Source: Nitrogeniibacter mangrovi
GTDB taxonomy: Bacteria; Pseudomonadota; Gammaproteobacteria; Burkholderiales; Rhodocyclaceae
Direction of reading: 5' to 3'
Assembly: GCF_010983895.1 (NCBI RefSeq)
Contig: NZ_CP048836.1
Coordinates: forward strand, 2,294,001-2,358,000
DNA length: 64,000 nt
The notes under the pieces were generated by a model. It did not search any database, was not told the DNA's origin, and saw only the letters and a list, made by a program, of their open reading frames with translations. The position numbers and the translations under genes are program-made. Shown piece by piece: positions 1 to 64,000 of the stretch (the stretch's first letter is position 1; each line of letters starts with the position of its first letter).

Positions 1-2991
1 GATCGCTTCGCTGAGGTCGGCATGCTGGGCGTCCAGATAGCCCTTGCGTTCCTCCGCCTCGGTCAGTTCGTCGAGCGCGGCCAGGTTCACCGCGCCGAGC
101 GCGGCGATCTGTCGGGCCAGCCGGCCGACGTCATGCTGCAACGTTTCCTCGCCGAGCCCCTCGAGTCGTGGCGCGAGGGTCGATTCGTCGGCCTGCGCCT
201 CGTCGAGACGCTCCTGCTGCTGCGATTCGGCCAGCTCCGCCGCCTGCACCGCCAGGCGCAGCTCGGCGACACGTTCGCGCATCGGCGCCGCCGCCTGCTC
301 GACCCGCAGCCGCTCCTCCTCCACCGTCTTGAGCCGTGCCGTGGCCTCGGCGAGCGCATCGCGCCGCGCCGCCAGCGCACCTTCCCGCGCCCCGCGCAAG
401 TCCAAGGCCTCCTGCAGGGCGGCCTCGCCGGCGGCCGGGTCCACCGCCGCGAGCTCGGCTCGGCGGGCGTGCTGTTCCTCGGCCAGGCGCGCGGTCTGCT
501 GCCCGGCCAGTGCCAGGTTGCGTTCGATGTCGTCGAGCTTGCCCTGGCACTCGCGGCAGGAGAAGGTGGCCTCCTGCACCTCGCGCGCCAGCGCCTGCAC
601 CTGCGACTGGGCCTCGCGCAGCGCCGCCTCGGTTTCGCCGCGCACCTGGCCGGCATGTTCGGCACGTTCGCGCAGCGCCTCGATGAGCGCCTCGCAGCGG
701 CTCAGTTCGGCGCCGGCCTCGGCCAGGTGCGCCTGTTCGGTGGCTTCGTTGCGCTGCAGTTCTTCCAGATCGCCTGAAATGCGCGCCTGCTGCTCCGCCG
801 CGCGCTCCTGCGCCTGGGTGAGCTTGAGCAACGCCAGTTGCTGGTCGTGCAGTGCGCTCTGGCGCGCCTGGTGCTCGCGGCGGGCCTCGCTCAGCAGGTG
901 CTGACGTTCGCCCAGCTGTGCTTCGAGCGCCTCGAGCTGCGCGTGGCTGGCTTCGTGGCGTTCGGCGAGCACCTCGATCCGGGTGTCGAGTTCCTCGATC
1001 TCACGGGCCCGCTCGATGACACCCTGGGTGCGCGCGTCGCCCGCGAAATGCGCGAGGCTGTCGCGCGTGAGGCACTGCCCGGCGGCATTGACCAGACACA
1101 CGCCGAGCGGCAGTTCGGCACGGCGCGGCAACCAGGGCGCCAGATCCTCGACGGCATACACGCCGGCGAGCCAGCGGGCGAGCGTCGCGCGCCATGGCGC
1201 GGCGCAGTCGACACGGTCGATCAGGGGTGTCAGCCCTTCGATGACGGGCACCGACGCGGCGCCGCCCTCGGGCCAGGCGAGCGCCAGCGTAGCCGGCGGT
1301 GGCATCTCCAGCAGCGCCGCCGCGCCGGCCGCGTCGATCGCCGTCAGTGCGGCAAGCCGCTCGCGGAGCACCGTTTCCAGCGCCGACGACCAGCCGGTGT
1401 CCACGCTCAGCACTTCCCACAGCGGCACCGCACCCGTCAGACCCTGCGTCTCGAGCCACTGGCCCAGGTCGCCCTGCTGTTGCACCTTCTGCTGCAGCTG
1501 GACGAGTGCCTGGCGCCGGGCACGCAGTTCGGTCAGCTCGCGCTGGGCGTCGCGCTCCAGTGCCACCGCGGCACGCAACTGATCCTGCAAGGCGGGGACC
1601 GCGGCCTGCGTTTCGTTGACCCGGGCCTCGAGCACCGTGAGCGCTTCTTCCAGCGCGGCCACCTGCCTCTGCTGTTCGGCCACGCGCGCCACCTCGGGGG
1701 CGCTGATGGCGCCGCCTTCACGGTCGAGCCGCTCTCGGCGCTGGGTGAGGGCCTCCAGGGCCCGGCGGGCGCTGGCGCAACGAGCCTCTTCGACCCGGGC
1801 CTGCTGTTCGGTCTGCGCCAGCTCGCGCCGCGCCGCGGCCGCGGTGGCGTCGGCGGCGCGGAAGCGGGCCTCGGCGTCGGGCACGCCGTCACCGGCGGCC
1901 TCGTGACGCGCTTCGGCCTGCGCCAGGCGCAGTTGCGCGGCTTCGAGCAGTTCGGTCCAGCGTTGCTTTTCGTTGTTCAGCTCGACCTCGCGGGCCAGCC
2001 AGTGGGCCATCTCGCCTTCGAGCTGTTCGATGCGTGCGGCCAGGCGCTGACGATTCTCGCTCAGGTGGCGCGATTCGGCCTCCAGGCGGCTCACTTCGGC
2101 GGCCGCGCCGTAGAGGTCGTTCTGGGCGCCATGCACCGCATCGGAAGCCGCCAGATGCGCCTCGCGCGCCGTCTCGATGGCGTCGGCCAGGGTGGCAAGG
2201 CGGGCACTGTCGGTGTCCAGCTGGCGGCTCGCCTCGTTGAGCGCGTCGGCGGCCTGGGCGCGGCGCGCGCGCGCCTCGTTGCGTTTGAACAGCCACAGCA
2301 GCTGCTGCTTTTCGGTGTGCTCGGCGTTCAGATCGCGATAGCGTTCGGCCACCCGCGCCTGCTTTTCGAGCCGGGCGATGCGGTCGCCCAGCTCCAGGGT
2401 GATGTCGTCGAGGCGCAGCAGGTTCTCGCGCGCGTCGGACAGGCGCCCCTCGGTCTCGCGGCGGCGCTCCCGGTACTTGGTGACGCCGGCTGCCTCTTCG
2501 AGAAAACCGCGCACCTCTTCCGGACGCGCCTCGATGATGCGCGAGATCATGCCCTGCTCGATGATGGCGTAGGCACGCGGGCCGAGACCGGTCCCGAGGA
2601 ACAGGTCCACCACGTCCTTGCGCCGCACCAGCACGTTGTTGATGTAGTACGAGGAGTTGCCGGTGCGATCGAGCACCCGCTTGACCGAGATTTCCGCGTA
2701 CTGGGACCACTGCCCCGCGGCGCGCCCCTCGGCGTTGTCGAACACCAGCTCCACGCTGGCCCGCGAGACCGGCTTGCGGGTGGTCGAGCCGTTGAAGATC
2801 ACATCCTGCATGGAGGCGCCGCGCAGCGCCGAGGCGCGCGTCTCGCCAAGCACCCAGCGCACGGCGTCGATGATGTTCGACTTGCCGCAGCCGTTCGGCC
2901 CGACGACCCCGACCAGATCCCCCGGACAGAGCACGGTCGTCGGATCGACGAAGGTCTTGAATCCGGCAAGTTTGAGTCGGGACAGTCTCAC
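1..2991 (-). CDS. smc: Chromosome segregation protein SMC (partial, C-terminus outside window)
   Basis: SMC ATPase, which as a dimer with ScpA/ScpB organises and segregates the chromosome. The gene starts with GTG at 2989-2991 and reads leftward without a stop to base 1, giving 997 codons of a usual 1150-1200. Seen: an N-terminal ABC head with Walker A GPNGCGKSN near residues 31-39, a Q-loop-like stretch with LFLGTGLGPRAYAIIEQG, then long Ala/Glu/Arg/Gln-rich coiled coil, a hinge around residues 510-640, and returning coiled coil ending in the conserved GAVNLAALDE stretch that precedes the C-terminal head. The signature motif and Walker B lie beyond the window. It is divergent from dapC; the 172 bp between them holds no gene. 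The assignment is firm, the extent unknown. Confidence 0.96.
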   Translation of the reverse strand, partial: MRLSRLKLAGFKTFVDPTTVLCPGDLVGVVGPNGCGKSNIIDAVRWVLGETRASALRGASMQDVIFNGSTTRKPVSRASVELVFDNAEGRAAGQWSQYAEISVKRVLDRTGNSSYYINNVLVRRKDVVDLFLGTGLGPRAYAIIEQGMISRIIEARPEEVRGFLEEAAGVTKYRERRRETEGRLSDARENLLRLDDITLELGDRIARLEKQARVAERYRDLNAEHTEKQQLLWLFKRNEARARRAQAADALNEASRQLDTDSARLATLADAIETAREAHLAASDAVHGAQNDLYGAAAEVSRLEAESRHLSENRQRLAARIEQLEGEMAHWLAREVELNNEKQRWTELLEAAQLRLAQAEARHEAAGDGVPDAEARFRAADATAAAARRELAQTEQQARVEEARCASARRALEALTQRRERLDREGGAISAPEVARVAEQQRQVAALEEALTVLEARVNETQAAVPALQDQLRAAVALERDAQRELTELRARRQALVQLQQKVQQQGDLGQWLETQGLTGAVPLWEVLSVDTGWSSALETVLRERLAALTAIDAAGAAALLEMPPPATLALAWPEGGAASVPVIEGLTPLIDRVDCAAPWRATLARWLAGVYAVEDLAPWLPRRAELPLGVCLVNAAGQCLTRDSLAHFAGDARTQGVIERAREIEELDTRIEVLAERHEASHAQLEALEAQLGERQHLLSEARREHQARQSALHDQQLALLKLTQAQERAAEQQARISGDLEELQRNEATEQAHLAEAGAELSRCEALIEALRERAEHAGQVRGETEAALREAQSQVQALAREVQEATFSCRECQGKLDDIERNLALAGQQTARLAEEQHARRAELAAVDPAAGEAALQEALDLRGAREGALAARRDALAEATARLKTVEEERLRVEQAAAPMRERVAELRLAVQAAELAESQQQERLDEAQADESTLAPRLEGLGEETLQHDVGRLARQIAALGAVNLAALDELTEAEERKGYLDAQHADLSEAI

Positions 2992-3163
2992 GTGGGATGC
3001 GATCGGATGAGGATGAACACGGCCACCGGAGCGGCGCCGCCAAGCGTCCGACAGTCCGGTCCGGACCAGCCGGCTATGATAGCATCTTCGCCCGCATCCA
3101 CCGCCGCACGCACCTGCAAGAAAATGTAGGTCCGCCCGGCCAGAACCGACCGAATCTGCCGCC

Positions 3164-4360
3164 GTGAATCCCGATCTCGACCGACTCCAGCCCTACCCCT
3201 TCGAAAAGCTCCGCGCCCTGTTCGCGGGCATCGAACCGCCGACGAATCTGCGCCCGATCCGCCTGTCGATCGGCGAGCCACGTCACCCGACGCCGCAGAT
3301 CGTGATGGACGCCATGGCGGCCAACCTGGACGGCCTGGCCACCTATCCGCTCACCAGCGGTTCGGACGCCCTTCGCACCGCCATCGCCCGCTGGCTGGAG
3401 CGCCGCTACGGGCTCGAAGCGGTCGACGCCGCCACCCAGGTGCTGCCGGTCAACGGCTCGCGCGAAGCGCTGTTCGCCTTCGGCCAGTGCGTGGTGGACG
3501 GCAGCACGGCCGACCCGCTGGTGGTGTGCCCGAACCCCTTCTACCAGATCTACGAAGGCGCGGCCCTGCTCGCCGGGGCGCGCCCGCTGTTCATTAACAC
3601 CGTCGAAGCGGCCGACTTCGCCTTCGACCTGGGCGCGCTGGATGCGGACACCCTGCTCAAGGTGCAGCTCGTGTACGTGTGTTCGCCGGGCAATCCCACC
3701 GGCCACGTGATGAACCAGCACGAATGGGACACCCTGTTCGCGCTCTCGGACGAATTCGGTTTCGTCATCGCCGCGGACGAGTGCTATTCGGAGATCTACT
3801 TCGACGAGACCACCCCGCCACTGGGGGCGCTGCAGGCGGCCCGCGCGGCCGGCCGGCATGACTTCCGCAATCTGGTCAGTTTTTCCAGCTTGTCGAAACG
3901 CTCCAACGTGCCCGGCCTGCGCTCCGGCTTCGTGGCCGGCGACGCGGCCATCCTGCGCCAGTTCCTGCGCTACCGCACCTACCATGGCTGCGCCATGGGC
4001 CCGACCATGCAGGCCGCCTCGATCGCGGCGTGGAACGACGAGGCCCACGTGGCCGAGAACCGCCGCCTGTATCGGGACAAGTTCGACCGCATCATCCCCA
4101 TGCTGGCGCCGCATCTGGGCATCCGCAAACCGGACGCCGGATTCTATCTGTGGGCGCGCACCCCGGGCAGCGACACGGAGTTCGCCCGCGGCCTGCAGGC
4201 TGAATATAATGTGACGGTTCTGCCGGGCAGCTATCTGGCCCGGGACACCGACACCGGCAACCCCGGCGCGGGCTACGTGCGCATCGCGCTGGTGGCCACC
4301 CCCGAGGAATGCATCGAAGCGGCCGAGCGCATCGTCGCGTTCTGCCGCGCAGCGACCTGA
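3164..4360 (+). CDS. dapC: N-succinyldiaminopimelate aminotransferase DapC
   Basis: PLP enzyme converting N-succinyl-2-amino-6-ketopimelate to N-succinyl-L,L-diaminopimelate with glutamate as amino donor, in the succinylase branch of lysine/DAP synthesis. It has 398 residues and a GTG start. Fold type I aminotransferase marks are visible: substrate-site RLSIGEPRHPTPQ (33-45), SPGNPTG (174-180), AADECYSEIYFD (203-214) and the PLP lysine in SFSSLSKRSNVPGLRSGF (Lys245). The DapC assignment over other class I aminotransferases rests on the directly following dapD and the nearby dapE. It is the first gene of a plus-strand run, 32 bp before dapD. The GTG is the only start that keeps the N-terminal helix expected for the family; no strong ribosome site is visible. 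Confidence 0.93.
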   Translation: MNPDLDRLQPYPFEKLRALFAGIEPPTNLRPIRLSIGEPRHPTPQIVMDAMAANLDGLATYPLTSGSDALRTAIARWLERRYGLEAVDAATQVLPVNGSREALFAFGQCVVDGSTADPLVVCPNPFYQIYEGAALLAGARPLFINTVEAADFAFDLGALDADTLLKVQLVYVCSPGNPTGHVMNQHEWDTLFALSDEFGFVIAADECYSEIYFDETTPPLGALQAARAAGRHDFRNLVSFSSLSKRSNVPGLRSGFVAGDAAILRQFLRYRTYHGCAMGPTMQAASIAAWNDEAHVAENRRLYRDKFDRIIPMLAPHLGIRKPDAGFYLWARTPGSDTEFARGLQAEYNVTVLPGSYLARDTDTGNPGAGYVRIALVATPEECIEAAERIVAFCRAAT

Positions 4361-4392
4361 TTTTTCCATTCACGACAAAGAGACCCTGACCC

Positions 4393-5214
4393 ATGCAAGA
4401 GCTCCAGCAAATCATCGACGACGCCTTCGAGAACCGTGCCAGCCTGTCGCCGAGCGACGCCCCGGCGTCCATCCGCGACGCGGTCGAGCAGGTCATCGCC
4501 GGCCTGGACGACGGCAGCCTGCGCGTTGCCGAGAAGAAGGATGGCCAGTGGGTGGTCAACCAGTGGATCAAGAAGGCGGTGTTGATCTCCTTCCGCCTGC
4601 GTGACAACGCCCTGATGCCCGGCGGCGCCACCAACTATTTCGACAAGGTGGCCACCAAGTTCGGCGACTACACCCCGGAGCAGTTCCAGCAGGGCGGCTT
4701 CCGCGTGGTGCCGCCGGCGACCGCACGCAAGGGCAGCTTCATCGGCAAAAACGTGGTGCTGATGCCCTCTTACGTGAACATCGGCGCCTACGTGGATGAA
4801 GGCACCATGGTCGACACCTGGGCCACCGTGGGCTCCTGCGCCCAGATCGGCAAGAACGTGCACCTGTCCGGCGGCGTGGGCATCGGCGGCGTGCTCGAGC
4901 CGGTCCAGGCCGGCCCGGTGATCATCGAGGACAACGTCTTCGTCGGCGCCCGTTCAGAAATCGTCGAAGGCGTCGTAGTTGAGGAGAACGCTGTCATTTC
5001 GATGGGCGTGTACATCGGCCAGAGCACCAAGATCTACGACCGGGAAACCGGCACCTTCAGCTACGGCCGCGTACCGGCCGGCGCCGTGGTGGTGCCGGGC
5101 AGCCTGCCCTCGGCAGATGGCAAGTACAGCCTGTATTGCGCGGTGATCGTCAAGCGAGTGGACGCCCAGACCCGTGCCAAGACCGGCATCAACGAGTTGC
5201 TGCGGGGCGCCTGA
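4393..5214 (+). CDS. dapD: 2,3,4,5-tetrahydropyridine-2,6-dicarboxylate N-succinyltransferase
   Basis: Transfers succinyl from succinyl-CoA to tetrahydrodipicolinate, the first committed step of the succinylase DAP pathway; cytoplasmic homotrimer. The 273 residues match the family length. After an alpha-helical N-terminal domain (about 1-100) come hexapeptide repeats of a left-handed beta helix (about 105-230), with [20 protein letters not shown] and [20 protein letters not shown] as clear stretches, then a short C-terminal domain binding CoA. ATG start. It lies between dapC and a pilus ATPase gene, 54 bp upstream of the latter. Confidence 0.97.
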
Positions 5215-5268
5215 TCGGACCGACGGGCCTGCGCCGCCCCGGCAGGCCCATACGAGGAACCGACGACC

Positions 5269-6465
5269 GTGGAATCGAAGCCCATGATCCTGGACAAGCT
5301 GTTCACCCTGATGGCCGAGAAGAAGGCCTCGGACATCTTCATCACCGCCGGCATACCGATCCACATCAAGATCGAGGGCGAGTCGCTGCCCATCAACCAG
5401 CAGTCGATGGATCCGGCCATGATCCAGCGCATGGCCTACGAGATCATGACGCCGGACCAGATCGCGCGCTTCCAGCGCGACAAGGAGATGAACCTCTCCT
5501 TCGGCCGGCGGGATCTGGGCAACTTCCGGGTCAACGTGTTCTGGCAGCGCAACAGCGTGGCCATCGTGGTGCGCTTCATCCAGGGCGACATCCCCACCCT
5601 GGCCTCCCTGTCGCTGCCGGCCGAGCTGGGCAACGTGATCATGGAAAAGCGCGGCCTGGTGCTGGTGGTGGGGGCGACCGGATCGGGCAAGTCCACCACC
5701 ATGGCCTCGATGATCGATCACCGCAATCGCCATCGCAGCGGTCACATCCTCACCATCGAGGATCCGATCGAGTATCTGTTCAAGCACAAGAAGTCGATCA
5801 TCAACCAGCGCGAGATCGGCATCGACACGCTCGACTGGCACCAGGCGCTCAAGAACGCCATGCGCCAGGCGCCCGACTGTATCCTGATCGGCGAGATCCG
5901 TGACAAAGAGACCATGCAAGCCGCCCTCGCCTATGCGCAGACCGGTCACCTGTGCCTGGCGACGCTGCACGCCAACAACGCCTATCACGCCCTGAACCGG
6001 ATCGTGAACTTCTTCCCGCTGGAGAACCGGCCGCTGCTCTATCTCGATCTGGCGGTGGCACTCAAGTGCATCATCTCCCAGCGCCTGGTGCGCAAGCCCG
6101 ACAACACCCGCATGCCGGCGGTCGAACTGCTCATGAACACCCGCCACATCGCCGAACTGATCGAGCGTGGCGAACTGACGGGCATCAAGGAGGCGATGGA
6201 GCAGTCCCTCGCGCCGGGCTCGCAGACCTTCGAACAGGATCTGTTCCGGCTCTACCGGGAGGGGACCATCCATCTGGACGAAGCGCTCGCCAACGCCGAC
6301 TCGCCCACCAACCTGTCCTGGCTCATCAACAACTCCAAGCTCGGCAAGAACCCCGAGGCCGACAAGGACGCCAAGAAGAAGAAATCGGACCTCATCGACT
6401 TCGAGGAAACCCAGCCCGATGGGGCCTCGTTCAGCGAGTTCACCCTGAACCTCGACGACAACTGA
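5269..6465 (+). CDS. pilU: PilT/PilU-type type IV pilus retraction ATPase (PilU-like)
   Basis: Hexameric cytoplasmic ATPase of the PilT/VirB11 family acting in pilus retraction. It has 398 residues: N-terminal PAS-like domain (1-100), then the RecA-like core with Walker A GATGSGKST (135-143), Asp box LTIEDPIEY (161-169), Walker B CILIGEIRDKE (204-214) and His box HLCLATLHANN. The extended acidic/lysine-rich C-terminus fits PilU better than the roughly 345-residue PilT. I chose GTG 5269 because GAGGAA (5254-5259) sits 9 bases before it; the next in-frame ATG at 5284 is too far from that site. The gene is inserted between dapD and dapE, 9 bp before dapE, so it should be cotranscribed with lysine genes. 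No other pilus gene is in the window. Confidence 0.9.
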   Translation: MESKPMILDKLFTLMAEKKASDIFITAGIPIHIKIEGESLPINQQSMDPAMIQRMAYEIMTPDQIARFQRDKEMNLSFGRRDLGNFRVNVFWQRNSVAIVVRFIQGDIPTLASLSLPAELGNVIMEKRGLVLVVGATGSGKSTTMASMIDHRNRHRSGHILTIEDPIEYLFKHKKSIINQREIGIDTLDWHQALKNAMRQAPDCILIGEIRDKETMQAALAYAQTGHLCLATLHANNAYHALNRIVNFFPLENRPLLYLDLAVALKCIISQRLVRKPDNTRMPAVELLMNTRHIAELIERGELTGIKEAMEQSLAPGSQTFEQDLFRLYREGTIHLDEALANADSPTNLSWLINNSKLGKNPEADKDAKKKKSDLIDFEETQPDGASFSEFTLNLDDN

Positions 6466-7617
<1,152 letters not shown>

Positions 7618-7621
7618 CCCC

Positions 7622-8548
7622 ATGCACGAGCACGCCCCTCACGACGACGAACACGAGCACAGCGGCCCGCTGGTCGAACTGGTCACCCTGCGCGACTGGC
7701 TGCGCTACGCCATCACCCGCTTCAACCGCGGCGGCCTGTGCTTCGGTCACGGCAGCGACAACGCCTGGGACGAGGCGGTGTACCTGCTCCTGCACACCTT
7801 GGCGCTGCCACTCGACCGCCTCGAGCCCTTCCTCGACGCCTGCATCCCGATCGAGGAGCGCATCGACCTGCTCGAGGTCATCGATCGCCGCGTCAACAAC
7901 CGCGAGCCGGCCGCCTACATCACCGGTGAAGCCTGGCTCGGCCCCTACCGGTTCACGGTGGACCCGCGCGTGATCATTCCACGCTCCTACTTCGCCAACC
8001 TGCTCGCCGAGGGCTTGGCGCCCTGGGTCGAGGATCCGCTCGCGATCACCCGCGCGGCCGATATCTGCACCGGCTCCGCGTGCCTGGCCATCCTCATGGC
8101 CGACGCCTTCCCCGGCGCCGCCATCGACGCGGTGGACCTGTCCGCCGAAGCCCTCGAGGTCGCGCAGGAGAACGTGGCCGACTATGGGCTCGAGGAGCAG
8201 GTCACGCTGCACGCGGGCGACACCTTCGCGCCGCTGGGCACCCACCGCTACGACCTCATCCTCAGTAATCCGCCCTATGTGACCGACGAGGCCATGGGCG
8301 CTCTGCCCGAGGAATACCGCCACGAGCCGGCCATGTCGCTGGGCGCCGGTGCCGACGGGCTGGACGTGGTCCGCAAGCTCATCGCCGGTGCGCGCTCGCA
8401 CCTCAACCCGGGCGGCCTGCTCCTGGTGGAAGTCGGTCACAACCGCGACCTGGTCGAAGCCGCCTTCCCCACCCTGCCGTTCACCTGGATCGCCGACGGC
8501 GACGCCGAAGACAAGATCTTCCTGCTGCATGCCGAGGAGCTGCCGTGA
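7622..8548 (+). CDS. prmB: 50S ribosomal protein L3 glutamine methyltransferase PrmB
   Basis: SAM-dependent methyltransferase that N5-methylates a glutamine of ribosomal protein L3. It has 308 residues: N-terminal helical substrate domain (1-110), then a Rossmann domain with the AdoMet stretch ADICTGSACLAILMA and the catalytic SNPPYV motif (around residue 216). PrmB is preferred over PrmC because of the long N-terminal domain, the YRHEPAMSLGAGADGLDVVR stretch after NPPY, and the position beside dapE, which is common in beta/gammaproteobacteria. The His/Asp-rich first 15 residues are unusual, and a later start is possible. Confidence 0.92.
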   Translation: MHEHAPHDDEHEHSGPLVELVTLRDWLRYAITRFNRGGLCFGHGSDNAWDEAVYLLLHTLALPLDRLEPFLDACIPIEERIDLLEVIDRRVNNREPAAYITGEAWLGPYRFTVDPRVIIPRSYFANLLAEGLAPWVEDPLAITRAADICTGSACLAILMADAFPGAAIDAVDLSAEALEVAQENVADYGLEEQVTLHAGDTFAPLGTHRYDLILSNPPYVTDEAMGALPEEYRHEPAMSLGAGADGLDVVRKLIAGARSHLNPGGLLLVEVGHNRDLVEAAFPTLPFTWIADGDAEDKIFLLHAEELP

Positions 8549-8593
8549 CCACGGCCCGCGTCCGGCTGCACCCGCCGCACGCCGCCTGCTGAC

Positions 8594-11467
8594 ATGCGCG
8601 CACGCGCTGGCCGCATCCGTCTGCGAACGAAGCTGCTCGTCGTCGTCCTGCTGGTCCAGACGGTCACCATCGGTCTGATCGCCGCGACCGGCTGGCAACT
8701 GCTCGATCGCAGCGCACGCGAGGACGCCGCCCTGCTCGAAGCGCAGATCCAGCCCCTGCTGAGCGCGGCACTGACGCCACCACTCGTTGCCGGCGACCGG
8801 CACGCGGCACGCGCCATTGCCCGCAGCGCGCTGATCGACAACGGTCTGTCGCACATCGAAGTCGTTTCGCCCTCCGGCATTCCCCTGCTGCGCGAGCCAG
8901 AAGACACCGCGGGCGATGGCGTCGACGGTACCCAGTTCGAGCTCACCGATCGCAACCGCCCCCTGGCTACCGTGCGCTTCGCCGTCACCGATCGGCGCCA
9001 CGCATCCCGCCACGGCCGCTACTTCGGCTACATGGTGCTGGCCGGCGCCGTGCTGATCATGCTGTCTGCGGCGCTGATCGCTCTATCCGCCATCGGGGTG
9101 ACCCGGCGCCTGCAACGCCTTGTTGACGCCGGACAGCAGTTCGGCACCGGTCGCATGCATATCCGTATCCAGGACGAAGCCAAGGACGAGATCGGCGAGC
9201 TGGCGCGGGCCTTCAACCGCATGGCGGCACGGCTCTCCGACCAGTTCCAGCGCCTCAAGGCCAAGGACGATCGTCTGTCCCTGGTGGTCCAGGGCAGCAG
9301 CGACGGCATCTGGGACTGGGATCTGATGGCCAACGAGGTGTATTTCTCGCCCCGCTTCCGCGAGTTGCTCGGTTACCACGACGAGGCCGAATTCCGCCGC
9401 GGCTTCTTCTTCTCCACCGCCTTGCATCCGGACGATCGCGACCGCGTGCTCGCCGCCCAGTACGACCATCTGGAAAACCGCAGCAACTTCGACGAGGTCT
9501 ATCGGCTGCGTTGCCGGGACGGCAGCTATCGCTGGTTCCGCGGGCGTGGCCAGGCGCGCTGGGACGGCGAAGGCAAGGCGTACCGATACGCCGGCTCGAT
9601 CACCGACATCCACGCCCAGAAACTCTCCGAAGCGGCACACCGGGAGAGCGAGGAGCGTCTCTACTACGCCATTCGCGGCTCTTCCGACGGCATCTGGGAC
9701 TGGCACCTGAAGACCGAGCGCTACTACCTGTCGCCACGCTTCAAGCAACTGCTCGGCTACCGCGACGACGAGCTACCGAACAAGCGCAGTGCCTTCCTGG
9801 CCCTCGTTCATCCGGAAGATCTCGAGCGCATCGAAGCCCAGGTCGCTCATCACTTCAAGACCCACGAGCCCTACGACGTCACCTACCGGCTCCGGCATCG
9901 CGACGGCCACTACCGATGGTTCCGCAGCCGCGGCGAGGCGGTATGGGACGAACGGGGTCAGGTCGTCCGCTTTGCCGGCTCGAGCGGAGACATCACCGAA
10001 CAGCGGCGGGCGCAGGAGAGCATCCGCGCGCTGCTCACAGAGAAACAGGCCATCCTTGACAACGTACCGGTGGGCATCGCCTTCGTCGAGGACGGCCAGA
10101 TCGTCGCCGCCAACCGGCGTTTCGCCGAGCTCTTCGCCTGCGAACCGGACGATGCGACGGGCCGCCCCCTGACCGGGCTGCTCGGCCCGGCCGGCCATGA
10201 TCCGGCCGGCGGCGGTCAGGTCACCCGGGAAGTGGAGATCGAGCGCCACGACGGTGCCCGGCGCTGGTTCTTCATCACCAGCCAGCGGGTCAATCCGCAA
10301 CGCGCCGAAGACGGCGCCCTGTGGATCTTCGCCGACATCACCTCGCTCAAGACCACCAGCGACGCCCTGCGCGAAGCGCGCGAACTGTCGGACGCCATCA
10401 TCCGCAGTCTGCCCGGCGTCTTCTTCCTCCTGCGTCTGCCGGACGACATCATCCGCTGGAACGCCAACCTGGCCCGGCTCGCCGGCCGCGACCCGGAGCA
10501 GGCGGCCGCGCAATCCCTGCTCGCCCTGTTCCATGCCGACGATCGCGATACCATCCGCGGCGCACTCGAACAGGCGCAGGCGATCGATCAGACCAGCGTC
10601 GACGCCCGCCTGATCGACCCCACCGGGCGCAGCGTGCCCCATGTGTTCACGATCGTTCACGTCGAGCTGCGCGGCGTCAGCCACCTGGTCGGCATCGGCG
10701 TGGACATCAGCGATCGCATCAAGGCGGAAGCGGAAATCCGCGCCCTGAACAACGCCCTCGAGACGCGGGTTCGCGAGCGTACCGCCGAACTGACCGTGGC
10801 CAACAAGGAACTCGAATCCTTCAGCTACTCCGTGTCCCACGACCTGAGCTCGCCGCTGCGCGGCATCGACGGCTTCTCACGCATGCTCGAGGAGGACTAC
10901 GCGGAACAGCTCGACACCACCGGACTGGGCTACATCAACCGCATCCGCGCCGCGACTGCACGCATGCAGCACCTGATCGACGATCTGCTCAAGCTCTCGC
11001 GGATCACCCGCGACGAGATGCACCGGAGCGATTTTTCGCTCTCTGAGCTGGCCACCGAAATCGGCGACTACCTGCACGCCGAATCTCCCCATCGAAGCGT
11101 CCATCTCGAGATCGATCCGGACATCCGCATTCGCGCGGATCGCAACCTCATGCGGATTGTCATGGACAATCTGCTGCGAAACGCGTGGAAATTCACGGCG
11201 AATCATCCACTTGCAAACCTGCGTGTCGGCTGCTTGCACCAGAATGGACAGCCGGTGTATTTTGTCAGCGACGACGGCGCCGGATTCGACATGCGTTATG
11301 CGGACAAGCTATTCGGCGCTTTTCAACGCTTGCACCGGGACAGTGATTTTGCCGGCACCGGCATCGGACTGGCGACGGTGGCGCGCATCATCCATCGCCA
11401 TGGCGGGCGCGTCTGGGCCGAGGCCGAGATCGAAAAGGGCGCGACCTTCTATTTCACCCTTGGTTAG
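8594..11467 (+). CDS. Membrane sensor histidine kinase with HAMP and four PAS domains
   Basis: 957-residue hybrid-less sensor kinase. Visible order: membrane segment (about 15-35), a roughly 110-residue periplasmic domain, second membrane segment (about 145-170), HAMP (170-225), then four PAS regions (about 230-345, 350-475, 485-600, 610-720). The first two carry the typical SSDGIWDWD openings and RWFRGRG/RWFRSRG PAC segments and look like an internal duplication. A short coiled coil follows, then HisKA with phospho-acceptor His749 in SVSHDLSSPLRG, and a HATPase with N-box DNLLRNAWKF and G-boxes DDGAGFDM and GTGIGLATV. This kinase class is the phytochrome-type (Cph1-like) subfamily, but no GAF/PHY sensor is present. 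The response regulator follows after 14 bp. The signal sensed is unknown. Confidence 0.93.
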   Translation: MRARAGRIRLRTKLLVVVLLVQTVTIGLIAATGWQLLDRSAREDAALLEAQIQPLLSAALTPPLVAGDRHAARAIARSALIDNGLSHIEVVSPSGIPLLREPEDTAGDGVDGTQFELTDRNRPLATVRFAVTDRRHASRHGRYFGYMVLAGAVLIMLSAALIALSAIGVTRRLQRLVDAGQQFGTGRMHIRIQDEAKDEIGELARAFNRMAARLSDQFQRLKAKDDRLSLVVQGSSDGIWDWDLMANEVYFSPRFRELLGYHDEAEFRRGFFFSTALHPDDRDRVLAAQYDHLENRSNFDEVYRLRCRDGSYRWFRGRGQARWDGEGKAYRYAGSITDIHAQKLSEAAHRESEERLYYAIRGSSDGIWDWHLKTERYYLSPRFKQLLGYRDDELPNKRSAFLALVHPEDLERIEAQVAHHFKTHEPYDVTYRLRHRDGHYRWFRSRGEAVWDERGQVVRFAGSSGDITEQRRAQESIRALLTEKQAILDNVPVGIAFVEDGQIVAANRRFAELFACEPDDATGRPLTGLLGPAGHDPAGGGQVTREVEIERHDGARRWFFITSQRVNPQRAEDGALWIFADITSLKTTSDALREARELSDAIIRSLPGVFFLLRLPDDIIRWNANLARLAGRDPEQAAAQSLLALFHADDRDTIRGALEQAQAIDQTSVDARLIDPTGRSVPHVFTIVHVELRGVSHLVGIGVDISDRIKAEAEIRALNNALETRVRERTAELTVANKELESFSYSVSHDLSSPLRGIDGFSRMLEEDYAEQLDTTGLGYINRIRAATARMQHLIDDLLKLSRITRDEMHRSDFSLSELATEIGDYLHAESPHRSVHLEIDPDIRIRADRNLMRIVMDNLLRNAWKFTANHPLANLRVGCLHQNGQPVYFVSDDGAGFDMRYADKLFGAFQRLHRDSDFAGTGIGLATVARIIHRHGGRVWAEAEIEKGATFYFTLG

Positions 11468-11481
11468 GAAACAACAACAGG

Positions 11482-11940
11482 ATGCCGACCGAGCGCCCGA
11501 TTCTGCTTGTCGAAGACAACCCCGACGATGAAGCGCTGACCCTCCGCGCGTTCAGCAAGAACACCATCCCCAATCCGGTCATCGTGGCCCGCGACGGCGT
11601 CGAGGCGCTGGACTACCTGTTCGGCACCGGCAGCCACGAAGGACGCGATACCTCGGTGATGCCGGCCGTGGTCCTGCTCGACCTGAAGCTGCCGCGCATC
11701 GACGGCCTCGAAGTGCTCAAGCGCATTCGCGCCAACGAACGCACGTCCCTGCTGCCGGTGGTGGTGCTCACCACCTCCAAGGAACAGCAGGACATCCTCG
11801 AGGCCTATCGCCTCGGCGCCAACAGCTACATCCGCAAGCCGGTGGACTTCGAACAGTTCATCCAGGCCGTCGGCCAGCTCGGTGTCTATTGGCTGTCGCT
11901 GAACGAGTCCGCCGAGCCGGGCGCGGGGCTGCCCGACTAG
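11482..11940 (+). CDS. Single-domain response regulator (Rcp1-like)
   Basis: 152-residue receiver domain without an output domain. The acidic pocket (LLVEDNPDDEAL), the phospho-acceptor Asp in VVLLDLKLPRIDG, the Thr in VVVLTTS and the Lys in SYIRKPVDF are all present, so it should be phosphorylatable. The extended loop between alpha2 and beta3 (SHEGRDTSVMP) is typical of the Rcp1 family that partners phytochrome-type kinases. It lies 14 bp after the kinase gene and is almost certainly its partner. With no DNA-binding domain it probably acts by protein contacts or as a phosphorelay carrier. Confidence 0.93.
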   Translation: MPTERPILLVEDNPDDEALTLRAFSKNTIPNPVIVARDGVEALDYLFGTGSHEGRDTSVMPAVVLLDLKLPRIDGLEVLKRIRANERTSLLPVVVLTTSKEQQDILEAYRLGANSYIRKPVDFEQFIQAVGQLGVYWLSLNESAEPGAGLPD

Positions 11941-11957
11941 TTTCGGCTCTTCCGATC

Positions 11958-11985
11958 AAAAAAGAAGGCGCCCATCCGGGCGCCT
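11958..11985 (-). terminator. Intrinsic terminator of the isc operon
   Basis: Stem AGGCGCCC (11966-11973) and GGGCGCCT (11978-11985) with an ATCC loop. On the minus strand it is followed by a U-tract (the A-run at 11958-11963). It terminates the minus-strand isc operon after iscX; on the plus strand no T-run follows. Confidence 0.8.
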
Positions 11986-12021
11986 CGTCATTCGCATGCT
12001 CGACCGGTACGAGCTGATCGC

Positions 12022-12216
12022 TTACGCCACTTCGTCGATCCACGCCTGCTGAACCGCCTCCAGGATCCGCTCGCCGCAGTGGCCCGGATCATCATCGAAT
12101 TCGGGCAGCGCCAGAACCCAGTTCATCAGGTCGACAAAATTCACCTGCGTCGGATCCACGTCCTCGTGGGCGTCCGACAACTGGATCGCGATCTCTTCCA
12201 CATCGGTCCATTTCAT
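12022..12216 (-). CDS. iscX: Iron-sulfur cluster assembly protein IscX
   Basis: 64-residue acidic protein of the YfhJ/IscX family, thought to bind iron and IscS and to tune cluster assembly. The start at 12216 gives MKWTDVEEIAIQL and the conserved DPTQVNFVDLMNWV and DDPGHCGERILEAVQ stretches, matching the family's usual length. Its start overlaps the fdx stop by 4 bases (ATGA-type), so translation is coupled. It is the last gene of the isc operon; the terminator follows about 40 bp later. Confidence 0.95.
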   Translation of the reverse strand: MKWTDVEEIAIQLSDAHEDVDPTQVNFVDLMNWVLALPEFDDDPGHCGERILEAVQQAWIDEVA

Positions 12217-12557
12217 CCGTGGTTCCCCTCGCTGACCATGTTGATCGTGTACTTCGGAATCTCGACCACCAAAGGCGCATCGGCGACGAGGGCCTGACAC
12301 GACAGGCGTGACATCGGCTCCAGCCCCCATGCTCTGTCGAGCAGATCTTCCTCGGCCTCATCGGCCTCCTCGAGCGACTCGAAGCCCTCGCGCACGATCA
12401 CGTGACAGGTGGTGCACGCACAGCTCTTCTCGCAAGCGTGCTCGATTTCAATATCGTTCGACAGCAGTGCATCGCAGATGCTTTGCCCGGCCTCGGCCTC
12501 GATGACCGCCCCTTCCGGACACAGCTCCACATGCGGCAGCACGACAATCTGAGTCAT
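12213..12557 (-). CDS. fdx: ISC-type [2Fe-2S] ferredoxin
   Basis: 114-residue adrenodoxin-type ferredoxin that supplies electrons for cluster assembly on IscU. The ligand cysteines fall at Cys42, Cys48, Cys51 and Cys87 (HACEKSCACTTCH and RLSCQ), the same positions as in the E. coli protein. It lies 1 bp after hscA and overlaps iscX by 4 bases. Confidence 0.97.
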   Translation of the reverse strand: MTQIVVLPHVELCPEGAVIEAEAGQSICDALLSNDIEIEHACEKSCACTTCHVIVREGFESLEEADEAEEDLLDRAWGLEPMSRLSCQALVADAPLVVEIPKYTINMVSEGNHG

Positions 12558-12558
12558 T

Positions 12559-14427
12559 TCATACCTTCAGTTCGTTGACCTTCTGGCCGGCGAGCGCCGA
12601 CCGGATACTCTTGTCCATACGCCGTTCGGCAAAAGCGTCGGTCGCCTGTCCCAGGCCATCCAGGCACTGGCGCAGACGGGCGGAGTCATCCTGCTCGACG
12701 GCCTCGCCCAGCGCCCCGAGCGCCGCGTCCACCGTCGCGCGTTCCTGCGCGTCGAGCAACTCGCCATCGGCCGCGAGCGCCTGCGACACGACTTCGATCA
12801 TGCGCCGACCCTCGACCTGCAGTTCGCGCAGCGCACGCGCCTGGGCATCGTCCCCGGCATGCTCGATGCCCGACTTGAGCATCTCCGACACTTCGTCGTC
12901 CGACAAACCGTACGAAGGCTTGACGGTCACATGCGCCTCGACGCCGGCGGACATCTCCCGTGCCGCTACCGATAACAAGCCGTCCGCGTCCACCTGGAAG
13001 GTGACGCGGATACGCGCGGCTCCGGCGGTCATCGGCGGGATGCCACGCAGCTCGAAGCGTGCCAGCGAACGGCAGTCGGACACCAGCTCCCGCTCGCCCT
13101 GGACCACGTGGATGGCCATGGCCGTCTGGCCGTCCTTGAAGGTGGTGAATTCCTGCGCCTTGGCGATGGGAATGGTCGAATTGCGCGGAATGATCTTCTC
13201 GACCAGCCCGCCCATGGTCTCGAGGCCGAGCGACAGCGGAATCACATCGAGCAGCAGCCAGTCGTCATCCGCGCCGCGATTACCGGCGAGCACGTTGGCC
13301 TGCATCGCGGCCCCGAGCGCGACGACCTTGTCCGGATCGAGATTGGTCAGCGGTGCCTGACCGAAATAGTCGCCCACCGCGCGCTGCACATGCAGCATGC
13401 GCGTTGCGCCACCGACCATGACCACGCCCTTGACCTCGTCCGGGCTCAAGCCCGCATCGCGCAAGGCCTTCCGCACCGGCGCCAGGGTCTTGTTGACCAG
13501 ATGCCGGGTGGCCTCTTCGAAGGCGTCGCGCGTGAGCACCAGGTCGATCTCCTCGCCACTGCGCAGCGTGGTGGAGATCCGGGTCTGCTCCTCGATGGTG
13601 AGCCGCTCCTTGGCAGCCCGTGCCAGCACCAGCAGGTGCCGTGCATCGGTCTCGGACAATGGCGCCGGTTTGGCCTGCTCGACGATCCAGCACAGCACAC
13701 GGTGATCGAAATCGTCGCCGCCGAGCGCCGCGTCGCCGTTGGTTGACATGACCTCGAACACACCCTTGGACAGACGCAGGATGGAGATGTCGAAGGTGCC
13801 GCCGCCCAGATCGTAGATCGCATAGACCCCTTCGGCGGCGTTGTCGAGCCCGTAGGCCACCGCGGCAGCGGTCGGTTCGTTGAGCAGCCGCAGCACGTTG
13901 AGCCCGGCCAGGCGTGCCGCATCCTTGGTGGCCTGACGCTGGGCGTCGTCGAAATAGGCCGGCACCGTGATGACCGCTCCGACCAGCGGACCGGCCAGAC
14001 TCTCTTCCGCACGCACGCGCAGCACCTTGAGAATCTCCGCGGACACCTCGACCGGCGTCTTTTCCCCCGCGACCGTCCGCAGGCGCAGCATGCCTTCGCT
14101 GTCCTTGAAATCGTAGGGCATGGACTCGATGTAGGCGACGTCCTTGATCCCGCGCCCCATGAACCGCTTGACCGAGGCGATGGTGTTCTTCGGATCGCGC
14201 ACCTGGGCGGCGATCGCCTCGCGCCCGACTTCCACCGTGCCTTCACGGGTGTAGCGCACCACCGACGGGAGCATGGCGCGCCCGCTGTGGTCGTTCAGGC
14301 ACACGGCGATGCCGTTGCGCACCGTCGCCACGAGAGAATTGGTCGTTCCCAGGTCGATGCCCACGGCGAGCCGATGCTCGTGCGGGGCCGCCGACATGCC
14401 CGGTTCTGCAAGTTGAAGTAATGCCAT
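12559..14427 (-). CDS. hscA: Fe-S protein assembly chaperone HscA
   Basis: Specialised Hsp70 that, with HscB, acts on IscU through its LPPVK motif to help release the cluster. It has 622 residues: nucleotide-binding domain with [16 protein letters not shown] near residue 22, [14 protein letters not shown] and [13 protein letters not shown], then the peptide-binding domain starting about residue 390 and a helical lid. Length and context separate it from DnaK. The start codon overlaps the hscB stop by one base at 14427, implying coupled translation. Confidence 0.97.
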
Positions 14428-14981
14428 CAGTCTTCCAACGCTTCGATCGCGTCGTCGATCTCTTCTTGAAGTTTTTCGATGAACATGAGCCGCCGCACCG
14501 TATCGGACGCGCCATCCAGGTCGGCGGGCTCCCCGTCGAGCTGAACCCCGAGACGGGCATTGACCTCACGCGCATGGGCGACGAGGCGCCGGTGCAGGTG
14601 TTCCAGCTCGGTCAGGTCGGCGCCGTCGCGCGCCTCCTCGACCGCTTCGCGCCACTCCATCTGCTCCATGAGGAACTCGGGCGCCATCACCGTGTTGGTT
14701 TCGACGCCGACGTCGAACCCCTGCAGTTCGAGCAGGTAACGGGCCCGGGCGAGCGGTTTGCGCAAGGTCCGGTAGGCCTCGTTGATGCGCGTCGCCCACT
14801 GCATGGCGACGCGTTTTTCGGCGTCGGAGCGGTGGGCGTGACGATCCGGATGCACCTGTCCCTGGCGATCGAGATAGGCCTGCTCGAGCCGGTCGGTATC
14901 GACGGCGAAGCGGCGCGGCAGATCGAACAGCGCGAAGTAGTCCTGCTGCAGCGAGCGGGCGCCCTCCGCCAGTTCCCTCAT
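14427..14981 (-). CDS. hscB: Fe-S assembly J-domain co-chaperone HscB
   Basis: J-domain protein that delivers IscU to HscA. The chosen start at 14981 ([16 protein letters not shown]) gives 184 residues; a longer frame to 15008 exists but would reach into iscA. The J-domain HPD motif is present ([10 protein letters not shown]), followed by the C-terminal helical bundle (about 90-184) that binds IscU. The ATG overlaps the iscA stop by 4 bases (14978-14981), which supports this start. Confidence 0.95.
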
Positions 14982-15301
14982 ACGTTGAAGCTCTCGCCGC
15001 AGCCGCACGCATCCTTGACGTTCGGGTTGTTGAACTTGAAGCCTTCGTTCAGCCCCTCACGGACGAAATCCAGTTCGGTCCCGTCGAGATACGGCAGGCT
15101 CTTCGGATCGATCAGGACGGTGACCCCGTGGCTCTCGAAGACGATGTCGTCGTCCTGGGATTCGTCGGCGAATTCGAGCTTGTAGGCCATGCCGGAACAA
15201 CCCGAGGTCTTCACGCCCAGGCGGATGCCGATGCCCTTGCCGCGCTTCTCGATGAAGCGCGACACGTGGTTGGCAGCGGATTCGGAGAGAGTGATAGCCA
15301 T
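14978..15301 (-). CDS. iscA: Iron-sulfur carrier IscA
   Basis: A-type carrier, 107 residues from [13 protein letters not shown]. The three conserved cysteines are present in SGCSGMAY and DACGCGESF. The start at 15301 is preceded by AAGGAG at 9-base spacing; an in-frame start 10 codons upstream lacks such a site. It lies 13 bp after iscU and overlaps hscB by 4 bases. Confidence 0.96.
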
Positions 15302-15314
15302 GCTGCTGTACTCC

Positions 15315-15707
15315 TTACTCGGCGTCACCACCGTGGTGTTTGCGATAGTCCGCCACGGCCGCCTTGATGGCGTCCTCGGCGAGGATCGAACAGTGGATCT
15401 TCACCGGCGGCAAGGCCAGTTCCTCGGCGATGGCGGTGTTCTTGATCTCGAGCGCTTCGTCGAGCGTCTTGCCCTTGACCCATTCGGTCACCAGGGAACT
15501 GGAAGCGATGGCCGAGCCACAGCCGTAGGTCTTGAACTTGGCGTCCTCGATGACGCCCGAGCCGTTGACCTTGATCTGAAGCTTCATCACGTCGCCACAG
15601 GCCGGCGCGCCGACCATGCCGGTCGCCACGCCCTCTTCGGATTTTTCGAACGAACCGACGTTGCGGGGGTTTTCGTAGTGGTCCAGGACCTTGTCGCTGT
15701 ATGCCAT
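15315..15707 (-). CDS. iscU: Fe-S cluster scaffold IscU
   Basis: 130-residue scaffold on which [2Fe-2S] and [4Fe-4S] clusters are built from IscS sulfur. The three ligand cysteines lie in [23 protein letters not shown] and [10 protein letters not shown], and the HscA recognition motif LPPVK is intact. It lies between iscS and iscA with 13-22 bp spacers. Confidence 0.98.
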
Positions 15708-15729
15708 GAGTTGATTCTCCTCGTTACGC

Positions 15730-16938
15730 TCAGTGGGCGGCCCACTGCACGGTGTTCAGATCGACGCCTTCCTGCACCATCTCCCACAGCGGCGACAGTT
15801 CGCGCAGCTTGGAGATCTTGTTGTGCAGCAGGTCGATGGTGTAGTCGATTTCCTCTTCGGTCGAGAAACGGCCGATGGTGAAGCGGATCGAGCTGTGCGC
15901 CAGTTCGTCGTCGCGCCCCAGGGCCCGCAGCACGTAGGACGGCTCCAGGCTCGCCGAGGTGCAGGCCGAACCGCTCGAGACGGCCACATCCTTGATGGCC
16001 ATGATCAGCGACTCACCTTCGACATAGGCGAAGGAAATGTTCAGATTGTGCGGCACGCGCTGTTCCACGTCACCGTTGACATAGGTGGCCTCGATGTCGG
16101 TCAGCCCCTTCATGAGGCGATCGCGCAGCATGCGGATGCGCTCGTTCTCGGTCGCCATCTCCTCGCGCGCGATGCGGAAGGCTTCCCCCATGCCGACGAT
16201 CTGGTGCGTGGCCAGGGTGCCGGAGCGCATGCCGCGCTCGTGACCGCCACCATGCATCTGCGCGATGAGGCGCACGCGCGGCTTGCGACGCACGTAAAGC
16301 GCGCCGATGCCTTTGGGGCCGTACGTCTTGTGGGCCGAGAAGGACATGAGATCCACCTTGAGCTTCTGCAGGTCGATTTCCACCTTGCCGGTGGCCTGCG
16401 CCGCATCCACATGGAACACGATGCCACGCTCGCGGCAGATCTCGCCGATCTGCTCGATCGGCTGGATCACGCCGACTTCGTTGTTGACCATCATCACCGA
16501 CACCACCGTGGTGTCGTCACGCAGCGCCGCCTTGAAGGCGTCGAGGTCGATCAAACCATTCTCCTGGACGTCCAGGTAGGTCGCCTCGAAGCCCTGGCGC
16601 TCCAGTTCGCGCACCGTGTCGAGCACGGCCTTGTGCTCGGTCTTGACGGTGATCACGTGCTTGCCCTTGCTCTGGTAGAACTGGGCTGCGCCCTTGATGG
16701 CGAGGTTGTTCGACTCGGTCGCGCCGGATGTCCACACGATTTCCTTCGGATCGGCATTGACCAGCGCCGCCACCTCGGCGCGCGCGATCTCCACCGCCTT
16801 TTCCGCTTCCCAGCCATAGGCGTGCGAGCGGCTGGCGGGGTTGCCAAAGTGCTCCACCAGATAGGGGATCATTTTGTCAGCCACGCGCGGATCAACCGGC
16901 GTCGTCGCCGAATAGTCGAGATAGATGGGAAATTTCAT
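15730..16938 (-). CDS. iscS: Cysteine desulfurase IscS
   Basis: PLP enzyme that takes sulfur from cysteine and passes it to IscU and other acceptors. It has 402 residues from [16 protein letters not shown]; an in-frame start nine codons upstream is less likely because GGAGAG precedes 16938. PLP lysine in [12 protein letters not shown]; active-site cysteine in [16 protein letters not shown]-terminus [17 protein letters not shown], typical of true IscS. It is followed by iscU after 22 bp and preceded by a second, NifS-like desulfurase gene. Confidence 0.97.
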
Positions 16939-16985
16939 TGCAGCTTCTCTCCGTCGCAGCGCCACCGGGCGCCTTTGAATTTACG

Positions 16986-18134
16986 TCACACCGCCATCGC
17001 GGCAAGACCGCGCAAGGCCTGTACTTCCTGCCTCAACGCCTGGATCAATCGATTCATATCCTCGGCCGAGGTTCCGCGCCCGACGCTCACCCGAACCGCA
17101 CTGCGGGCCAGTTCCGGCGCCACGCCCATGGCCAGCAGCGTCTTCGACGGCTCCGGATCGGCGCTCGAGCAGGCCGAACCGCTGGCGCATGCAAATCCGG
17201 CGCGGTCGAGCTTGCCGACCAGGGTTTCACCATCGATCCCGTCGAAGGCGAAGAAACTGGTACCCGGCAGGCGCGGCGCACCTGCAGCGAACACCGTCGC
17301 TTGCATGTCGCTCAGCGCGGCCTCGAAATCATCACGCAAGCTGCGCTGACGCATCGCTTCGGTCTCGAGGCGCTGCACGGCCAACTCGCAGGCAGCACCA
17401 AAACCGACGATGGCCGCCACGTTCTCGGTGCCAGAGCGCAGGCCACGCTCTTGTCCGCCGCCGGCAATCAGTGGCGACAGTTCCACCCGCTTGTCCACGA
17501 TCAGCGCTCCAGCGCCGAGCGGGCCGTATATCTTGTGCGCAGACAGCGTCATCGCATGAACACCCAGCGCACGAAAATCGACCGGCACCTTGCCCAGCGC
17601 CTGGACCGCGTCGGTGTGGAACCACGCCCCCGCCTGGCGCGCCTTGGCCGCCAGATCGGCGATCGGCTGGATCGCGCCGGTCTCGTTGTTCGCCAACATG
17701 ACCGAGACCATCCGTGGCCGTTTCGCCAGGCATTCGGCATATTGCCCCGAATCCACGACGCCGGACGGCATCACGTCGATCCACTCGAGCTGCCAGCCCA
17801 GACGCGCCAGCTGTTTCGCCGGCTCCCGCACGCACGGATGCTCCATGCGGCTGACCGCCAGCACACCCGGCTTCATCGTCGCCGCCGCGCCCTTCAGGAA
17901 CAGGTTGTTGGCCTCGGACCCACCGCTGGTGAACACCACTTCCGTCGGATGCGCACCCACCGCCGCAGCCACCCGGGCACGCGCCCGGTCGATGGCATCG
18001 CGTGCCTGACGCCCGTACTCGTGCCGGCTCGACGCATTGCCGAAGCGGGCATCCAGATAGGGCAGCATGGCCTCGCGCACCGCGGGATCGAGCGGCGTCG
18101 TGGCATTGTGATCGAGATAGACGGGCGCAAACAT
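16986..18134 (-). CDS. Second cysteine desulfurase, NifS/IscS-like
   Basis: 382-residue fold type I PLP enzyme of the NifS/IscS class, clearly diverged from the neighbouring iscS. Visible: VYLDHNATTPLDPAVRE at the N-terminus, PLP lysine in LSAHKIYGPLG, GGGQERGLRSGTENV, and active cysteine in CASGSACSSADPEPSK. It lacks the IscS C-terminal tail, so it may serve another sulfur acceptor. It sits 21 bp after iscR and 47 bp before iscS, inside the isc operon and under the same promoter. Whether it works on IscU or has a separate role cannot be read from the sequence. Confidence 0.9.
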   Translation of the reverse strand: MFAPVYLDHNATTPLDPAVREAMLPYLDARFGNASSRHEYGRQARDAIDRARARVAAAVGAHPTEVVFTSGGSEANNLFLKGAAATMKPGVLAVSRMEHPCVREPAKQLARLGWQLEWIDVMPSGVVDSGQYAECLAKRPRMVSVMLANNETGAIQPIADLAAKARQAGAWFHTDAVQALGKVPVDFRALGVHAMTLSAHKIYGPLGAGALIVDKRVELSPLIAGGGQERGLRSGTENVAAIVGFGAACELAVQRLETEAMRQRSLRDDFEAALSDMQATVFAAGAPRLPGTSFFAFDGIDGETLVGKLDRAGFACASGSACSSADPEPSKTLLAMGVAPELARSAVRVSVGRGTSAEDMNRLIQALRQEVQALRGLAAMAV

Positions 18135-18155
18135 GACGACGACTTCCTTCGGCCT

Positions 18156-18635
18156 TCAGGCAGCGGCGACCGATTCTCCGTCCGGACAGCTCTTGCGCTG
18201 ATCCTTGAGCACCGACACCTTCGCCTCGCGGGCATGCTGCTGCTCGACCAGCCCGTGCAGGGTCACCGAATCGAGGTAGTCGAACATGCGCTTGTTCAGG
18301 TTGGTCCACAGGTCGTGCGTCATGCAGCGGTGGTCGTCCTGGCAGTTCGCCTTGCCACCACACTGGGTCGCGTCGAGCGGCTCGTCCACTGCAACGATGA
18401 TGTCGGCCACCGTGATCTCGCCCATCTCGCGCGCCAGCGTGTAACCGCCCCCGGGGCCGCGCACGCTCGAGACGAGTTCATGCCGGCGCAACTTGCCGAA
18501 CAGCTGCTCGAGATACGACAGGGAAATGCTCTGACGGTCGGCAATGCCGGCCAGCGTCACCGGACCACCGTCCTGGCGCAATGCCAGATCGATCATCGCG
18601 GTCACCGCAAAGCGGCCTTTGGTGGTCAGTCTCAT
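18156..18635 (-). CDS. iscR: Iron-sulfur cluster-sensing regulator IscR
   Basis: Rrf2-family winged-helix regulator, 159 residues. The N-terminal DNA-binding domain (MRLTTKGRFAVTAMIDLAL) is followed by the [2Fe-2S] ligands Cys92, Cys98, Cys104 and His107, at the same positions as in E. coli IscR. Cluster-loaded IscR represses its own operon at type 1 sites; such a site overlaps the promoter (see 18677-18709). First gene of the isc operon. Confidence 0.97.
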   Translation of the reverse strand: MRLTTKGRFAVTAMIDLALRQDGGPVTLAGIADRQSISLSYLEQLFGKLRRHELVSSVRGPGGGYTLAREMGEITVADIIVAVDEPLDATQCGGKANCQDDHRCMTHDLWTNLNKRMFDYLDSVTLHGLVEQQHAREAKVSVLKDQRKSCPDGESVAAA

Positions 18636-18676
18636 CGCAAGTGTCCTCGCTCGTCAATACCTGAATATTTGACTCG

Positions 18677-18709
18677 ACTATACAGTACCCGACTAAAGTG
18701 ATCAACAAT
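18677..18709 (-). promoter_or_regulatory. isc operon promoter with type 1 IscR box
   Basis: On the minus strand a -35 TTGATC (18700-18705) and a -10 TATAGT (18677-18682) are separated by 17 bp. A 25-bp stretch at 18685-18709 matches the type 1 IscR consensus ATASYYGACTRwwwYAGTCRRSTAT at 20 of 25 positions by my count, covering the -35 and spacer. A second half site (TAGTCGAGTC) follows directly. The promoter starts right behind the cysE stop. Confidence 0.8.
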
Positions 18710-18717
18710 TATCCGGA

Positions 18718-19473
18718 TCAATCCACCATCTTGCTCAGGCGCTCGGCATCGAGGGTTTCGCAGTGTTTCTCTTCCTCCTCGAGCGCGACGCCGGCCGCCT
18801 CGAGACGCTTGAGCAAGGCCTCGATGCGCCGGTCGGTATCGACGGCGTGGTCCAGCAAACCATGGAAGGCCTTGGCGAGCGGGTCGTCCATGTCTCGGGT
18901 CACACCATAAGCGGAGAACCCCATCTGCTCGGCCTTTTGCGCGCGCTCCTCATCCTTGCTGCGATCGAGGATGCGCGCCGGGTTGCCCACTGCGGTCGCC
19001 CCTTCCGGCACCGGTTTGACCACCACCGCGTTGGAGCCGATCTTGGCGTTATCGCCCACGTCGAACCCGCCCAGCACCTTGGCGCCGGCACCGACGACCA
19101 CGCCCCGACCCAGCGTCGGGTGGCGTTTCTCGCCTCGATACAGCGAGGTACCGCCGAGGGTCACGCCCTGATAGATGGTGCAGTCGTCACCGACCTCGGC
19201 GGTCTCGCCGATGACCACACCGAAGCCGTGGTCGATGAAGACGCGACGGCCGATGATCGCCCCCGGGTGGATCTCGATCCCGGTCAACCAGCGCCCCAGG
19301 TGACTGATGAAACGCCCCAGCCAATGCCAGCCGCGCGTCCACGCGCCATGGGCGACGCGATGAAAGATCAGGGCATGAATGCCGGGATAGCAGGTGAGCA
19401 CCTCCAGCGACGAACGGGCCGCGGGATCGCGGCTGCGCACACTGGCAATGTCTTCACGCAATCGGCTGAACAT
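18718..19473 (-). CDS. cysE: Serine O-acetyltransferase
   Basis: Makes O-acetylserine from serine and acetyl-CoA, the first step of cysteine synthesis. It has 251 residues: N-terminal helical domain (1-65), then a left-handed beta-helix of hexapeptide repeats (65-160) with [20 protein letters not shown] and [18 protein letters not shown]. The C-terminal tail is long and charged compared with short bacterial forms. It is upstream of the isc operon on the same strand, a logical neighbour because cysteine is the sulfur donor, but the isc promoter separates them. Confidence 0.95.
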
Positions 19474-19539
19474 GAACCCCTCCCCGTGAATGAGCGGACG
19501 GGCGCCCAGAACGGCGCCACCATTTAATTTCCGACAATT

Positions 19540-20268
19540 TTAATCGACTTTTCTGTCCAGCGCACTGAGGATCCCGCGCAGGATGCCGACCTCCTCGCGC
19601 TCGAGCCGGATGCGCCCGAACAGGCGCCGGATGCGCGCCATGAGCCGGCGCGGGTTGCTCGGATCATGAAACCCGCTGCGGATCATCGCCGACTCCAGAT
19701 GGCCGTAGAACCCCTCGACTTCCTCGAAGCTCGCGGGCGCCGCCAGGCCGTCCGGCGCGGGTGCCGACGCGCTCAGGCGCAGGCGCATCTCGTAGCACAG
19801 GATCTGCACCGCCGCGGCGAGATTCAGCGAACTGTAGTCCGGGTTGGTCGGGATCATCACCGGCAACTGGCACAGAGCCAGTTCCTCGTTGGAGAGCCCG
19901 CTGGTCTCGTTGCCGAACACCAGGGCCACGTCGCCCTGGGCGGCATAGCCGGCGACGGTATCGGCAGCCTCGCGCGACCACTGCATGGGCAAGGACAGCT
20001 CGCGGCGCCGCGCGGTCATCGCGGCCGCGAACACGGTGCCCTCGAGGGCCACCTCCAGGGTGTCGACGACACGGGCCGAGGCGAGCACGTCCGTCGCACC
20101 CGAGGCGCGTGCCGTGGCGATCTCGCTGGGAAACTCGTGCGGCGCTACCAGCACTAGCTGCCCCAGCCCCATGGTCTTCATGGCGCGGGCGGCACCGCCG
20201 ATGTTGCCGGGGTGGCTGGTACGGCTCAGGACCACACGCACGCGGCCAAGCAAAGAGGGGGCTTTCAT
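19540..20268 (-). CDS. trmJ: tRNA (cytidine/uridine-32-2'-O)-methyltransferase TrmJ
   Basis: SPOUT-class (SpoU) methyltransferase, 242 residues, predicted to 2'-O-methylate position 32 of tRNAs. The SpoU motifs are clear: [36 protein letters not shown] and [18 protein letters not shown]. The C-terminal extension with [20 protein letters not shown] and [20 protein letters not shown] is typical of TrmJ. It is divergent from suhB across 64 bp. Confidence 0.93.
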
Positions 20269-20332
20269 ATTAGAATTCGAGGTTTTTAATTTTCAGCGAG
20301 CAGGTTCGATTCCTGACGCAACGGACCGCCCC

Positions 20333-21139
20333 ATGCACCCCACGCTCTCCATCGCCATCAAGGCCGCTCGCCGCGCGGGCAACACCATCAACCGCGCCGC
20401 CAACGACGTCGACCGCATCCGGGTCGAAGCGAAAGCCGCCAATGATTTCGTCACCGAGGTGGACCGGGCTGCGGAAGCCGCCATCATCGAGACCCTGCTC
20501 GACGCCTACCCGGGGCACGGCATTCTAGCAGAAGAGTCCGGGCGCACCGCCGGCAACGCGGACAGCGAGTTCCAGTGGATCATCGACCCGCTCGACGGCA
20601 CCACCAACTTCATCCATGGCTTCCCCCAGTACGCGGTGTCCATCGCCCTGGCCAAGAATGGCGTGGTCGAGCAGGGCGTGGTGTACGACCCCACCCGCAA
20701 CGAGTTGTTCACCGCCACCAAGGGCGCCGGCGCCATGCTCAACGAGCGCCGCATCCGCGTCTCGCGCCGCAACAAGCTGGCCGAGTCGCTCATCGCCACC
20801 GGCTTCCCGTTCCGCGAATTCGATCATGTGGATGCCTATCTGGCCATGTTCAAGGACGTGTGCCAGAAGACCGCCGGTATCCGCCGTCCCGGCGCCGCCG
20901 CGCTCGATCTGGCCTACGTCGCCTGCGGCCGTGCCGACGGCTTCTGGGAACTGGGCCTGTCGATCTGGGACATGGCCGCCGGCGCGCTGCTGGTGCAGGA
21001 GGCCGGTGGGCTGATCAGCGATCTGGCCGGCGAATCCGAGTACCTGCACACCGGCAACGTGGTGGCGGGCACACCCAAGGTGTTCGCCCAGCTGCTGCCG
21101 ATCATCCAGGCCCACCGCCCGGCCGACGTCGCCGCCTGA
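20333..21139 (+). CDS. suhB: Inositol-1-monophosphatase family protein SuhB
   Basis: Mg-dependent phosphatase of the IMPase family; in E. coli SuhB also takes part in rRNA antitermination with Nus factors. It has 268 residues from [17 protein letters not shown]. Metal-binding motifs ILAEESGR (64-71) and [15 protein letters not shown] (82-96), and the C-terminal [18 protein letters not shown], are present. The frame is open further upstream, but that part shows no family similarity and would overlap trmJ. It ends 13 bp before mutS. Confidence 0.94.
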
Positions 21140-21152
21140 GCGTCGCGCCCCC

Positions 21153-23738
21153 ATGACGCAGACCCCGCGCCGCTCGCCGGATGGGCACACGCCCATGATG
21201 CAGCAATACCTGGCCCTGAAGCACGAGTACCCGGACCTGCTGCTGTTCTACCGCATGGGGGATTTCTACGAGCTGTTCTTCGAGGACGCCGAGAAGGCCG
21301 CGCGACTGCTCGACATCACCCTGACCACGCGCGGCAAGTCCGCCGGCGAACCGATCAAGATGGCCGGCGTGCCGCATCACGCGGTGGAGCAGTACCTGGC
21401 GCGCCTGGTCAAGCTGGGCGAATCGGTGGTCATCGCCGAACAGGTGGGCGACCCCGGCACCACCAAGGGGCCGATGGAACGCGCCGTCTCGCGCATCGTC
21501 ACCCCGGGTACGCTCACCGACGCGGCCCTGCTCGACGACCGCCGCGACGCCCTGCTGCTGGCCCTGCACCTGAATCGCGGCGCACTCGGCCTCGCCTGGC
21601 TGAACCTGGCCAATGGCGACCTGCGCCTGCTCGAATGCGTCCCCGAGCAGCTGCAGGCCCAGTTCGAACGTCTGCGCCCCGCCGAGGTGCTGGTCTCCGA
21701 CGCGCTCAACCTGCCGCTGGTACACAAGCTGGCCCCGGCGCTCAAGCGCCTGCCCGACTGGCAGTTCGACGCCGACAACGGCCGCCGCCAGCTCACCCAG
21801 CACCTGGGCACCCGTGATTTGTCCGGCTACGGTGCCGAAACGCTGTCCGTGGCCCTGGCCGCCGCCGACGCCCTGTACGGCTACGCCAGCAGCACCCAGC
21901 AGCAGAGCCTCGGCCATGTCACCGGACTGCGCGTCGAGACCGAATCCGAGTTCATCCGCATCGACGCCGCCACCCGGCGCAATCTCGAACTGACCGAAAC
22001 CCTGCGCGGCGAAGCGGCACCGACCCTGCTCTCCAGCCTGGATGCCTGCGTCACCAGCATGGGCTCGCGCTGGCTGCGCCATGCCATCCACCATCCGCTG
22101 CGCGACCGGCAGGCCGTCGTGGCCCGCCATGCCGCCGTGGCCGAACTGCTCGGCGACGCGGGCAATGGCCCCGGCAGCGCGGTGCGCGCCGGCTTGCGCG
22201 GCATTGCCGACGTGGAGCGGATCACCGCCCGCATCGCCCTGCGCTCGGCGCGGCCGCGCGATCTCTCGTCACTGCGCGACACCCTCAACGCCTTGCCCAC
22301 CGTGGTGGAGACACTCGGCCCCACCGAAGCTCCGCTGCTCACCGAGCTGCGCGAGGCGCTGAGCCCACCGGCCGAGAGCATGGCTCTGCTGAGCCGCGCC
22401 ATCGCGCCCGAGCCGTCCACCGTGCTGCGCGACGGCGGCGTCATCGCCGACGGCTTCGACACCGAGCTCGACGAGCTGCGCGGCATCCAGACCAACTGCG
22501 GCGAGTTCCTCATGGCGCTCGAAGCGCGCGAGCGCGAGCGCAGCGGCATCCCCACCCTCAAGGTCGAATACAACCGGGTGCATGGCTTCTACATCGAGGT
22601 CGGGCGGGTGCACGCGGACAAGGTGCCGGACGACTACCGGCGCCGGCAGACGCTCAAGAACGCGGAGCGCTACGTCACCCCCGAGCTGAAGGCCTTCGAG
22701 GACAAGGCCCTGAGCGCACAGGAGCGCGCCCTCGCGCGCGAGAAGGTGCTCTACGACCACATCCTCGACGTGCTCGGCGGCGAGATTCCCGCGCTGCAGC
22801 GCATTGCCCGCGCCCTGGCCACGCTGGACGCCCTGGTCGCCTTCAGCGAGGTGGCCGCGCGCCACGACTACCGCTGCCCCCGCTTCACCGACCAGCCCGG
22901 CATCCACGTCGAGGGCGGCCGCCATCCGGTGGTCGAGCGCCAGGTGGACGAGTTCATCGCCAATGGCTGCCGGCTCGCGCCGACCCGGCGCATGCTCATG
23001 ATCACCGGCCCCAACATGGGCGGTAAATCCACCTTCATGCGCCAGGTGGCCCTCATCACCCTGATGGCCCACATCGGCAGCTTCGTGCCGGCGACGGCAG
23101 CCACGCTGGGCCCCATCGACGCCATCTTCACCCGCATCGGCGCCTCCGACGATCTGGCCTCCGGCCGCTCCACCTTCATGGTGGAGATGACCGAGGCGGC
23201 CGCGATTCTCAATGGCGCCACCGAGAACAGCCTGGTGCTGATGGACGAGATCGGCCGTGGCACCTCCACCTTCGACGGGCTCGCGCTGGCCTTCGCCATC
23301 GCCCGCCACCTGCTCGAGAAGACCCGCAGCCTCACCCTGTTCGCCACCCACTACTTCGAGCTGACGCGCCTCAACGTGGACTATCCGGAATGCGCCAACG
23401 TGCATCTGGACGCGGTCGAACACGGCCACCGCATCGTCTTCCTGCATGCGCTCGAAGAAGGGCCGGCGAGCCAGAGCTACGGGATCGAAGTGGCGGCGCT
23501 GGCGGGCATTCCCGCCGCGGTGGTGCGCGACGCCCGTCGTCGCCTGCGCGCCCTGGAGAACCGGGAGGTGGGCAGCGACAGCCAGCCCGACCTGTTCGCC
23601 GCCCTGCCGGCCGACGAACCCGATGCGCCCAGCCATCCGGCGGTGGCCGCGTTGACGGAACTCGACCCCGACGAACTAAGCCCGCGCGAAGCGCTCGAGC
23701 AGCTCTACGCCCTCAAGCGCCTCGCCACCAAACCCTGA
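21153..23738 (+). CDS. mutS: DNA mismatch repair protein MutS
   Basis: Mismatch-recognition ATPase, 861 residues, the usual length. The N-terminal mismatch-binding domain carries [20 protein letters not shown] followed by the conserved MGDFYELF (mismatch-stacking Phe). Connector, lever and clamp domains follow, then the ATPase with Walker [11 protein letters not shown] near residue 619-628 and [16 protein letters not shown]. The C-terminal tail for MutL/beta-clamp contact is present. It is 13 bp after suhB and 20 bp before the next gene. Confidence 0.98.
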
Positions 23739-23758
23739 GGCCCGGCAGGACCACGCAC

Positions 23759-24511
23759 ATGGACAACCCGATCGACATCCGCGAAGAAGGCGGCGTGCGC
23801 TATCTGCACTTCGGCACCGACTGGGTCCAGGGGGCCATGCGCATCCGCACGCCCTTCGCCCTGGAACTGGCCTACACCCGGGAGATGCTGAGCGCCCTGC
23901 TCTTCCACGAACCGCCCTGGCCGCGGCGCATCCTGTCCATCGGGCTGGGCGCCGGCTCTCTGGCGAAGTTCATCCACCGCAAGCTGCCCGACAGTCATCA
24001 CACCGTGGTCGAGATCGAGCCGCGCGTCGTGGCCATCGCCATGAGCTGCTTCGAGGTGCCACGCAGCGACGCACGCCTGGACATTCAGGTCGAGGACGGG
24101 CTCGAGTTCATCGCCCGCACCGACGAGCGCTGGGATCTGATCCTGCTCGACGCCTACGATCACGATGTGCGCCCCGGGCCGCTCAACAGCGCCGGCTTCT
24201 ACGCGCAGCTGCGCGCGCACCTGAGTGCGCAGGGCGTGCTGTCGATCAACATGTTCAACCGGGCGCGGCGCTACGACACCACCATCGCGGCGCTCAACGA
24301 GGCCTTCGAGAATCGCGCCGTGGCGTTCGCCTCCACCGACGCGGGCAATTACGTCGCCCTCGGCTTCGCCGGCGACACGGTCGACACCGATGAAGCCGGC
24401 CTGCGAGAGCGCGCCGAGGCGCTTCGCGCCGATCTCGGTCTGGATCTGCGCGCCGTCATCGCCCGCCTGCTCGATGCCGGCGAGGCCCGACGCGGGCGGC
24501 TCGTGCTCTGA
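23759..24511 (+). CDS. Spermidine synthase-like Rossmann-fold protein
   Basis: 250 residues. The central part is a class I methyltransferase fold of the polyamine synthase type: ILSIGLGAGSLAKFI for the nucleotide loop, TVVEIEPRVVAIA for the acidic beta2 end, and WDLILLDAYDHD for motif IV. It is shorter than true SpeE (about 280) and lacks the canonical GGGDG loop, so the aminopropyl-transfer function is uncertain; many such proteins are annotated only as fused or spermine/spermidine synthase-like. It follows mutS after 20 bp and converges on dnaQ, 3 bp away. Confidence 0.8.
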   Translation: MDNPIDIREEGGVRYLHFGTDWVQGAMRIRTPFALELAYTREMLSALLFHEPPWPRRILSIGLGAGSLAKFIHRKLPDSHHTVVEIEPRVVAIAMSCFEVPRSDARLDIQVEDGLEFIARTDERWDLILLDAYDHDVRPGPLNSAGFYAQLRAHLSAQGVLSINMFNRARRYDTTIAALNEAFENRAVAFASTDAGNYVALGFAGDTVDTDEAGLRERAEALRADLGLDLRAVIARLLDAGEARRGRLVL

Positions 24512-24514
24512 GGC

Positions 24515-25243
24515 TCAGGCGGACTCGACGTCCGCCGGCTCGGGCGGCAGCCACAGGCAGGCGCCCTTGCTCGCCTTGGCGATGTCGCCCAGTACCGCCT
24601 CGTGTGCGGCCATTTCCGCATCGCTGGCGCGCACCACGCGCAAGGGCGGGCGGTCCTTCAGGTCGGCGCCGCCGATCACGTCCTGACTCGGGCCGTCGTC
24701 CTCGTCGAGGCCGATGATCAGGCTCTCCTGACCACGGGTCATGGCCAGGTACACCTCCGCAAGCAGCTCCGCATCGAGCAAGGCGCCGTGCAGGGTGCGG
24801 TGCGCGTTGTCGATCTCGAAACGATCGCACAGCGCGTCGAGGGTGGCCTTCTTGCCCGGGTTGAGCTCCTTGGCCATCTTGAGGGTGTCGATCACGCCGG
24901 CACAGAAGGTGTCGAGCCGCGCTCGCTCGAGCAACGCCAGTTCGTTGTCGAGGAAGCCCACGTCGAAGGCGGCGTTGTGGATCACCAGCTCGCCGCCGCG
25001 CACGAAGGCCTCGAATTCCTCCACCACGTCCTTGAAGCGCGGCTTGTCGGCGAGAAATTCATTGGTGATGCCGTGCACCTCGATGGCGCCGGCGTCGATC
25101 TCCCGATCCGGATTGACGAACACGTGATAGTGGCGGCCGGTGAGCTTGCGATCGACGAGCTCGACGCAGCCGATCTCGATCACACGATCGCCGTTGCGCC
25201 ATTCCAGGCCGGTGGTTTCGGTATCCAGTACGATCTGTCGCAT
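24515..25243 (-). CDS. dnaQ: DNA polymerase III epsilon subunit (3'-5' proofreading exonuclease)
   Basis: 242 residues from MRQIVLDTETTGLEWRNGDR, the usual start. Exo I (VLDTETTGLE), Exo II (IHNAAFDVGFLD) and Exo III (HRTLHGALLDAELLAEVYL, with the catalytic His and Asp) are intact, so proofreading should be active. The C-terminus contacts the alpha subunit. A longer open frame extends upstream into rnhA without similarity. The order methyltransferase-rnhA-dnaQ facing gloB resembles the E. coli gloB-yafS-rnhA-dnaQ locus. Confidence 0.96.
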   Translation of the reverse strand: MRQIVLDTETTGLEWRNGDRVIEIGCVELVDRKLTGRHYHVFVNPDREIDAGAIEVHGITNEFLADKPRFKDVVEEFEAFVRGGELVIHNAAFDVGFLDNELALLERARLDTFCAGVIDTLKMAKELNPGKKATLDALCDRFEIDNAHRTLHGALLDAELLAEVYLAMTRGQESLIIGLDEDDGPSQDVIGGADLKDRPPLRVVRASDAEMAAHEAVLGDIAKASKGACLWLPPEPADVESA

Positions 25244-25262
25244 TGCGTGTTTCCGTCCGTTC

Positions 25263-25715
25263 TCAGGCGCGAGCCTGCTTGCGCACCGAATCGACCCCCT
25301 GCCGGGCCAGCGCATCGGCGCGTTCGTTGTCCACATGACCGGCATGGCCCTTGACCCACACCCACTCGACCTCGTGCGCGGCCTGCACCGCATCCAGCGC
25401 GCGCCACAGATCGGCGTTCTTCACCGGCTGGCGGCCCGCGGTCTTCCACCCACGCGCCTTCCAGCCGTGGATCCACTCGGAGATGCCCTTCTGCACGTAC
25501 TGGCTGTCGGTGTGCACCCGCGCCTTGACCGGACGCTTGAGCGTCTCCAGCGCACGGATGACCGCGAGCAGCTCCATGCGGTTGTTGGTGGTCGCGGGCT
25601 CGCCCCCCCACAACGTCTTCTCATGGCCCCCCGAGCGCAGGATCGCACCCCAGCCACCCGGCCCCGGATTGCCGCTGCAGGCGCCGTCCGTATAAATCTC
25701 CACGACTTCAGTCAT
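25263..25715 (-). CDS. rnhA: Ribonuclease HI
   Basis: Degrades RNA in RNA-DNA hybrids. It has 150 residues with the catalytic acids in [38 protein letters not shown] and the ADALARQG region. The handle loop ([19 protein letters not shown]) is present. Its start overlaps the end of the upstream methyltransferase gene by 8 bases, and dnaQ follows after 19 bp. Confidence 0.97.
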
Positions 25716-26499
25716 CCACCTTCCTGTATCCGTTGGCCACGCGCTGGCCGCGTTGCGCCACCGGCGCGAGCGCCTTGACCCGTGCCTTCTTCTTGCGCCA
25801 GTTCGGCTGGATCAGGCGCATGCCGTGCACGCGCTTGATCGCCTGAACCATGTACACCCCGCCACACACCGGCCACCAGCGATCACCGGCCCGGTCCATG
25901 AAGCGGAACCGTTCGATCCAGCGCGCCTGCGACAGAGGCGGCGCATAGATGCCGAAGCGCCCGGCCCGCGCCTCGAAGCTGAGCAGCTGCAACCAGTCCT
26001 TGATGCGACGCACCGACAGGTACTGCCCGCGCCAGGGGAAATGGGTACGCTGCCGCTTGAGCAGGCGCCGCAGACCCCACCAGCTGACCGGATTGAACCC
26101 GGCGATGATGACCTGCCCCTCGGGCACGAGGATGCGCTCGACCTCGCGCAGCACCTGGTGCGGATGGGCCGAGAACTCGAGCACGTGCGGCAGCAGGATC
26201 AGATCGACGCTGCCGGTCTCGAACGGCAGCGCCTCAGGCGCCGCCTGGACCTGCCCCTCCCCGGGCGAACCCTGGCCGGGGGCCGCGCACACATGGCGCG
26301 CGGGAATCCGGTTGTTGCGCAGGAAGTCGAACTGGGTCATGCCGACCTGCACCGCGTGGTAACCAAACAGATCGGATACCATGTGGTCAAAGCATTCGGC
26401 CTCCCACGCCATGACGTATTCGCCGGCCGGCGAAGCCAGCCAGCGGTCCAGATCGCGGATCTGTTCGGCGGTGGAGAGCGACCTCTTGACTGGAGACAT
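25708..26499 (-). CDS. SAM-dependent methyltransferase (YafS-like)
   Basis: 263 residues from [21 protein letters not shown] class I methyltransferase core is visible, although the glycine loop is poorly conserved; [20 protein letters not shown] is the motif IV region and [20 protein letters not shown] the post-motif strand. The C-terminus is Lys/Arg-rich. The substrate is unknown. The start is ambiguous: a frame beginning at 26538 is open but would reach into gloB, and no ribosome site precedes either start. Position beside rnhA and gloB matches yafS in E. coli. Confidence 0.85.
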
Positions 26500-26503
26500 G
26501 ACG

Positions 26504-27259
26504 ATGCAGATTGTTCCGATCCCTGCGTTCAACGACAACTATATCTGGTTGATGCACGACGGGCGCCATGCGCTGGCCGTCGATCCGGGCGATGCCCGCC
26601 CCGTGCAGGATTTTATCGCGCAACACGATCTCGCGCTGGTCGCGATTTTGATCACCCATCATCACGGCGACCATGTCGGCGGCCTGCCGGCCTTTGCCGG
26701 ACAGTGCCCGGTATACGGTCCGGCCGCCGAAGCCATCGCCGGCGTCACCCATCCGGTGCGCGAAGGCGATACGGTCGCGATCCCCGAGCTGGGGGTCGAG
26801 TTCGGCGTCCTCGACCTGCCGGGCCACACCCTCGGCCACATCGCCTATGTGGGGCCGGACCTGGTGTTCTGTGGCGATACGCTGTTCAGCGCCGGCTGCG
26901 GGCGCCTGTTCGAGGGCTCACCGGCACAGATGCGCGCCTCCCTGGCCAAGCTCGCCGCCCTGCCCCCGCACACGCGCGTGTACTGCACCCATGAATACAC
27001 GCTCGCCAATCTGGCCTTCGCCGAGGCGGCGGAGCCGGACAATCCGGCACGCGACGCCTGGCTCGCCGAATGCCGCCAGCGGCGCGAGCGCAAGCAGCCG
27101 ACGCTGCCGACGACCATCGAGCGCGAGCGCGCCATCAACCCGTTCCTGCGGGTGGAACACGCGAGCGTGCTGGAGGGCCTGAGCGGATTCGTCGGCCATG
27201 TGCCGAAGGACCCGACCCATGCGTTCGCGGCGCTGCGCGAGTGGAAGAACAACTTCTGA
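26504..27259 (+). CDS. gloB: Hydroxyacylglutathione hydrolase (glyoxalase II)
   Basis: Zinc metallohydrolase that splits S-lactoylglutathione to lactate and glutathione, the second step of methylglyoxal detoxification. It has 251 residues. The metallo-beta-lactamase motif ITHHHGDHVGG, GHTLGHIAY, FCGDTLFSAGCGR and the C-terminal substrate residues (CTHEYTLAN, FLRV) are present. GGAG at 26492-26495 is 8 bases before this ATG and only 2 before an in-frame ATG at 26498, so I chose 26504. The gene starts 4 bp from the divergent methyltransferase start. Confidence 0.96.
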   Translation: MQIVPIPAFNDNYIWLMHDGRHALAVDPGDARPVQDFIAQHDLALVAILITHHHGDHVGGLPAFAGQCPVYGPAAEAIAGVTHPVREGDTVAIPELGVEFGVLDLPGHTLGHIAYVGPDLVFCGDTLFSAGCGRLFEGSPAQMRASLAKLAALPPHTRVYCTHEYTLANLAFAEAAEPDNPARDAWLAECRQRRERKQPTLPTTIERERAINPFLRVEHASVLEGLSGFVGHVPKDPTHAFAALREWKNNF

Positions 27260-27292
27260 GGGCGGATCGCGAGCGGACGCGGCGCCGGCGAA

Positions 27293-28264
27293 TCAGGCCG
27301 GCTGACCGGCCGCCTTCAGTTCGCCCACCGCGACGCGGTTGCGGCCCCCGTTCTTGGCCGCGTAGAGCGCCTGGTCGGCGCAGTCGAGCAGCCAGCCCAC
27401 GGCCAGATCGGTCTCGTCCGGCGACGGATAGGCCGTGGCGACCCCGATGCTGATGGTCAGCGTATCGCCCGCCTTCGAATAGGCGTGTGGCAGACGCAAG
27501 GCCTCGATGCCCCGGCGCGTGGCGTCGGCCACCCGACGCGCCCCGACGGCATTGGTTTCGGGCAACACGACGACGAATTCCTCGCCACCGAAACGGGCCA
27601 CCAGATCCCCCGGCCGCTTCAGCTGCGCCTCGAGCGCCTTGGCCACCGTGATCAGGCACTCGTCGCCTGCTTGATGGCCGTAACCGTCGTTGTATTGCTT
27701 GAAGAAGTCCACGTCGACCATCATGACCGACAAGGGGAGCCGGTTGCGACGCGCGCGCTGCCATTCACGCTGGATGGTCTCGTCGAAGCAGCGCCGGTTG
27801 GCGATGCCGGTCAGACCATCGACCGAGGTCAGGCGGGTCAGTTCGCGATTGGCCTCGTCCAGCCGCCGGGTCAGCACCACCAGCGAGTAGCGCATCTGCG
27901 CCAGCCGCTGCATGGCCCGCACCTTGGCGGCCAGGACCACCTCGGAGACCGGTTTGAACAGGTAATCGTCGCCCCCCACTTCGATGCCGTGTTCGAGATC
28001 CTTGTCGCTGGTCTTGGCGCTCAGGAAGATGATCGGCGTCCACTCACCGTCCTTCTCGAGCTGGCGAATGCGCCGGGCCACTTCGAAACCGTCCAGACCG
28101 GGCATGATGACATCGAGCAGGATGAGATCCGGCTTCCAGGCCTTGAACTGCGCCAGGCCCGCCTCCCCGTTGGTCGCGTGGCGCGTCTCCAGCCCGAGCT
28201 TCTCGAGCTGGTGCATCACCACGGTGGCGCTGGTCATCGTGTCTTCGACAAGAAGGACTTTCAT
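27293..28264 (-). CDS. Response regulator with diguanylate cyclase output (REC-GGDEF)
   Basis: 323 residues: receiver domain (1-120) with phospho-Asp51 in LILLDVIMPGLDGF, Thr/Ser and Lys (YLFKPVSE) in place, a short coiled linker, and a GGDEF domain (145-310). The active-site motif is GGEEF (226-230), a functional variant, and RPGD (217-220) lies five residues upstream, so the inhibitory I-site is intact. Predicted to make cyclic-di-GMP when phosphorylated, with product inhibition. GAGG lies 7 bases before the start. No kinase gene is adjacent. Convergent with gloB. Confidence 0.94.
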   Translation of the reverse strand: MKVLLVEDTMTSATVVMHQLEKLGLETRHATNGEAGLAQFKAWKPDLILLDVIMPGLDGFEVARRIRQLEKDGEWTPIIFLSAKTSDKDLEHGIEVGGDDYLFKPVSEVVLAAKVRAMQRLAQMRYSLVVLTRRLDEANRELTRLTSVDGLTGIANRRCFDETIQREWQRARRNRLPLSVMMVDVDFFKQYNDGYGHQAGDECLITVAKALEAQLKRPGDLVARFGGEEFVVVLPETNAVGARRVADATRRGIEALRLPHAYSKAGDTLTISIGVATAYPSPDETDLAVGWLLDCADQALYAAKNGGRNRVAVGELKAAGQPA

Positions 28265-28359
28265 GAATCTGCCTCGGCAGGCGCGATAGAGGCATTATTG
28301 CACCGTTCGGCATAGATGGTGCTTCGAATAGTGCTGCCTTTTCGCCACAAACCGCCCGT

Positions 28360-28388
28360 TTGACGGGCCTTCGGCACACTCCTAGAAT
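28360..28388 (+). promoter_or_regulatory. Sigma-70 promoter of mltD
   Basis: TTGACG (28360-28365) and TAGAAT (28383-28388) with a 17-bp spacer, close to consensus. The expected start of transcription is about 28395, only some 4 bases before the mltD ATG. Confidence 0.6.
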
Positions 28389-28398
28389 CCCCGGCCAG

Positions 28399-29628
28399 AT
28401 GGCGATAACGACTTTCGACCGATTTCTCACCAGCATCGCGCTGCTCCTGGGCATGGCGACGGGCGTCATGGCGGATGGCGCATCCGCCGGTCTGGGCATG
28501 AGCACCTCGGCCCCGCGCGCCATGCCTGTGCAGGAGGACGAGGAACCGATCATCACCATCGACCTCACCCACCGGGCCGCCGACCTGTGGGATCGCATCC
28601 GCCGCGGCTTCGGCATGCCCGACCTGGTCACCGACGAGGTCACCGAACGCCAGATCACCTACCTGAGCCATCCGGCCGCGCTGCAGCGCCTGTTCGAGCG
28701 CAGCTACCGCTACCTCTATCACATCGTCGACGAGCTCGAAGAGCGCGGCCTGCCGACCGAGATCGCGCTGCTGCCCATGGTCGAAAGCGGCTTCGACCCG
28801 ATGGCCTATTCACGCTCCCGCGCCGCCGGTCTGTGGCAGTTCGTCCCTTCCACTGGCCGCTATTTCAACCTGCGCCAGAACGCCTGGATCGACGAGCGGC
28901 GCGACGTCATCGCGTCCACCGACGCCGCGCTCGACTACCTGGAGCGCATCTACGACATGCAGGGCGACTGGCAACTGGCGCTGGCCTCCTACAACGCCGG
29001 CGAAGGCACGGTGCTGCGCGCCCGCCAGCGCAACGAAGCCAAGGGCCTGCCCACCGACTATGTGCATCTGCCGCTGCGCAAGGAAACCCGCGAGTACATT
29101 CCGAAACTGCAGGCCTTGAAGAACATCATCGCCCGCCCGGAACTGTTCGGCATCGAGCTGCCCCACGTCCCCAACCGGGTCTACTTCGACGAGGTGGAGA
29201 CCCCACCCGGGATCGACCTCGCGCTGGTAGCCAAGATGTCGGATACACCCCTCGACGAGCTCGTCGCCCTCAATCCGGCCTATCGCAAGCCCGTCATCCC
29301 TGACGGCAAGCATCAACTGCTGCTCCCGGCCGACAAGGTGAGCGCGTTCCGCGCCCATCTCGACGAGGCCAAACCGCGCTGGAAGACCTACCAGCTACGC
29401 CGCAAGGACTCCCTCGCCAAGGTGGCGCGCCGCTTCGGATTGACGCTCACCCAACTGATGCAGATCAACGGTCTGCGCTCGACCCGTCAGGCCAAACCGG
29501 GCATGGCGCTGCTGGTACCCGCAGGGGCCGGCACCGACATCAGCGAGGTGCTGCCGCTGACCGACCTGCTCCCGGATCTGCCCAGCGAAGCGGAGATCCG
29601 CCGGCACGGACGCCGCAAGCGACGCTGA
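28399..29628 (+). CDS. mltD: Membrane-bound lytic murein transglycosylase D
   Basis: Cleaves the MurNAc-GlcNAc bond of peptidoglycan to leave 1,6-anhydro ends; periplasmic or outer-membrane side. It has 409 residues: signal peptide (FLTSIALLLGMATGVMA, about 9-25, without an obvious lipobox Cys), SLT domain (about 85-260) with catalytic Glu129 in LLPMVESGFDPMAYSRS, AAGLWQFVPSTGRYF and LASYNAGEGTV, then two LysM-like segments (about 270-320 and 330-378) that would bind peptidoglycan. The chosen ATG gives the signal peptide. No ribosome site is visible. Confidence 0.92.
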   Translation: MAITTFDRFLTSIALLLGMATGVMADGASAGLGMSTSAPRAMPVQEDEEPIITIDLTHRAADLWDRIRRGFGMPDLVTDEVTERQITYLSHPAALQRLFERSYRYLYHIVDELEERGLPTEIALLPMVESGFDPMAYSRSRAAGLWQFVPSTGRYFNLRQNAWIDERRDVIASTDAALDYLERIYDMQGDWQLALASYNAGEGTVLRARQRNEAKGLPTDYVHLPLRKETREYIPKLQALKNIIARPELFGIELPHVPNRVYFDEVETPPGIDLALVAKMSDTPLDELVALNPAYRKPVIPDGKHQLLLPADKVSAFRAHLDEAKPRWKTYQLRRKDSLAKVARRFGLTLTQLMQINGLRSTRQAKPGMALLVPAGAGTDISEVLPLTDLLPDLPSEAEIRRHGRRKRR

Positions 29629-29636
29629 CGCCCGCC

Positions 29637-31682
29637 TCAGGCACCCGTTTCTGCCTCCGACACCCGGAAGCAATGCACGTAGCCGCCAGCGCCCAGAAAG
29701 GTTGGCCCCGGGTAACCGGAGCGACAGCGCGCATCGGCGAGCGCACAGCGCGGATGAAAGTGACAGCCGTCAGGCGGATTGAGGGGCGATGGTAGCTCGC
29801 CCGGCGCATCGGGCACGTCCCCGACGGTGTCAGGCCCGTCGGCCTCGGTGGTCAGCACCGCATCGAGCAACATCCGCGTGTAGGGATGGCGAGGCTGGCG
29901 CAGGACGCTCTCGGTGCTGCCGTACTCGACGATGCGCCCCAAGTACATCACTGCAACCTCGTGCGCGAGAAAGTCGACCACCGCGATGTTGTGGGTGATG
30001 AACAGATAGGCGATCCCTTCGGCGCGTTGCAGGTCACGCATGAGGTTGAGAATCTGCGCCTGCACCGACACATCGAGCGCGCTCGTGGGCTCGTCGCAGA
30101 TGATCACCCGCGGCGAGACCGCCAATGCACGGGCCAGCGCGATCCGTTGCCGTTGTCCGCCGGAAAACTCATGGGGGAAGCGCTCGCGCATGGCGGGCGA
30201 TAGCCCCACGCGCTCCAGCAGGCGGTCGATCTGGGCGTGTCGCGCCCCCGCCTCCCCGCTCACGCCGAGCGCCTTCATGCCCTCGGCAATAATGTCGCCG
30301 ACGCGCATGCGCGGGTTGAGCGACGCGAACGGATCCTGGAACACCATCTGCACCTGGCGCCGCAAGGCGCGCAACGCACGCCCCCGACGCCCATTCTGTG
30401 TTGCGCCGTCCAGCTGTACCTTCCCCGCAGTGGGCTCGATCAACTGCAGGATCGCCTTGCCCGCGGTCGTCTTGCCGCAGCCGGACTCTCCGACCAGCGC
30501 TAGTGTCTTTCCGGGTTGCAGCTTGAGCGACACGCCGTCCACGGCCTTGACCTGGCCGACCACGCGCTTGAACACCCCTTTGCGCACCGGGAAGTGCACC
30601 CGGAGCCCGTCGACCTCCAGCCGACCACCGGCCGGCGCCTCATCGCATTCACGCGAAGACGTCGAGGCTGCGGCCGAAACCGAAGGCGTGTCCTCGCACA
30701 CCGCACCGCCATCGGCGTACAGGTGGCAGCGCACCCGCTGTCCGTCACGCACATGCCATTGCGGCTCGACGGACGCGCAATGCGACATCACCACGGGACA
30801 CCGTTCAGCAAAGCGGCAGCCGGCGAACGCCCGATCGAGCGGCGGCACGATGCCGGGCAGGGTCTCAAGTGCGCCACCGCGCCGATCCGCGCTGGGTACC
30901 GCTGCAAACAGCTTGCGGGAATAGGGATGCAGGGGCGTGGCAAAAAACGCGTCGCGCGGCCCGGTCTCGACCAGCTGGCCGGCGTACATCACGCCGACCT
31001 GATGCGCCATGCGGGCCACGACCCCCAGATCATGGGTGATCAGCATGATACCCATGCCACGCTCGCGCTGCAGTCGCAGGAGCAGATCGAGGACTTGGGC
31101 CTGCAGGGTCACGTCGAGGGCCGTGGTCGGCTCGTCCGCAATCAGCATGTCGGGTTCACCGGCGAGCGCCATGGCGATCATCACCCGTTGTTTCATGCCG
31201 CCGGAGAACTGGAACGGATAATCGTCCAGCCTCGCTTGCGGGTCGGGAATGCCCACCGCCGCCAGCAAGCGTGCGGCCTCCTTGCGCGCCGCCTCGCCGG
31301 AAAGCGCACGATGACGCGACAGCACTTCGCCGATCTGCGCGAAGACCGTCATGACCGGGTTCAGACTGGTGGAGGGCTCCTGGAAGATCATGCCCAGACG
31401 CCCCCCCCGCACCGCCCGCATCTGCGCCTCGGACTGAGCCAGCACGTCCAGCTCCCCGAGGCGAACCCGCCCGGCGCAGATGCGCCCGGCCGTGGGCAAC
31501 AGACGCATCATCGCCAGCGCCGTCATCGACTTGCCGCAGCCCGACTCACCCAGCAGGGCCATGGTCTGTCCCGCGGCGACCTCGAAACTCAGCGAGTCGA
31601 CCGGCCGCACCGGCCGCTCCCCGGCGATCTCTACGACCAGTTCTTCGACCACCAGGGACTTCGCGTTATCGGGCATGGACAT
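29637..31682 (-). CDS. Fused double ABC transporter ATPase (peptide/nickel OppD-OppF type)
   Basis: 681 residues with two complete ABC ATPase units. Unit 1 (about 10-320): Walker [11 protein letters not shown], signature [10 protein letters not shown], Walker [14 protein letters not shown]. Unit 2 (about 350-670): Walker [13 protein letters not shown], signature [10 protein letters not shown], Walker [13 protein letters not shown]. Each ends in the oligopeptide-type C-terminal extension with cysteines ([14 protein letters not shown] and [14 protein letters not shown]). This is the YejF/GsiA arrangement for dipeptide, microcin C or glutathione importers. No permease or binding-protein gene is adjacent, so the substrate is unknown. 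It converges on mltD with 8 bp between the stops. Confidence 0.92.
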
Positions 31683-31710
31683 CCGGCATCGGCTGAGGAC
31701 GATCGCAAGC

Positions 31711-31741
31711 TTAAAACAAAACGGGCCGCAACCGCGGCCCG
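31711..31741 (-). terminator. Intrinsic terminator after slyD
   Basis: Stem CGGGCCGC (31722-31729) and GCGGCCCG (31734-31741) with an AACC loop; on the minus strand it is followed by TTTTGTTTTAA. It separates slyD from the ABC ATPase gene. Confidence 0.8.
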
Positions 31742-31766
31742 CTGAACTGTCCTTGCAAGGGCGCAG

Positions 31767-32246
31767 TCAGTGGTGGTGCCCGCCAGCCCCGTGGACATGG
31801 CCGTGCGCCACCTCTTCGTCGGTCGCGGCGCGCACGTCGGAGATGGTCAGGTCGAACACCAGGGCGACACCCGCCAGCGGATGATTGCCATCGACCACGA
31901 CCTTGCCTTCGGCGATGTCGGTTATGCGGTACAGCACCTCGTCTTCGCCGTCTTCGGTCACGCGCTCGAAGCTCATGCCGACCTCGATGTTCTCCGGAAA
32001 CAGGGTGCGATCCTCGATCAGCACCATGGATTCATCGTACTCGCCGAACGCGTCTTCGGGCTGCAGCTTGAGGGTCAGTTGCTCGCCCTTTGCCTTGCCA
32101 TGCAGCGCGGTCTCGATCTGTTCGAAGATCCCGTCGTATCCGCCGTGCAGATAGGTCAGCGGATGCTGGCCGTCGTCGACCATGTTCCCGTCCGGATCAC
32201 GAACGGTGTACTCAAGCGTTACGACGGTGTTTTTTGCGATTTCCAT
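31767..32246 (-). CDS. slyD: FKBP-type peptidyl-prolyl isomerase SlyD-like
   Basis: 159 residues from MEIAKNTVVTLEYTV. Broken FKBP domain with an inserted IF chaperone domain (about 65-125), typical of SlyD; LTYLHGGYDGIFEQIE and VDGNHPLAGVALVFDL are FKBP stretches. The tail HGHVHGAGGHHH is a short His-rich metal-binding end, much shorter than in E. coli SlyD. Its 5' end overlaps the 3' end of the upstream peroxiredoxin gene by 35 bases. Confidence 0.92.
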   Translation of the reverse strand: MEIAKNTVVTLEYTVRDPDGNMVDDGQHPLTYLHGGYDGIFEQIETALHGKAKGEQLTLKLQPEDAFGEYDESMVLIEDRTLFPENIEVGMSFERVTEDGEDEVLYRITDIAEGKVVVDGNHPLAGVALVFDLTISDVRAATDEEVAHGHVHGAGGHHH

Positions 32247-32724
32247 TGGCTTTTTCCGGTTCCATTTCCCTGACAAGCGCGAGCACCTCGGCCACGTGCC
32301 CCTTCGGGGTCACGTCGTAGATCGCATGCCGGATGATGCCGTCCTTGTCGATGATGAAGGTCGAACGTAGCACACCCTTGCGCTTGACGCCATCGACCTC
32401 CTTTTCACGCCACACCCCGTAAAGATTGCACACTTCGGCCTCGGTATCCGAGAGCAGCCGGACGGACAGTCCGTGTTCGGCCTGGAAATCCGCGTGGGTC
32501 ATGCAATCGTCCGGGCTGACGCCCATCACGATGCAATCGAGGCGATTGAAAGCGTCTTCGTGATCGCTGAAATCGGCGGCCTGGCGCGTGCAGGTGGGCG
32601 CATTGTCACGGGGATAGAAGAACAGGACGACGTGACGATTGCCGCGCACGGCAGCCATGTCGAAGGTTTCCATGTCACCGTCCGGCAACGAAAACAAAGG
32701 AGCGGAATCGCCGCTGCGCAGCAT
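32212..32724 (-). CDS. bcp: Thioredoxin-dependent peroxiredoxin (Bcp/PrxQ type)
   Basis: Reduces H2O2 and organic hydroperoxides. From MLRSGDSAPLFSLPDG it has 170 residues; the thioredoxin-fold core, FFYPRDNAPTCTRQAADF with peroxidatic Cys and RSTFIIDKDGIIRHA are clear. No second Cys follows at +5, so it may be 1-Cys or resolve with another cysteine (CIVMGVSPDDC). A second plausible start lies at 32805 (MLLPKESAG) with AAGGGG before it and would add 27 residues; the shorter start has GAGGG at 7-base spacing and fits the family length. Overlaps slyD by 35 bases. Confidence 0.88.
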   Translation of the reverse strand: MLRSGDSAPLFSLPDGDMETFDMAAVRGNRHVVLFFYPRDNAPTCTRQAADFSDHEDAFNRLDCIVMGVSPDDCMTHADFQAEHGLSVRLLSDTEAEVCNLYGVWREKEVDGVKRKGVLRSTFIIDKDGIIRHAIYDVTPKGHVAEVLALVREMEPEKANGNRKKHRRNA

Positions 32725-33049
32725 GGGCTCACCCTCAAGAGCAAATGGAACGAGTTGGGTCGCGGCGCGAACTGTACTTCCAGCGGACTCTTTCGGCAAC
32801 AACATTTTTTCCCCTTCAGCGAGCGACCTCAAACGCCCGCCTGAGCAACGTTATTGAACGAATAGACTACCCCGCCGCGGACCACAAGCGATGTGACGAA
32901 AAAGATGAGAAATCGTTCGCGCCCCACATCGCCCGGGCCTCTGGCGCCATGCCTGCCAGACATGCATATGGCGTCCGCCCCCCTTGCCGCCACGCTTGCA
33001 TCCCGGATGAATATGTACAAAAATACAGATAACAATGTGGAGCGAACGC
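32725..33049 (+). promoter_or_regulatory. Intergenic region bcp-lexA with SOS box at 33013-33028
   Basis: No gene seen in this stretch. ATGT-N8-ACAG at 33013-33028 matches the CTGT-N8-ACAG LexA box at seven of eight defined bases, 22 bp before the lexA start, so lexA is probably autoregulated. A weak TTGCAT (32996-33001) could be the -35, with the -10 overlapping the box. The left part must hold the bcp promoter, which I could not pin down. Confidence 0.75.
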
Positions 33050-33655
33050 ATGAGCGAAAGACTGACCACCCGCCAGCAAGAGATTCTCGATTTCATTCGG
33101 CTGACGCAACAGGAAGAAGGTCGCCCACCGACGCGGGCAGAAATCTGCACCGCCTTCGGATTCAAGTCACCCAATGCCGCCGAAACCCACCTGCGGGCCC
33201 TGGCTGCCAAAGGCGTCATCACGGTGGACAATGGCCGGGCGCGGGGCATTCGCCTCACCGAAGCGGCCGGTTTGCCGCTCATCGGACGGGTCGCCGCCGG
33301 CAGCCCCCTGCTCGCGCAAGAGCATGTCGAACGGCATCACCCGATCAACCCCGAACTGTTCTCTCCACGGGCCGACTACCTGCTCCGGGTGCGGGGGCTC
33401 AGCATGCGTGACGCGGGCATTCTCGATGGCGACCTGCTTGCCGTGCATCGCACCAGCGAAGCGCGCAACGGGCAGATCGTGGTGGCGCGCATCGACGACG
33501 ACGTCACCGTCAAGCGCTACCAGCGCCATGGCAGCGTCATCGAGCTCATCGCCGAAAACCCGGATTTCGAACCGATCCGCGTCGAGGCGGGCGTGGGCGA
33601 CTTTCAGATCGAGGGACTCGCCGTGGGTCTGATTCGGACCGACGGCATCGGCTGA
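33050..33655 (+). CDS. lexA: SOS response repressor LexA
   Basis: 201 residues from [20 protein letters not shown] lies 7 bases before the ATG. N-terminal winged helix-turn-helix (1-70) with the recognition region [16 protein letters not shown]; cleavage site Ala83-Gly84 in VAAGSP; catalytic Ser118 (RGLSMRDAG) and Lys155 (VTVKRYQ). Self-cleavage after RecA activation should therefore work. It is divergent from bcp. The hairpin at 33716-33738 lies about 60 bp after the stop. Confidence 0.97.
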
Positions 33656-33706
33656 GGACACGGCCCGCCGCCGGACGCTTGATGCGGGCGGTCCAGAACG
33701 GACATA

Positions 33707-33738
33707 AAACAAAAAACGGGAGCTCGATGAGCTCCCGT
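33707..33738 (-). terminator. Intrinsic terminator of the tRNA cluster (possibly bidirectional with lexA)
   Basis: Ten-base stem ACGGGAGCTC (33716-33725) and GAGCTCCCGT (33729-33738) with a 3-base loop. On the minus strand it is followed by a U-rich tract; on the plus strand by TTCTGTTTTG, so it may also end lexA transcripts. Confidence 0.85.
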
Positions 33739-33748
33739 TTCTGTTTTG

Positions 33749-33825
33749 TGGCGGAGTGGACGGGACTCGAACCCGCGACCCCCGGCGTGACAGGCCGGTA
33801 TTCTAACCAACTGAACTACCACTCC
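33749..33825 (-). tRNA. tRNA-Asp (GUC), copy 1
   Basis: 77 bases including encoded CCA. Acceptor GGAGTGG/CCACTCC with discriminator G, anticodon loop CTGTCAC with GUC, T-loop TTCGAGT. Same sequence as the copy at 34182-34258. Confidence 0.97.
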
Positions 33826-33907
33826 ACACCTTTCGGTGCTAATGGCCGGGCATCTTCTCCGACCACACCGACAGCTGTCGGTCACATTCGCCAGCTGTCA
33901 AGCAATC

Positions 33908-33983
33908 TGGCGTCCCTACGGGGATTCGAACCCCGGTTGCCGCCGTGAAAGGGCGGTGTCCTAGGCCTCTAGACGATAGGGAC
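33908..33983 (-). tRNA. tRNA-Glu (UUC), copy 1
   Basis: 76 bases including encoded CCA. Acceptor GTCCCTA/TAGGGAC with discriminator G, anticodon loop CTTTCAC with UUC, T-loop TTCGAAT. Identical to the copy at 34345-34420. Confidence 0.97.
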
Positions 33984-33989
33984 CTTTCT

Positions 33990-34065
<76 letters not shown>

Positions 34066-34181
34066 GAAAGAGCGCGCATTATAGCAAACAACACGTGCCG
34101 CTCAAGCCTTGTTGTGCAGATTTTTTCTGCCCCAACGGCCACCGGATCTCATTCTGACATCCGGTACGGCGTTCAATCTGT

Positions 34182-34258
34182 TGGCGGAGTGGACGGGACT
34201 CGAACCCGCGACCCCCGGCGTGACAGGCCGGTATTCTAACCAACTGAACTACCACTCC
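34182..34258 (-). tRNA. tRNA-Asp (GUC), copy 2
   Basis: 77 bases including CCA, the same sequence as the copy at 33749-33825. The flanking bases are also conserved, showing duplication of the whole Ala-Glu-Asp block. Confidence 0.97.
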
Positions 34259-34344
34259 ACACCCACCTTGCGGTGCGTTCGGCCAGCCATTGGGCTGACC
34301 AAATAAATGGCCGCCGATGTTGCTCGGCAGCCATTCGTACAACC

Positions 34345-34420
34345 TGGCGTCCCTACGGGGATTCGAACCCCGGTTGCCGCCGTGAAAGGGCGGTGTCCTA
34401 GGCCTCTAGACGATAGGGAC
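34345..34420 (-). tRNA. tRNA-Glu (UUC), copy 2
   Basis: 76 bases including CCA, identical to copy 1 (33908-33983). The 6-base spacer to tRNA-Ala is the same in both blocks. Confidence 0.97.
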
Positions 34421-34426
34421 CTTTCT

Positions 34427-34501
<75 letters not shown>

Positions 34502-34513
34502 GAAAGAGCGCGC

Positions 34514-34542
34514 ATTATAGGTGGGCGGAATCACCCTGTAAA
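34514..34542 (-). promoter_or_regulatory. Promoter of the tRNA cluster
   Basis: On the minus strand TTTACA (34537-34542), a 17-bp spacer and a perfect TATAAT (34514-34519), followed by a GC-rich discriminator GCGCGCTC as expected for stringently controlled stable RNA promoters. The second block has a similar element before its tRNA-Ala (TTGAGC, 16 bp, TATAAT). Confidence 0.8.
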
Positions 34543-34563
34543 GCCTTTTGTGCAACGCAGCTG

Positions 34564-35988
34564 TCACACGTCGAAGTCAGGCAGGACCTTGCCCGGATTC
34601 ATCAAGCCCCGCGGGTCGACGGCGTGCTTGATCCTGCCCATCATTTCCAGCTCGATCGCTCCCTTGTAGCGCGTGATCTCGTCACGTTTGAGCTGCCCAA
34701 GGCCATGTTCCGCCGAGATCGATCCCTCGAAACGATCGACCACGTCGTGAACGATCCGGTTCAACTCCCGCGTCCGCTCGAGCAGCTCGCGATTTCCGGC
34801 CGCGTCACGACTCGACAGGTTGTAGTGCAGGTTGCCGTCACCGACATGACCGAAGACTACGATCCGTGCGCCCGGCGCAGCGGCGAGGACCGCCTGCCCT
34901 GCCGCCTCGACGAACGCGGGGATCGCACTGACCGGTACGGAAATGTCGTGCTTGATACTGAAGCCCTCGATCCGCTGCGCTTCGGAAATATTCTCCCGCA
35001 GTGCCCACAGGGTCTGTTCCTGGGCGCCGCTGTTGGCAATGACGACATCGACCACCGACCCGGTTTCGATCTGCGCCATGAGCACCGCCTCGAGCATCTC
35101 CGTCAGCGGCGCATCCGGATCGACATCAGCCACTTCGAGCAAGACCGCCCAGGCGCCCGTCTCGGCGGTCGGGCATCGCGCGCCGGGAATGTGTCGAAGC
35201 ACCACCTCCAAGGCTTCGACGCCGATGAGCTCGAACGCGCTGACCCGTTCGCCGAACCGCCGCCGCAGCGCATCGAGCAACCGCAGTGCGGCGCCCACAT
35301 CGGCGATACGGACCCACGCCACGGCTCGTTTGGCCGGACGGGGAAACAGCCGCAAGCTGGCAGCGGTCACCACACCCAGCGTTCCCTCCGCGCCGATGAA
35401 CAGCTGCTTCAGATCGTAGCCGGTATTGTCCTTGACCAGGCGGCGCAGGCCGTTCCAGATCCGGCCGTCGGGTAGGACGACCTCGAGCCCCATGACCAGT
35501 TGTCGCATCGTCCCGTAACGCAATACGTGAACCCCGCCGGCGTTGGTGCCGACATTGCCACCGATCTGGCAGCTACCCTCCGAAGCCAGCGAAAGCGGAA
35601 ACAGGCAATCGACCGCCTCGGCAGCGGCCTGGATCTGGGCCAAGGTGCAGCCGGCCTCGGCAATCAGCGTGTGATCGAGCGCATCGACCCGACGCACGCG
35701 ATTGAGGCGACGCAGGTTCACGACGACCGAACCGTCCTCGGCGCGGGGCGTCGCCCCACCACACAAGCCGGTGTTTCCGCCCTGTGGCACGACGCTGACA
35801 CCATGGCCTGCACACAAGCTCACGACCTGGGCGACTTCGTCGGTGCTGGCGGGCAACGCCACTGCGAGCGCCTCGCCGCGATAACGGCCGCGCCAGTCTT
35901 CATAGAACGACTCGGTGGCCACCGCCTCGGTGAGCACATGGGGCGCGCCGAGACTCTGCCGCAACGCGGCGACCAGGTCACGCGTCAT
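34564..35988 (-). CDS. FAD-binding oxidase, D-2-hydroxyacid dehydrogenase family (GlcD/D2HGDH-like)
   Basis: 474 residues. N-terminal PCMH-type FAD domain (about 35-215) with VVPQGGNTGLCGGATP, GCQIGGNVGTNAGGVHVLRYG-like stretch around 145-160 and LFIGAEGTLGVVT; C-terminal FAD-oxidase domain with the metal/substrate stretch FGHVGDGNLHYN and SISAEHGLGQLKRDE near the end. The family oxidises D-lactate, D-2-hydroxyglutarate or glycolate. A single-gene form without GlcE/GlcF neighbours fits D-2-hydroxyglutarate dehydrogenase best, but the substrate is not certain. The start overlaps the end of the patatin gene by 11 bases. Confidence 0.88.
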   Translation of the reverse strand: MTRDLVAALRQSLGAPHVLTEAVATESFYEDWRGRYRGEALAVALPASTDEVAQVVSLCAGHGVSVVPQGGNTGLCGGATPRAEDGSVVVNLRRLNRVRRVDALDHTLIAEAGCTLAQIQAAAEAVDCLFPLSLASEGSCQIGGNVGTNAGGVHVLRYGTMRQLVMGLEVVLPDGRIWNGLRRLVKDNTGYDLKQLFIGAEGTLGVVTAASLRLFPRPAKRAVAWVRIADVGAALRLLDALRRRFGERVSAFELIGVEALEVVLRHIPGARCPTAETGAWAVLLEVADVDPDAPLTEMLEAVLMAQIETGSVVDVVIANSGAQEQTLWALRENISEAQRIEGFSIKHDISVPVSAIPAFVEAAGQAVLAAAPGARIVVFGHVGDGNLHYNLSSRDAAGNRELLERTRELNRIVHDVVDRFEGSISAEHGLGQLKRDEITRYKGAIELEMMGRIKHAVDPRGLMNPGKVLPDFDV

Positions 35989-36937
35989 GATGGCCCTCCT
36001 CGACTTCGCGTCCGAGCGCGTAGCGAATCGCGGGCATCACACGCTCGACGGCGGCCTCGCCCTCTGCGATCGCCTCGGCTGCGCGATGATAGTCCATGGG
36101 GCCGACCTGCCCCACCCGCGGGTAAATACTCACATCGGCAGGATCTCCTGCCATGCGGCTTCGCGCGATACGGACCTGCATGATATTGATGCTCGTGGCC
36201 AGCACGTCGAGCATCGAAGGCAGCATCTGTTCGGGCGCCTGACGATGGCCGTTGTCGAGACCGAAGCGCTCGAGCAAACGATCCGCCCAGCTCTTCTCGG
36301 CCTCTTCCTCGGCCACGTCCTTGATCTCCCGGCGCAAGCGGCGACGGGCACGACCGACCGTATCGGACCCGAGATCGACGGCAACGACGATATCGGCCCC
36401 CATGGCCCGACAGAGGGACACCGGCACGGGATTGACGAGTCCGCCATCGACCAGCAGACGCCCGCGCTCGATCACTGGCGCGAACAGCCCAGGCAGGGCG
36501 ATGGAAGCACGCACCGCCCGCGCCACACTGCCCTCGCGCAACCACACTTCGCGACCCGTCTGCAACTCGGTGGCCACACAGGCGAAAGGCATTTTGAGCG
36601 CAGCGAAATCGATATCGACGAATTCGCGCTCGAAATGCTGGATGATCTTGTCGCCCTTGATCAGGCCACCGCGGAAGCTCACATCGAGGAAGGAGACGAC
36701 CGACTGCCAGGTGAGCTTCTCGACCCATTGGCCGAGTTTGTCGAAGTTGCCGGTCGCCACCGCCGCACCAATGAAGGCACCGATCGAGCAGCCAGCGATG
36801 ATGTCCGGCTCGATCCCTTCGGCACGCAGCGCACGCAACACGCCGATATGGGCCCACCCTCGGGCCGCACCACTGCCTAGGGCAAGCCCGACACGCAAGG
36901 GTGAGTCGGTCGATGAGGTCGGGCTGATTTCATGCAT
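35978..36937 (-). CDS. Patatin-like phospholipase (RssA type)
   Basis: Serine hydrolase of the patatin family, 319 residues from MHEISPTSSTDSPLRVG. Oxyanion loop GSGAARGWAHIGVL, nucleophile motif GCSIGAF (GxSxG) and the catalytic Asp in LLVDGGLVNPVPV are visible. The C-terminal part is polar and charged. A GTG start at 36967 would add 10 residues. It follows rimO by 93 bp and overlaps the FAD oxidase gene by 11 bases, so these two are probably cotranscribed. The lipid substrate is unknown. Confidence 0.9.
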   Translation of the reverse strand: MHEISPTSSTDSPLRVGLALGSGAARGWAHIGVLRALRAEGIEPDIIAGCSIGAFIGAAVATGNFDKLGQWVEKLTWQSVVSFLDVSFRGGLIKGDKIIQHFEREFVDIDFAALKMPFACVATELQTGREVWLREGSVARAVRASIALPGLFAPVIERGRLLVDGGLVNPVPVSLCRAMGADIVVAVDLGSDTVGRARRRLRREIKDVAEEEAEKSWADRLLERFGLDNGHRQAPEQMLPSMLDVLATSINIMQVRIARSRMAGDPADVSIYPRVGQVGPMDYHRAAEAIAEGEAAVERVMPAIRYALGREVEEGHHDA

Positions 36938-37030
36938 GGGGCCATCCGCGAAAAAGGCGATTACCACCGGGAACCGGTGGTGCTGACGGCTTCATGATCG
37001 CACAGGCACGCCTCCTGCGCAGTGCCCCGA

Positions 37031-38356
37031 TCAGTCGCTCACCAGCTCCGCGTAAAGGTCGTGGACGTCGCAATCGGTGACCCGGACACGAACGAAATCG
37101 CCAGGCTCGAGATGGTGTGCGTCGGGAATCACGACCAATCCGTCGATATCGGGGGCATCCCCTTCGGAACGCGCGATCGCCCCCTCCTCCTCGATGTCGT
37201 CGACCAGGACCGTGATCTCCCGCCCGATCTTGCGTTCGAGGCGCTGGGTGCTGATGTCCTCCTGAAAGGCCATCAGACGCGCGCGGCGATTTTCCCGAAC
37301 CTCCTCAGGCACCGGATCGGCCAGAGCGTTGGCCGCCGCCCCTTCCACCGGGGAATAGGCAAACGCCCCCACACGATCGAGCTCGGCCGCTTCGAGGAAG
37401 CGCAGCAGCGCTTCGAAGTCAGCCTCGGTCTCCCCCGGAAAGCCGGTGATGAACGTCGAGCGGATGGTCAGGTCCGGACAGATGCTGCGCCATTTGCGCA
37501 CTCGCTCGAGCACGTTCTCGGCGCTGGCCGGCCGTTTCATTGCCTTGAGGATTGCCGGGCTGGCATGCTGGAATGGCACATCGAGATACGGGAGGATCTT
37601 GCCTTCGGCCATGAGCGGAATCAGGTCATCCACGCTCGGGTACGGATAGACGTAATGCATCCGCACCCACACTCCCAGTTCGCCAAGCGCCTGGGACAGC
37701 TCGAGCAGGCGCGTCTTCATGGGGCGCCCACCCCAGAATCCGGTCCGGTAGCGCACGTCCACGCCGTAGGCACTCGTATCCTGCGACACCACGAGCAACT
37801 CCTGCACACCGGCGTCCACCAGTTTCTCGGCCTCGGCCATGATGTCACCAAAAGGCCGGCTGACCAGATCTCCGCGCATCGAGGGAATGATGCAGAAGGT
37901 GCACCGGTGGTTACAGCCTTCGGAAATCTTGAGATAGGCGTAGTGCCGCGGGGTCAGGCGAATGCCCTGGGGCGGCACCAGATCGACGAAGGGGTCGTGC
38001 GGCTTGGGCACATGGGTATGGATTGCCCCCATCACCTCGTCGGTCGCGTGCGGCCCGGTCACCGCGAGCACATCGGGGAACGCATTGCGAATGACATCGG
38101 CCTTGGCGCCAAGACAACCGGTCACCACCACACGGCCATTCTCCGCCATGGCTTCGCCGATGGCATCGAGGGATTCGGCCACCGCGTCATCGACAAAACC
38201 ACAGGTATTGATGACCACCAGATCGGCGCCGTCATACTCGGGCGCGATCTCGTAACCTTCGGCACGAAGGCGTGTCAGGATATGCTCGGAATCGACTGTC
38301 GCCTTGGGGCACCCGAGCGAGACGAACCCCACTTTCGGCGTGCGCGCACCACTCAT
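37031..38356 (-). CDS. rimO: Ribosomal protein S12 methylthiotransferase RimO
   Basis: Radical SAM enzyme adding a methylthio group to Asp of ribosomal protein S12. It has 441 residues from [16 protein letters not shown]-terminal UPF0004 domain with cysteines in [23 protein letters not shown] and [10 protein letters not shown]; radical SAM cluster motif [16 protein letters not shown]-terminal TRAM domain (about 370-441). The text-book RimO signature [10 protein letters not shown] is present. It lies 31 bp after phaR on the same strand. Confidence 0.96.
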
Positions 38357-38387
38357 GTGCGGCACTCCGAACACCCTGCTTCACATC

Positions 38388-38990
38388 TCACTTCTTGCCT
38401 GATCCTGATTTGGTTTCGCTCTCGGCAGCACCACTTCTGGGCGACGACTCAGCACCGCCATAATTGGGAAACTGGAAGCCGCTGAACAGGTTGCGGGTCT
38501 GGCTCTCCATCTGCTCCTGCATCTGGGTCAGCATCTTCTTGCTCTGCTCCATGTAAGCCCCCATCATGCTCTGCATGGCCGGCCCCTGGAAATTGAGAAA
38601 CTGAGCCCACAGATCCTGGCTGATCGGTGAGTTGTCACCATAGATGGAGCGTGCCTGATCTTGCAGCTTCTGCTGCATGTCGGTAAACGCCTTGATGTTG
38701 TTCTCGAGGTACTTGCCCATCATACCCTGCATGGCGTTGCCATAGAAGCGGATCATGTGGGCGAGCAGATCACTGGTGAACATCGGCGCGCCACCGGCCT
38801 CCTCCTCAAGAATGATCTGCAGCAGGATGCTGCGCGTCAGATCATCGCCAGACTTGGCATCGACGACCTGGAACTCGTCGTTGGCGAGCACGAGGTCTTT
38901 AACGTCGGCCAGCGTGATATACGAACTGGTGCGGGTGTCATAGAGCCGACGGTTCGGGTACTTCTTGATGAGTCTGACTTGATCGGGCAT
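38388..38990 (-). CDS. phaR: Polyhydroxyalkanoate synthesis repressor PhaR
   Basis: 200 residues from MPDQVRLIKKYPNRRLYDT, the conserved N-terminal DNA-binding domain (about 1-60). PHB-accumulation regulatory repeats follow (about 65-160), rich in Met and Gln (FYGNAMQGMMGKYLE, FLNFQGPAMQSMMGAYME), that sense PHB granules. PhaR represses phasin and its own gene until polymer is present. Own -10 TACAAT (minus, 39037-39042) and the phaB terminator upstream suggest separate transcription from phaB. No phasin gene is in the window. Confidence 0.95.
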   Translation of the reverse strand: MPDQVRLIKKYPNRRLYDTRTSSYITLADVKDLVLANDEFQVVDAKSGDDLTRSILLQIILEEEAGGAPMFTSDLLAHMIRFYGNAMQGMMGKYLENNIKAFTDMQQKLQDQARSIYGDNSPISQDLWAQFLNFQGPAMQSMMGAYMEQSKKMLTQMQEQMESQTRNLFSGFQFPNYGGAESSPRSGAAESETKSGSGKK

Positions 38991-39060
38991 TACCTTGGTC
39001 TCCCACAAGGCGGATGGAACTTCCGCTTCTATTGGCATTGTACCGCAGTGCGCAAAGAAA

Positions 39061-39082
39061 AACCCCGCTCGATCGCGGGGTT
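39061..39082 (-). terminator. Intrinsic terminator after the first phaB
   Basis: AACCCCGC (39061-39068) and GCGGGGTT (39075-39082) with TCGATC between, followed on the minus strand by TTTTTC. It separates phaB from phaR. Confidence 0.8.
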
Positions 39083-39112
39083 TGACGTGATCAATTTCGC
39101 AGCGCGAGGTGA

Positions 39113-39853
39113 TCAGGACATGTGCAGACCGCCATTGATATTGATGGTCGCACCGGTGATGTAGCCGGCCAGATCGGAGGCCAGATAGGTGCACAGTCCG
39201 CCGATTTCCTCGGGCTTGCCCAGGCGCTTCATCGGCACGGTGTCGGTGATGGCCTGACGGATGTCGTCACGGATGGCCATGACCATCTCGGTGGCGATGT
39301 AACCCGGGGCGATGGCATTGACCGTCACGCCCTTGGTGGCCAGTTCCTGGGCCAGGGCCTTGGTGAAGCCGAGCACACCCGCCTTGGCGGTCGAGTAGTT
39401 GGTCTGGCCGGCCTGGCCCTTGACACCATTGACCGACGAGATGTTGATGATGCGGCCCCAGCCACGCTCGGCCATCTTCGGCGAAATCTGGTGCGTCACG
39501 TTGAACAGGCTGTTCAGGTTGGTCGCGATGACCGCGTTCCACTGTGCCTGCTCCATCTTGGGGAAGAACTTGTCACGGGTGATGCCGGCGTTGTTCACGA
39601 GGATGTCGATCGGACCGACTTCGGCCTCGACCTTCTCGACCATGACCTTGCACGAGTCGTAGTCGGACACATCACCTTCGGCAGCGATGAATTTGAAGCC
39701 CAGCTCTTCCTGCTTGGCGAGCCATTCGTCCTTCTGCGGGAAGCCCGGCAGACAGTTGGCCACGACCGTATAGCCTTCCTTGGCGAACGATTGGCAGATC
39801 GCCGTACCCAGACCACCCATCGCACCCGTCACCAATGCCACTTTATTCGTCAT
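39113..39853 (-). CDS. phaB: Acetoacetyl-CoA reductase (PhaB paralogue proximal to phaR)
   Basis: NADPH-dependent short-chain dehydrogenase that makes (R)-3-hydroxybutyryl-CoA for PHB. It has 246 residues: Rossmann motif TGAMGGLGTAICQ, NNAGITRDKFF, catalytic Ser in NISSVNGVKGQAGQTNYSTAKAG with Tyr and Lys. The C-terminal NINGGLHMS is typical. GGAGAGG precedes the ATG by about 9 bases. It has its own terminator and a possible own promoter upstream (TATAAT on the minus strand at 40056-40061). Related to, but clearly different from, the next gene. Confidence 0.95.
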   Translation of the reverse strand: MTNKVALVTGAMGGLGTAICQSFAKEGYTVVANCLPGFPQKDEWLAKQEELGFKFIAAEGDVSDYDSCKVMVEKVEAEVGPIDILVNNAGITRDKFFPKMEQAQWNAVIATNLNSLFNVTHQISPKMAERGWGRIINISSVNGVKGQAGQTNYSTAKAGVLGFTKALAQELATKGVTVNAIAPGYIATEMVMAIRDDIRQAITDTVPMKRLGKPEEIGGLCTYLASDLAGYITGATININGGLHMS

Positions 39854-40055
39854 TGTCGATACCTCTCCAAAATATGCAGTAGGAGCCGATCCTCTCCCCG
39901 TCGCGCCCGAATCCGGGCTATCCGCAGGGGAGGCTTCCGGCCGTCGGTGATCGCCGAACGCCTTTTTGGGTCACACTCTCCCGAATCGCCGGCCGACGCT
40001 CGTGAATGAACGTCTCACCACGAGAATTGCGCGGTGCGCGCAGACTCAGGCTCGG

Positions 40056-40131
40056 ATTATAGGCCGAAAAACGCCGGTTTTGTTGCGGCGCAGCAAATTT
40101 ATCGAAAAAAATGGCGCACCCTGTGCGCCAT
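40056..40131 (-). promoter_or_regulatory. Terminator of distal phaB (40105-40131) and -10 element of proximal phaB (40056-40061)
   Basis: Stem ATGGCGCAC (40111-40119) and GTGCGCCAT (40123-40131) with a minus-strand U-tract (40105-40110) ends the upstream phaB transcript. A perfect minus-strand TATAAT follows at 40056-40061 with only a weak -35, implying a 5' leader of about 195 bases for the proximal phaB. The rest of the 294-bp gap (39854-40147) shows no gene. Confidence 0.65.
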
Positions 40132-40147
40132 CCCCTGGTCCGGGGGA

Positions 40148-40888
40148 TCAGAACATGTGCTGCCCGCCGTTGATCGAGATGTTCGCCCCGGTCACGAAAG
40201 CCGCTTCTTCGGACGACAGATACGCGACCAGACCCGCGATTTCCTCGGGCTTGCCAAGACGGTTGACCGGAATCTGCGGCAGGATCTTGCTGTCGAGAAT
40301 CTCCTGTGGAATGGCCATCACCATCTTCGTGCCGATATAACCCGGCGAGATGGTATTGACGGTCACGCCGCTACGAGCCACCTCCAGCGCGAGGGCCTTG
40401 GTGAAACCGTGCATACCCGCCTTGGCCGCCGAATAGTTGGTCTGCCCGAAGGCGCCCTTCTGGCCGTTGACCGACGAGACGTTGATCACCCGCCCCCACT
40501 TGCGTTCGACCATGCCGTCGATGACCTGCTTGGTCATGTTGAACACACTGTCCAGATTGGTGCGGATGACGGCATCCCAGTCGGCCTTGGTCATCTTCTT
40601 GAAGGTCATGTCGCGGGTGATGCCCGCATTGTTGACCAGCACATCGACCGGACCGGACGTGTTCTCCACGTCCTTCACGCACGCGGCCGCCGAATCGAAA
40701 TCGGACACATCGCAGGGAACACCCCGGAATCCGTAGCCCATGTTGTTCATGGTCTGCAACCATTCGTCCGCCTTGGTGTTTCCCGGCGAATGGGTGGTGA
40801 TGACCTTGTAGCCCAGGGCGGCGAGCTTGATGCAGATCGCTTCGCCGAGCCCCCCCATACCACCAGTCACAAGTGCAATACGTGCCAT
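40148..40888 (-). CDS. phaB: Acetoacetyl-CoA reductase (PhaB paralogue proximal to phaC)
   Basis: 246 residues from MARIALVTGGMGGLGEAICI; GGAGG precedes the ATG. SDR motifs: NNAGITRDMTF, catalytic NVSSVNGQKGAFGQTNYSAAKAG. Closest in pattern to the classical PhaB of phaCAB operons. It lies 88 bp after phaC, in the place where phaA (beta-ketothiolase) often stands; no thiolase gene is present. A terminator follows the gene. Confidence 0.95.
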   Translation of the reverse strand: MARIALVTGGMGGLGEAICIKLAALGYKVITTHSPGNTKADEWLQTMNNMGYGFRGVPCDVSDFDSAAACVKDVENTSGPVDVLVNNAGITRDMTFKKMTKADWDAVIRTNLDSVFNMTKQVIDGMVERKWGRVINVSSVNGQKGAFGQTNYSAAKAGMHGFTKALALEVARSGVTVNTISPGYIGTKMVMAIPQEILDSKILPQIPVNRLGKPEEIAGLVAYLSSEEAAFVTGANISINGGQHMF

Positions 40889-40976
40889 TGTTGTTTCCTC
40901 CTCTCTCCTCATCCACGAGGGTTTATGTGGCCCCGACAGCCCCCTCACGCCGCCGGGACGGTACTGCGAAACCGGA

Positions 40977-42704
40977 TCAACTGGCGCGCTCCTTGACATA
41001 CCGGCCCGGCGCCGGCTCGATCGCCTCGAAATCCTTGCTGCCGAGGCGGCCGCGTGCCGCGACCATCTTGCCAGCACGGGGCTTGAGCCATTCCATCCAG
41101 TCGAGCCACCAGCTGCCGGGACGCTCCTCGGCCGTTTCCAGCCAGTCCTCGGCTGCCGCGCACTCGGCGTCGCTCACCCAGTAGCTGCGCCGATTCTTGC
41201 TGGCCGGATTGATGGCCCCGGCGATATGCCCGCTGGCCCCCAGGACGAAGCGCGTCTCACCACCGAGCAGATTGCGCGCGAGGTACGCACTGTGCCAGGG
41301 CACGATGTGGTCCTCCCGGGCCGCCATCAGGTAGGCCGGCATATCCACCTTGCCCAGATCGACCTTCTGGCCAAGCATGCGCAGCCGTCCGGGAACCCGG
41401 AGATTGTTTTCGAGGTACATGTTACGCAGGTACCAGGCCAGGAACGGTCCGGGCAGATTGGTGCTGTCCGAGTTCCAGTACAGGAGGTCGAACGCGGCCG
41501 GTTTGCCGCCCTTGAGATAGTTGCCCACCACGTACTGCCAGACCAGATCGTTGGCGCGCAGGGCCGAGAACACGTTCGCCAGCTCCTGCCCGGGGAGCAG
41601 GCCGCCCTTGCCGATGGTTGCCTCCCGCGCAGCCACCATCGCCTCATCCACCAGACAGCCGATCTCGCCGGCATCGGAGAAATCGAGCAGCGTGGTCATC
41701 AACGAGAGGCTCGCCACCGGCGTTTCGCCCCGGGCACGTGCCACGGCCAGTGCCGACGTCAGAAGGGTGCCGCCGACACAAAAGCCAAGCACGTGCGGCT
41801 GCTTGACGCGGGTCACCCGGCGCACGATGTCGAGCGCGGTCAGTGGCCCCTTGTCGAGGTACTCGTCCCAGCTCGCCCCGGCTTCGGTCTCCTTGGGATT
41901 CTTCCACGACACGAGGAACACCGTGAAACCCTGCTCGACGATGAAGCGCACCAGTGAATTGTGCGCCTGCAGATCCATGATGTAGAACTTGTTGATGCAC
42001 GGCGGCACGATCAGCAGCGGCGTCTGGTGCACCTTGTCGGTGAGCGGCGCGTACTGGACCAGCTGCATCAGCTCGTTCTCATAGATGACCGCACCCGGCG
42101 TCGTGGCCAGGTTCCTGCCCACCTCGAAGGCCTCGTCGTCGGTCATCGAGATGCGCCCCTTCTCAAGATCCTTGAGCAGGTTCTGGATCCCGTCGGTGAT
42201 ACTTTGTCCCTTGGTCTCCAGCGCCGCCTGAATGAACTCCGGATTGGTCGCGGCAAAGTTGCTCGGCGACATCGCATCGACAAACTGGCGGGTGAGAAAC
42301 TGCAGGCGCGCCTTCATGCGCCCGTCTTCCATCGGCACGTCGCTGGCGGCGCGGGACAGGTACTCGGCGTTGAGCAGGTAAGCCTGGCGCAGATAATCGT
42401 AGACGGGGCTGTCGGCCCAGGCGTCCGAAGAGAAGCGGCGGTCGCCCGCCGGTGCGGGCACGACGGGTTCGGTACCGCGGCTGTCGCCTTTGAGCATGTG
42501 CGACCACAACTGGGCGTGGCGCTGTGCAAATTCCTGCTGAAGCGCCGACATCGCATCGGCGTCGGGGACGAATGCCTGCGGGACACCCTTCGGCAGGCTG
42601 GCCGCCTGCTTGCCCATGAACTCAAAGAACTGGCGGGTGAATTGCTCACCCATGTTCAGCATTTCCTGCGCTCCGGGAAACGCAGAATCCTTCGCATCGG
42701 TCAT
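40977..42704 (-). CDS. phaC: Class I polyhydroxyalkanoate synthase
   Basis: Polymerises (R)-3-hydroxyacyl-CoA to PHB. It has 575 residues, within the class I range. N-terminal domain (about 1-200), then an alpha/beta hydrolase with the lipase-like box GFCVGGT (catalytic Cys309), LPGPFLAWYLRNMYLENNL, the catalytic Asp region (AREDHIVPWHSAY) and catalytic His in GASGHIAGAINP. The start has GAGGAGCAGGG directly upstream. It is first in the run phaC-phaB-phaB-phaR. Confidence 0.97.
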   Translation of the reverse strand: MTDAKDSAFPGAQEMLNMGEQFTRQFFEFMGKQAASLPKGVPQAFVPDADAMSALQQEFAQRHAQLWSHMLKGDSRGTEPVVPAPAGDRRFSSDAWADSPVYDYLRQAYLLNAEYLSRAASDVPMEDGRMKARLQFLTRQFVDAMSPSNFAATNPEFIQAALETKGQSITDGIQNLLKDLEKGRISMTDDEAFEVGRNLATTPGAVIYENELMQLVQYAPLTDKVHQTPLLIVPPCINKFYIMDLQAHNSLVRFIVEQGFTVFLVSWKNPKETEAGASWDEYLDKGPLTALDIVRRVTRVKQPHVLGFCVGGTLLTSALAVARARGETPVASLSLMTTLLDFSDAGEIGCLVDEAMVAAREATIGKGGLLPGQELANVFSALRANDLVWQYVVGNYLKGGKPAAFDLLYWNSDSTNLPGPFLAWYLRNMYLENNLRVPGRLRMLGQKVDLGKVDMPAYLMAAREDHIVPWHSAYLARNLLGGETRFVLGASGHIAGAINPASKNRRSYWVSDAECAAAEDWLETAEERPGSWWLDWMEWLKPRAGKMVAARGRLGSKDFEAIEPAPGRYVKERAS

Positions 42705-42763
42705 CCCTGCTCCTCTATTAGTACACCACCTGCGCTCGCCCGCGACAGCGGTAGAATGGCCCC

Positions 42764-42982
42764 ATGTATATCATCGCCATCGCCTGGCTGTATGTGGCTC
42801 TGCTCGCCGCCGTCACCGACGAAACTGCCGTTGGCAGCGTGTTGACGTTCTTCTTCTATGGCCTCATGCCACTGGGCCTGTTCCTGTGGCTTGCCGGGAC
42901 CCCGGCACGCCGTCGGCGCCAGCGGGCACTCGAGCGCGAAAGCAGCGAACAGGATGGCGACAATTCCGGGAAGAATCAATAG
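42764..42982 (+). CDS. Small membrane protein of unknown function
   Basis: 72 residues. Two hydrophobic segments (about 1-18 and 24-44: VGSVLTFFFYGLMPLGLFLW) followed by a strongly basic stretch (RRRRQRALER), then a polar tail, suggesting two membrane spans with the C-terminus inside. TAGAAT (about 42751) lies just upstream as a possible -10. It is divergent from phaC and convergent with pgeF. I do not recognise a named family; codon use looks like that of real genes here. Confidence 0.65.
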   Translation: MYIIAIAWLYVALLAAVTDETAVGSVLTFFFYGLMPLGLFLWLAGTPARRRRQRALERESSEQDGDNSGKNQ

Positions 42983-42999
42983 CCATCAGGACATCCGGG

Positions 43000-43731
43000 T
43001 CATCGCAGCCACACGAGCGATGCCATCCGACCGGTCACGGGCGTGCGACGGTAGGAAAAGAAACGGTCGGCGTCCGAATGGGTGCACAGGCCGCCGCCGT
43101 AGACGGCAGTCACACCGCCGCGTGCCAGTCGCCATCGGGCCAGCGCATACAGATCCGCGAACCACTTGCCGCCATCGGGTGCCGAACGAAATGCGCGCGC
43201 GGCCGCTTCGCCCTGCGCCATGAACGCGGTGCGCACTTCCTCTCCCACCTCGAAGGCCGCCGGCCCGATCGCAGCGCCCAGCCACGCCAGCACAGATCCC
43301 GGATCAACGCCCATCGCACGAACAGTCGCCTCGAGCACACCGGCACACAGGCCCCGCCAGCCGGCATGCGCCGCAGCCACCACCGTCCCGGCCCGATCAC
43401 AGAACAGCACGGGCAGGCAATCGGCGGTCATCACCGTGCATGCCCGACCGGGAATACGACTGACCGCGGCATCCGCCACCACACCGTCCGCCGCCTCAGC
43501 CAGATCGACCACATCGGTGCCATGCACCTGGGACAGCCAGCACGGCACAGCGCCGAGTTCGTCGACCAGGCGTCGCCGATTCGCGGCGACCGACGCCGCG
43601 TCGTCGCCCACGTGATCACCCAGATTCATGGTGGCGTACGGGCCAACCGACACCCCGCCGTGGCGGGTGGTCATGACTGCGCGCACCGAGCTCGGCGCGG
43701 GCCAGTCTGGCTCGATCAGCTCAAGCGCCAT
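43000..43731 (-). CDS. pgeF: Peptidoglycan editing factor PgeF (YfiH/DUF152 family)
   Basis: 243 residues from MALELIEPDWPAPSS. Copper/zinc-ligand motifs are visible: TTRHGGVSVGPYATMNLG, MTADCLPVLFCD (Cys) and AAHAGWRGLCAGVLE (His), and GAAIGPAAFEVGEEV. Once called polyphenol oxidase/laccase; E. coli PgeF removes misplaced L-Ser from peptidoglycan precursors. The start overlaps the rluD stop by 11 bases; the pair rluD-pgeF is conserved in many proteobacteria. Confidence 0.93.
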   Translation of the reverse strand: MALELIEPDWPAPSSVRAVMTTRHGGVSVGPYATMNLGDHVGDDAASVAANRRRLVDELGAVPCWLSQVHGTDVVDLAEAADGVVADAAVSRIPGRACTVMTADCLPVLFCDRAGTVVAAAHAGWRGLCAGVLEATVRAMGVDPGSVLAWLGAAIGPAAFEVGEEVRTAFMAQGEAAARAFRSAPDGGKWFADLYALARWRLARGGVTAVYGGGLCTHSDADRFFSYRRTPVTGRMASLVWLR

Positions 43732-44695
43732 TGGCCACCTCTCCCGCCTCAACCGCCACCAGCAAGGCGTGAAAGTCGCGCGGTATCGGCGCGTTCCATT
43801 CCAGCGCCTCCCCGGAGACCGGATGAATCAGGCCGAGCCGGCGCGCATGCAACGCCTGGCGCTCGAAGGCCTGCAGCACGGCATTGGCGCAACGCCGCCG
43901 GCCATAGACCGGATCGCCCACGAGTGGATGGCCGATGTGGGCCATGTGTACACGAATCTGGTGGGTCCGCCCGGTTTCCAGCCGGCAGGCCACCAGGGTG
44001 CACTCGGCGAAGCGCCGCTCGGGCTGGTAATGGGTCACCGCCTCGCGCCCGCCGGGCACGACCGCCATGCGGGTGCGCACGGTCGGATGGCGGCCGATCG
44101 GGGCATCGACCGCACCGCCACCAGCGACACGCCCGTGCACAAGCGCGACATACTCGCGGCTCACGCTGCGGGCCTGAAGCTGGCGTACCAGGTGGGTCTG
44201 CGCCGCCAGCGTCTTGGCCACCACCATGAGCCCGCTGGTCTCCTTGTCGAGCCGGTGCACGATACCGGCCCGGGGCACCGCCGCCAGGGTCGCCTGGTAG
44301 TGGAGCAATCCGTTCAGCAAGGTCCCATGCCAGTTGCCGCTCCCGGGATGGACGACGAGCCCCGCGGGTTTGTCGATGACCAGGATCGCCTCGTCCTCGT
44401 AAACGATGGTCAGCGCGATCGGTTCGGGCTCGAATGCGGTCGCCTCGACCGCCGGTTCGGTGTCGACTTGCAACAGCTCCCCGCCCCGCACCTTGCGCTT
44501 GGGCGCGCCCGCTTCGCCGTCGACGAGCACGCGCCCATCACGGATCCATTGCTGCAGGCGATTTCGCGACAGGTCCGGATACATCGCCGCGAGGGCCTGG
44601 TCGAGCCGCTTGCCAGCCAGGTCGTCGGGGACGGTCCGCACCTCGTCGAACTCGGATTCGACAGGCTCTGCGCTATAATCCGCGCGATCGATCAC
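43721..44695 (-). CDS. rluD: 23S rRNA pseudouridine synthase RluD
   Basis: 324 residues. S4 RNA-binding domain (about 25-90, GKRLDQALAAMYPDLSRNRL) and the RluA-type catalytic core with HRLDKETSGLMVVAKT (catalytic Asp) and RLETGRTHQIRVHMAHIGHP. It makes pseudouridines 1911/1915/1917 in helix 69. Upstream of pgeF and divergent from bamD with 11 bp between, an arrangement common in proteobacteria. Confidence 0.95.
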   Translation of the reverse strand: MIDRADYSAEPVESEFDEVRTVPDDLAGKRLDQALAAMYPDLSRNRLQQWIRDGRVLVDGEAGAPKRKVRGGELLQVDTEPAVEATAFEPEPIALTIVYEDEAILVIDKPAGLVVHPGSGNWHGTLLNGLLHYQATLAAVPRAGIVHRLDKETSGLMVVAKTLAAQTHLVRQLQARSVSREYVALVHGRVAGGGAVDAPIGRHPTVRTRMAVVPGGREAVTHYQPERRFAECTLVACRLETGRTHQIRVHMAHIGHPLVGDPVYGRRRCANAVLQAFERQALHARRLGLIHPVSGEALEWNAPIPRDFHALLVAVEAGEVANGA

Positions 44696-44706
44696 GGAAC
44701 CTCACG

Positions 44707-45504
44707 ATGGCCAAATACATTCTTCGTAGTTTAGCGGCAATCGCCACCGTCCTGCTGGTGGGCTGCAGCAGCACGCCCTCGGAATACGACGAAACCGCAG
44801 GTTGGAGCGCGCAACGCATCTACTCCGAAGCCAAGGACGAGCTCACCGCTGGCGGCTACGAACGCGCCATCTCGCTGTTCGAAAAGCTCGAGGCCCGCTA
44901 CCCGTACGGCCGCTACGCACAGCAGGCCCAGCTCGACGTCGCCTACGCGTATTTCAAGTCGAGCGAACAGGCTTCCGCCATTGCCGCCTGCGACCGGTTC
45001 ATCAAGCTGCACCCGAATCACCCCAACGTGGATTACGCGTACTACCTCAAGGGCCTGATCTACTTCAACGAGGATCAGGGCCTGCTCGGCAATCTGGCCG
45101 CTCAGGATCTGAGCGAACGCGATCCGAAATCGTCCCAGCTGGCCTTCGACACCTTCCGCGAACTGGTAACGCGCTTCCCGGAAAGCCGCTACAGCGAAGA
45201 CGCCACGCAGCGCCTGCACTACCTGTTCAATTCGCTCGCCGCCTACCAGGTGCACGTGGCGCGCTATTACTACAAGCGCGGCGCCTTTCTCGCCTCGGCC
45301 AATCGCGCCCAGGATACGCTGACGAATTACCCGGGGGCACCGGCCACCGAGGAAGCCCTGTTCCTGCTCACGGAAGCGTATGACGCCCTGGGCATGACAC
45401 AGCTGCGCGACGACGCGCACCGCGTGCTGCAAAAGACCTTCCCGAAGAGCGCCTACCTGAGCGGCGATGTCGAGGTGGCAACACCCTGGTGGCAGTTCTG
45501 GTAA
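44707..45504 (+). CDS. bamD: Outer membrane assembly lipoprotein BamD
   Basis: Essential lipoprotein of the BAM complex that folds outer-membrane proteins. It has 265 residues from MAKYILRSLAAIATVL; lipobox LLVGC with Cys20. Five TPR-like repeats (about 35-240), e.g. YEKAISLFEKLEARYPYGRY-type segment at 50-70 and FPESRYSEDA. A TATAAT at 44674-44679 lies inside the divergent rluD start region and may be the -10. An open upstream frame is shadow coding. Confidence 0.96.
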   Translation: MAKYILRSLAAIATVLLVGCSSTPSEYDETAGWSAQRIYSEAKDELTAGGYERAISLFEKLEARYPYGRYAQQAQLDVAYAYFKSSEQASAIAACDRFIKLHPNHPNVDYAYYLKGLIYFNEDQGLLGNLAAQDLSERDPKSSQLAFDTFRELVTRFPESRYSEDATQRLHYLFNSLAAYQVHVARYYYKRGAFLASANRAQDTLTNYPGAPATEEALFLLTEAYDALGMTQLRDDAHRVLQKTFPKSAYLSGDVEVATPWWQFW

Positions 45505-45522
45505 GCGCCCGCCGCTGACTTC

Positions 45523-46095
45523 ATGGACACGATCGTGCGTTCGGCCATGGCGAAATGGCCGAACGTGCCTGACCTGTTCGGCTGGCTTTCGCTGGATGAG
45601 CGTGGACGCTGGCGCATCCAGGATTCGCCCATCGACCATCCCGGACTGATCGAATTCATCGGTCGCAATTATGACGTCGATGACCGGGGGCGCTGGTTTT
45701 TCCAGAACGGCCCCCAGCGCGTCTTCGTCGATCTCCACTACACCCCATGGATCGTCCGCAGCACGCCCATGGATGGATTCGTCACCCAGACGGGCCAAGC
45801 GTTCTCAGCCAGCACCTGCCTGATCGACGACGAAGGCCATCTCCTGTTGGCCCGACCCGGGACGGTTGCCCTGATCGATGATCGAGACCTGATGGCGCTG
45901 TGCGACAGGCTGACCCGTCGCGACGGCACGCCGATCGACCCGGTCGACCTGCTCCACAAGTCGGCCTCGATCATTGACATCGGCCTCGATATCGCAGCCG
46001 GATGGCTGCCGGTCGAGCGCATGGAACGACATGAGGTCGCCACGCGATTCGGCTTTACGCCGAAACCGGCAGCGGACGCTCAGCCCCGTCCGTAG
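45523..46095 (+). CDS. Conserved protein of unknown function
   Basis: 190 residues. No signal peptide or membrane segment. The conserved-looking core is MAKWPNVPDLFGWLSLDERG, RNYDVDDRGRWFFQNGPQRV and YTPWIVRSTPMDGFVTQTG; I recall this as a small uncharacterised beta/gammaproteobacterial family (a DUF) but cannot give its number with certainty. The C-terminus has DLGLDIAAGWLPVERME-like helices. It follows bamD by 18 bp and its end overlaps the convergent manC by 16 bases. Confidence 0.82.
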   Translation: MDTIVRSAMAKWPNVPDLFGWLSLDERGRWRIQDSPIDHPGLIEFIGRNYDVDDRGRWFFQNGPQRVFVDLHYTPWIVRSTPMDGFVTQTGQAFSASTCLIDDEGHLLLARPGTVALIDDRDLMALCDRLTRRDGTPIDPVDLLHKSASIIDIGLDIAAGWLPVERMERHEVATRFGFTPKPAADAQPRP

Positions 46096-47510
46096 GTGTC
46101 GTCGAAGCGGACGATGTCGTCCTCGCCCAGATAGCCGCCCGACTGGACCTCGATCATCTCCAGCGGCAACTTGCCCGGATTCTCGAGTCGGTGCACGGTA
46201 CCCAGCGGAATATAGGTCGACTGGTTCTCGGTCAGCAACAGGGTTTCCTCACCCCGCGTGACCTTGGCCGTGCCGCTCACGACGATCCAGTGTTCCGCGC
46301 GATGGTGGTGCATCTGCAGGCTCAGGGCAGCCCCCGGATTCACCACGATGCGCTTGACCTGGAAGCGCGGCCCCGCATCGATGGAGTCGTAATAGCCCCA
46401 CGGCCGGTGGATCTTGCGGTGCGCGGAGGCCTCGCTGCGCGCACCGTCCTTGAGTCTTGCCACCAGCTTCTTCACATCCTGCGTGCAGCGCTTGTCCGCC
46501 ACCATGACCGCGTCGGGCGTCTCGACCACGACCATGCCCGTGACACCGAGGCAGGTCACCAGTCGGTCGCTGGCGAACACGAGATTGTCCCGGGCCCCCT
46601 CGAACATCACGTCGCCGCGAGCCACGTTGCCGTCCGCATCTTTCTGCGCCACGTCCCAGAGCGCATCCCAGGCCCCCAGATCGGACCAGCCCGCCTCCAT
46701 CGACACGACGACACCGGCGATGCCCAACTCGGGTCGCCCGGCCAGATGCTCCATGACTGCGTAGTCGATGGAATCGGCGGGGCAGCGCTCGAAGGCCTCA
46801 ACGTCGATGCGCACGAAATCCGCATCGCGCGCGGGCCGCTGAATCGCCGTGCTGCACGCTTCGAGCATCGCCGGATTGAGTTCGCCGATCGCCTTCAGCC
46901 ACACGCTCGCCCGCATCATGAAGATGCCGCTGTTCCACAGGTAATTGCCGCTATCGAGGTATTGCTGAGCCGTGACGGCATCCGGTTTTTCGACGAATTC
47001 GGCGATCGCCCGCACGCCGGGGGACGACTCGTCACCGCAGCGAATATAGCCGTAGCCGGTCTCGGGGCGCGCCGGCACGATCCCGAAAGTAACCATGGAG
47101 CCAGCCTCGGCCATCCGGGCCCCAATGCCGACCGCGGACTGAAACGCACCCCGATCGCGGATCACGTGATCCGCAGGCATGACCAACAACACCGGATCGG
47201 ACCCGCGCGCAAGCAAGGCCGCCAGCGTCAGCGCCGGCGCCGTGTTGCGCCCGAACGGCTCGAGCACGATGCAATGGCTCGGATGGGCGCAGGTGCGCAG
47301 CTGCTCGGCGGTAATGAAGCGATATTCCTCGTTGCACACGATGATCGGTGCTTCGACCTCGCCCGCGTAGCCGTCCAGTCGCCTGACGGTGCTCTGCAAC
47401 ATCGTCTCGTCCCCGTCCAGCGCCAGAAGCTGCTTGGGATACTGCTCCCGCGACAACGGCCACAAGCGCGTCCCGGAACCACCGGACAGGATGACAGGCT
47501 GAATGGACAT
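46080..47510 (-). CDS. manC: Mannose-1-phosphate guanylyltransferase / mannose-6-phosphate isomerase
   Basis: Makes GDP-mannose (and, in bifunctional forms, mannose-6-phosphate) for exopolysaccharide or O-antigen. It has 476 residues from MSIQPVILSGGSGTRLWPLS. Nucleotidyltransferase domain (1-290) with GGSGTRLWPLSREQYPKQLL and VMPADHVI; C-terminal cupin domain of type II PMI (about 350-476) with RPWGYYDSIDAG and LQMHHHRAEHWIVVSG. No other polysaccharide gene is adjacent. Upstream frame extension has no similarity. Confidence 0.95.
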   Translation of the reverse strand: MSIQPVILSGGSGTRLWPLSREQYPKQLLALDGDETMLQSTVRRLDGYAGEVEAPIIVCNEEYRFITAEQLRTCAHPSHCIVLEPFGRNTAPALTLAALLARGSDPVLLVMPADHVIRDRGAFQSAVGIGARMAEAGSMVTFGIVPARPETGYGYIRCGDESSPGVRAIAEFVEKPDAVTAQQYLDSGNYLWNSGIFMMRASVWLKAIGELNPAMLEACSTAIQRPARDADFVRIDVEAFERCPADSIDYAVMEHLAGRPELGIAGVVVSMEAGWSDLGAWDALWDVAQKDADGNVARGDVMFEGARDNLVFASDRLVTCLGVTGMVVVETPDAVMVADKRCTQDVKKLVARLKDGARSEASAHRKIHRPWGYYDSIDAGPRFQVKRIVVNPGAALSLQMHHHRAEHWIVVSGTAKVTRGEETLLLTENQSTYIPLGTVHRLENPGKLPLEMIEVQSGGYLGEDDIVRFDDTYGRG

Positions 47511-47658
47511 GCAACACTCCCGGAATCGAGTTCGCGCGAGAACTCCGCGCACTGGGCGGAAATGATAGCGGATTAAGGCTTGCCGAATCGTGACGCAGTG
47601 CATCGACGCGGCGCCCCGCACCGATTGCCGGGCGTTGCCACACCCCATCCGCGAGATG

Positions 47659-47690
47659 AAAAAAGGGCTGCATTTCTGCAGCCCTTTCTT
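47659..47690 (-). terminator. Intrinsic terminator after tRNA-Arg copy 1
   Basis: GGGCTGCA (47665-47672) and TGCAGCCC (47677-47684) with a 4-base loop and minus-strand U-tract (47659-47664). Confidence 0.85.
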
Positions 47691-47693
47691 GCT

Positions 47694-47770
47694 TGGCGCG
47701 CTCGGCAGGATTCGAACCCACGACCCCCTGGTTCGTAGCCAGGTACTCTATCCAACTGAGCTACGAGCGC
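47694..47770 (-). tRNA. tRNA-Arg (ACG), copy 1
   Basis: 77 bases with CCA. Acceptor GCGCTCG/CGAGCGC, discriminator G; anticodon loop CTACGAA with ACG (A34 is expected to become inosine by TadA). Confidence 0.97.
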
Positions 47771-47807
47771 ATTTGGCTTGCTGATCCGGACCCAATTCCG
47801 CCCGGAT

Positions 47808-47834
47808 CAAAAAAAGCCGCGATGTACCGCGACT
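47808..47834 (-). terminator. Intrinsic terminator between the two tRNA-Arg genes
   Basis: AGCCGCG (47815-47821) pairs with CGCGACT (47828-47834) with one mismatch; seven U follow on the minus strand. Each tRNA-Arg gene thus seems to be a separate unit. Confidence 0.65.
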
Positions 47835-47846
47835 TTTCGGTGTTTT

Positions 47847-47923
47847 TGGCGCGCTCGGCAGGATTCGAACCCACGACCCCCTGGTTCGTAGCCAGGTACT
47901 CTATCCAACTGAGCTACGAGCGC
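47847..47923 (-). tRNA. tRNA-Arg (ACG), copy 2
   Basis: 77 bases with CCA, same sequence as the copy at 47694-47770. Confidence 0.97.
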
Positions 47924-47985
47924 AACCGAAACGACGATTATAGCTTTATTTCAATACTTCGGTAAAGCCTGAAACCGCCGGTTTG

Positions 47986-48078
47986 TGGCGGAGACGGAGG
48001 GATTCGAACCCTCGATACCGGTTTTGCCGGTATGCTCCCTTAGCAGGGGAGTGCCTTCGACCTCTCGGCCACGTCTCC
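47986..48078 (-). tRNA. tRNA-Ser (GCU)
   Basis: 93 bases with CCA. Acceptor GGAGACG, long variable arm (GCATACCGGCAAAACCGGTA region), anticodon loop CTGCTAA with GCU. It lies downstream of lysC on the same strand. Confidence 0.96.
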
Positions 48079-48129
48079 GTACCACAGGGCCGCGATCATA
48101 TCGGTTTCGCAAGCCCGGGTCAAACCGAA

Positions 48130-49359
48130 TCAGGCCGCTGCTTCGTCGAGGCCAAACGCCCGGTGCAGCACGCGCACGGCGAGTTCCAGATACTTCTCGT
48201 CGATGACCACGGAGATCTTGATTTCCGAGGTGGAGATCATCTGGATGTTGATGCCCTCCTCAGCCAGCGTACGGAACATCTTGGAGGCGACCCCCGGGTG
48301 GGAGCGCATGCCTACGCCGACGATGGAGACCTTGGCCATGGACCGGTCGCCCTCGATGCTGCGCGCGCCGATGTGCTCGCGGGATTTCTCCAGCACAGCC
48401 ACCGCCTTGTCGTAGTCGCCGCGGCTGACGGTGCAGGAAAAATCGGTCATGCCGTCGTGGCCGACGTTCTGGATGATCATGTCCACATCGATGTTGGCGT
48501 CGGCGATCGGCCCCAGAATCTGGTAGGCGATGCCCGGCTTGTCGGGCACGCCCAGCACGGTGAGCTTGGCTTCGTCACGATTGAAGGCGATGCCGGAGAT
48601 GATCGGCTGTTCCATGTTGTCTTCTTCCTCAACGGTAATCAGAGTGCCCTCGCCGCCATCCTCGAAGCTGGACAGCACCCGGAGCTTGACCTTGTACTTG
48701 CCGGCGAACTCCACCGACCGGATCTGCAGCACCTTGGAGCCGAGGCTGGCCATCTCGAGCATTTCCTCGAAGGTGATCTTGTCGAGCTTGCGCGCCTCGG
48801 GGACGATGCGCGGGTCGGTCGTGTAGACACCATCGACATCGGTATAGATCTGGCATTCGTCGGCCTGCAGGGCCGCTGCCAGCGCCACGGCGGTGGTATC
48901 GGAGCCCCCCCGGCCGAGCGTGGTGATGTTGCCATCCTCATCCACCCCCTGGAAGCCGGCGACCACCACCACGTTCCCCGCATCGAGATCGCGCCGCATG
49001 TTGGCCTCGTCGATGCTCAGGATGCGCGCCTTGGTGTGCGCGCTGTCTGTCAGGATGCGCACCTGGCCGCCGGTATAGCTCTTGGCCTGGACGTCGGCGC
49101 CGTGAAGCGCCATGCACAACAGGCCGATGGTCACCTGCTCCCCGGTCGACACGACCACATCCAGCTCCCGCGGTGTCGGCGCCGAGGTGATTTCCTTGGT
49201 CAGCGCGATGAGCCGGTTGGTTTCCCCGCTCATCGCGGAGACCACCACCACCACCTGATGCCCTTCGGCCTGAAAGCGGGCCACGCGTTGCGCCACATTC
49301 TTGATGCGCTCCGGCGTCCCTACGGACGTGCCGCCATATTTTTGGACTATGAGTGCCAT
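48130..49359 (-). CDS. lysC: Aspartate kinase (LysC, ACT-domain regulated)
   Basis: Phosphorylates aspartate, the entry to lysine, threonine and methionine. It has 409 residues from MALIVQKYGGTSVG; a longer frame to 49395 is unlikely. Kinase domain (1-250) with KYGGTSVG, VVVVSAMSGETNRL and the GRGGSDTTAVALAAAL motif; two ACT domains (about 260-409) for feedback by lysine/threonine, ISGIAFNRDEAKLTVLG being the first. No riboswitch seen upstream. The other lysine genes of this window are at 3-8 kb. Confidence 0.96.
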   Translation of the reverse strand: MALIVQKYGGTSVGTPERIKNVAQRVARFQAEGHQVVVVVSAMSGETNRLIALTKEITSAPTPRELDVVVSTGEQVTIGLLCMALHGADVQAKSYTGGQVRILTDSAHTKARILSIDEANMRRDLDAGNVVVVAGFQGVDEDGNITTLGRGGSDTTAVALAAALQADECQIYTDVDGVYTTDPRIVPEARKLDKITFEEMLEMASLGSKVLQIRSVEFAGKYKVKLRVLSSFEDGGEGTLITVEEEDNMEQPIISGIAFNRDEAKLTVLGVPDKPGIAYQILGPIADANIDVDMIIQNVGHDGMTDFSCTVSRGDYDKAVAVLEKSREHIGARSIEGDRSMAKVSIVGVGMRSHPGVASKMFRTLAEEGINIQMISTSEIKISVVIDEKYLELAVRVLHRAFGLDEAAA

Positions 49360-49510
49360 AGCATTTCCTGATGATCGCGAGCCGACGAACGGCATGAAAA
49401 ACGCAATATTGTACCGAAACCCGGGCGGACATTGACACTTCCCGGAGAGCCTCCGGGAAAACCCTGTCTACATAACCATTGCAGGTAAGCGAACGACCGT
49501 GAAAAAATGC

Positions 49511-49600
49511 TTGTGTTCTTTATTACGAAATGAATATACTCCGGCCACAATATGACCAAAGTTATACAAGAGAACTTACCGGTCAGGACTCGGTCATATT
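49511..49600 (+). promoter_or_regulatory. Promoter and inverted-repeat operator upstream of the HTH gene
   Basis: AT-rich compared with its surroundings. Candidate -35 TTGTGT (49511-49516) and -10 TATACT (49535-49540), 18-bp spacer. Downstream, AATATGACC (49549-49557) and GGTCATATT (49592-49600) form a perfect 9-bp inverted repeat with centres 43 bp apart, about four helical turns; a further GGTCA lies at 49581-49585. A likely operator, perhaps for the regulator itself. Confidence 0.5.
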
Positions 49601-49632
49601 CTTGCGTAGTATGAATGCGGAGAGGAATCAGC

Positions 49633-49935
49633 ATGAAGAGCACTGAAAAGAAAATCGACGTCCGGGAAATCCGTCGGAAGCTGGGTCTGAATCAGTCCCA
49701 GTTCTGGTCGCAGATCGGCGTCACCCAGAGTGGCGGCTCCCGTTACGAGAGCGGTCGCAACATTCCCCGACCGGTGCAGGCGCTGCTGCGCCTGGTGCAC
49801 ATCGAACAGGTGGACATCAGCAAGGTCAAGCGCGAGGACCTGGAAGTTTCCGAGTATCTGAAGAAGAGCGACCCGGAAATGTTCAAGACCCTCAAGAAAG
49901 AAGCGCGCGCCGCTCGCAAGCAGGTCAAGAAGTAA
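49633..49935 (+). CDS. Small helix-turn-helix DNA-binding protein
   Basis: 100 residues from MKSTEKKIDVREIRRK; AGAGGA lies 6 bases before the ATG. A Cro/XRE-type HTH spans about 10-60 (LGLNQSQFWSQIGVTQSGG, then SRYESGRNIPRPVQALLRL), followed by a lysine-rich tail (KKEARAARKQVKK). Similar short regulators are common in betaproteobacteria; the regulon is unknown. It lies alone between divergent lysC and convergent radical SAM gene. Confidence 0.88.
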   Translation: MKSTEKKIDVREIRRKLGLNQSQFWSQIGVTQSGGSRYESGRNIPRPVQALLRLVHIEQVDISKVKREDLEVSEYLKKSDPEMFKTLKKEARAARKQVKK

Positions 49936-49953
49936 GCCTGTCCCTGCGGCGGA

Positions 49954-50793
49954 TCACGGGCTGACCGTTACGGTCAGCCCGCTTTCTCGTATGCGCGCCG
50001 CACACGCGTCCAGTGTGTCCGCACTGAGCGCCGCCACTCGGGGCGCTTCCGGCTGCATCGATTCACGGGCGACGCCATAGAGCAGCACCCCTTCGAGGCG
50101 GTCGACACCGGCGGCATCCAGACACGCCAGATAGGCATCGATCTGCTCTTCCGTGGGCGCCTGACCGTCCCATGCGAACAGACAGGTCTGAACCCAGGTC
50201 GGTGCAAGTTGCGCACAGGTCTGCAAACGGTGCGCCACCGTCGCCGGTTCGATGCGCACCCCGTTGATGCGCTCGATGTCCTCCGCACGCCCGGCATCGA
50301 CCTTGAACCACACCTCACCGCCCGCCGCCGCCAGCCGCGCGATCCCTCGGCGAACTTCCTCGCGCCCGACCAGGCTGCCATTCGTGATCAGCCGAATGGG
50401 GACCGTGGCGAGACCGGCCGCATCGCGACAGGCGGCCACCCGCTCGACGATCCGATCGAAGCCCTTGGCGCTGGTCGGCTCGCCATTGCCCGAGAAGGCG
50501 ATGTCCTGAATGACACGCAAGCCCTCCGGCACGTGACGGGCCAGATAGTCGCCCGGCGTCAGCGCTGACAGAAATGCCGTGAGCTCACGCTCCAGCAGCC
50601 CCAGATCAATGTCCGGCGCAGTCCCACGGACCAGGTCAGGCACCTGGCAGTAAACGCAGTGCCAGTTGCAGGCGTTGTTCGGGTTCAGATTGATACCGAC
50701 CGAGACGCCACCGGCGCGCCGGGAGAGCACCGGGTAGACATAGGTCATGCCGGCAAAGTCGCGACGATGGTCGTTGGTGCTGAGTGTGTTCAT
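49954..50793 (-). CDS. Radical SAM protein of unknown function
   Basis: 279 residues. [4Fe-4S] motif Cys42-x3-Cys46-x2-Cys49 in NNACNWHCVYCQVPD, then FSGNGEPTSAKGF (the GGE-like SAM-binding region) and IRLITNGSLV, all standard radical SAM landmarks. Databases often label this family as wyosine-synthetase-like, but bacteria do not make wyosine, so I leave the function open. It lacks the GCNLRCxWCDT motif of QueE, although queD is its divergent neighbour. Confidence 0.85.
   Translation of the reverse strand: MNTLSTNDHRRDFAGMTYVYPVLSRRAGGVSVGINLNPNNACNWHCVYCQVPDLVRGTAPDIDLGLLERELTAFLSALTPGDYLARHVPEGLRVIQDIAFSGNGEPTSAKGFDRIVERVAACRDAAGLATVPIRLITNGSLVGREEVRRGIARLAAAGGEVWFKVDAGRAEDIERINGVRIEPATVAHRLQTCAQLAPTWVQTCLFAWDGQAPTEEQIDAYLACLDAAGVDRLEGVLLYGVARESMQPEAPRVAALSADTLDACAARIRESGLTVTVSP
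49957..49981 (+). terminator. Terminator-like hairpin of the HTH gene within the radical SAM 3' end
   Basis: A 25-base stretch forms an 11-bp perfect stem (CGGGCTGACCG and CGGTCAGCCCG) with a TTA loop, followed by GCTTTCTC. It encodes the last residues of the radical SAM protein. The T-tract is short, so termination strength is uncertain. Confidence 0.5.
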
Positions 50794-50871
50794 CCTTGTC
50801 CTGTGTGTTACCGCGCGGCGGTTCCTTCATGGGCGAATGATATAATCCGCCCCCTTTGATTGGGGATTCGA

Positions 50872-51321
50872 ATGCGCATTACCCGCCGCCTGGAATTCGA
50901 TGCCGGACACCGCATTCCGGACCATGCCAGCCAGTGCAAACACTTGCACGGCCATCGTTACGTCATCGAGATCACCCTGGCCGGCGAGATCATCCAGGCA
51001 GCCGGCAATCCGGCCAACGGCATGGTGATGGATTTCGGCGACATCAAGCAAATCGCCAAGCGCCATCTGGTGGACCTGTGGGACCACGCCTTCCTCGCCT
51101 ATCGCGGCGACACGCCGGTGGTGGACTTCCTGGCCACCCTGCCCGATCACAAGACCGTCCTCCTTGACGTGGTGCCCACGGCCGAAAACCTCGCGCTGGC
51201 CGCCTTTCGCATTCTCGACCCGCACTACCGGGACACCTTCGGCAATCATCTCCAACTGACCCAGGTCCGCCTGTTCGAAACCCCCAACTGCTGGGCCGAC
51301 GCCACGCGCGACATGCTCTGA
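50872..51321 (+). CDS. queD: 6-carboxy-5,6,7,8-tetrahydropterin synthase QueD
   Basis: Second enzyme of queuosine/7-deazaguanine synthesis. It has 149 residues from MRITRRLEFDAGHRIP. Zinc His13, His26 and His28 and catalytic Cys22 (ASQCKHLHGHRY) fit the PTPS/QueD pattern, as does AENLALAAFRIL (Glu). GGGGA lies 5 bases before the ATG; a TTG four codons upstream is less likely. TATAAT at 50841-50846 is a likely -10. No other que gene is in the window. Confidence 0.94.
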   Translation: MRITRRLEFDAGHRIPDHASQCKHLHGHRYVIEITLAGEIIQAAGNPANGMVMDFGDIKQIAKRHLVDLWDHAFLAYRGDTPVVDFLATLPDHKTVLLDVVPTAENLALAAFRILDPHYRDTFGNHLQLTQVRLFETPNCWADATRDML

Positions 51322-51333
51322 CGCGGCGATTGC

Positions 51334-51383
51334 CGCACCGCAACGAAGCGCGACCCGATTTTTATCCGCACCGAAACGGTGCA
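51334..51383 (+). promoter_or_regulatory. Two NtrC-type enhancer sites
   Basis: Site 1 at 51367-51383 reads GCACC-GAAAC-GGTGCA and matches TGCACYNNNNNRGTGCA at 11 of 12 defined bases. Site 2 at 51334-51350 (GCACC-GCAAC-GAAGC) matches 8 of 12. Centres are 33 bp apart, three helical turns, and lie about -96 and -129 from the expected start, similar to the glnA arrangement of enteric bacteria. Site 1 could instead be an RNA hairpin, but no U-tract follows it. Confidence 0.6.
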
Positions 51384-51444
51384 TCGCAGGTCCATGCCCC
51401 CTCCTTATCCCCCATGAATGGCTCGCCAGCTCGAGGTTTCCGGC

Positions 51445-51460
51445 TGGCACGAAGCATGCG
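51445..51460 (+). promoter_or_regulatory. Sigma-54 (-24/-12) promoter of the amidoligase cluster
   Basis: TGGCACG (51445-51451), four bases, then ATGCG (51456-51460). It matches TGGCACG-N4-TTGCW at 10 of 12 positions, with the invariant GG and GC at exact spacing. The expected start of transcription is about 51471, leaving a 120-base leader before the ATP-grasp gene. No better sigma-70 promoter is seen in 51322-51590. Confidence 0.65.
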
Positions 51461-51590
51461 TTAGCGCACTCAGGTCGATGACCATCATGGCCACGCGGGC
51501 TTCTCTAGGCCGCTGCGACGCAGCCACGCCGTCGAGAAGCGAGCGCCGTGCCGCCATGCCATAACGAGAGCAACACACGAGGTGATACGC

Positions 51591-53006
51591 ATGGGAGCTT
51601 CCTTCTACAACGAAATGCATGCGGCCGACGGCAGCGTCCGACCCCATTACGGCGGCTTCGCCGAATGGCTCGACAGCACCCCCCCGGAGCGCATCGCGCG
51701 ACGCCGGGCCGAGGCCGACCTGGCGTTCCATCGGGTCGGCATCACCTTTGCGGTCTATGGCGAGGACGCCGGTACCGAACGGCTCATTCCATTCGACATC
51801 GTGCCGCGCATCATCCCGGCCGCCGAATGGACCGCCCTGGCCGCCGGCCTCAAACAGCGGGTGCGTGCGCTCAACGCCTTTCTGAAGGACATCTATCACG
51901 ACCAGGAGATCCTCGCGGCCGGCCGCATTCCGCCGGAACAGGTCCTCAACAACGGTCAGTTCCGTGAGGAGATGCGTGGGGTGGACGTGCCGGACGACAT
52001 CTACGCCCATATCGCCGGGGTCGATGTGGTGCGCGCCGGCGAAGGCGAGTTCTACGTGCTCGAAGACAACCTGCGCGTCCCCTCCGGCGTGTCCTACATG
52101 ATCGAGGACCGCAAGATGATGATGCGTCTGTTCCCCGAGCTGTTCGCGCGCCACAAGATCGCCCCGGTGCTGCACTACCCGGATCTGCTCTTCGACAGCC
52201 TGGGCGCCGTCGCCCCCAAGGGCGTGGAACGCCCGAACGTGGTCGTGCTCACCCCCGGCGCCTTCAACAGTGCCTACTTCGAACATACCTACCTGGCCCA
52301 GCAGATGGGCGTCGAACTGGTCGAGGGGCGCGACCTGTTCGTGCGCGACGACACGGTGTGGATGCGCACCACCCAGGGGCCGGCGCGGGTGGACGTGATC
52401 TACCGCCGGGTGGATGACGATTTCCTCGATCCGCTGGCTTTCCGCAAGGACTCCATGCTCGGCGTGCCGGGCCTGCTGTCGGCCTACAAGGCCGGGCGCG
52501 TGACCCTGGCCAACGCCATCGGCACCGGTGTGGCCGACGACAAGTCCATCTATCCCTACGTGCCGGAAATGATCCGTTTCTACCTGGGCGAGGAGCCGCT
52601 GCTCAACAACGTGCCCACCTACATGTGCCGCAAGGCCGAGGATCTGGCCTACACCCTGGCCAACCTGGCCGACCTGGTGGTCAAGGAGGTCCATGGCGCC
52701 GGCGGCTACGGAATGCTGGTCGGCCCCGCTGCCACGCGCGAGGAGATCGCCGAGTTCCGCAAACGCCTCGAGGCCCATCCGGAGCGCTACATCGCCCAGC
52801 CCACCCTGTCCCTGTCCAACTGCCCCACCTTCGTCGAATCGGGCATCGCGCCGCGCCACATCGACCTGCGCCCCTTCGTCCTGTCGGGCGAGCAGATCCG
52901 CATGGTGCCGGGCGGCCTGACCCGGGTCGCGCTGCGCGAGGGGTCCCTGGTGGTGAATTCCTCCCAGGGCGGCGGCACCAAGGACACCTGGGTGCTCGAA
53001 GCCTGA
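51591..53006 (+). CDS. Circularly permuted type 2 ATP-grasp protein (DUF404/DUF407)
   Basis: 471 residues from MGASFYNEMHAADGSV; GAGGTGA lies 5 bases before the ATG. Circularly permuted ATP-grasp fold: FAVYGED (54-60), the acidic metal/ATP motif YVLEDNLRVPSGVSYM (155-170) and, near residue 365, VVKEVHGAGGYGMLVG with the lysine and glycine-rich loop, then IRMVPGGLTRVALREGSLVV and SSQGGGTKDTWVL. Such proteins are predicted carboxylate-amine ligases. First gene of the cluster: the alpha-E gene follows after 34 bp. Catalytic residues look intact; substrate unknown. Confidence 0.92.
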   Translation: MGASFYNEMHAADGSVRPHYGGFAEWLDSTPPERIARRRAEADLAFHRVGITFAVYGEDAGTERLIPFDIVPRIIPAAEWTALAAGLKQRVRALNAFLKDIYHDQEILAAGRIPPEQVLNNGQFREEMRGVDVPDDIYAHIAGVDVVRAGEGEFYVLEDNLRVPSGVSYMIEDRKMMMRLFPELFARHKIAPVLHYPDLLFDSLGAVAPKGVERPNVVVLTPGAFNSAYFEHTYLAQQMGVELVEGRDLFVRDDTVWMRTTQGPARVDVIYRRVDDDFLDPLAFRKDSMLGVPGLLSAYKAGRVTLANAIGTGVADDKSIYPYVPEMIRFYLGEEPLLNNVPTYMCRKAEDLAYTLANLADLVVKEVHGAGGYGMLVGPAATREEIAEFRKRLEAHPERYIAQPTLSLSNCPTFVESGIAPRHIDLRPFVLSGEQIRMVPGGLTRVALREGSLVVNSSQGGGTKDTWVLEA

Positions 53007-53040
53007 GCGCGCAACGACGAATCACGGGAAAGGACACATC

Positions 53041-53985
53041 ATGCTCAGTCGTACCGCCGACCACCTGTACTGGATGTCGCGCTACATCGAACGCGCCGAG
53101 AGCACGGCGCGGCTGCTGGATGTCACCTGGCAAATGTCCATGGTGCCCCAGTCGGCCGAATCCGCGAACCAGAACTGGCACGCGGTGATTCTGCTCAACA
53201 GCCTGGAGGACGCCTTCTTCGCGAAGTACAAGCAGGCCACCGCGGCCAACGTGCTGCACTTCATGATCAGCGACGCGGAGAATCCTTCCTCGATCCACGC
53301 CTGTCTGCGCATGTGCCGCGAGAACGCCCATGCCGTGCGCGGCACCATCACCTCCGACATGTGGGAGACGCTCAACGCCACCTGGCTGGATCTGGAGTCG
53401 CATCGCTTCGACGCGTCGATCAGCTCCGGACCGGGCGAATTCTTCGAGTGGGTCAAGCTGCGCTCCTCGCTGGTACGCGGCGCCACCCTCGGCACCATGC
53501 TGCAGGACGAAGCCTTCCACTTCATCCGCCTGGGCACCGTGCTCGAGCGTGCGGACAACACGGCGCGGATTCTCGACGTGAAGTACCACGTCCTCACGCC
53601 GGGCCCGGACCAGGGCACCACGGATTTCTACCAGTGGGGCGCCCTGCTGCGCTCGGTCTCTGCCTTCGAGGTGTATCGCAAGACCTACCGCGCCGGCATC
53701 AGCCCGGCCCGGGTCGCCGAGCTGCTCATCCTCCACCCGGGCATGCCCCGCTCGCTCATGTTCTGCATGCGGGCGCTGGTCAAGAGCCTCGGTCTGGTCG
53801 CCAACAGCCATTCGGGCGAAACCCAGCGCCGCGCCGGTCAGCTCTACAGCGAGCTGCGCTACGGGCGCATCGAGGATATCTTCGCCCGCGGCCTGCATGT
53901 GTTCCTGACCGATTTCATGCGTCGGATCGAAGGGCTGGGCAACGGGATCCAGCACGACTTTCTCGAAGCCATGCAAACTACCTGA
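53041..53985 (+). CDS. Alpha-E domain protein (DUF403)
   Basis: 314 residues, all-helical, of the alpha-E family always found with circularly permuted ATP-grasp proteins. MLSRTADHLYWMSRYIERAE at the N-terminus, ESxTARLLDV and FIRLGTVLERADNTARILDV are the repeated signature (YIERAExTAR type), suggesting an internal duplication. No catalytic residues are known. GGGAAAGGACAC precedes the ATG. The same domain is fused to the second ATP-grasp protein further down. Confidence 0.92.
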   Translation: MLSRTADHLYWMSRYIERAESTARLLDVTWQMSMVPQSAESANQNWHAVILLNSLEDAFFAKYKQATAANVLHFMISDAENPSSIHACLRMCRENAHAVRGTITSDMWETLNATWLDLESHRFDASISSGPGEFFEWVKLRSSLVRGATLGTMLQDEAFHFIRLGTVLERADNTARILDVKYHVLTPGPDQGTTDFYQWGALLRSVSAFEVYRKTYRAGISPARVAELLILHPGMPRSLMFCMRALVKSLGLVANSHSGETQRRAGQLYSELRYGRIEDIFARGLHVFLTDFMRRIEGLGNGIQHDFLEAMQTT

Positions 53986-54080
53986 TCCAGACTTACCGTC
54001 CGCGACCGGCCCCGGCGACCGGCGCGGATGTTTCCGGACCACCCCGGCATCAACGCAGTCATTTTTCGACGGAGTCCAGC

Positions 54081-57000
54081 GTGTCGATCCATGTCGCACT
54101 CAACCATGTCACCGAGTACCGCTATGACCGCCTGGTCGAACTCGGCCCCCAGGTCATCCGGCTCAGGCCCTGCCCCCACTCACGCACGCCGATCCGCGCG
54201 TTCAGCCTCAAGGTGACGCCCGGGGATCACTTCATCAACTGGCAACAGGATCCGCAATCGAACTGGCTGGCGCGCATGGTGTTTCCGGAGAAGACGGACA
54301 CCTTCCGCATCGAGGTGGACCTGGTCGCCGAGCTATCGGTGATCAACCCCTTCGACTTCTTCCTCGACCCGCACGCGGAGAAGATCCCGTTCGACTACGA
54401 GGCCTGGCAGCGCCATGAACTGACGCCCTATCTGTATACCTTGCCGCTGCTCGACGGCAGCGCGCCGCTGTTCGCCAAATATCTCGAGCGCATCGATCTG
54501 ACGCCGACACGCAGCGTGGACTTCCTCGTCGCCCTGAACCAGCGGCTGGAACAGGACATTGACTACACCATCCGCCTCGAACCCGGCATCCAGACCCCGG
54601 AAGAGACACTGCAAAAAGGCAGTGGCTCCTGCCGCGACACCGCGTGGCTGATGGTCCAGCTGTGTCGCCACATCGGCCTGGCGGCGCGTTTCGTGTCCGG
54701 CTACCTGATCCAGCTCACCCCCGACGTCAAGGCGCTCGACGGCCCCGTGGGCGCCGACCACGACTTCACCGACCTGCACGCCTGGTGCGAGGTCTACCTG
54801 CCCGGCGCAGGCTGGGTCGGCCTCGACCCCACCTCCGGGCTGTTTGCCGGTGAAGGCCACATCCCGCTCGCCTGCACCCCCGAACCGGCATCGGCGGCGC
54901 CCATCACCGGCGCGGTGAGCAAGAGCGAGGTCGAGTTCGGCCACGAGATGTCGGTGACCCGCATCTATGAAGCGCCCCGGGTCACCAAGCCCTACACCGA
55001 CGCCCAGTGGCGCGACATCGAAGCGCTCGGCCAGCAAGTGGACGCGGATCTCAACGCCATGGACGTGCGCCTCACCATGGGGGGCGAGCCGACCTTCGTG
55101 GCCGCGGACGACCCCGACGGCGCCGAATGGAACACCGACGCCCTCGGCCCGACCAAGCGGGTGCGCGCCGCCGAGCTCTATCACCGCCTCAAGGACAAGT
55201 ACGCGCCCGGCGGCCTGGCCCACTTCGGCCAGGGCAAGTGGTACCCGGGCGAACAGCTGCCGCGCTGGGCGCTGGGCTGCTTCTGGCGCCACGATGGCGA
55301 GGCGATCTGGAACAATCCGGCCCTCATCGCCGACGAGCGCAAGGACTACGGGGTCACCGAAGCCGACGCGGACCGCTTTCTGCGCCACTTCGCCCGCCAC
55401 CTCGGTCTCGATCCGGACTTCGTCTTCGCCGGTTACGAGGACGTCTTCTACTACATGTGGCGGGAGCGCCGCCTGCCCGACAACGTCGATCCCTTCGACT
55501 CGCGCGTGGACGACCCGCTCGAACGTGCCCGCCTGATGAAGGTCTTCGACCAGGGCCTCAAGACCGCCACCGGCCACATCTTCCCGATCATGAAGAACGC
55601 CGCCGGCGCCTGGGAGACCGGGCCCTGGTTCCTGCGTGCGGAGCGCTGCTATCTCATCCCGGGCGACTCGCCCATGGGCTACCGCCTGCCGCTCGATTCC
55701 GTCCCCTGGGTCAGCGAGGCCGAGTACCCCTGGGTCATCCCCACCGACCCCATGGCCCCGCTCGAACCACTGGCCAGTCACACGCAGATCCGTGCCCAGA
55801 TTCGCGCGCACGCCGGCAGCGACACCCTGAGCACGTCCGCACCACTGAGCGCCAGCCGGCTGCACGAGGGCGACGTGGCGGGGCGCCCGGCACCGGGCCA
55901 GTCCGCCCACTGGATCACCCGCTTCGCCATCTGCGCCCAGGCCCGTGAGGGCGTGATGTACATCTTCATGCCCCCCGCCGGCACCCTGGACGACTATCTG
56001 GAACTGGTCGCCGCGGTCGAAGCCGCCGCCGAAGACCTCGGCATCCCGGTCATCCTCGAAGGCTACCCGCCGCCGAGCGATCCGCGCATCAACCACTTCA
56101 GCGTCACCCCCGACCCAGGCGTGATCGAGGTGAACATTCACCCGGCCGCGCGCTGGGACGATCTGGTCGATCGCACCACCCATCTGTACGAAGCCGCCCA
56201 CCAGTGCCGCCTGAGCACCGAAAAGTTCATGCTCGACGGACGCCACTCGGGCACCGGCGGCGGCAACCACTTCGTGCTCGGCGGACGCACGCCGGCCGAC
56301 TCGCCCTTCCTGCGCCGGCCCGACCTGCTTGCCAGCCTCGTCGCCTACTGGCACAACCACCCGAGCCTGTCCTACCTGTTTTCGGGCCTGTTCATCGGCC
56401 CCTCCAGCCAGGCCCCGCGGGTGGACGAGGCACGCAACGACAGCCTCTACGAGCTCGAGATCGCCCTGCGCCAGATGCCCGAACCGGGCAGCTACGCGCC
56501 GCCCTGGCAGATCGACCGCCTGCTGCGCAACATCCTCATCGACGTCACCGGCAACACCCACCGGGCGGAGTTCTGCATCGACAAGCTGTATTCGCCGGAC
56601 GGCCCCGCCGGCCGCCACGGACTGGTCGAACTGCGCGCCTTCGAGATGCCGCCGCATGCGCGCATGAGCCTCGCCCAGCAGTTGCTGCTGCGCGCCCTCG
56701 TGGCCCGCTTCTGGGACACTCCCTACCGGCCCGAACGGCTGGCCCGCTGGGGCACCGAGCTGCACGACCGCTTCATGCTGCCGCACCATGTGGCGCAGGA
56801 TTTCCGCGACGTGATCGACGAGCTCAACGCCTTCGGCTACCCCTTCGAGTTCGCGTGGTTCGCGCCCCACTTCGCGTTCCGCTTCCCGCAGCATGGCGAG
56901 TTCGTCGTGCGCGGGATCAACGTCGAACTGCGCAATGCCCTCGAACCCTGGCACGTGATGGGCGAGGAAGGCGCCGTTGGCGGCACGGTGCGCTATGTGG

Positions 57001-57422
57001 ATTCCTCGCTCGAACGGCTCGAGGTCAAGATCACCGGCATGGCGCCGGATCGCTATCAGCTCACCTGCAACGGTGTGCCGGTGCCGCTCCAGCCCACCGG
57101 CGTGGTCGGCGAATTCGTCGCCGGGGTGCGCTACCGGGCCTGGCAGCCGCCCTCGTGCCTGCAGCCGCTGATCGGTGTGCATGCCCCGCTGGTGTTCGAC
57201 CTCGTGGACACCTGGTCGGGCCGCTCGCTGGGCGGTGCGCAATACCATGTCTCGCATCCGGGCGGGCTCAGTTTCGAGCGTTTCCCGGTCAATGCCTACG
57301 AGGCCGAAAGCCGGCGGCGTTCGCGCTTCTTCGGCTTCGGACACACCCCGGGCAAGGTCGCGCCGGCGCGGGTGACGGTCAACGCCGAGCACCCCTTCAC
57401 GCTCGACCTGCGCCGTCCCTGA
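54081..57422 (+). CDS. Transglutaminase-like / DUF2126 (predicted circularly permuted glutamine-synthetase-like ligase) protein
   Basis: 1113 residues from a GTG with GGAG 6 bases upstream (VSIHVALNHVTEYRYDRLV). Bacterial transglutaminase N-terminal domain (1-150), transglutaminase core with Cys184 (GSGSCRDTAW), His233 (DLHAWCEVYLPGAGW) and Asp249 (GLDPTSG), then DUF2126 (about 300-1100): LTMGGEPTFVAADD, GQGKWYPGEQLPRWALG, HFSVTPDPGVIEVNIHP and GTGGGNHFVLGG. Published domain analysis assigns DUF2126 to circularly permuted glutamine-synthetase-like amidoligases. The open frame continues upstream over the alpha-E gene but without similarity. Predicted peptidase/ligase partner of the ATP-grasp protein. 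Confidence 0.92.
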   Translation: MSIHVALNHVTEYRYDRLVELGPQVIRLRPCPHSRTPIRAFSLKVTPGDHFINWQQDPQSNWLARMVFPEKTDTFRIEVDLVAELSVINPFDFFLDPHAEKIPFDYEAWQRHELTPYLYTLPLLDGSAPLFAKYLERIDLTPTRSVDFLVALNQRLEQDIDYTIRLEPGIQTPEETLQKGSGSCRDTAWLMVQLCRHIGLAARFVSGYLIQLTPDVKALDGPVGADHDFTDLHAWCEVYLPGAGWVGLDPTSGLFAGEGHIPLACTPEPASAAPITGAVSKSEVEFGHEMSVTRIYEAPRVTKPYTDAQWRDIEALGQQVDADLNAMDVRLTMGGEPTFVAADDPDGAEWNTDALGPTKRVRAAELYHRLKDKYAPGGLAHFGQGKWYPGEQLPRWALGCFWRHDGEAIWNNPALIADERKDYGVTEADADRFLRHFARHLGLDPDFVFAGYEDVFYYMWRERRLPDNVDPFDSRVDDPLERARLMKVFDQGLKTATGHIFPIMKNAAGAWETGPWFLRAERCYLIPGDSPMGYRLPLDSVPWVSEAEYPWVIPTDPMAPLEPLASHTQIRAQIRAHAGSDTLSTSAPLSASRLHEGDVAGRPAPGQSAHWITRFAICAQAREGVMYIFMPPAGTLDDYLELVAAVEAAAEDLGIPVILEGYPPPSDPRINHFSVTPDPGVIEVNIHPAARWDDLVDRTTHLYEAAHQCRLSTEKFMLDGRHSGTGGGNHFVLGGRTPADSPFLRRPDLLASLVAYWHNHPSLSYLFSGLFIGPSSQAPRVDEARNDSLYELEIALRQMPEPGSYAPPWQIDRLLRNILIDVTGNTHRAEFCIDKLYSPDGPAGRHGLVELRAFEMPPHARMSLAQQLLLRALVARFWDTPYRPERLARWGTELHDRFMLPHHVAQDFRDVIDELNAFGYPFEFAWFAPHFAFRFPQHGEFVVRGINVELRNALEPWHVMGEEGAVGGTVRYVDSSLERLEVKITGMAPDRYQLTCNGVPVPLQPTGVVGEFVAGVRYRAWQPPSCLQPLIGVHAPLVFDLVDTWSGRSLGGAQYHVSHPGGLSFERFPVNAYEAESRRRSRFFGFGHTPGKVAPARVTVNAEHPFTLDLRRP

Positions 57423-57490
57423 GCGGGCATCGCTCCGTCAGAAATTCTGCAATACGGCCCCCGACGGCCCGTCAAGACCGGGTAAGATCG

Positions 57491-57522
57491 TCCCCCTGCA
57501 CCCCACCCGGGGCGCAGGGGGA
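57491..57522 (+). promoter_or_regulatory. Strong intergenic hairpin before the fused ATP-grasp gene
   Basis: TCCCCCTGC (57491-57499) pairs with GCAGGGGGA (57514-57522), with inner CCCC/GGGG pairing. No T-run follows, so it is not a classical terminator; it ends 18 bases before the next ATG. Possible RNA-stability or attenuation element. Confidence 0.5.
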
Positions 57523-57539
57523 TTTGCAAAAAGAAAGAC

Positions 57540-60038
57540 ATGGTCCGCACGCTGCTCTCGATCTACTCGCACCCGCCCAATCGTTTCGACGAAATGATGG
57601 TCGGCGACGGCCTCATCCGGCCGCACTGGCGCGAGCTGTTCGAGCATCTGGACGGCTCTTCGCCCGAGGCCATGCGCCAGCGCATCGATTTTGCCGAGCG
57701 CAGCATCCTCGAGGACGGGGTCGCCTACAACGTGTACGGCGACCCGGACGGCCAGGACCGCCCCTGGGCGCTCGATCCGCTGCCCTTCATCCTCTCCGCC
57801 GAGGAATGGCACACCCTCGAGGCCGGCATCGCCCAGCGCGCCCGCGTGCTCAACGCCATGCTCGCCGATCTGTACGGCGAGCAGCGCCTGCTGTCGCAGG
57901 GCCTGCTGCCGCCGGCACTGGTGTTCGGCCAGCACGGTTTTCTGTGGCCCTGTGTGGGCACCCAGCCGCCCGGCGGCGTGTTCCTGCATCAATATGCGGT
58001 CGACCTGGCGCGCTCGCCGGACGGGCAGTGGTGGGTCATCGCCGACCGCACCCAGACACCGACCGGCTCGGGCTACGCGCTCGAGAACCGGCTGATCGTC
58101 TCGCGCGTGTTCCCGCGCCTGTTCCGCGACATGCGCATCGAACGGCTCGCCGGCTTCTACGCGGCGCTGCAATCGAGCCTCGAACGCCTCGCCCCGGTCG
58201 AGAACGGCGAGCGTCCGCGCGTCGTCGTGCTCACCCCGGGCCCCTATAACGCCACCTACTTCGAACACGCCTACCTGTCGCGCTACCTGGGTTTTCCGCT
58301 GGTGGAAGGGCAGGACCTGACGGTGCGCGGCGACACCGTCTATCTCAAGACGCTCTCCGGCCTGCAGCGGGTGCACGCGATCATGCGCCGGGTCAACGAC
58401 GATTTCTGCGATCCGCTCGAACTGCGTGGCGAGTCGGCGCTCGGCGTGCCGGGGCTCATGAACGTGGTGCGCGCCGGCCGGGTGTTCATCAGCAACGCCC
58501 TGGGCAGCGGCCTGCCCGGCTCCTCGGCGGTGATGGGCTTCCTGCCCGCGCTGGCGCGCGAGCTGCTCGGCGAGACCCTGAGCCTGCCCTCGGTGGCCAC
58601 CTGGTGGTGCGGCGAGGAACCCGCCATGGACTATGCCCTCGAGCATCTCGACGGCCTGGTCATCAAGCCGGCCTACCCCACCCAGCGGCTCGAGCCCGTC
58701 TTCGGCCACACCCTGCGCGGCGCCGAGCGCGCCGAGATGATCAGCCGCATCCGCGCCCGCCCCCACGCCTACGTGGCCCAGGAATGGGTGCGCCTGTCGC
58801 AGACGCCGGTGTGGAGCCGTGCCCACGAGCGCCGCCTGCTGGCGCGCAACGTGGGCCTGCGCATGTACGCGGTGGCCACGCCGGACGGCTACAAGGTCAT
58901 GCCCGGCGGCCTGGCCCGCGTCGCCGGCAGCTCCAACGCGCTGGTGCTGTCGATGCAGCGCGGCGGCACCGCCAAGGACATCTGGGTGCGGGCCGAAGGC
59001 GCCGTCGATCCGTTCAGCCTGCTCAAGAAATCGGTGAGCGTGAGCGACCTGGTGCGCAGCGGCAGCAACCTGTCCTCACGGGTGGTCGAGAACCTGTTCT
59101 GGCTGGCGCGCTACAGCGAACGGCTCGACGTCACCGCACGCCTGCTGCGGGTGGCCATCGCCCAGCATATCGACAACGCCGGCGAACTCACCCCGCCGCT
59201 CGAAGCGCTGCTCACCGTGGCGGAGCGCACCCGTATCCTCGGCCCGGTCGACCCCGAAGCGCCGGCCGTCAGCCTCGAATCGCGCCTGTGCGCGGCCGTC
59301 CAGGATCCGGGCGCCGAGAACAGCATCTCCGACGCCTGTCGCCGCCTGCTGTGGGCCGCCTCGCAAGTGCGCGAACGCCTGTCCCTCGATCACTGGCATT
59401 CGCTCAACCGCCTCCAGCGCGATCTGCAGGGCATGCGCACCGGCGGCACCGAGCTGGGCGACATGGGGATGCTGCTCGACATGGTGCTGCAGGTGTCCTC
59501 CTCGCTGACCGGTTTCTCGCTCGACAACATGACCCGGGACACCGGCTGGCGCTTCCATGTGCTCGGCCGCCGCATCGAACGCCTCGCCTTTCTGTGCGAT
59601 GCGATCGGCGGCTTCCTCACCCTGCACTTCGAACGCGACAGCGACAACCTCGAATGGCTGCTCCAGGTCACCGACAGCATCATCACCTACCGTTCCCGCT
59701 ACGCACGCTCGCCCGAGATCCTCTCGGTCATCGACCTGAGCGTGATGGACGAGAGCAACCCGCACGGCGTGGCCTTCCAGATCGTCGAGCTGATCGCCGA
59801 ACTGAGCGCCCTCGACGCCGAGCTCGGCGAGCTGCCGGTCGAGCCCATCCGCCGCGCCGGACAGGCGGTGCGCGCCTTCGACCTGCACCGCTTCGAACAG
59901 CGCCCGCGCCAGGCCGCCACCCAGCTGGCCGAGAGCCTGAGCGCCCTGCTGGCCGAAGCCCATGCGCTGTCCGACAAGATCGCCATGCGCTTCTTCACCC
60001 ATGTCGATAGCGTCAGCCACCTGACCCTGGCGAGCTGA
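57540..60038 (+). CDS. Fused circularly permuted ATP-grasp / alpha-E protein
   Basis: 832 residues: ATP-grasp part (1-500) and alpha-E part (about 510-832, beginning SSRVVENLFWLARYSERLDV). The first part aligns with the 51591-53006 protein (VAYNVYGDPDGQDRPW; VVVLTPGPYNATYFEHAYLS; RVNDDFCDPLELRGESALGVPGL), but key motifs differ: the EDNLRVPSG motif reads ADRTQTPTG (168-176) and the glycine-rich VKEVHGAGGYG reads IKPAYPTQRLE. It may bind a different substrate or be a non-catalytic partner. AAGAAAG lies before the ATG. It ends 2 bp before the next gene. Confidence 0.92.
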   Translation: MVRTLLSIYSHPPNRFDEMMVGDGLIRPHWRELFEHLDGSSPEAMRQRIDFAERSILEDGVAYNVYGDPDGQDRPWALDPLPFILSAEEWHTLEAGIAQRARVLNAMLADLYGEQRLLSQGLLPPALVFGQHGFLWPCVGTQPPGGVFLHQYAVDLARSPDGQWWVIADRTQTPTGSGYALENRLIVSRVFPRLFRDMRIERLAGFYAALQSSLERLAPVENGERPRVVVLTPGPYNATYFEHAYLSRYLGFPLVEGQDLTVRGDTVYLKTLSGLQRVHAIMRRVNDDFCDPLELRGESALGVPGLMNVVRAGRVFISNALGSGLPGSSAVMGFLPALARELLGETLSLPSVATWWCGEEPAMDYALEHLDGLVIKPAYPTQRLEPVFGHTLRGAERAEMISRIRARPHAYVAQEWVRLSQTPVWSRAHERRLLARNVGLRMYAVATPDGYKVMPGGLARVAGSSNALVLSMQRGGTAKDIWVRAEGAVDPFSLLKKSVSVSDLVRSGSNLSSRVVENLFWLARYSERLDVTARLLRVAIAQHIDNAGELTPPLEALLTVAERTRILGPVDPEAPAVSLESRLCAAVQDPGAENSISDACRRLLWAASQVRERLSLDHWHSLNRLQRDLQGMRTGGTELGDMGMLLDMVLQVSSSLTGFSLDNMTRDTGWRFHVLGRRIERLAFLCDAIGGFLTLHFERDSDNLEWLLQVTDSIITYRSRYARSPEILSVIDLSVMDESNPHGVAFQIVELIAELSALDAELGELPVEPIRRAGQAVRAFDLHRFEQRPRQAATQLAESLSALLAEAHALSDKIAMRFFTHVDSVSHLTLAS

Positions 60039-60040
60039 TC

Positions 60041-60943
60041 ATGGCGCGATACCACATCCTCCACGAAACCAACTACGACTACGGTGGCGCGGTGTCGCTG
60101 TCGCATCAGGTGCTGCATCTGGTGCCGCGTCCGTCCGACTGGCAGACCTGCCTGCGCTACGAGCTGAGCATCGATCCGGAACCGTCGTGGCGCCGCGCCG
60201 GTCAGGACGCGTTCGGCAACTCGGTCGAATGGCTGGGCTTCTACCAGCCCCATCCGGCACTCAACGTGCGCGCGGAAATGGAAGTCGAGGTGCGTCCGCG
60301 CGGCGCCATCGATCTGGCCGAATCGCTGCCGTGGGACGAACTGGCCCGACGCCTGATCTATCAGGGCGGCGTGGCGCCCCGCGCCGACGACCTGGCGGCC
60401 AAACGCTTCCTGTTCGAGTCGCCCAACGTGCGCGTGAAGAACGAGCTGCGCGCCTATGCGCTCGACTGCTTCCCCCCGGGCCGAGCGCTGCTGGAGGGCG
60501 CCGCCGCCCTGATGGCGAAGATTTTCGACGAATTCACCTTCGACGCCGAAGCCACCTCCATCGCCACCCCGGTGCTCGAGGTGCTCGCCAACAAACGCGG
60601 GGTGTGCCAGGACTTCGCCCATCTGATGATCGCCTGCCTGCGCGCGCTCGGACTGCCGGCCCGCTACATGAGCGGCTATCTGCTCACCCATCCGCCCCCG
60701 GGGCAGCCGCGCATGATCGGCGCGGACGCCTCGCACGCCTGGGTGTCGGTGTATGCGCCCGACACGGCGCTGGGCTGGGTGGAGTTCGACCCCACCAACA
60801 ATCTCCAGCCGGACACCCAGCACATCACCATCGGCTGGGGGCGCGACTTCAACGACGTCTCGCCCCTGCGCGGCATCATCCTCGGCGGTGGCGGGCACGA
60901 GCCGGAGGTGGCGGTCACGGTCACGCCCCTGGACGAGCGCTGA
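60041..60943 (+). CDS. Transglutaminase-like protein
   Basis: 300 residues. Bacterial transglutaminase N-terminal beta domain (1-140; [20 protein letters not shown]) and the papain-like core with Cys189 ([20 protein letters not shown]), His in [12 protein letters not shown] and Asp in [10 protein letters not shown], so the triad is complete. Probably a peptidase or acyl-transferase of the cluster, cytoplasmic as no signal peptide is seen. Starts 2 bp after the fused gene. A GC-rich hairpin lies just after the stop. Confidence 0.92.
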
Positions 60944-61055
60944 CCCGCGCCGCCCGGGCGCGGCTGCCGGAGACCCGCGCCGGCCGTATAATCGGTTCAT
61001 GCGCGCCGCGCCCGGCGGCGGGCGGCCATCCAAACCAGCGAACGGAACGCGTGGC

Positions 61056-61793
61056 GTGAACAAGCAACTGCACCTGTTCATCAAGGCCCTGGTCGACAGC
61101 GTCCGCGACCTGGCCCCGATCGTCGTCGTCATCGCCTTCTTCCAGCTCGTGGTGCTGCAGCAGCCGATCCCCAACCTGGGCGAGATCTTCTTCGGCGCGA
61201 TCCTCGTGGTCCTCGGCCTGACCTTTTTCGTGCGCGGCCTGGAGATGGGCCTGTTCCCCATCGGCGAGAAGATGGCCTACGCCTTCGCCCGCAAGGGCTC
61301 CGTGCTGTGGCTCATGGCCTTCGCCTTCGCCCTCGGTTTCGGCACCACCGTGGCCGAGCCGGCGCTGATGGCGGTGGCCGACGAAGCCGCGCAGATCGCC
61401 GCCGACAGCGGCGTCATCGCGCGCGACAAGGCCGCCATGAAGGACTACGCCACCGGCCTGCGCTATACCGTCGCGATCTCGGTCGGCTTCGCCATCGTGG
61501 TCGGCGTCATCCGCATCATCCGGGGCTGGCCGATCCAGTACCTGATCATCGGCGGCTACGTCGGCGTCGTCGTCATGACCCTGTTCGCACCGGAGCAGAT
61601 CATCGGCATCGCCTACGATTCGGGCGGGGTCACCACCTCGACGATCACGGTGCCGCTGGTCGCCGCGCTGGGCATCGGCCTGGCCTCCTCCATCCAGGGG
61701 CGCAACCCCATGATCGACGGCTTCGGCCTCATCGCCTTCGCCTCGCTCACGCCCATGATCTTCGTCATGGGCTACGGGATGCTGCTCTCATGA
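61056..61793 (+). CDS. DUF1538 membrane protein A
   Basis: 245 residues from a GTG ([16 protein letters not shown]). Six or so hydrophobic segments (about 18-38, 42-62, 80-100, 135-158, 163-185, 200-243). Conserved DUF1538 stretches: [17 protein letters not shown] and [20 protein letters not shown], and [19 protein letters not shown]. An ATG at 60999 would add 19 residues but would sit only 7 bases after a TATAAT (60987-60992) that is a likely -10. Overlaps gene B by 4 bases. Function unknown; a transporter is plausible. Confidence 0.85.
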
Positions 61794-62590
61794 TGGGCTG
61801 GTGGATCGGTTTCGGTCACGAACTGGCGGTCACGGCGGTGGACGTGCTGCCCATCGCCGGCATCCTGTTCGGCTTCCAGCTGCTGGTCATCCGCCGGCCC
61901 GTACCCCAGCTCAAGAGCGTGCTGACCGGCTTCGCCTATGTGCTGATCGGCCTCACCCTGTTCCTCCAGGGGCTGGACCAGGCGCTGTTCCCGCTCGGCA
62001 AGCTCATGGCCCGCCAGCTGACCGATCCGGCCTTCATCTTCGCCGGCCTCGACCACATCCCCGCCACCATCGGCTGGCGCGACTACCTGTGGGTGTATCT
62101 GTTCGCCTTCGCCATCGGCTTCTCGACCACCATCGCCGAACCCTCGCTGATCGCCGTCGCCCTCAAGGCCGAGGCGGTCTCGGGCGGCACCATCAGCGTG
62201 TGGGGCCTGCGCGTGGCGGTGGCCATCGGCGTGGCGATCGGCATCGCCCTGGGGGCTTACCGGATCGTCACCGGCACGCCGCTGCACTGGTACATCATCG
62301 CCGGCTACGTGGTCGTGATCGCCCAGACCCTGCGCGCCCCGAAAACCATCGTCGCCCTCGCCTACGACTCGGGCGGCGTCACCACCTCCACCGTCACCGT
62401 GCCGCTGGTGACCGCGCTCGGCCTCGGCCTGGCCGGCACCGTCCCCGGGCGCAGCGTGCTGATCGACGGCTTCGGCCTGATCGCCTTCGCCAGCCTGTTC
62501 CCCATCATGTCGGTCATGGGCTACGCCCAGTTGTCCGAATGGCGTCGCCGCCGGCACGCGGCGCACGACGCCGAAGCAAGGAGAAACTGA
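61790..62590 (+). CDS. DUF1538 membrane protein B
   Basis: 266 residues from [19 protein letters not shown], paralogous to the previous gene: the same motifs recur as [39 protein letters not shown] and [19 protein letters not shown]. Several membrane spans, then a basic C-terminus ([10 protein letters not shown]). ATGA overlap with gene A implies coupled translation and probably a heteromeric complex. In other bacteria the two halves may be fused as one long DUF1538 protein (recollection, not checked). Confidence 0.87.
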
Positions 62591-62592
62591 CC

Positions 62593-62943
62593 ATGCACTT
62601 CAAACTGCTGATCGCCCTGGTCGAGGACGACAAGACCGACGCGGTCATGGCCGCCGCGCGGGAAGCCGGCGCCACCGGCTGCACCGTGATCAACCAGGCG
62701 CGTGGCGAAGGCTTCGAGAAGGCCAAGACCTTCTTCGGCCTCTCGCTCGAAACCCAGCGCGACATGCTGCTGTTCCTGGTCGAGGAACACCTGAGCCGGG
62801 AAATTCTCGAGACCATCGCCGTCAAGGGCGAATTCGAGGCCAAGCCCGGCACCGGCATCGCCTTCCAGATCGACGTGGAGGACGCGGTCGGCGTCACCCG
62901 CCAGATGAAGCAACTCGAAAGCGCCGTGGAGAACAAGCTATGA
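62593..62943 (+). CDS. PII-like signalling protein
   Basis: 116 residues with the ferredoxin-like PII fold: KLLIALVEDD, an alpha helix, TVINQARGEGFEKAKTFFG and the C-terminal GTGIAFQIDVEDAVGV stretch resembling PII beta4. It lacks the T-loop uridylylation tyrosine region of GlnB/GlnK. AGGAGA precedes the ATG. Such PII-like proteins next to membrane proteins usually gate them in response to small molecules (nucleotides, bicarbonate). Its end overlaps the CBS gene by 4 bases. Confidence 0.85.
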   Translation: MHFKLLIALVEDDKTDAVMAAAREAGATGCTVINQARGEGFEKAKTFFGLSLETQRDMLLFLVEEHLSREILETIAVKGEFEAKPGTGIAFQIDVEDAVGVTRQMKQLESAVENKL

Positions 62944-63344
62944 GCCCCCGTCAGATCGTCCGCGTCAGCGAGGTCATGCAGGCCGAGGTCCACACCATCG
63001 ACGGCATGGCCACCATCACCGAAGCGTTGCGGGCCATGAAACAGCACGGCGCCGAAGGGCTCATCGTGGACAAGCGCCACGACGACGACGAGTACGGCAT
63101 GCTGCTCATCTCCGACATCGCCCGCCACGTGCTGGGCAAGGACCGCTCGCCCGAGCGGATCAACGTCTACGAGGTCATGGCCAAGCCCGTCATCACGGTC
63201 GACCCGGCCATGGACATCCGCTACTGCGCGCGTCTGTTCACCCGCTTCGACCTGTCGCGCGCGCCGGTGGTGGACAACGGCCGCGTCGTCGGCATCGTGA
63301 GCTTCACCGATCTGGTGCTCGAGGGGCTGTACCAGCACATCTGA
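62940..63344 (+). CDS. CBS-domain protein
   Basis: 134 residues, two CBS motifs (about 8-65 and 75-134): EVMQAEVHTIDGMATITEAL, AEGLIVDK and EVMAKPVITVDPAMDIRYCA, RAPVVDNGRVVGIVSFTDLV. A Bateman pair that would bind adenosine nucleotides. The ATG overlaps the PII-like stop. Last gene of the DUF1538 operon. Confidence 0.92.
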   Translation: MSPRQIVRVSEVMQAEVHTIDGMATITEALRAMKQHGAEGLIVDKRHDDDEYGMLLISDIARHVLGKDRSPERINVYEVMAKPVITVDPAMDIRYCARLFTRFDLSRAPVVDNGRVVGIVSFTDLVLEGLYQHI

Positions 63345-63364
63345 GGCCGGCACCGGAAAAAGAA

Positions 63365-63389
63365 AGAACGCGGCCCGAAGCCGCGTTCT
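63365..63389. terminator. Bidirectional-looking intrinsic terminator
   Basis: AGAACGCGGC (63365-63374) and GCCGCGTTCT (63380-63389) with a 5-base loop. On the minus strand TTTCTTTTT follows (ends tRNA-Ser); on the plus strand CATTGACATT, weaker, may end the CBS operon. Confidence 0.8.
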
Positions 63390-63400
63390 CATTGACATTC

Positions 63401-63490
63401 TGGCGGAGGCGGTGAGATTCGAACTCACGAAGGGCGCAAACCCTTGCCGGTTTTCAAGACCGGTGCATTCAACCGCTCTGCCACACCTCC
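63401..63490 (-). tRNA. tRNA-Ser (UGA)
   Basis: 90 bases with CCA. Acceptor GGAGGTG/CGCCTCC, anticodon loop CTTGAAA with UGA, long variable arm (AAGGGTTTGCGCCCTT). Confidence 0.96.
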
Positions 63491-63550
63491 GGGGCCGCCC
63501 GACGGTTCTCGACAGGCGCGGCGCGAGTATAGCGCATGGGACGGTTTGCG

Positions 63551-64000
63551 TCAGGCGCGCTCGAACAGGGCGATCGATTCCACGTGCGAGGTGTGCGGGA
63601 ACATGTTGGCGATGCCCGCGCCGAGGAGCCGATAGCCTTTTTCGTGCACCAGCACCGCCGTGTCCCGCGCCAGGGTCGCCGGATTGCAGGACACGTAGAC
63701 GATCCGCTTCGGTGCCTGCGCGCCGAGCGCCTTGACCACGGCGATGGCGCCCTCGCGCGGCGGATCGATGAGCAGCTTGTCGAGCGCGCCGAGCGCATCG
63801 AGGCTGTCCTCGGTGGCTTCGAACAGGTCCGCGGCATGGAATTCGGTCAGCGCCGAGAGGCCGTTGGCGGCGGCGTTGGCGGCCGCGCGGGCCACCAGGG
63901 CGTCGCTGCCCTCCACGCCGATCACATGGGCACCGCGCCGGGCGATCGGCAGGCTGAAGTTGCCCAGGCCGCAGAACAGGTCGCCGATGCGCTCGCCCGG
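63551..64000 (-). CDS. rlmD: 23S rRNA (uracil-1939-C5)-methyltransferase RlmD (partial, N-terminus outside window)
   Basis: C-terminal 149 residues of a TrmA/RumA-type methyltransferase. The AdoMet loop [14 protein letters not shown], the acidic [18 protein letters not shown] (motif IV) and the catalytic-Cys stretch [13 protein letters not shown] are all seen, with the general base Glu in [11 protein letters not shown] near the end. The frame is open to base 64000, so the gene begins beyond the window and the TRAM/Fe-S part is not visible. It is followed by tRNA-Ser. Confidence 0.93.

Follow-up and report, generated by a model that had tools for sequence, protein, structure and literature searches.

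A putative NtrC-activated sigma-54 promoter ahead of an amidoligase cluster in Nitrogeniibacter mangrovi, and an NtrC box apparently kept without sigma-54 in Polynucleobacter

Introduction

Which signal switches on the amidoligase cluster of Nitrogeniibacter mangrovi? Five adjacent genes, the first with its ATG at 51591, carry the domains of the CP-ATP-grasp/Alpha-E/transglutaminase cluster (Pfam), a widespread but biochemically poorly understood system. A sequence-only reading had proposed that the region in front of them is a sigma-54 promoter served by NtrC. The analysis reported here covers the window, i.e. the whole 64-kb stretch of DNA around the cluster, together with the rest of the genome and the orthologous loci of other bacteria. 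Its outcome would place the system among the standard reactions to a shortage of nitrogen, next to glnA and the ammonium transporter, and thereby gives the condition under which the substrate of the cluster is to be sought.

Promoter elements between queD and the first ATP-grasp gene

The intergenic region (Table 1) contains a -24/-12 element with the exact spacing that had been claimed for it. Indeed, direct reading of TGGCACGAAGCATGCG places the GG at 51446-51447 and the GC at 51458-51459, which is the canonical distance. The core TGGCACG-N4-ATGC (TGGCACGAAGCATGC, 51445-51459) has one mismatch out of 11 to TGGCACG-N4-TTGC (A for T), the -12 half being ATGC and not TTGC, and the count rises to two out of 12 once the final W, here a G, is included. 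The near-perfect NtrC palindrome is likewise present as described, and its centre stands 71 bp upstream of the sigma-54 GG, which corresponds to about -96 relative to a transcription start predicted near 51471.

The weaker site upstream, CGCACCGCAACGAAGCG, does lie exactly 33 bp from the good box as had been stated, but it carries four mismatches out of 12, and about 77% of 332-base control windows hold an NtrC-like site as good, so that it cannot serve as evidence. The tandem glnA-type layout, with two boxes about three turns apart, is therefore unsupported at the amidoligase promoter. The CGCACC half-site of this weak site is also seen by eye in the nearest relative (L010). Neither a sigma-70-like promoter nor an intrinsic terminator was found in 51300-51600, and no Rfam family matched at 50800-51700.

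Table 1. Features of the amidoligase locus, in window coordinates
Feature	Coordinates	Strand	Basis or remark
queD, PTPS family	50872-51321		Upstream of the intergenic region
Weak NtrC-like site CGCACCGCAACGAAGCG	51334-51350	+	8/12 bases; at best a CGCACC half-site
NtrC-type palindrome CGCACCGAAACGGTGCA, CGCACC-N5-GGTGCA	51367-51383	+	11/12 bases, 1 mismatch
Sigma-54 promoter -24/-12 element TGGCACGAAGCATGCG	51445-51460	+	GG/GC spacing exact
Sigma-54-like match in the same intergenic region	51538-51553	opposite	2/12 mismatches
Circularly permuted ATP-grasp type 2 protein (CP_ATPgrasp_2), 471 aa	51591-53006	+	Pfam PF14403, E=6e-170
Alpha-E protein, 314 aa	53041-53985	+	Pfam PF04168, E=1e-101
Transglutaminase-like + DUF2126 putative amidoligase	54057-57422	+	Pfam PF09899, PF08379, PF01841; start codon approximate
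CP_ATPgrasp_2-Alpha-E fusion, second unit of the cluster	57540-60038	+	Pfam
Second transglutaminase-like protein	60041-60943	+	Pfam PF01841, PF08379
DUF1538 protein	61772-62590		Downstream of the cluster
P-II-like protein	within 62560-62943		PF00543
Protein with CBS-type matches	62940-63344		

Chance expectation in the window and the genome

With a tolerance of one mismatch, the chance expectation for the 64-kb window is 0.30 NtrC boxes, against one observed, and 2.2 sigma-54 cores, again against one observed. Allowing two mismatches out of 12 raises the counts in the window to nine for sigma-54-like matches and six for NtrC-like boxes. The sites are unremarkable singly; their pairing, position and conservation are remarkable.

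Across the whole 4.24-Mb genome, 29 NtrC boxes are found at a tolerance of one mismatch. Five of them have a correctly oriented sigma-54 element 40-200 bp away, and all five elements show one or two mismatches, the search having admitted up to three. By chance, about 0.6 such pairs would be expected, as estimated from the roughly 2% of 332-bp control windows at two mismatches. The pairs are located at the amidoligase cluster (71 bp), at nirB (73 bp), at a nitrate-reductase-like gene (73 bp) and at two further loci, L062 and L063.

Regulators and comparable promoters in the same genome

Both proteins that such a promoter would use are encoded once. The rpoN gene gives the only TIGR02395 match of the genome (478.5 bits), and a single ntrC exceeds the curated cut-off (TIGR01818, 691 bits), its product having an intact GAFTGA loop (read in L046).

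Similar promoters are found elsewhere in the genome. The gene behind one of the pairs has NirB as its best match, and the molybdoenzyme gene behind another, known as a partial protein, matches formate dehydrogenase alpha best and assimilatory nitrate reductases next; in both, the box stands 73 bp from the GG. The glnA promoter includes the sigma-54 element TGGCATGATCCCTGCT and two NtrC boxes with two mismatches each, 83 and 113 bp from the GG as worked out by hand. These three promoters resemble that of the amidoligase cluster in having an NtrC box upstream of the -24/-12 GG, at 73-113 bp. The glnA promoter differs in its two boxes 30 bp apart, whereas the amidoligase promoter has one good box.

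The two P-II genes are mixed controls for the pairing of box and sigma-54 element. The gene at 1172730-1173047 (L150, G000:C1:1172730-1173157) is preceded by a perfect sigma-54 element at about 95 bp, with no NtrC box within two mismatches across the 3.3-kb locus. At the other locus (L189, G000:C1:3980860-3980889), two overlapping one-mismatch NtrC boxes lie about 900 bp before the P-II gene at 3981791, and no sigma-54 element is present within two mismatches.

Conservation upstream of orthologous ATP-grasp genes

Conservation was assessed in the best 80 of at least 585 confirmed loci, a set from which records close to the window genome may be absent; all 80, each with at least 320 bp of upstream sequence, entered the counts. 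Several of the nearest matches among named genomes are Rhodocyclales. A lack of conservation in close relatives had been named beforehand as an argument against the promoter, and both sites were found to be conserved. Within two mismatches out of 12, a sigma-54 element precedes 49 of the 80 best loci (1.8% in shuffles and 2.1% in windows elsewhere in the same loci) and an NtrC box 40 of them (2.2% and 2.0%, respectively), and both sites occur together at 30-140 bp in 23/80 versus 2/1600 control windows. Averaged over 23 clusters formed at 80% protein identity, the fractions come to 67% for the sigma-54 element, 50% for the NtrC box and 26% for both. In 44 of the 49 sigma-54-bearing orthologues, the element reads towards that same gene from a position at -44 to -130 relative to its start. 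Together with rpoN, a GAFTGA-bearing ntrC and the same architecture at nirB, the nitrate-reductase-like gene and glnA, these conserved sites support the NtrC/sigma-54 interpretation of the sequence-only reading.

The 23 paired loci span Rhodocyclales, Burkholderiales and one Cellvibrionaceae genome. The strict pair is missing in the other 57 of the best 80 loci; the Steroidobacter-type loci L076 and L078 have the sigma-54 element only. No sigma-54 element within two mismatches is found in any of the 11 loci (L082-L084, L086, L088-L090, L093, L094, L104 and L106) that are presumed from their names to belong to Oxalobacteraceae, and rpoN is present in all five of the genomes tested among them.

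In relatives from the same family or order, 18 orthologous loci offered sufficient upstream sequence (L023, with too little, was left out). The sigma-54 element is present in 12 of them; L018 and L026 have neither site. The nearest relative (G008), whose protein is 89% identical, displays TGGCACGGAGCATGCG and CGCACCAAAATGGGGCA 70 bp apart. Perfect NtrC boxes occur in three of the best 80 loci (L075, L101 and L123) and in two of the family or order relatives (L013 and L016), and another of these relatives (L028) has a perfect sigma-54 element. The distances from box to GG gather near 50, 60, 71, 82 and 103 bp, with R=0.61 at a period of 10.5 bp for n=33 loci that are not independent, and p of about 0.02 when recomputed on the 19 distinct distances. 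Because the loci are related, helical phasing is only suggestive.

Extent of the regulated unit

The pair of sites is not repeated at the second unit of the cluster. In relatives, a box followed by a sigma-54 element was found upstream of the fusion gene in none of 20 regions, one of which (L176) comprises only about 116 bp, and L162-L164 show a box with two or three mismatches at -96 of that gene. In the window, the gap 57423-57539 contains neither a sigma-54 element nor an NtrC box within two mismatches. The 400 bp ahead of the paralogous ATP-grasp gene of the same genome (L038) are free of sigma-54 elements, and the only NtrC-like box upstream of it has three mismatches. Six genomes of the same genus (L030-L035) carry the NtrC-like box CGCACCAAACAGGTGCA and variants of it, with one to three mismatches, at about -95 of the paralogous gene, and no sigma-54 element within two mismatches between this box and the gene. 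Thus, among the regions tested, the sigma-54 element is specific to the first unit, and the second unit would be read from the same transcript by read-through.

By eye, a strong GC-rich inverted repeat, CCCCCTGC...GCAGGGGG, lies between the two halves of the cluster in the same gap and possibly lowers read-through. Downstream, the cluster is adjoined by the P-II-like protein, which resembles a nitrogen sensor, and the ORF ahead of the genes at 61772-63344 resembles, by eye, an additional copy of DUF1538.

An NtrC box apparently without sigma-54 in Polynucleobacter

Eight of the best 80 loci (L096-L098, L100, L102, L103, L121 and L123) were singled out because they have no -24/-12 element and yet, in seven of them, a box within two mismatches stands about 90 bp before the gene. 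In five of the eight genomes rpoN was not found, and a sixth has only a fragment of it with stops. The sample was extended to the genus of Polynucleobacter yangtzensis, with 61 genomes, 48 of which have the ATP-grasp gene (loci L200-L246). In 35 of these 48, rpoN was not found, and some of these absences may be gaps, as the completeness of the genomes is not given. Within 300 bp upstream, 31 of the 35 rpoN-less genomes have an NtrC box with at most two mismatches (30 at -91 to -94 and one at -44); a sigma-54 element within three mismatches out of 12 is absent from all 35. Of 12 examined genomes of the genus that carry rpoN, seven display the box and two the sigma-54 element; all seven with the box are without the element, the loss of which is thus not a simple consequence of losing rpoN. 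The CAC and GTGC arms are invariant and the centre is variable in 33 boxes, which were chosen for their position. A further GCACCA half-site follows the box.

The genome of P. yangtzensis contains four copies of the strict palindrome and none of its reversed control. The four boxes precede the ammonium transporter gene amtB, glnA, an MbtH-like gene beside a condensation-domain protein (NRPS), and the amidoligase cluster. At amtB and the MbtH-like gene, the box is flanked on its far side by the start of a second ORF, and each is therefore to be taken as the likelier of two targets. With its boxes marking this set of genes, NtrC would control the cluster without sigma-54.

The regulator itself is altered in these bacteria. 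An ntrC gene above the curated cut-off was found in six of the first eight genomes, the exceptions being G041 and G044, and in G044 the box is present while neither rpoN nor a full ntrC match was found. All six NtrC proteins that were read keep the recognition helix, and their GAFTGA motif is substituted by GAFPGA (twice), GAFQGA, GAFAGA or GAFANA (twice); one of them belongs to a genome that still has rpoN (G048). The NtrC of P. yangtzensis is among those without GAFTGA. These loop readings cover only four members of the genus sample (G042, G046, G047 and G048). No sigma-70 -35/-10 motif common to the rpoN-less relatives was seen by eye, and a TTCAAA-N17-TATAAA sequence of P. yangtzensis recurs in none of the others.

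A genus without RpoN offers a natural experiment, in which the NtrC box of the cluster has been kept through the loss of sigma-54. The product of the cluster therefore probably matters to the nitrogen economy and is not an accident of one regulon. It is rather probable that the cluster belongs to the core nitrogen regulon, that its box outlasts the sigma-54 element and that the NtrC of P. yangtzensis acts without sigma-54. In company with glnA and amtB, the cluster looks like a part of this core able to outlive sigma-54. A search of the literature on Polynucleobacter NtrC and rpoN returned no paper on an NtrC box without sigma-54 in this genus, and the case of a box kept while rpoN is lost is apparently new.

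Proposed mechanism and alternative explanations

Judged from these comparisons, the intergenic region of N. mangrovi is very probably an NtrC-activated, sigma-54-dependent promoter of the amidoligase cluster, induced by nitrogen limitation. Under a shortage of ammonium or glutamine, NtrC in its phosphorylated form would occupy the palindrome at 51367-51383, and a DNA loop would bring it to the RNA polymerase-sigma-54 complex at 51445-51460. Its ATPase activity would then open the promoter, with transcription from near 51471. The transcript would include the ATP-grasp, Alpha-E and transglutaminase/DUF2126 genes, to which read-through probably adds the second ATP-grasp/Alpha-E fusion and transglutaminase. 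The binding of NtrC, the looping, the start site, the induction and the extent of the operon are all predicted here from sequence. As for the enzymes, the fold classes suggest, as the likeliest function, that they form and remodel amide or isopeptide bonds of the glutamyl type, with a peptide or protein as the substrate, in the service of nitrogen economy.

The promoter might be a real sigma-54 promoter served mainly by another enhancer-binding protein, with a palindrome that is not the decisive activator site. Many such proteins are available, as the genome gives 30 matches of at least 236 bits to the ntrC model, ntrC included, and half of the best orthologues (40/80) have no box within two mismatches. 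The box is nevertheless enriched about 20-fold upstream of the orthologues and recurs in the genome with similar spacing at nirB, the nitrate-reductase-like gene and glnA. Moreover, a cluster of like composition in Burkholderia cenocepacia is reported, in the part of the source available, to depend on NtrC (PMC5491218). Another activator is thus unlikely.

Still less probable is a palindrome that merely forms an RNA hairpin at the 3' end of the queD message, next to a -24/-12 match arisen by chance. Its sequence, GCACCG-AAA-CGGTGC, can fold into a 6-bp hairpin 46 bp past the queD stop (z = -1.8 for the 51-base stretch), and single sigma-54 matches of such quality are expected by chance. However, neither strand shows a T run after the palindrome, nor is a terminator predicted; the box, as judged by eye, is retained in relatives whose upstream sequence differs (L013, L015 and L016); and it keeps a phased distance to the GG. 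The joint occurrence in orthologues far above the control windows also disfavours this hairpin or terminator reading. It is most improbable that the element leaves the cluster aside and serves only queD next to it or an independent small or antisense RNA. A leader of about 120 bases would separate the predicted start from the ATG, and the opposite-strand match points away from the cluster, but the element reads towards the same gene in nearly all the orthologues that carry it and no Rfam family matches the region.

Comparison with known systems

The control of the N. mangrovi cluster by NtrC and sigma-54 had been put forward as a first physiological hint for the system. This stands for the organism itself but not for such clusters in general, since related ones have been described in B. 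cenocepacia H111 and Pseudomonas putida (PMC5491218, PMC7801951, PMC8050072, as far as the available parts of these papers go). In B. cenocepacia H111, expression of the genes I35_5080-83 (BCAM1233-1236) is reported to drop 8.2-, 9.4-, 9.4- and 6.0-fold when ntrC is mutated and nitrogen is limiting, and the genes appear among the listed common targets of sigma-54 and NtrC (PMC5491218). They encode DUF404/DUF407 (ATP-grasp), DUF403 (Alpha-E), transglutaminase-like and large transglutaminase-like proteins, and thus resemble the window cluster with its ATP-grasp, Alpha-E and two transglutaminase-like proteins, one of them large; the likeness is one of gene make-up (PMC5491218). B. cenocepacia belongs to another branch of the Betaproteobacteria, and the named range includes no ATP-grasp/Alpha-E fusion in the part of that report available (PMC5491218).

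The Anbu-type operon PP_2685-2688 of P. putida is attributed to NtrB/NtrC, with PP_2686-2688 rising 11- to 37-fold and PP_2685 1.1- to 4.8-fold under nitrogen limitation, according to the available sections of PMC7801951. As the rise of PP_2686-2688 is seen in each of the three strains used, one of them an rpoN mutant, sigma-54 need not be the only route (PMC7801951). A 3.7-fold reporter induction is given for the PP_2688 promoter (PMC8050072), PP2685-2687 are also found up in PMC3325844, and Anbu is described as highly expressed under nitrogen starvation (PMC6376114), each in the passages available. Anbu operons share with the window cluster the ATP-grasp and transglutaminase genes and the induction by nitrogen limitation (PMC7801951, PMC8050072), and that of Yersinia additionally has Alpha-E, as the window cluster does (PMC6376114). 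They differ in the proteasome-like Anbu protein, and no DUF2126 protein is named for them in the accessible text. Among the five window genes, no match to a proteasome family was found (Pfam). In marine metagenomes, DUF403/404/407 and the transglutaminase domain are associated with urea-metabolism domains, as stated in the accessible part of PMC3597751.

A precedent for Polynucleobacter is provided by Caulobacter and Rhodobacter capsulatus, in which an NtrC lacking GAFTGA, the sigma-54 loop, is reported to act at sigma-70 promoters (PMC10274813, in the part available). These bacteria are Alphaproteobacteria and their NtrC has the loop deleted, whereas the Polynucleobacter-type protein keeps the length of the loop and carries substitutions in it.
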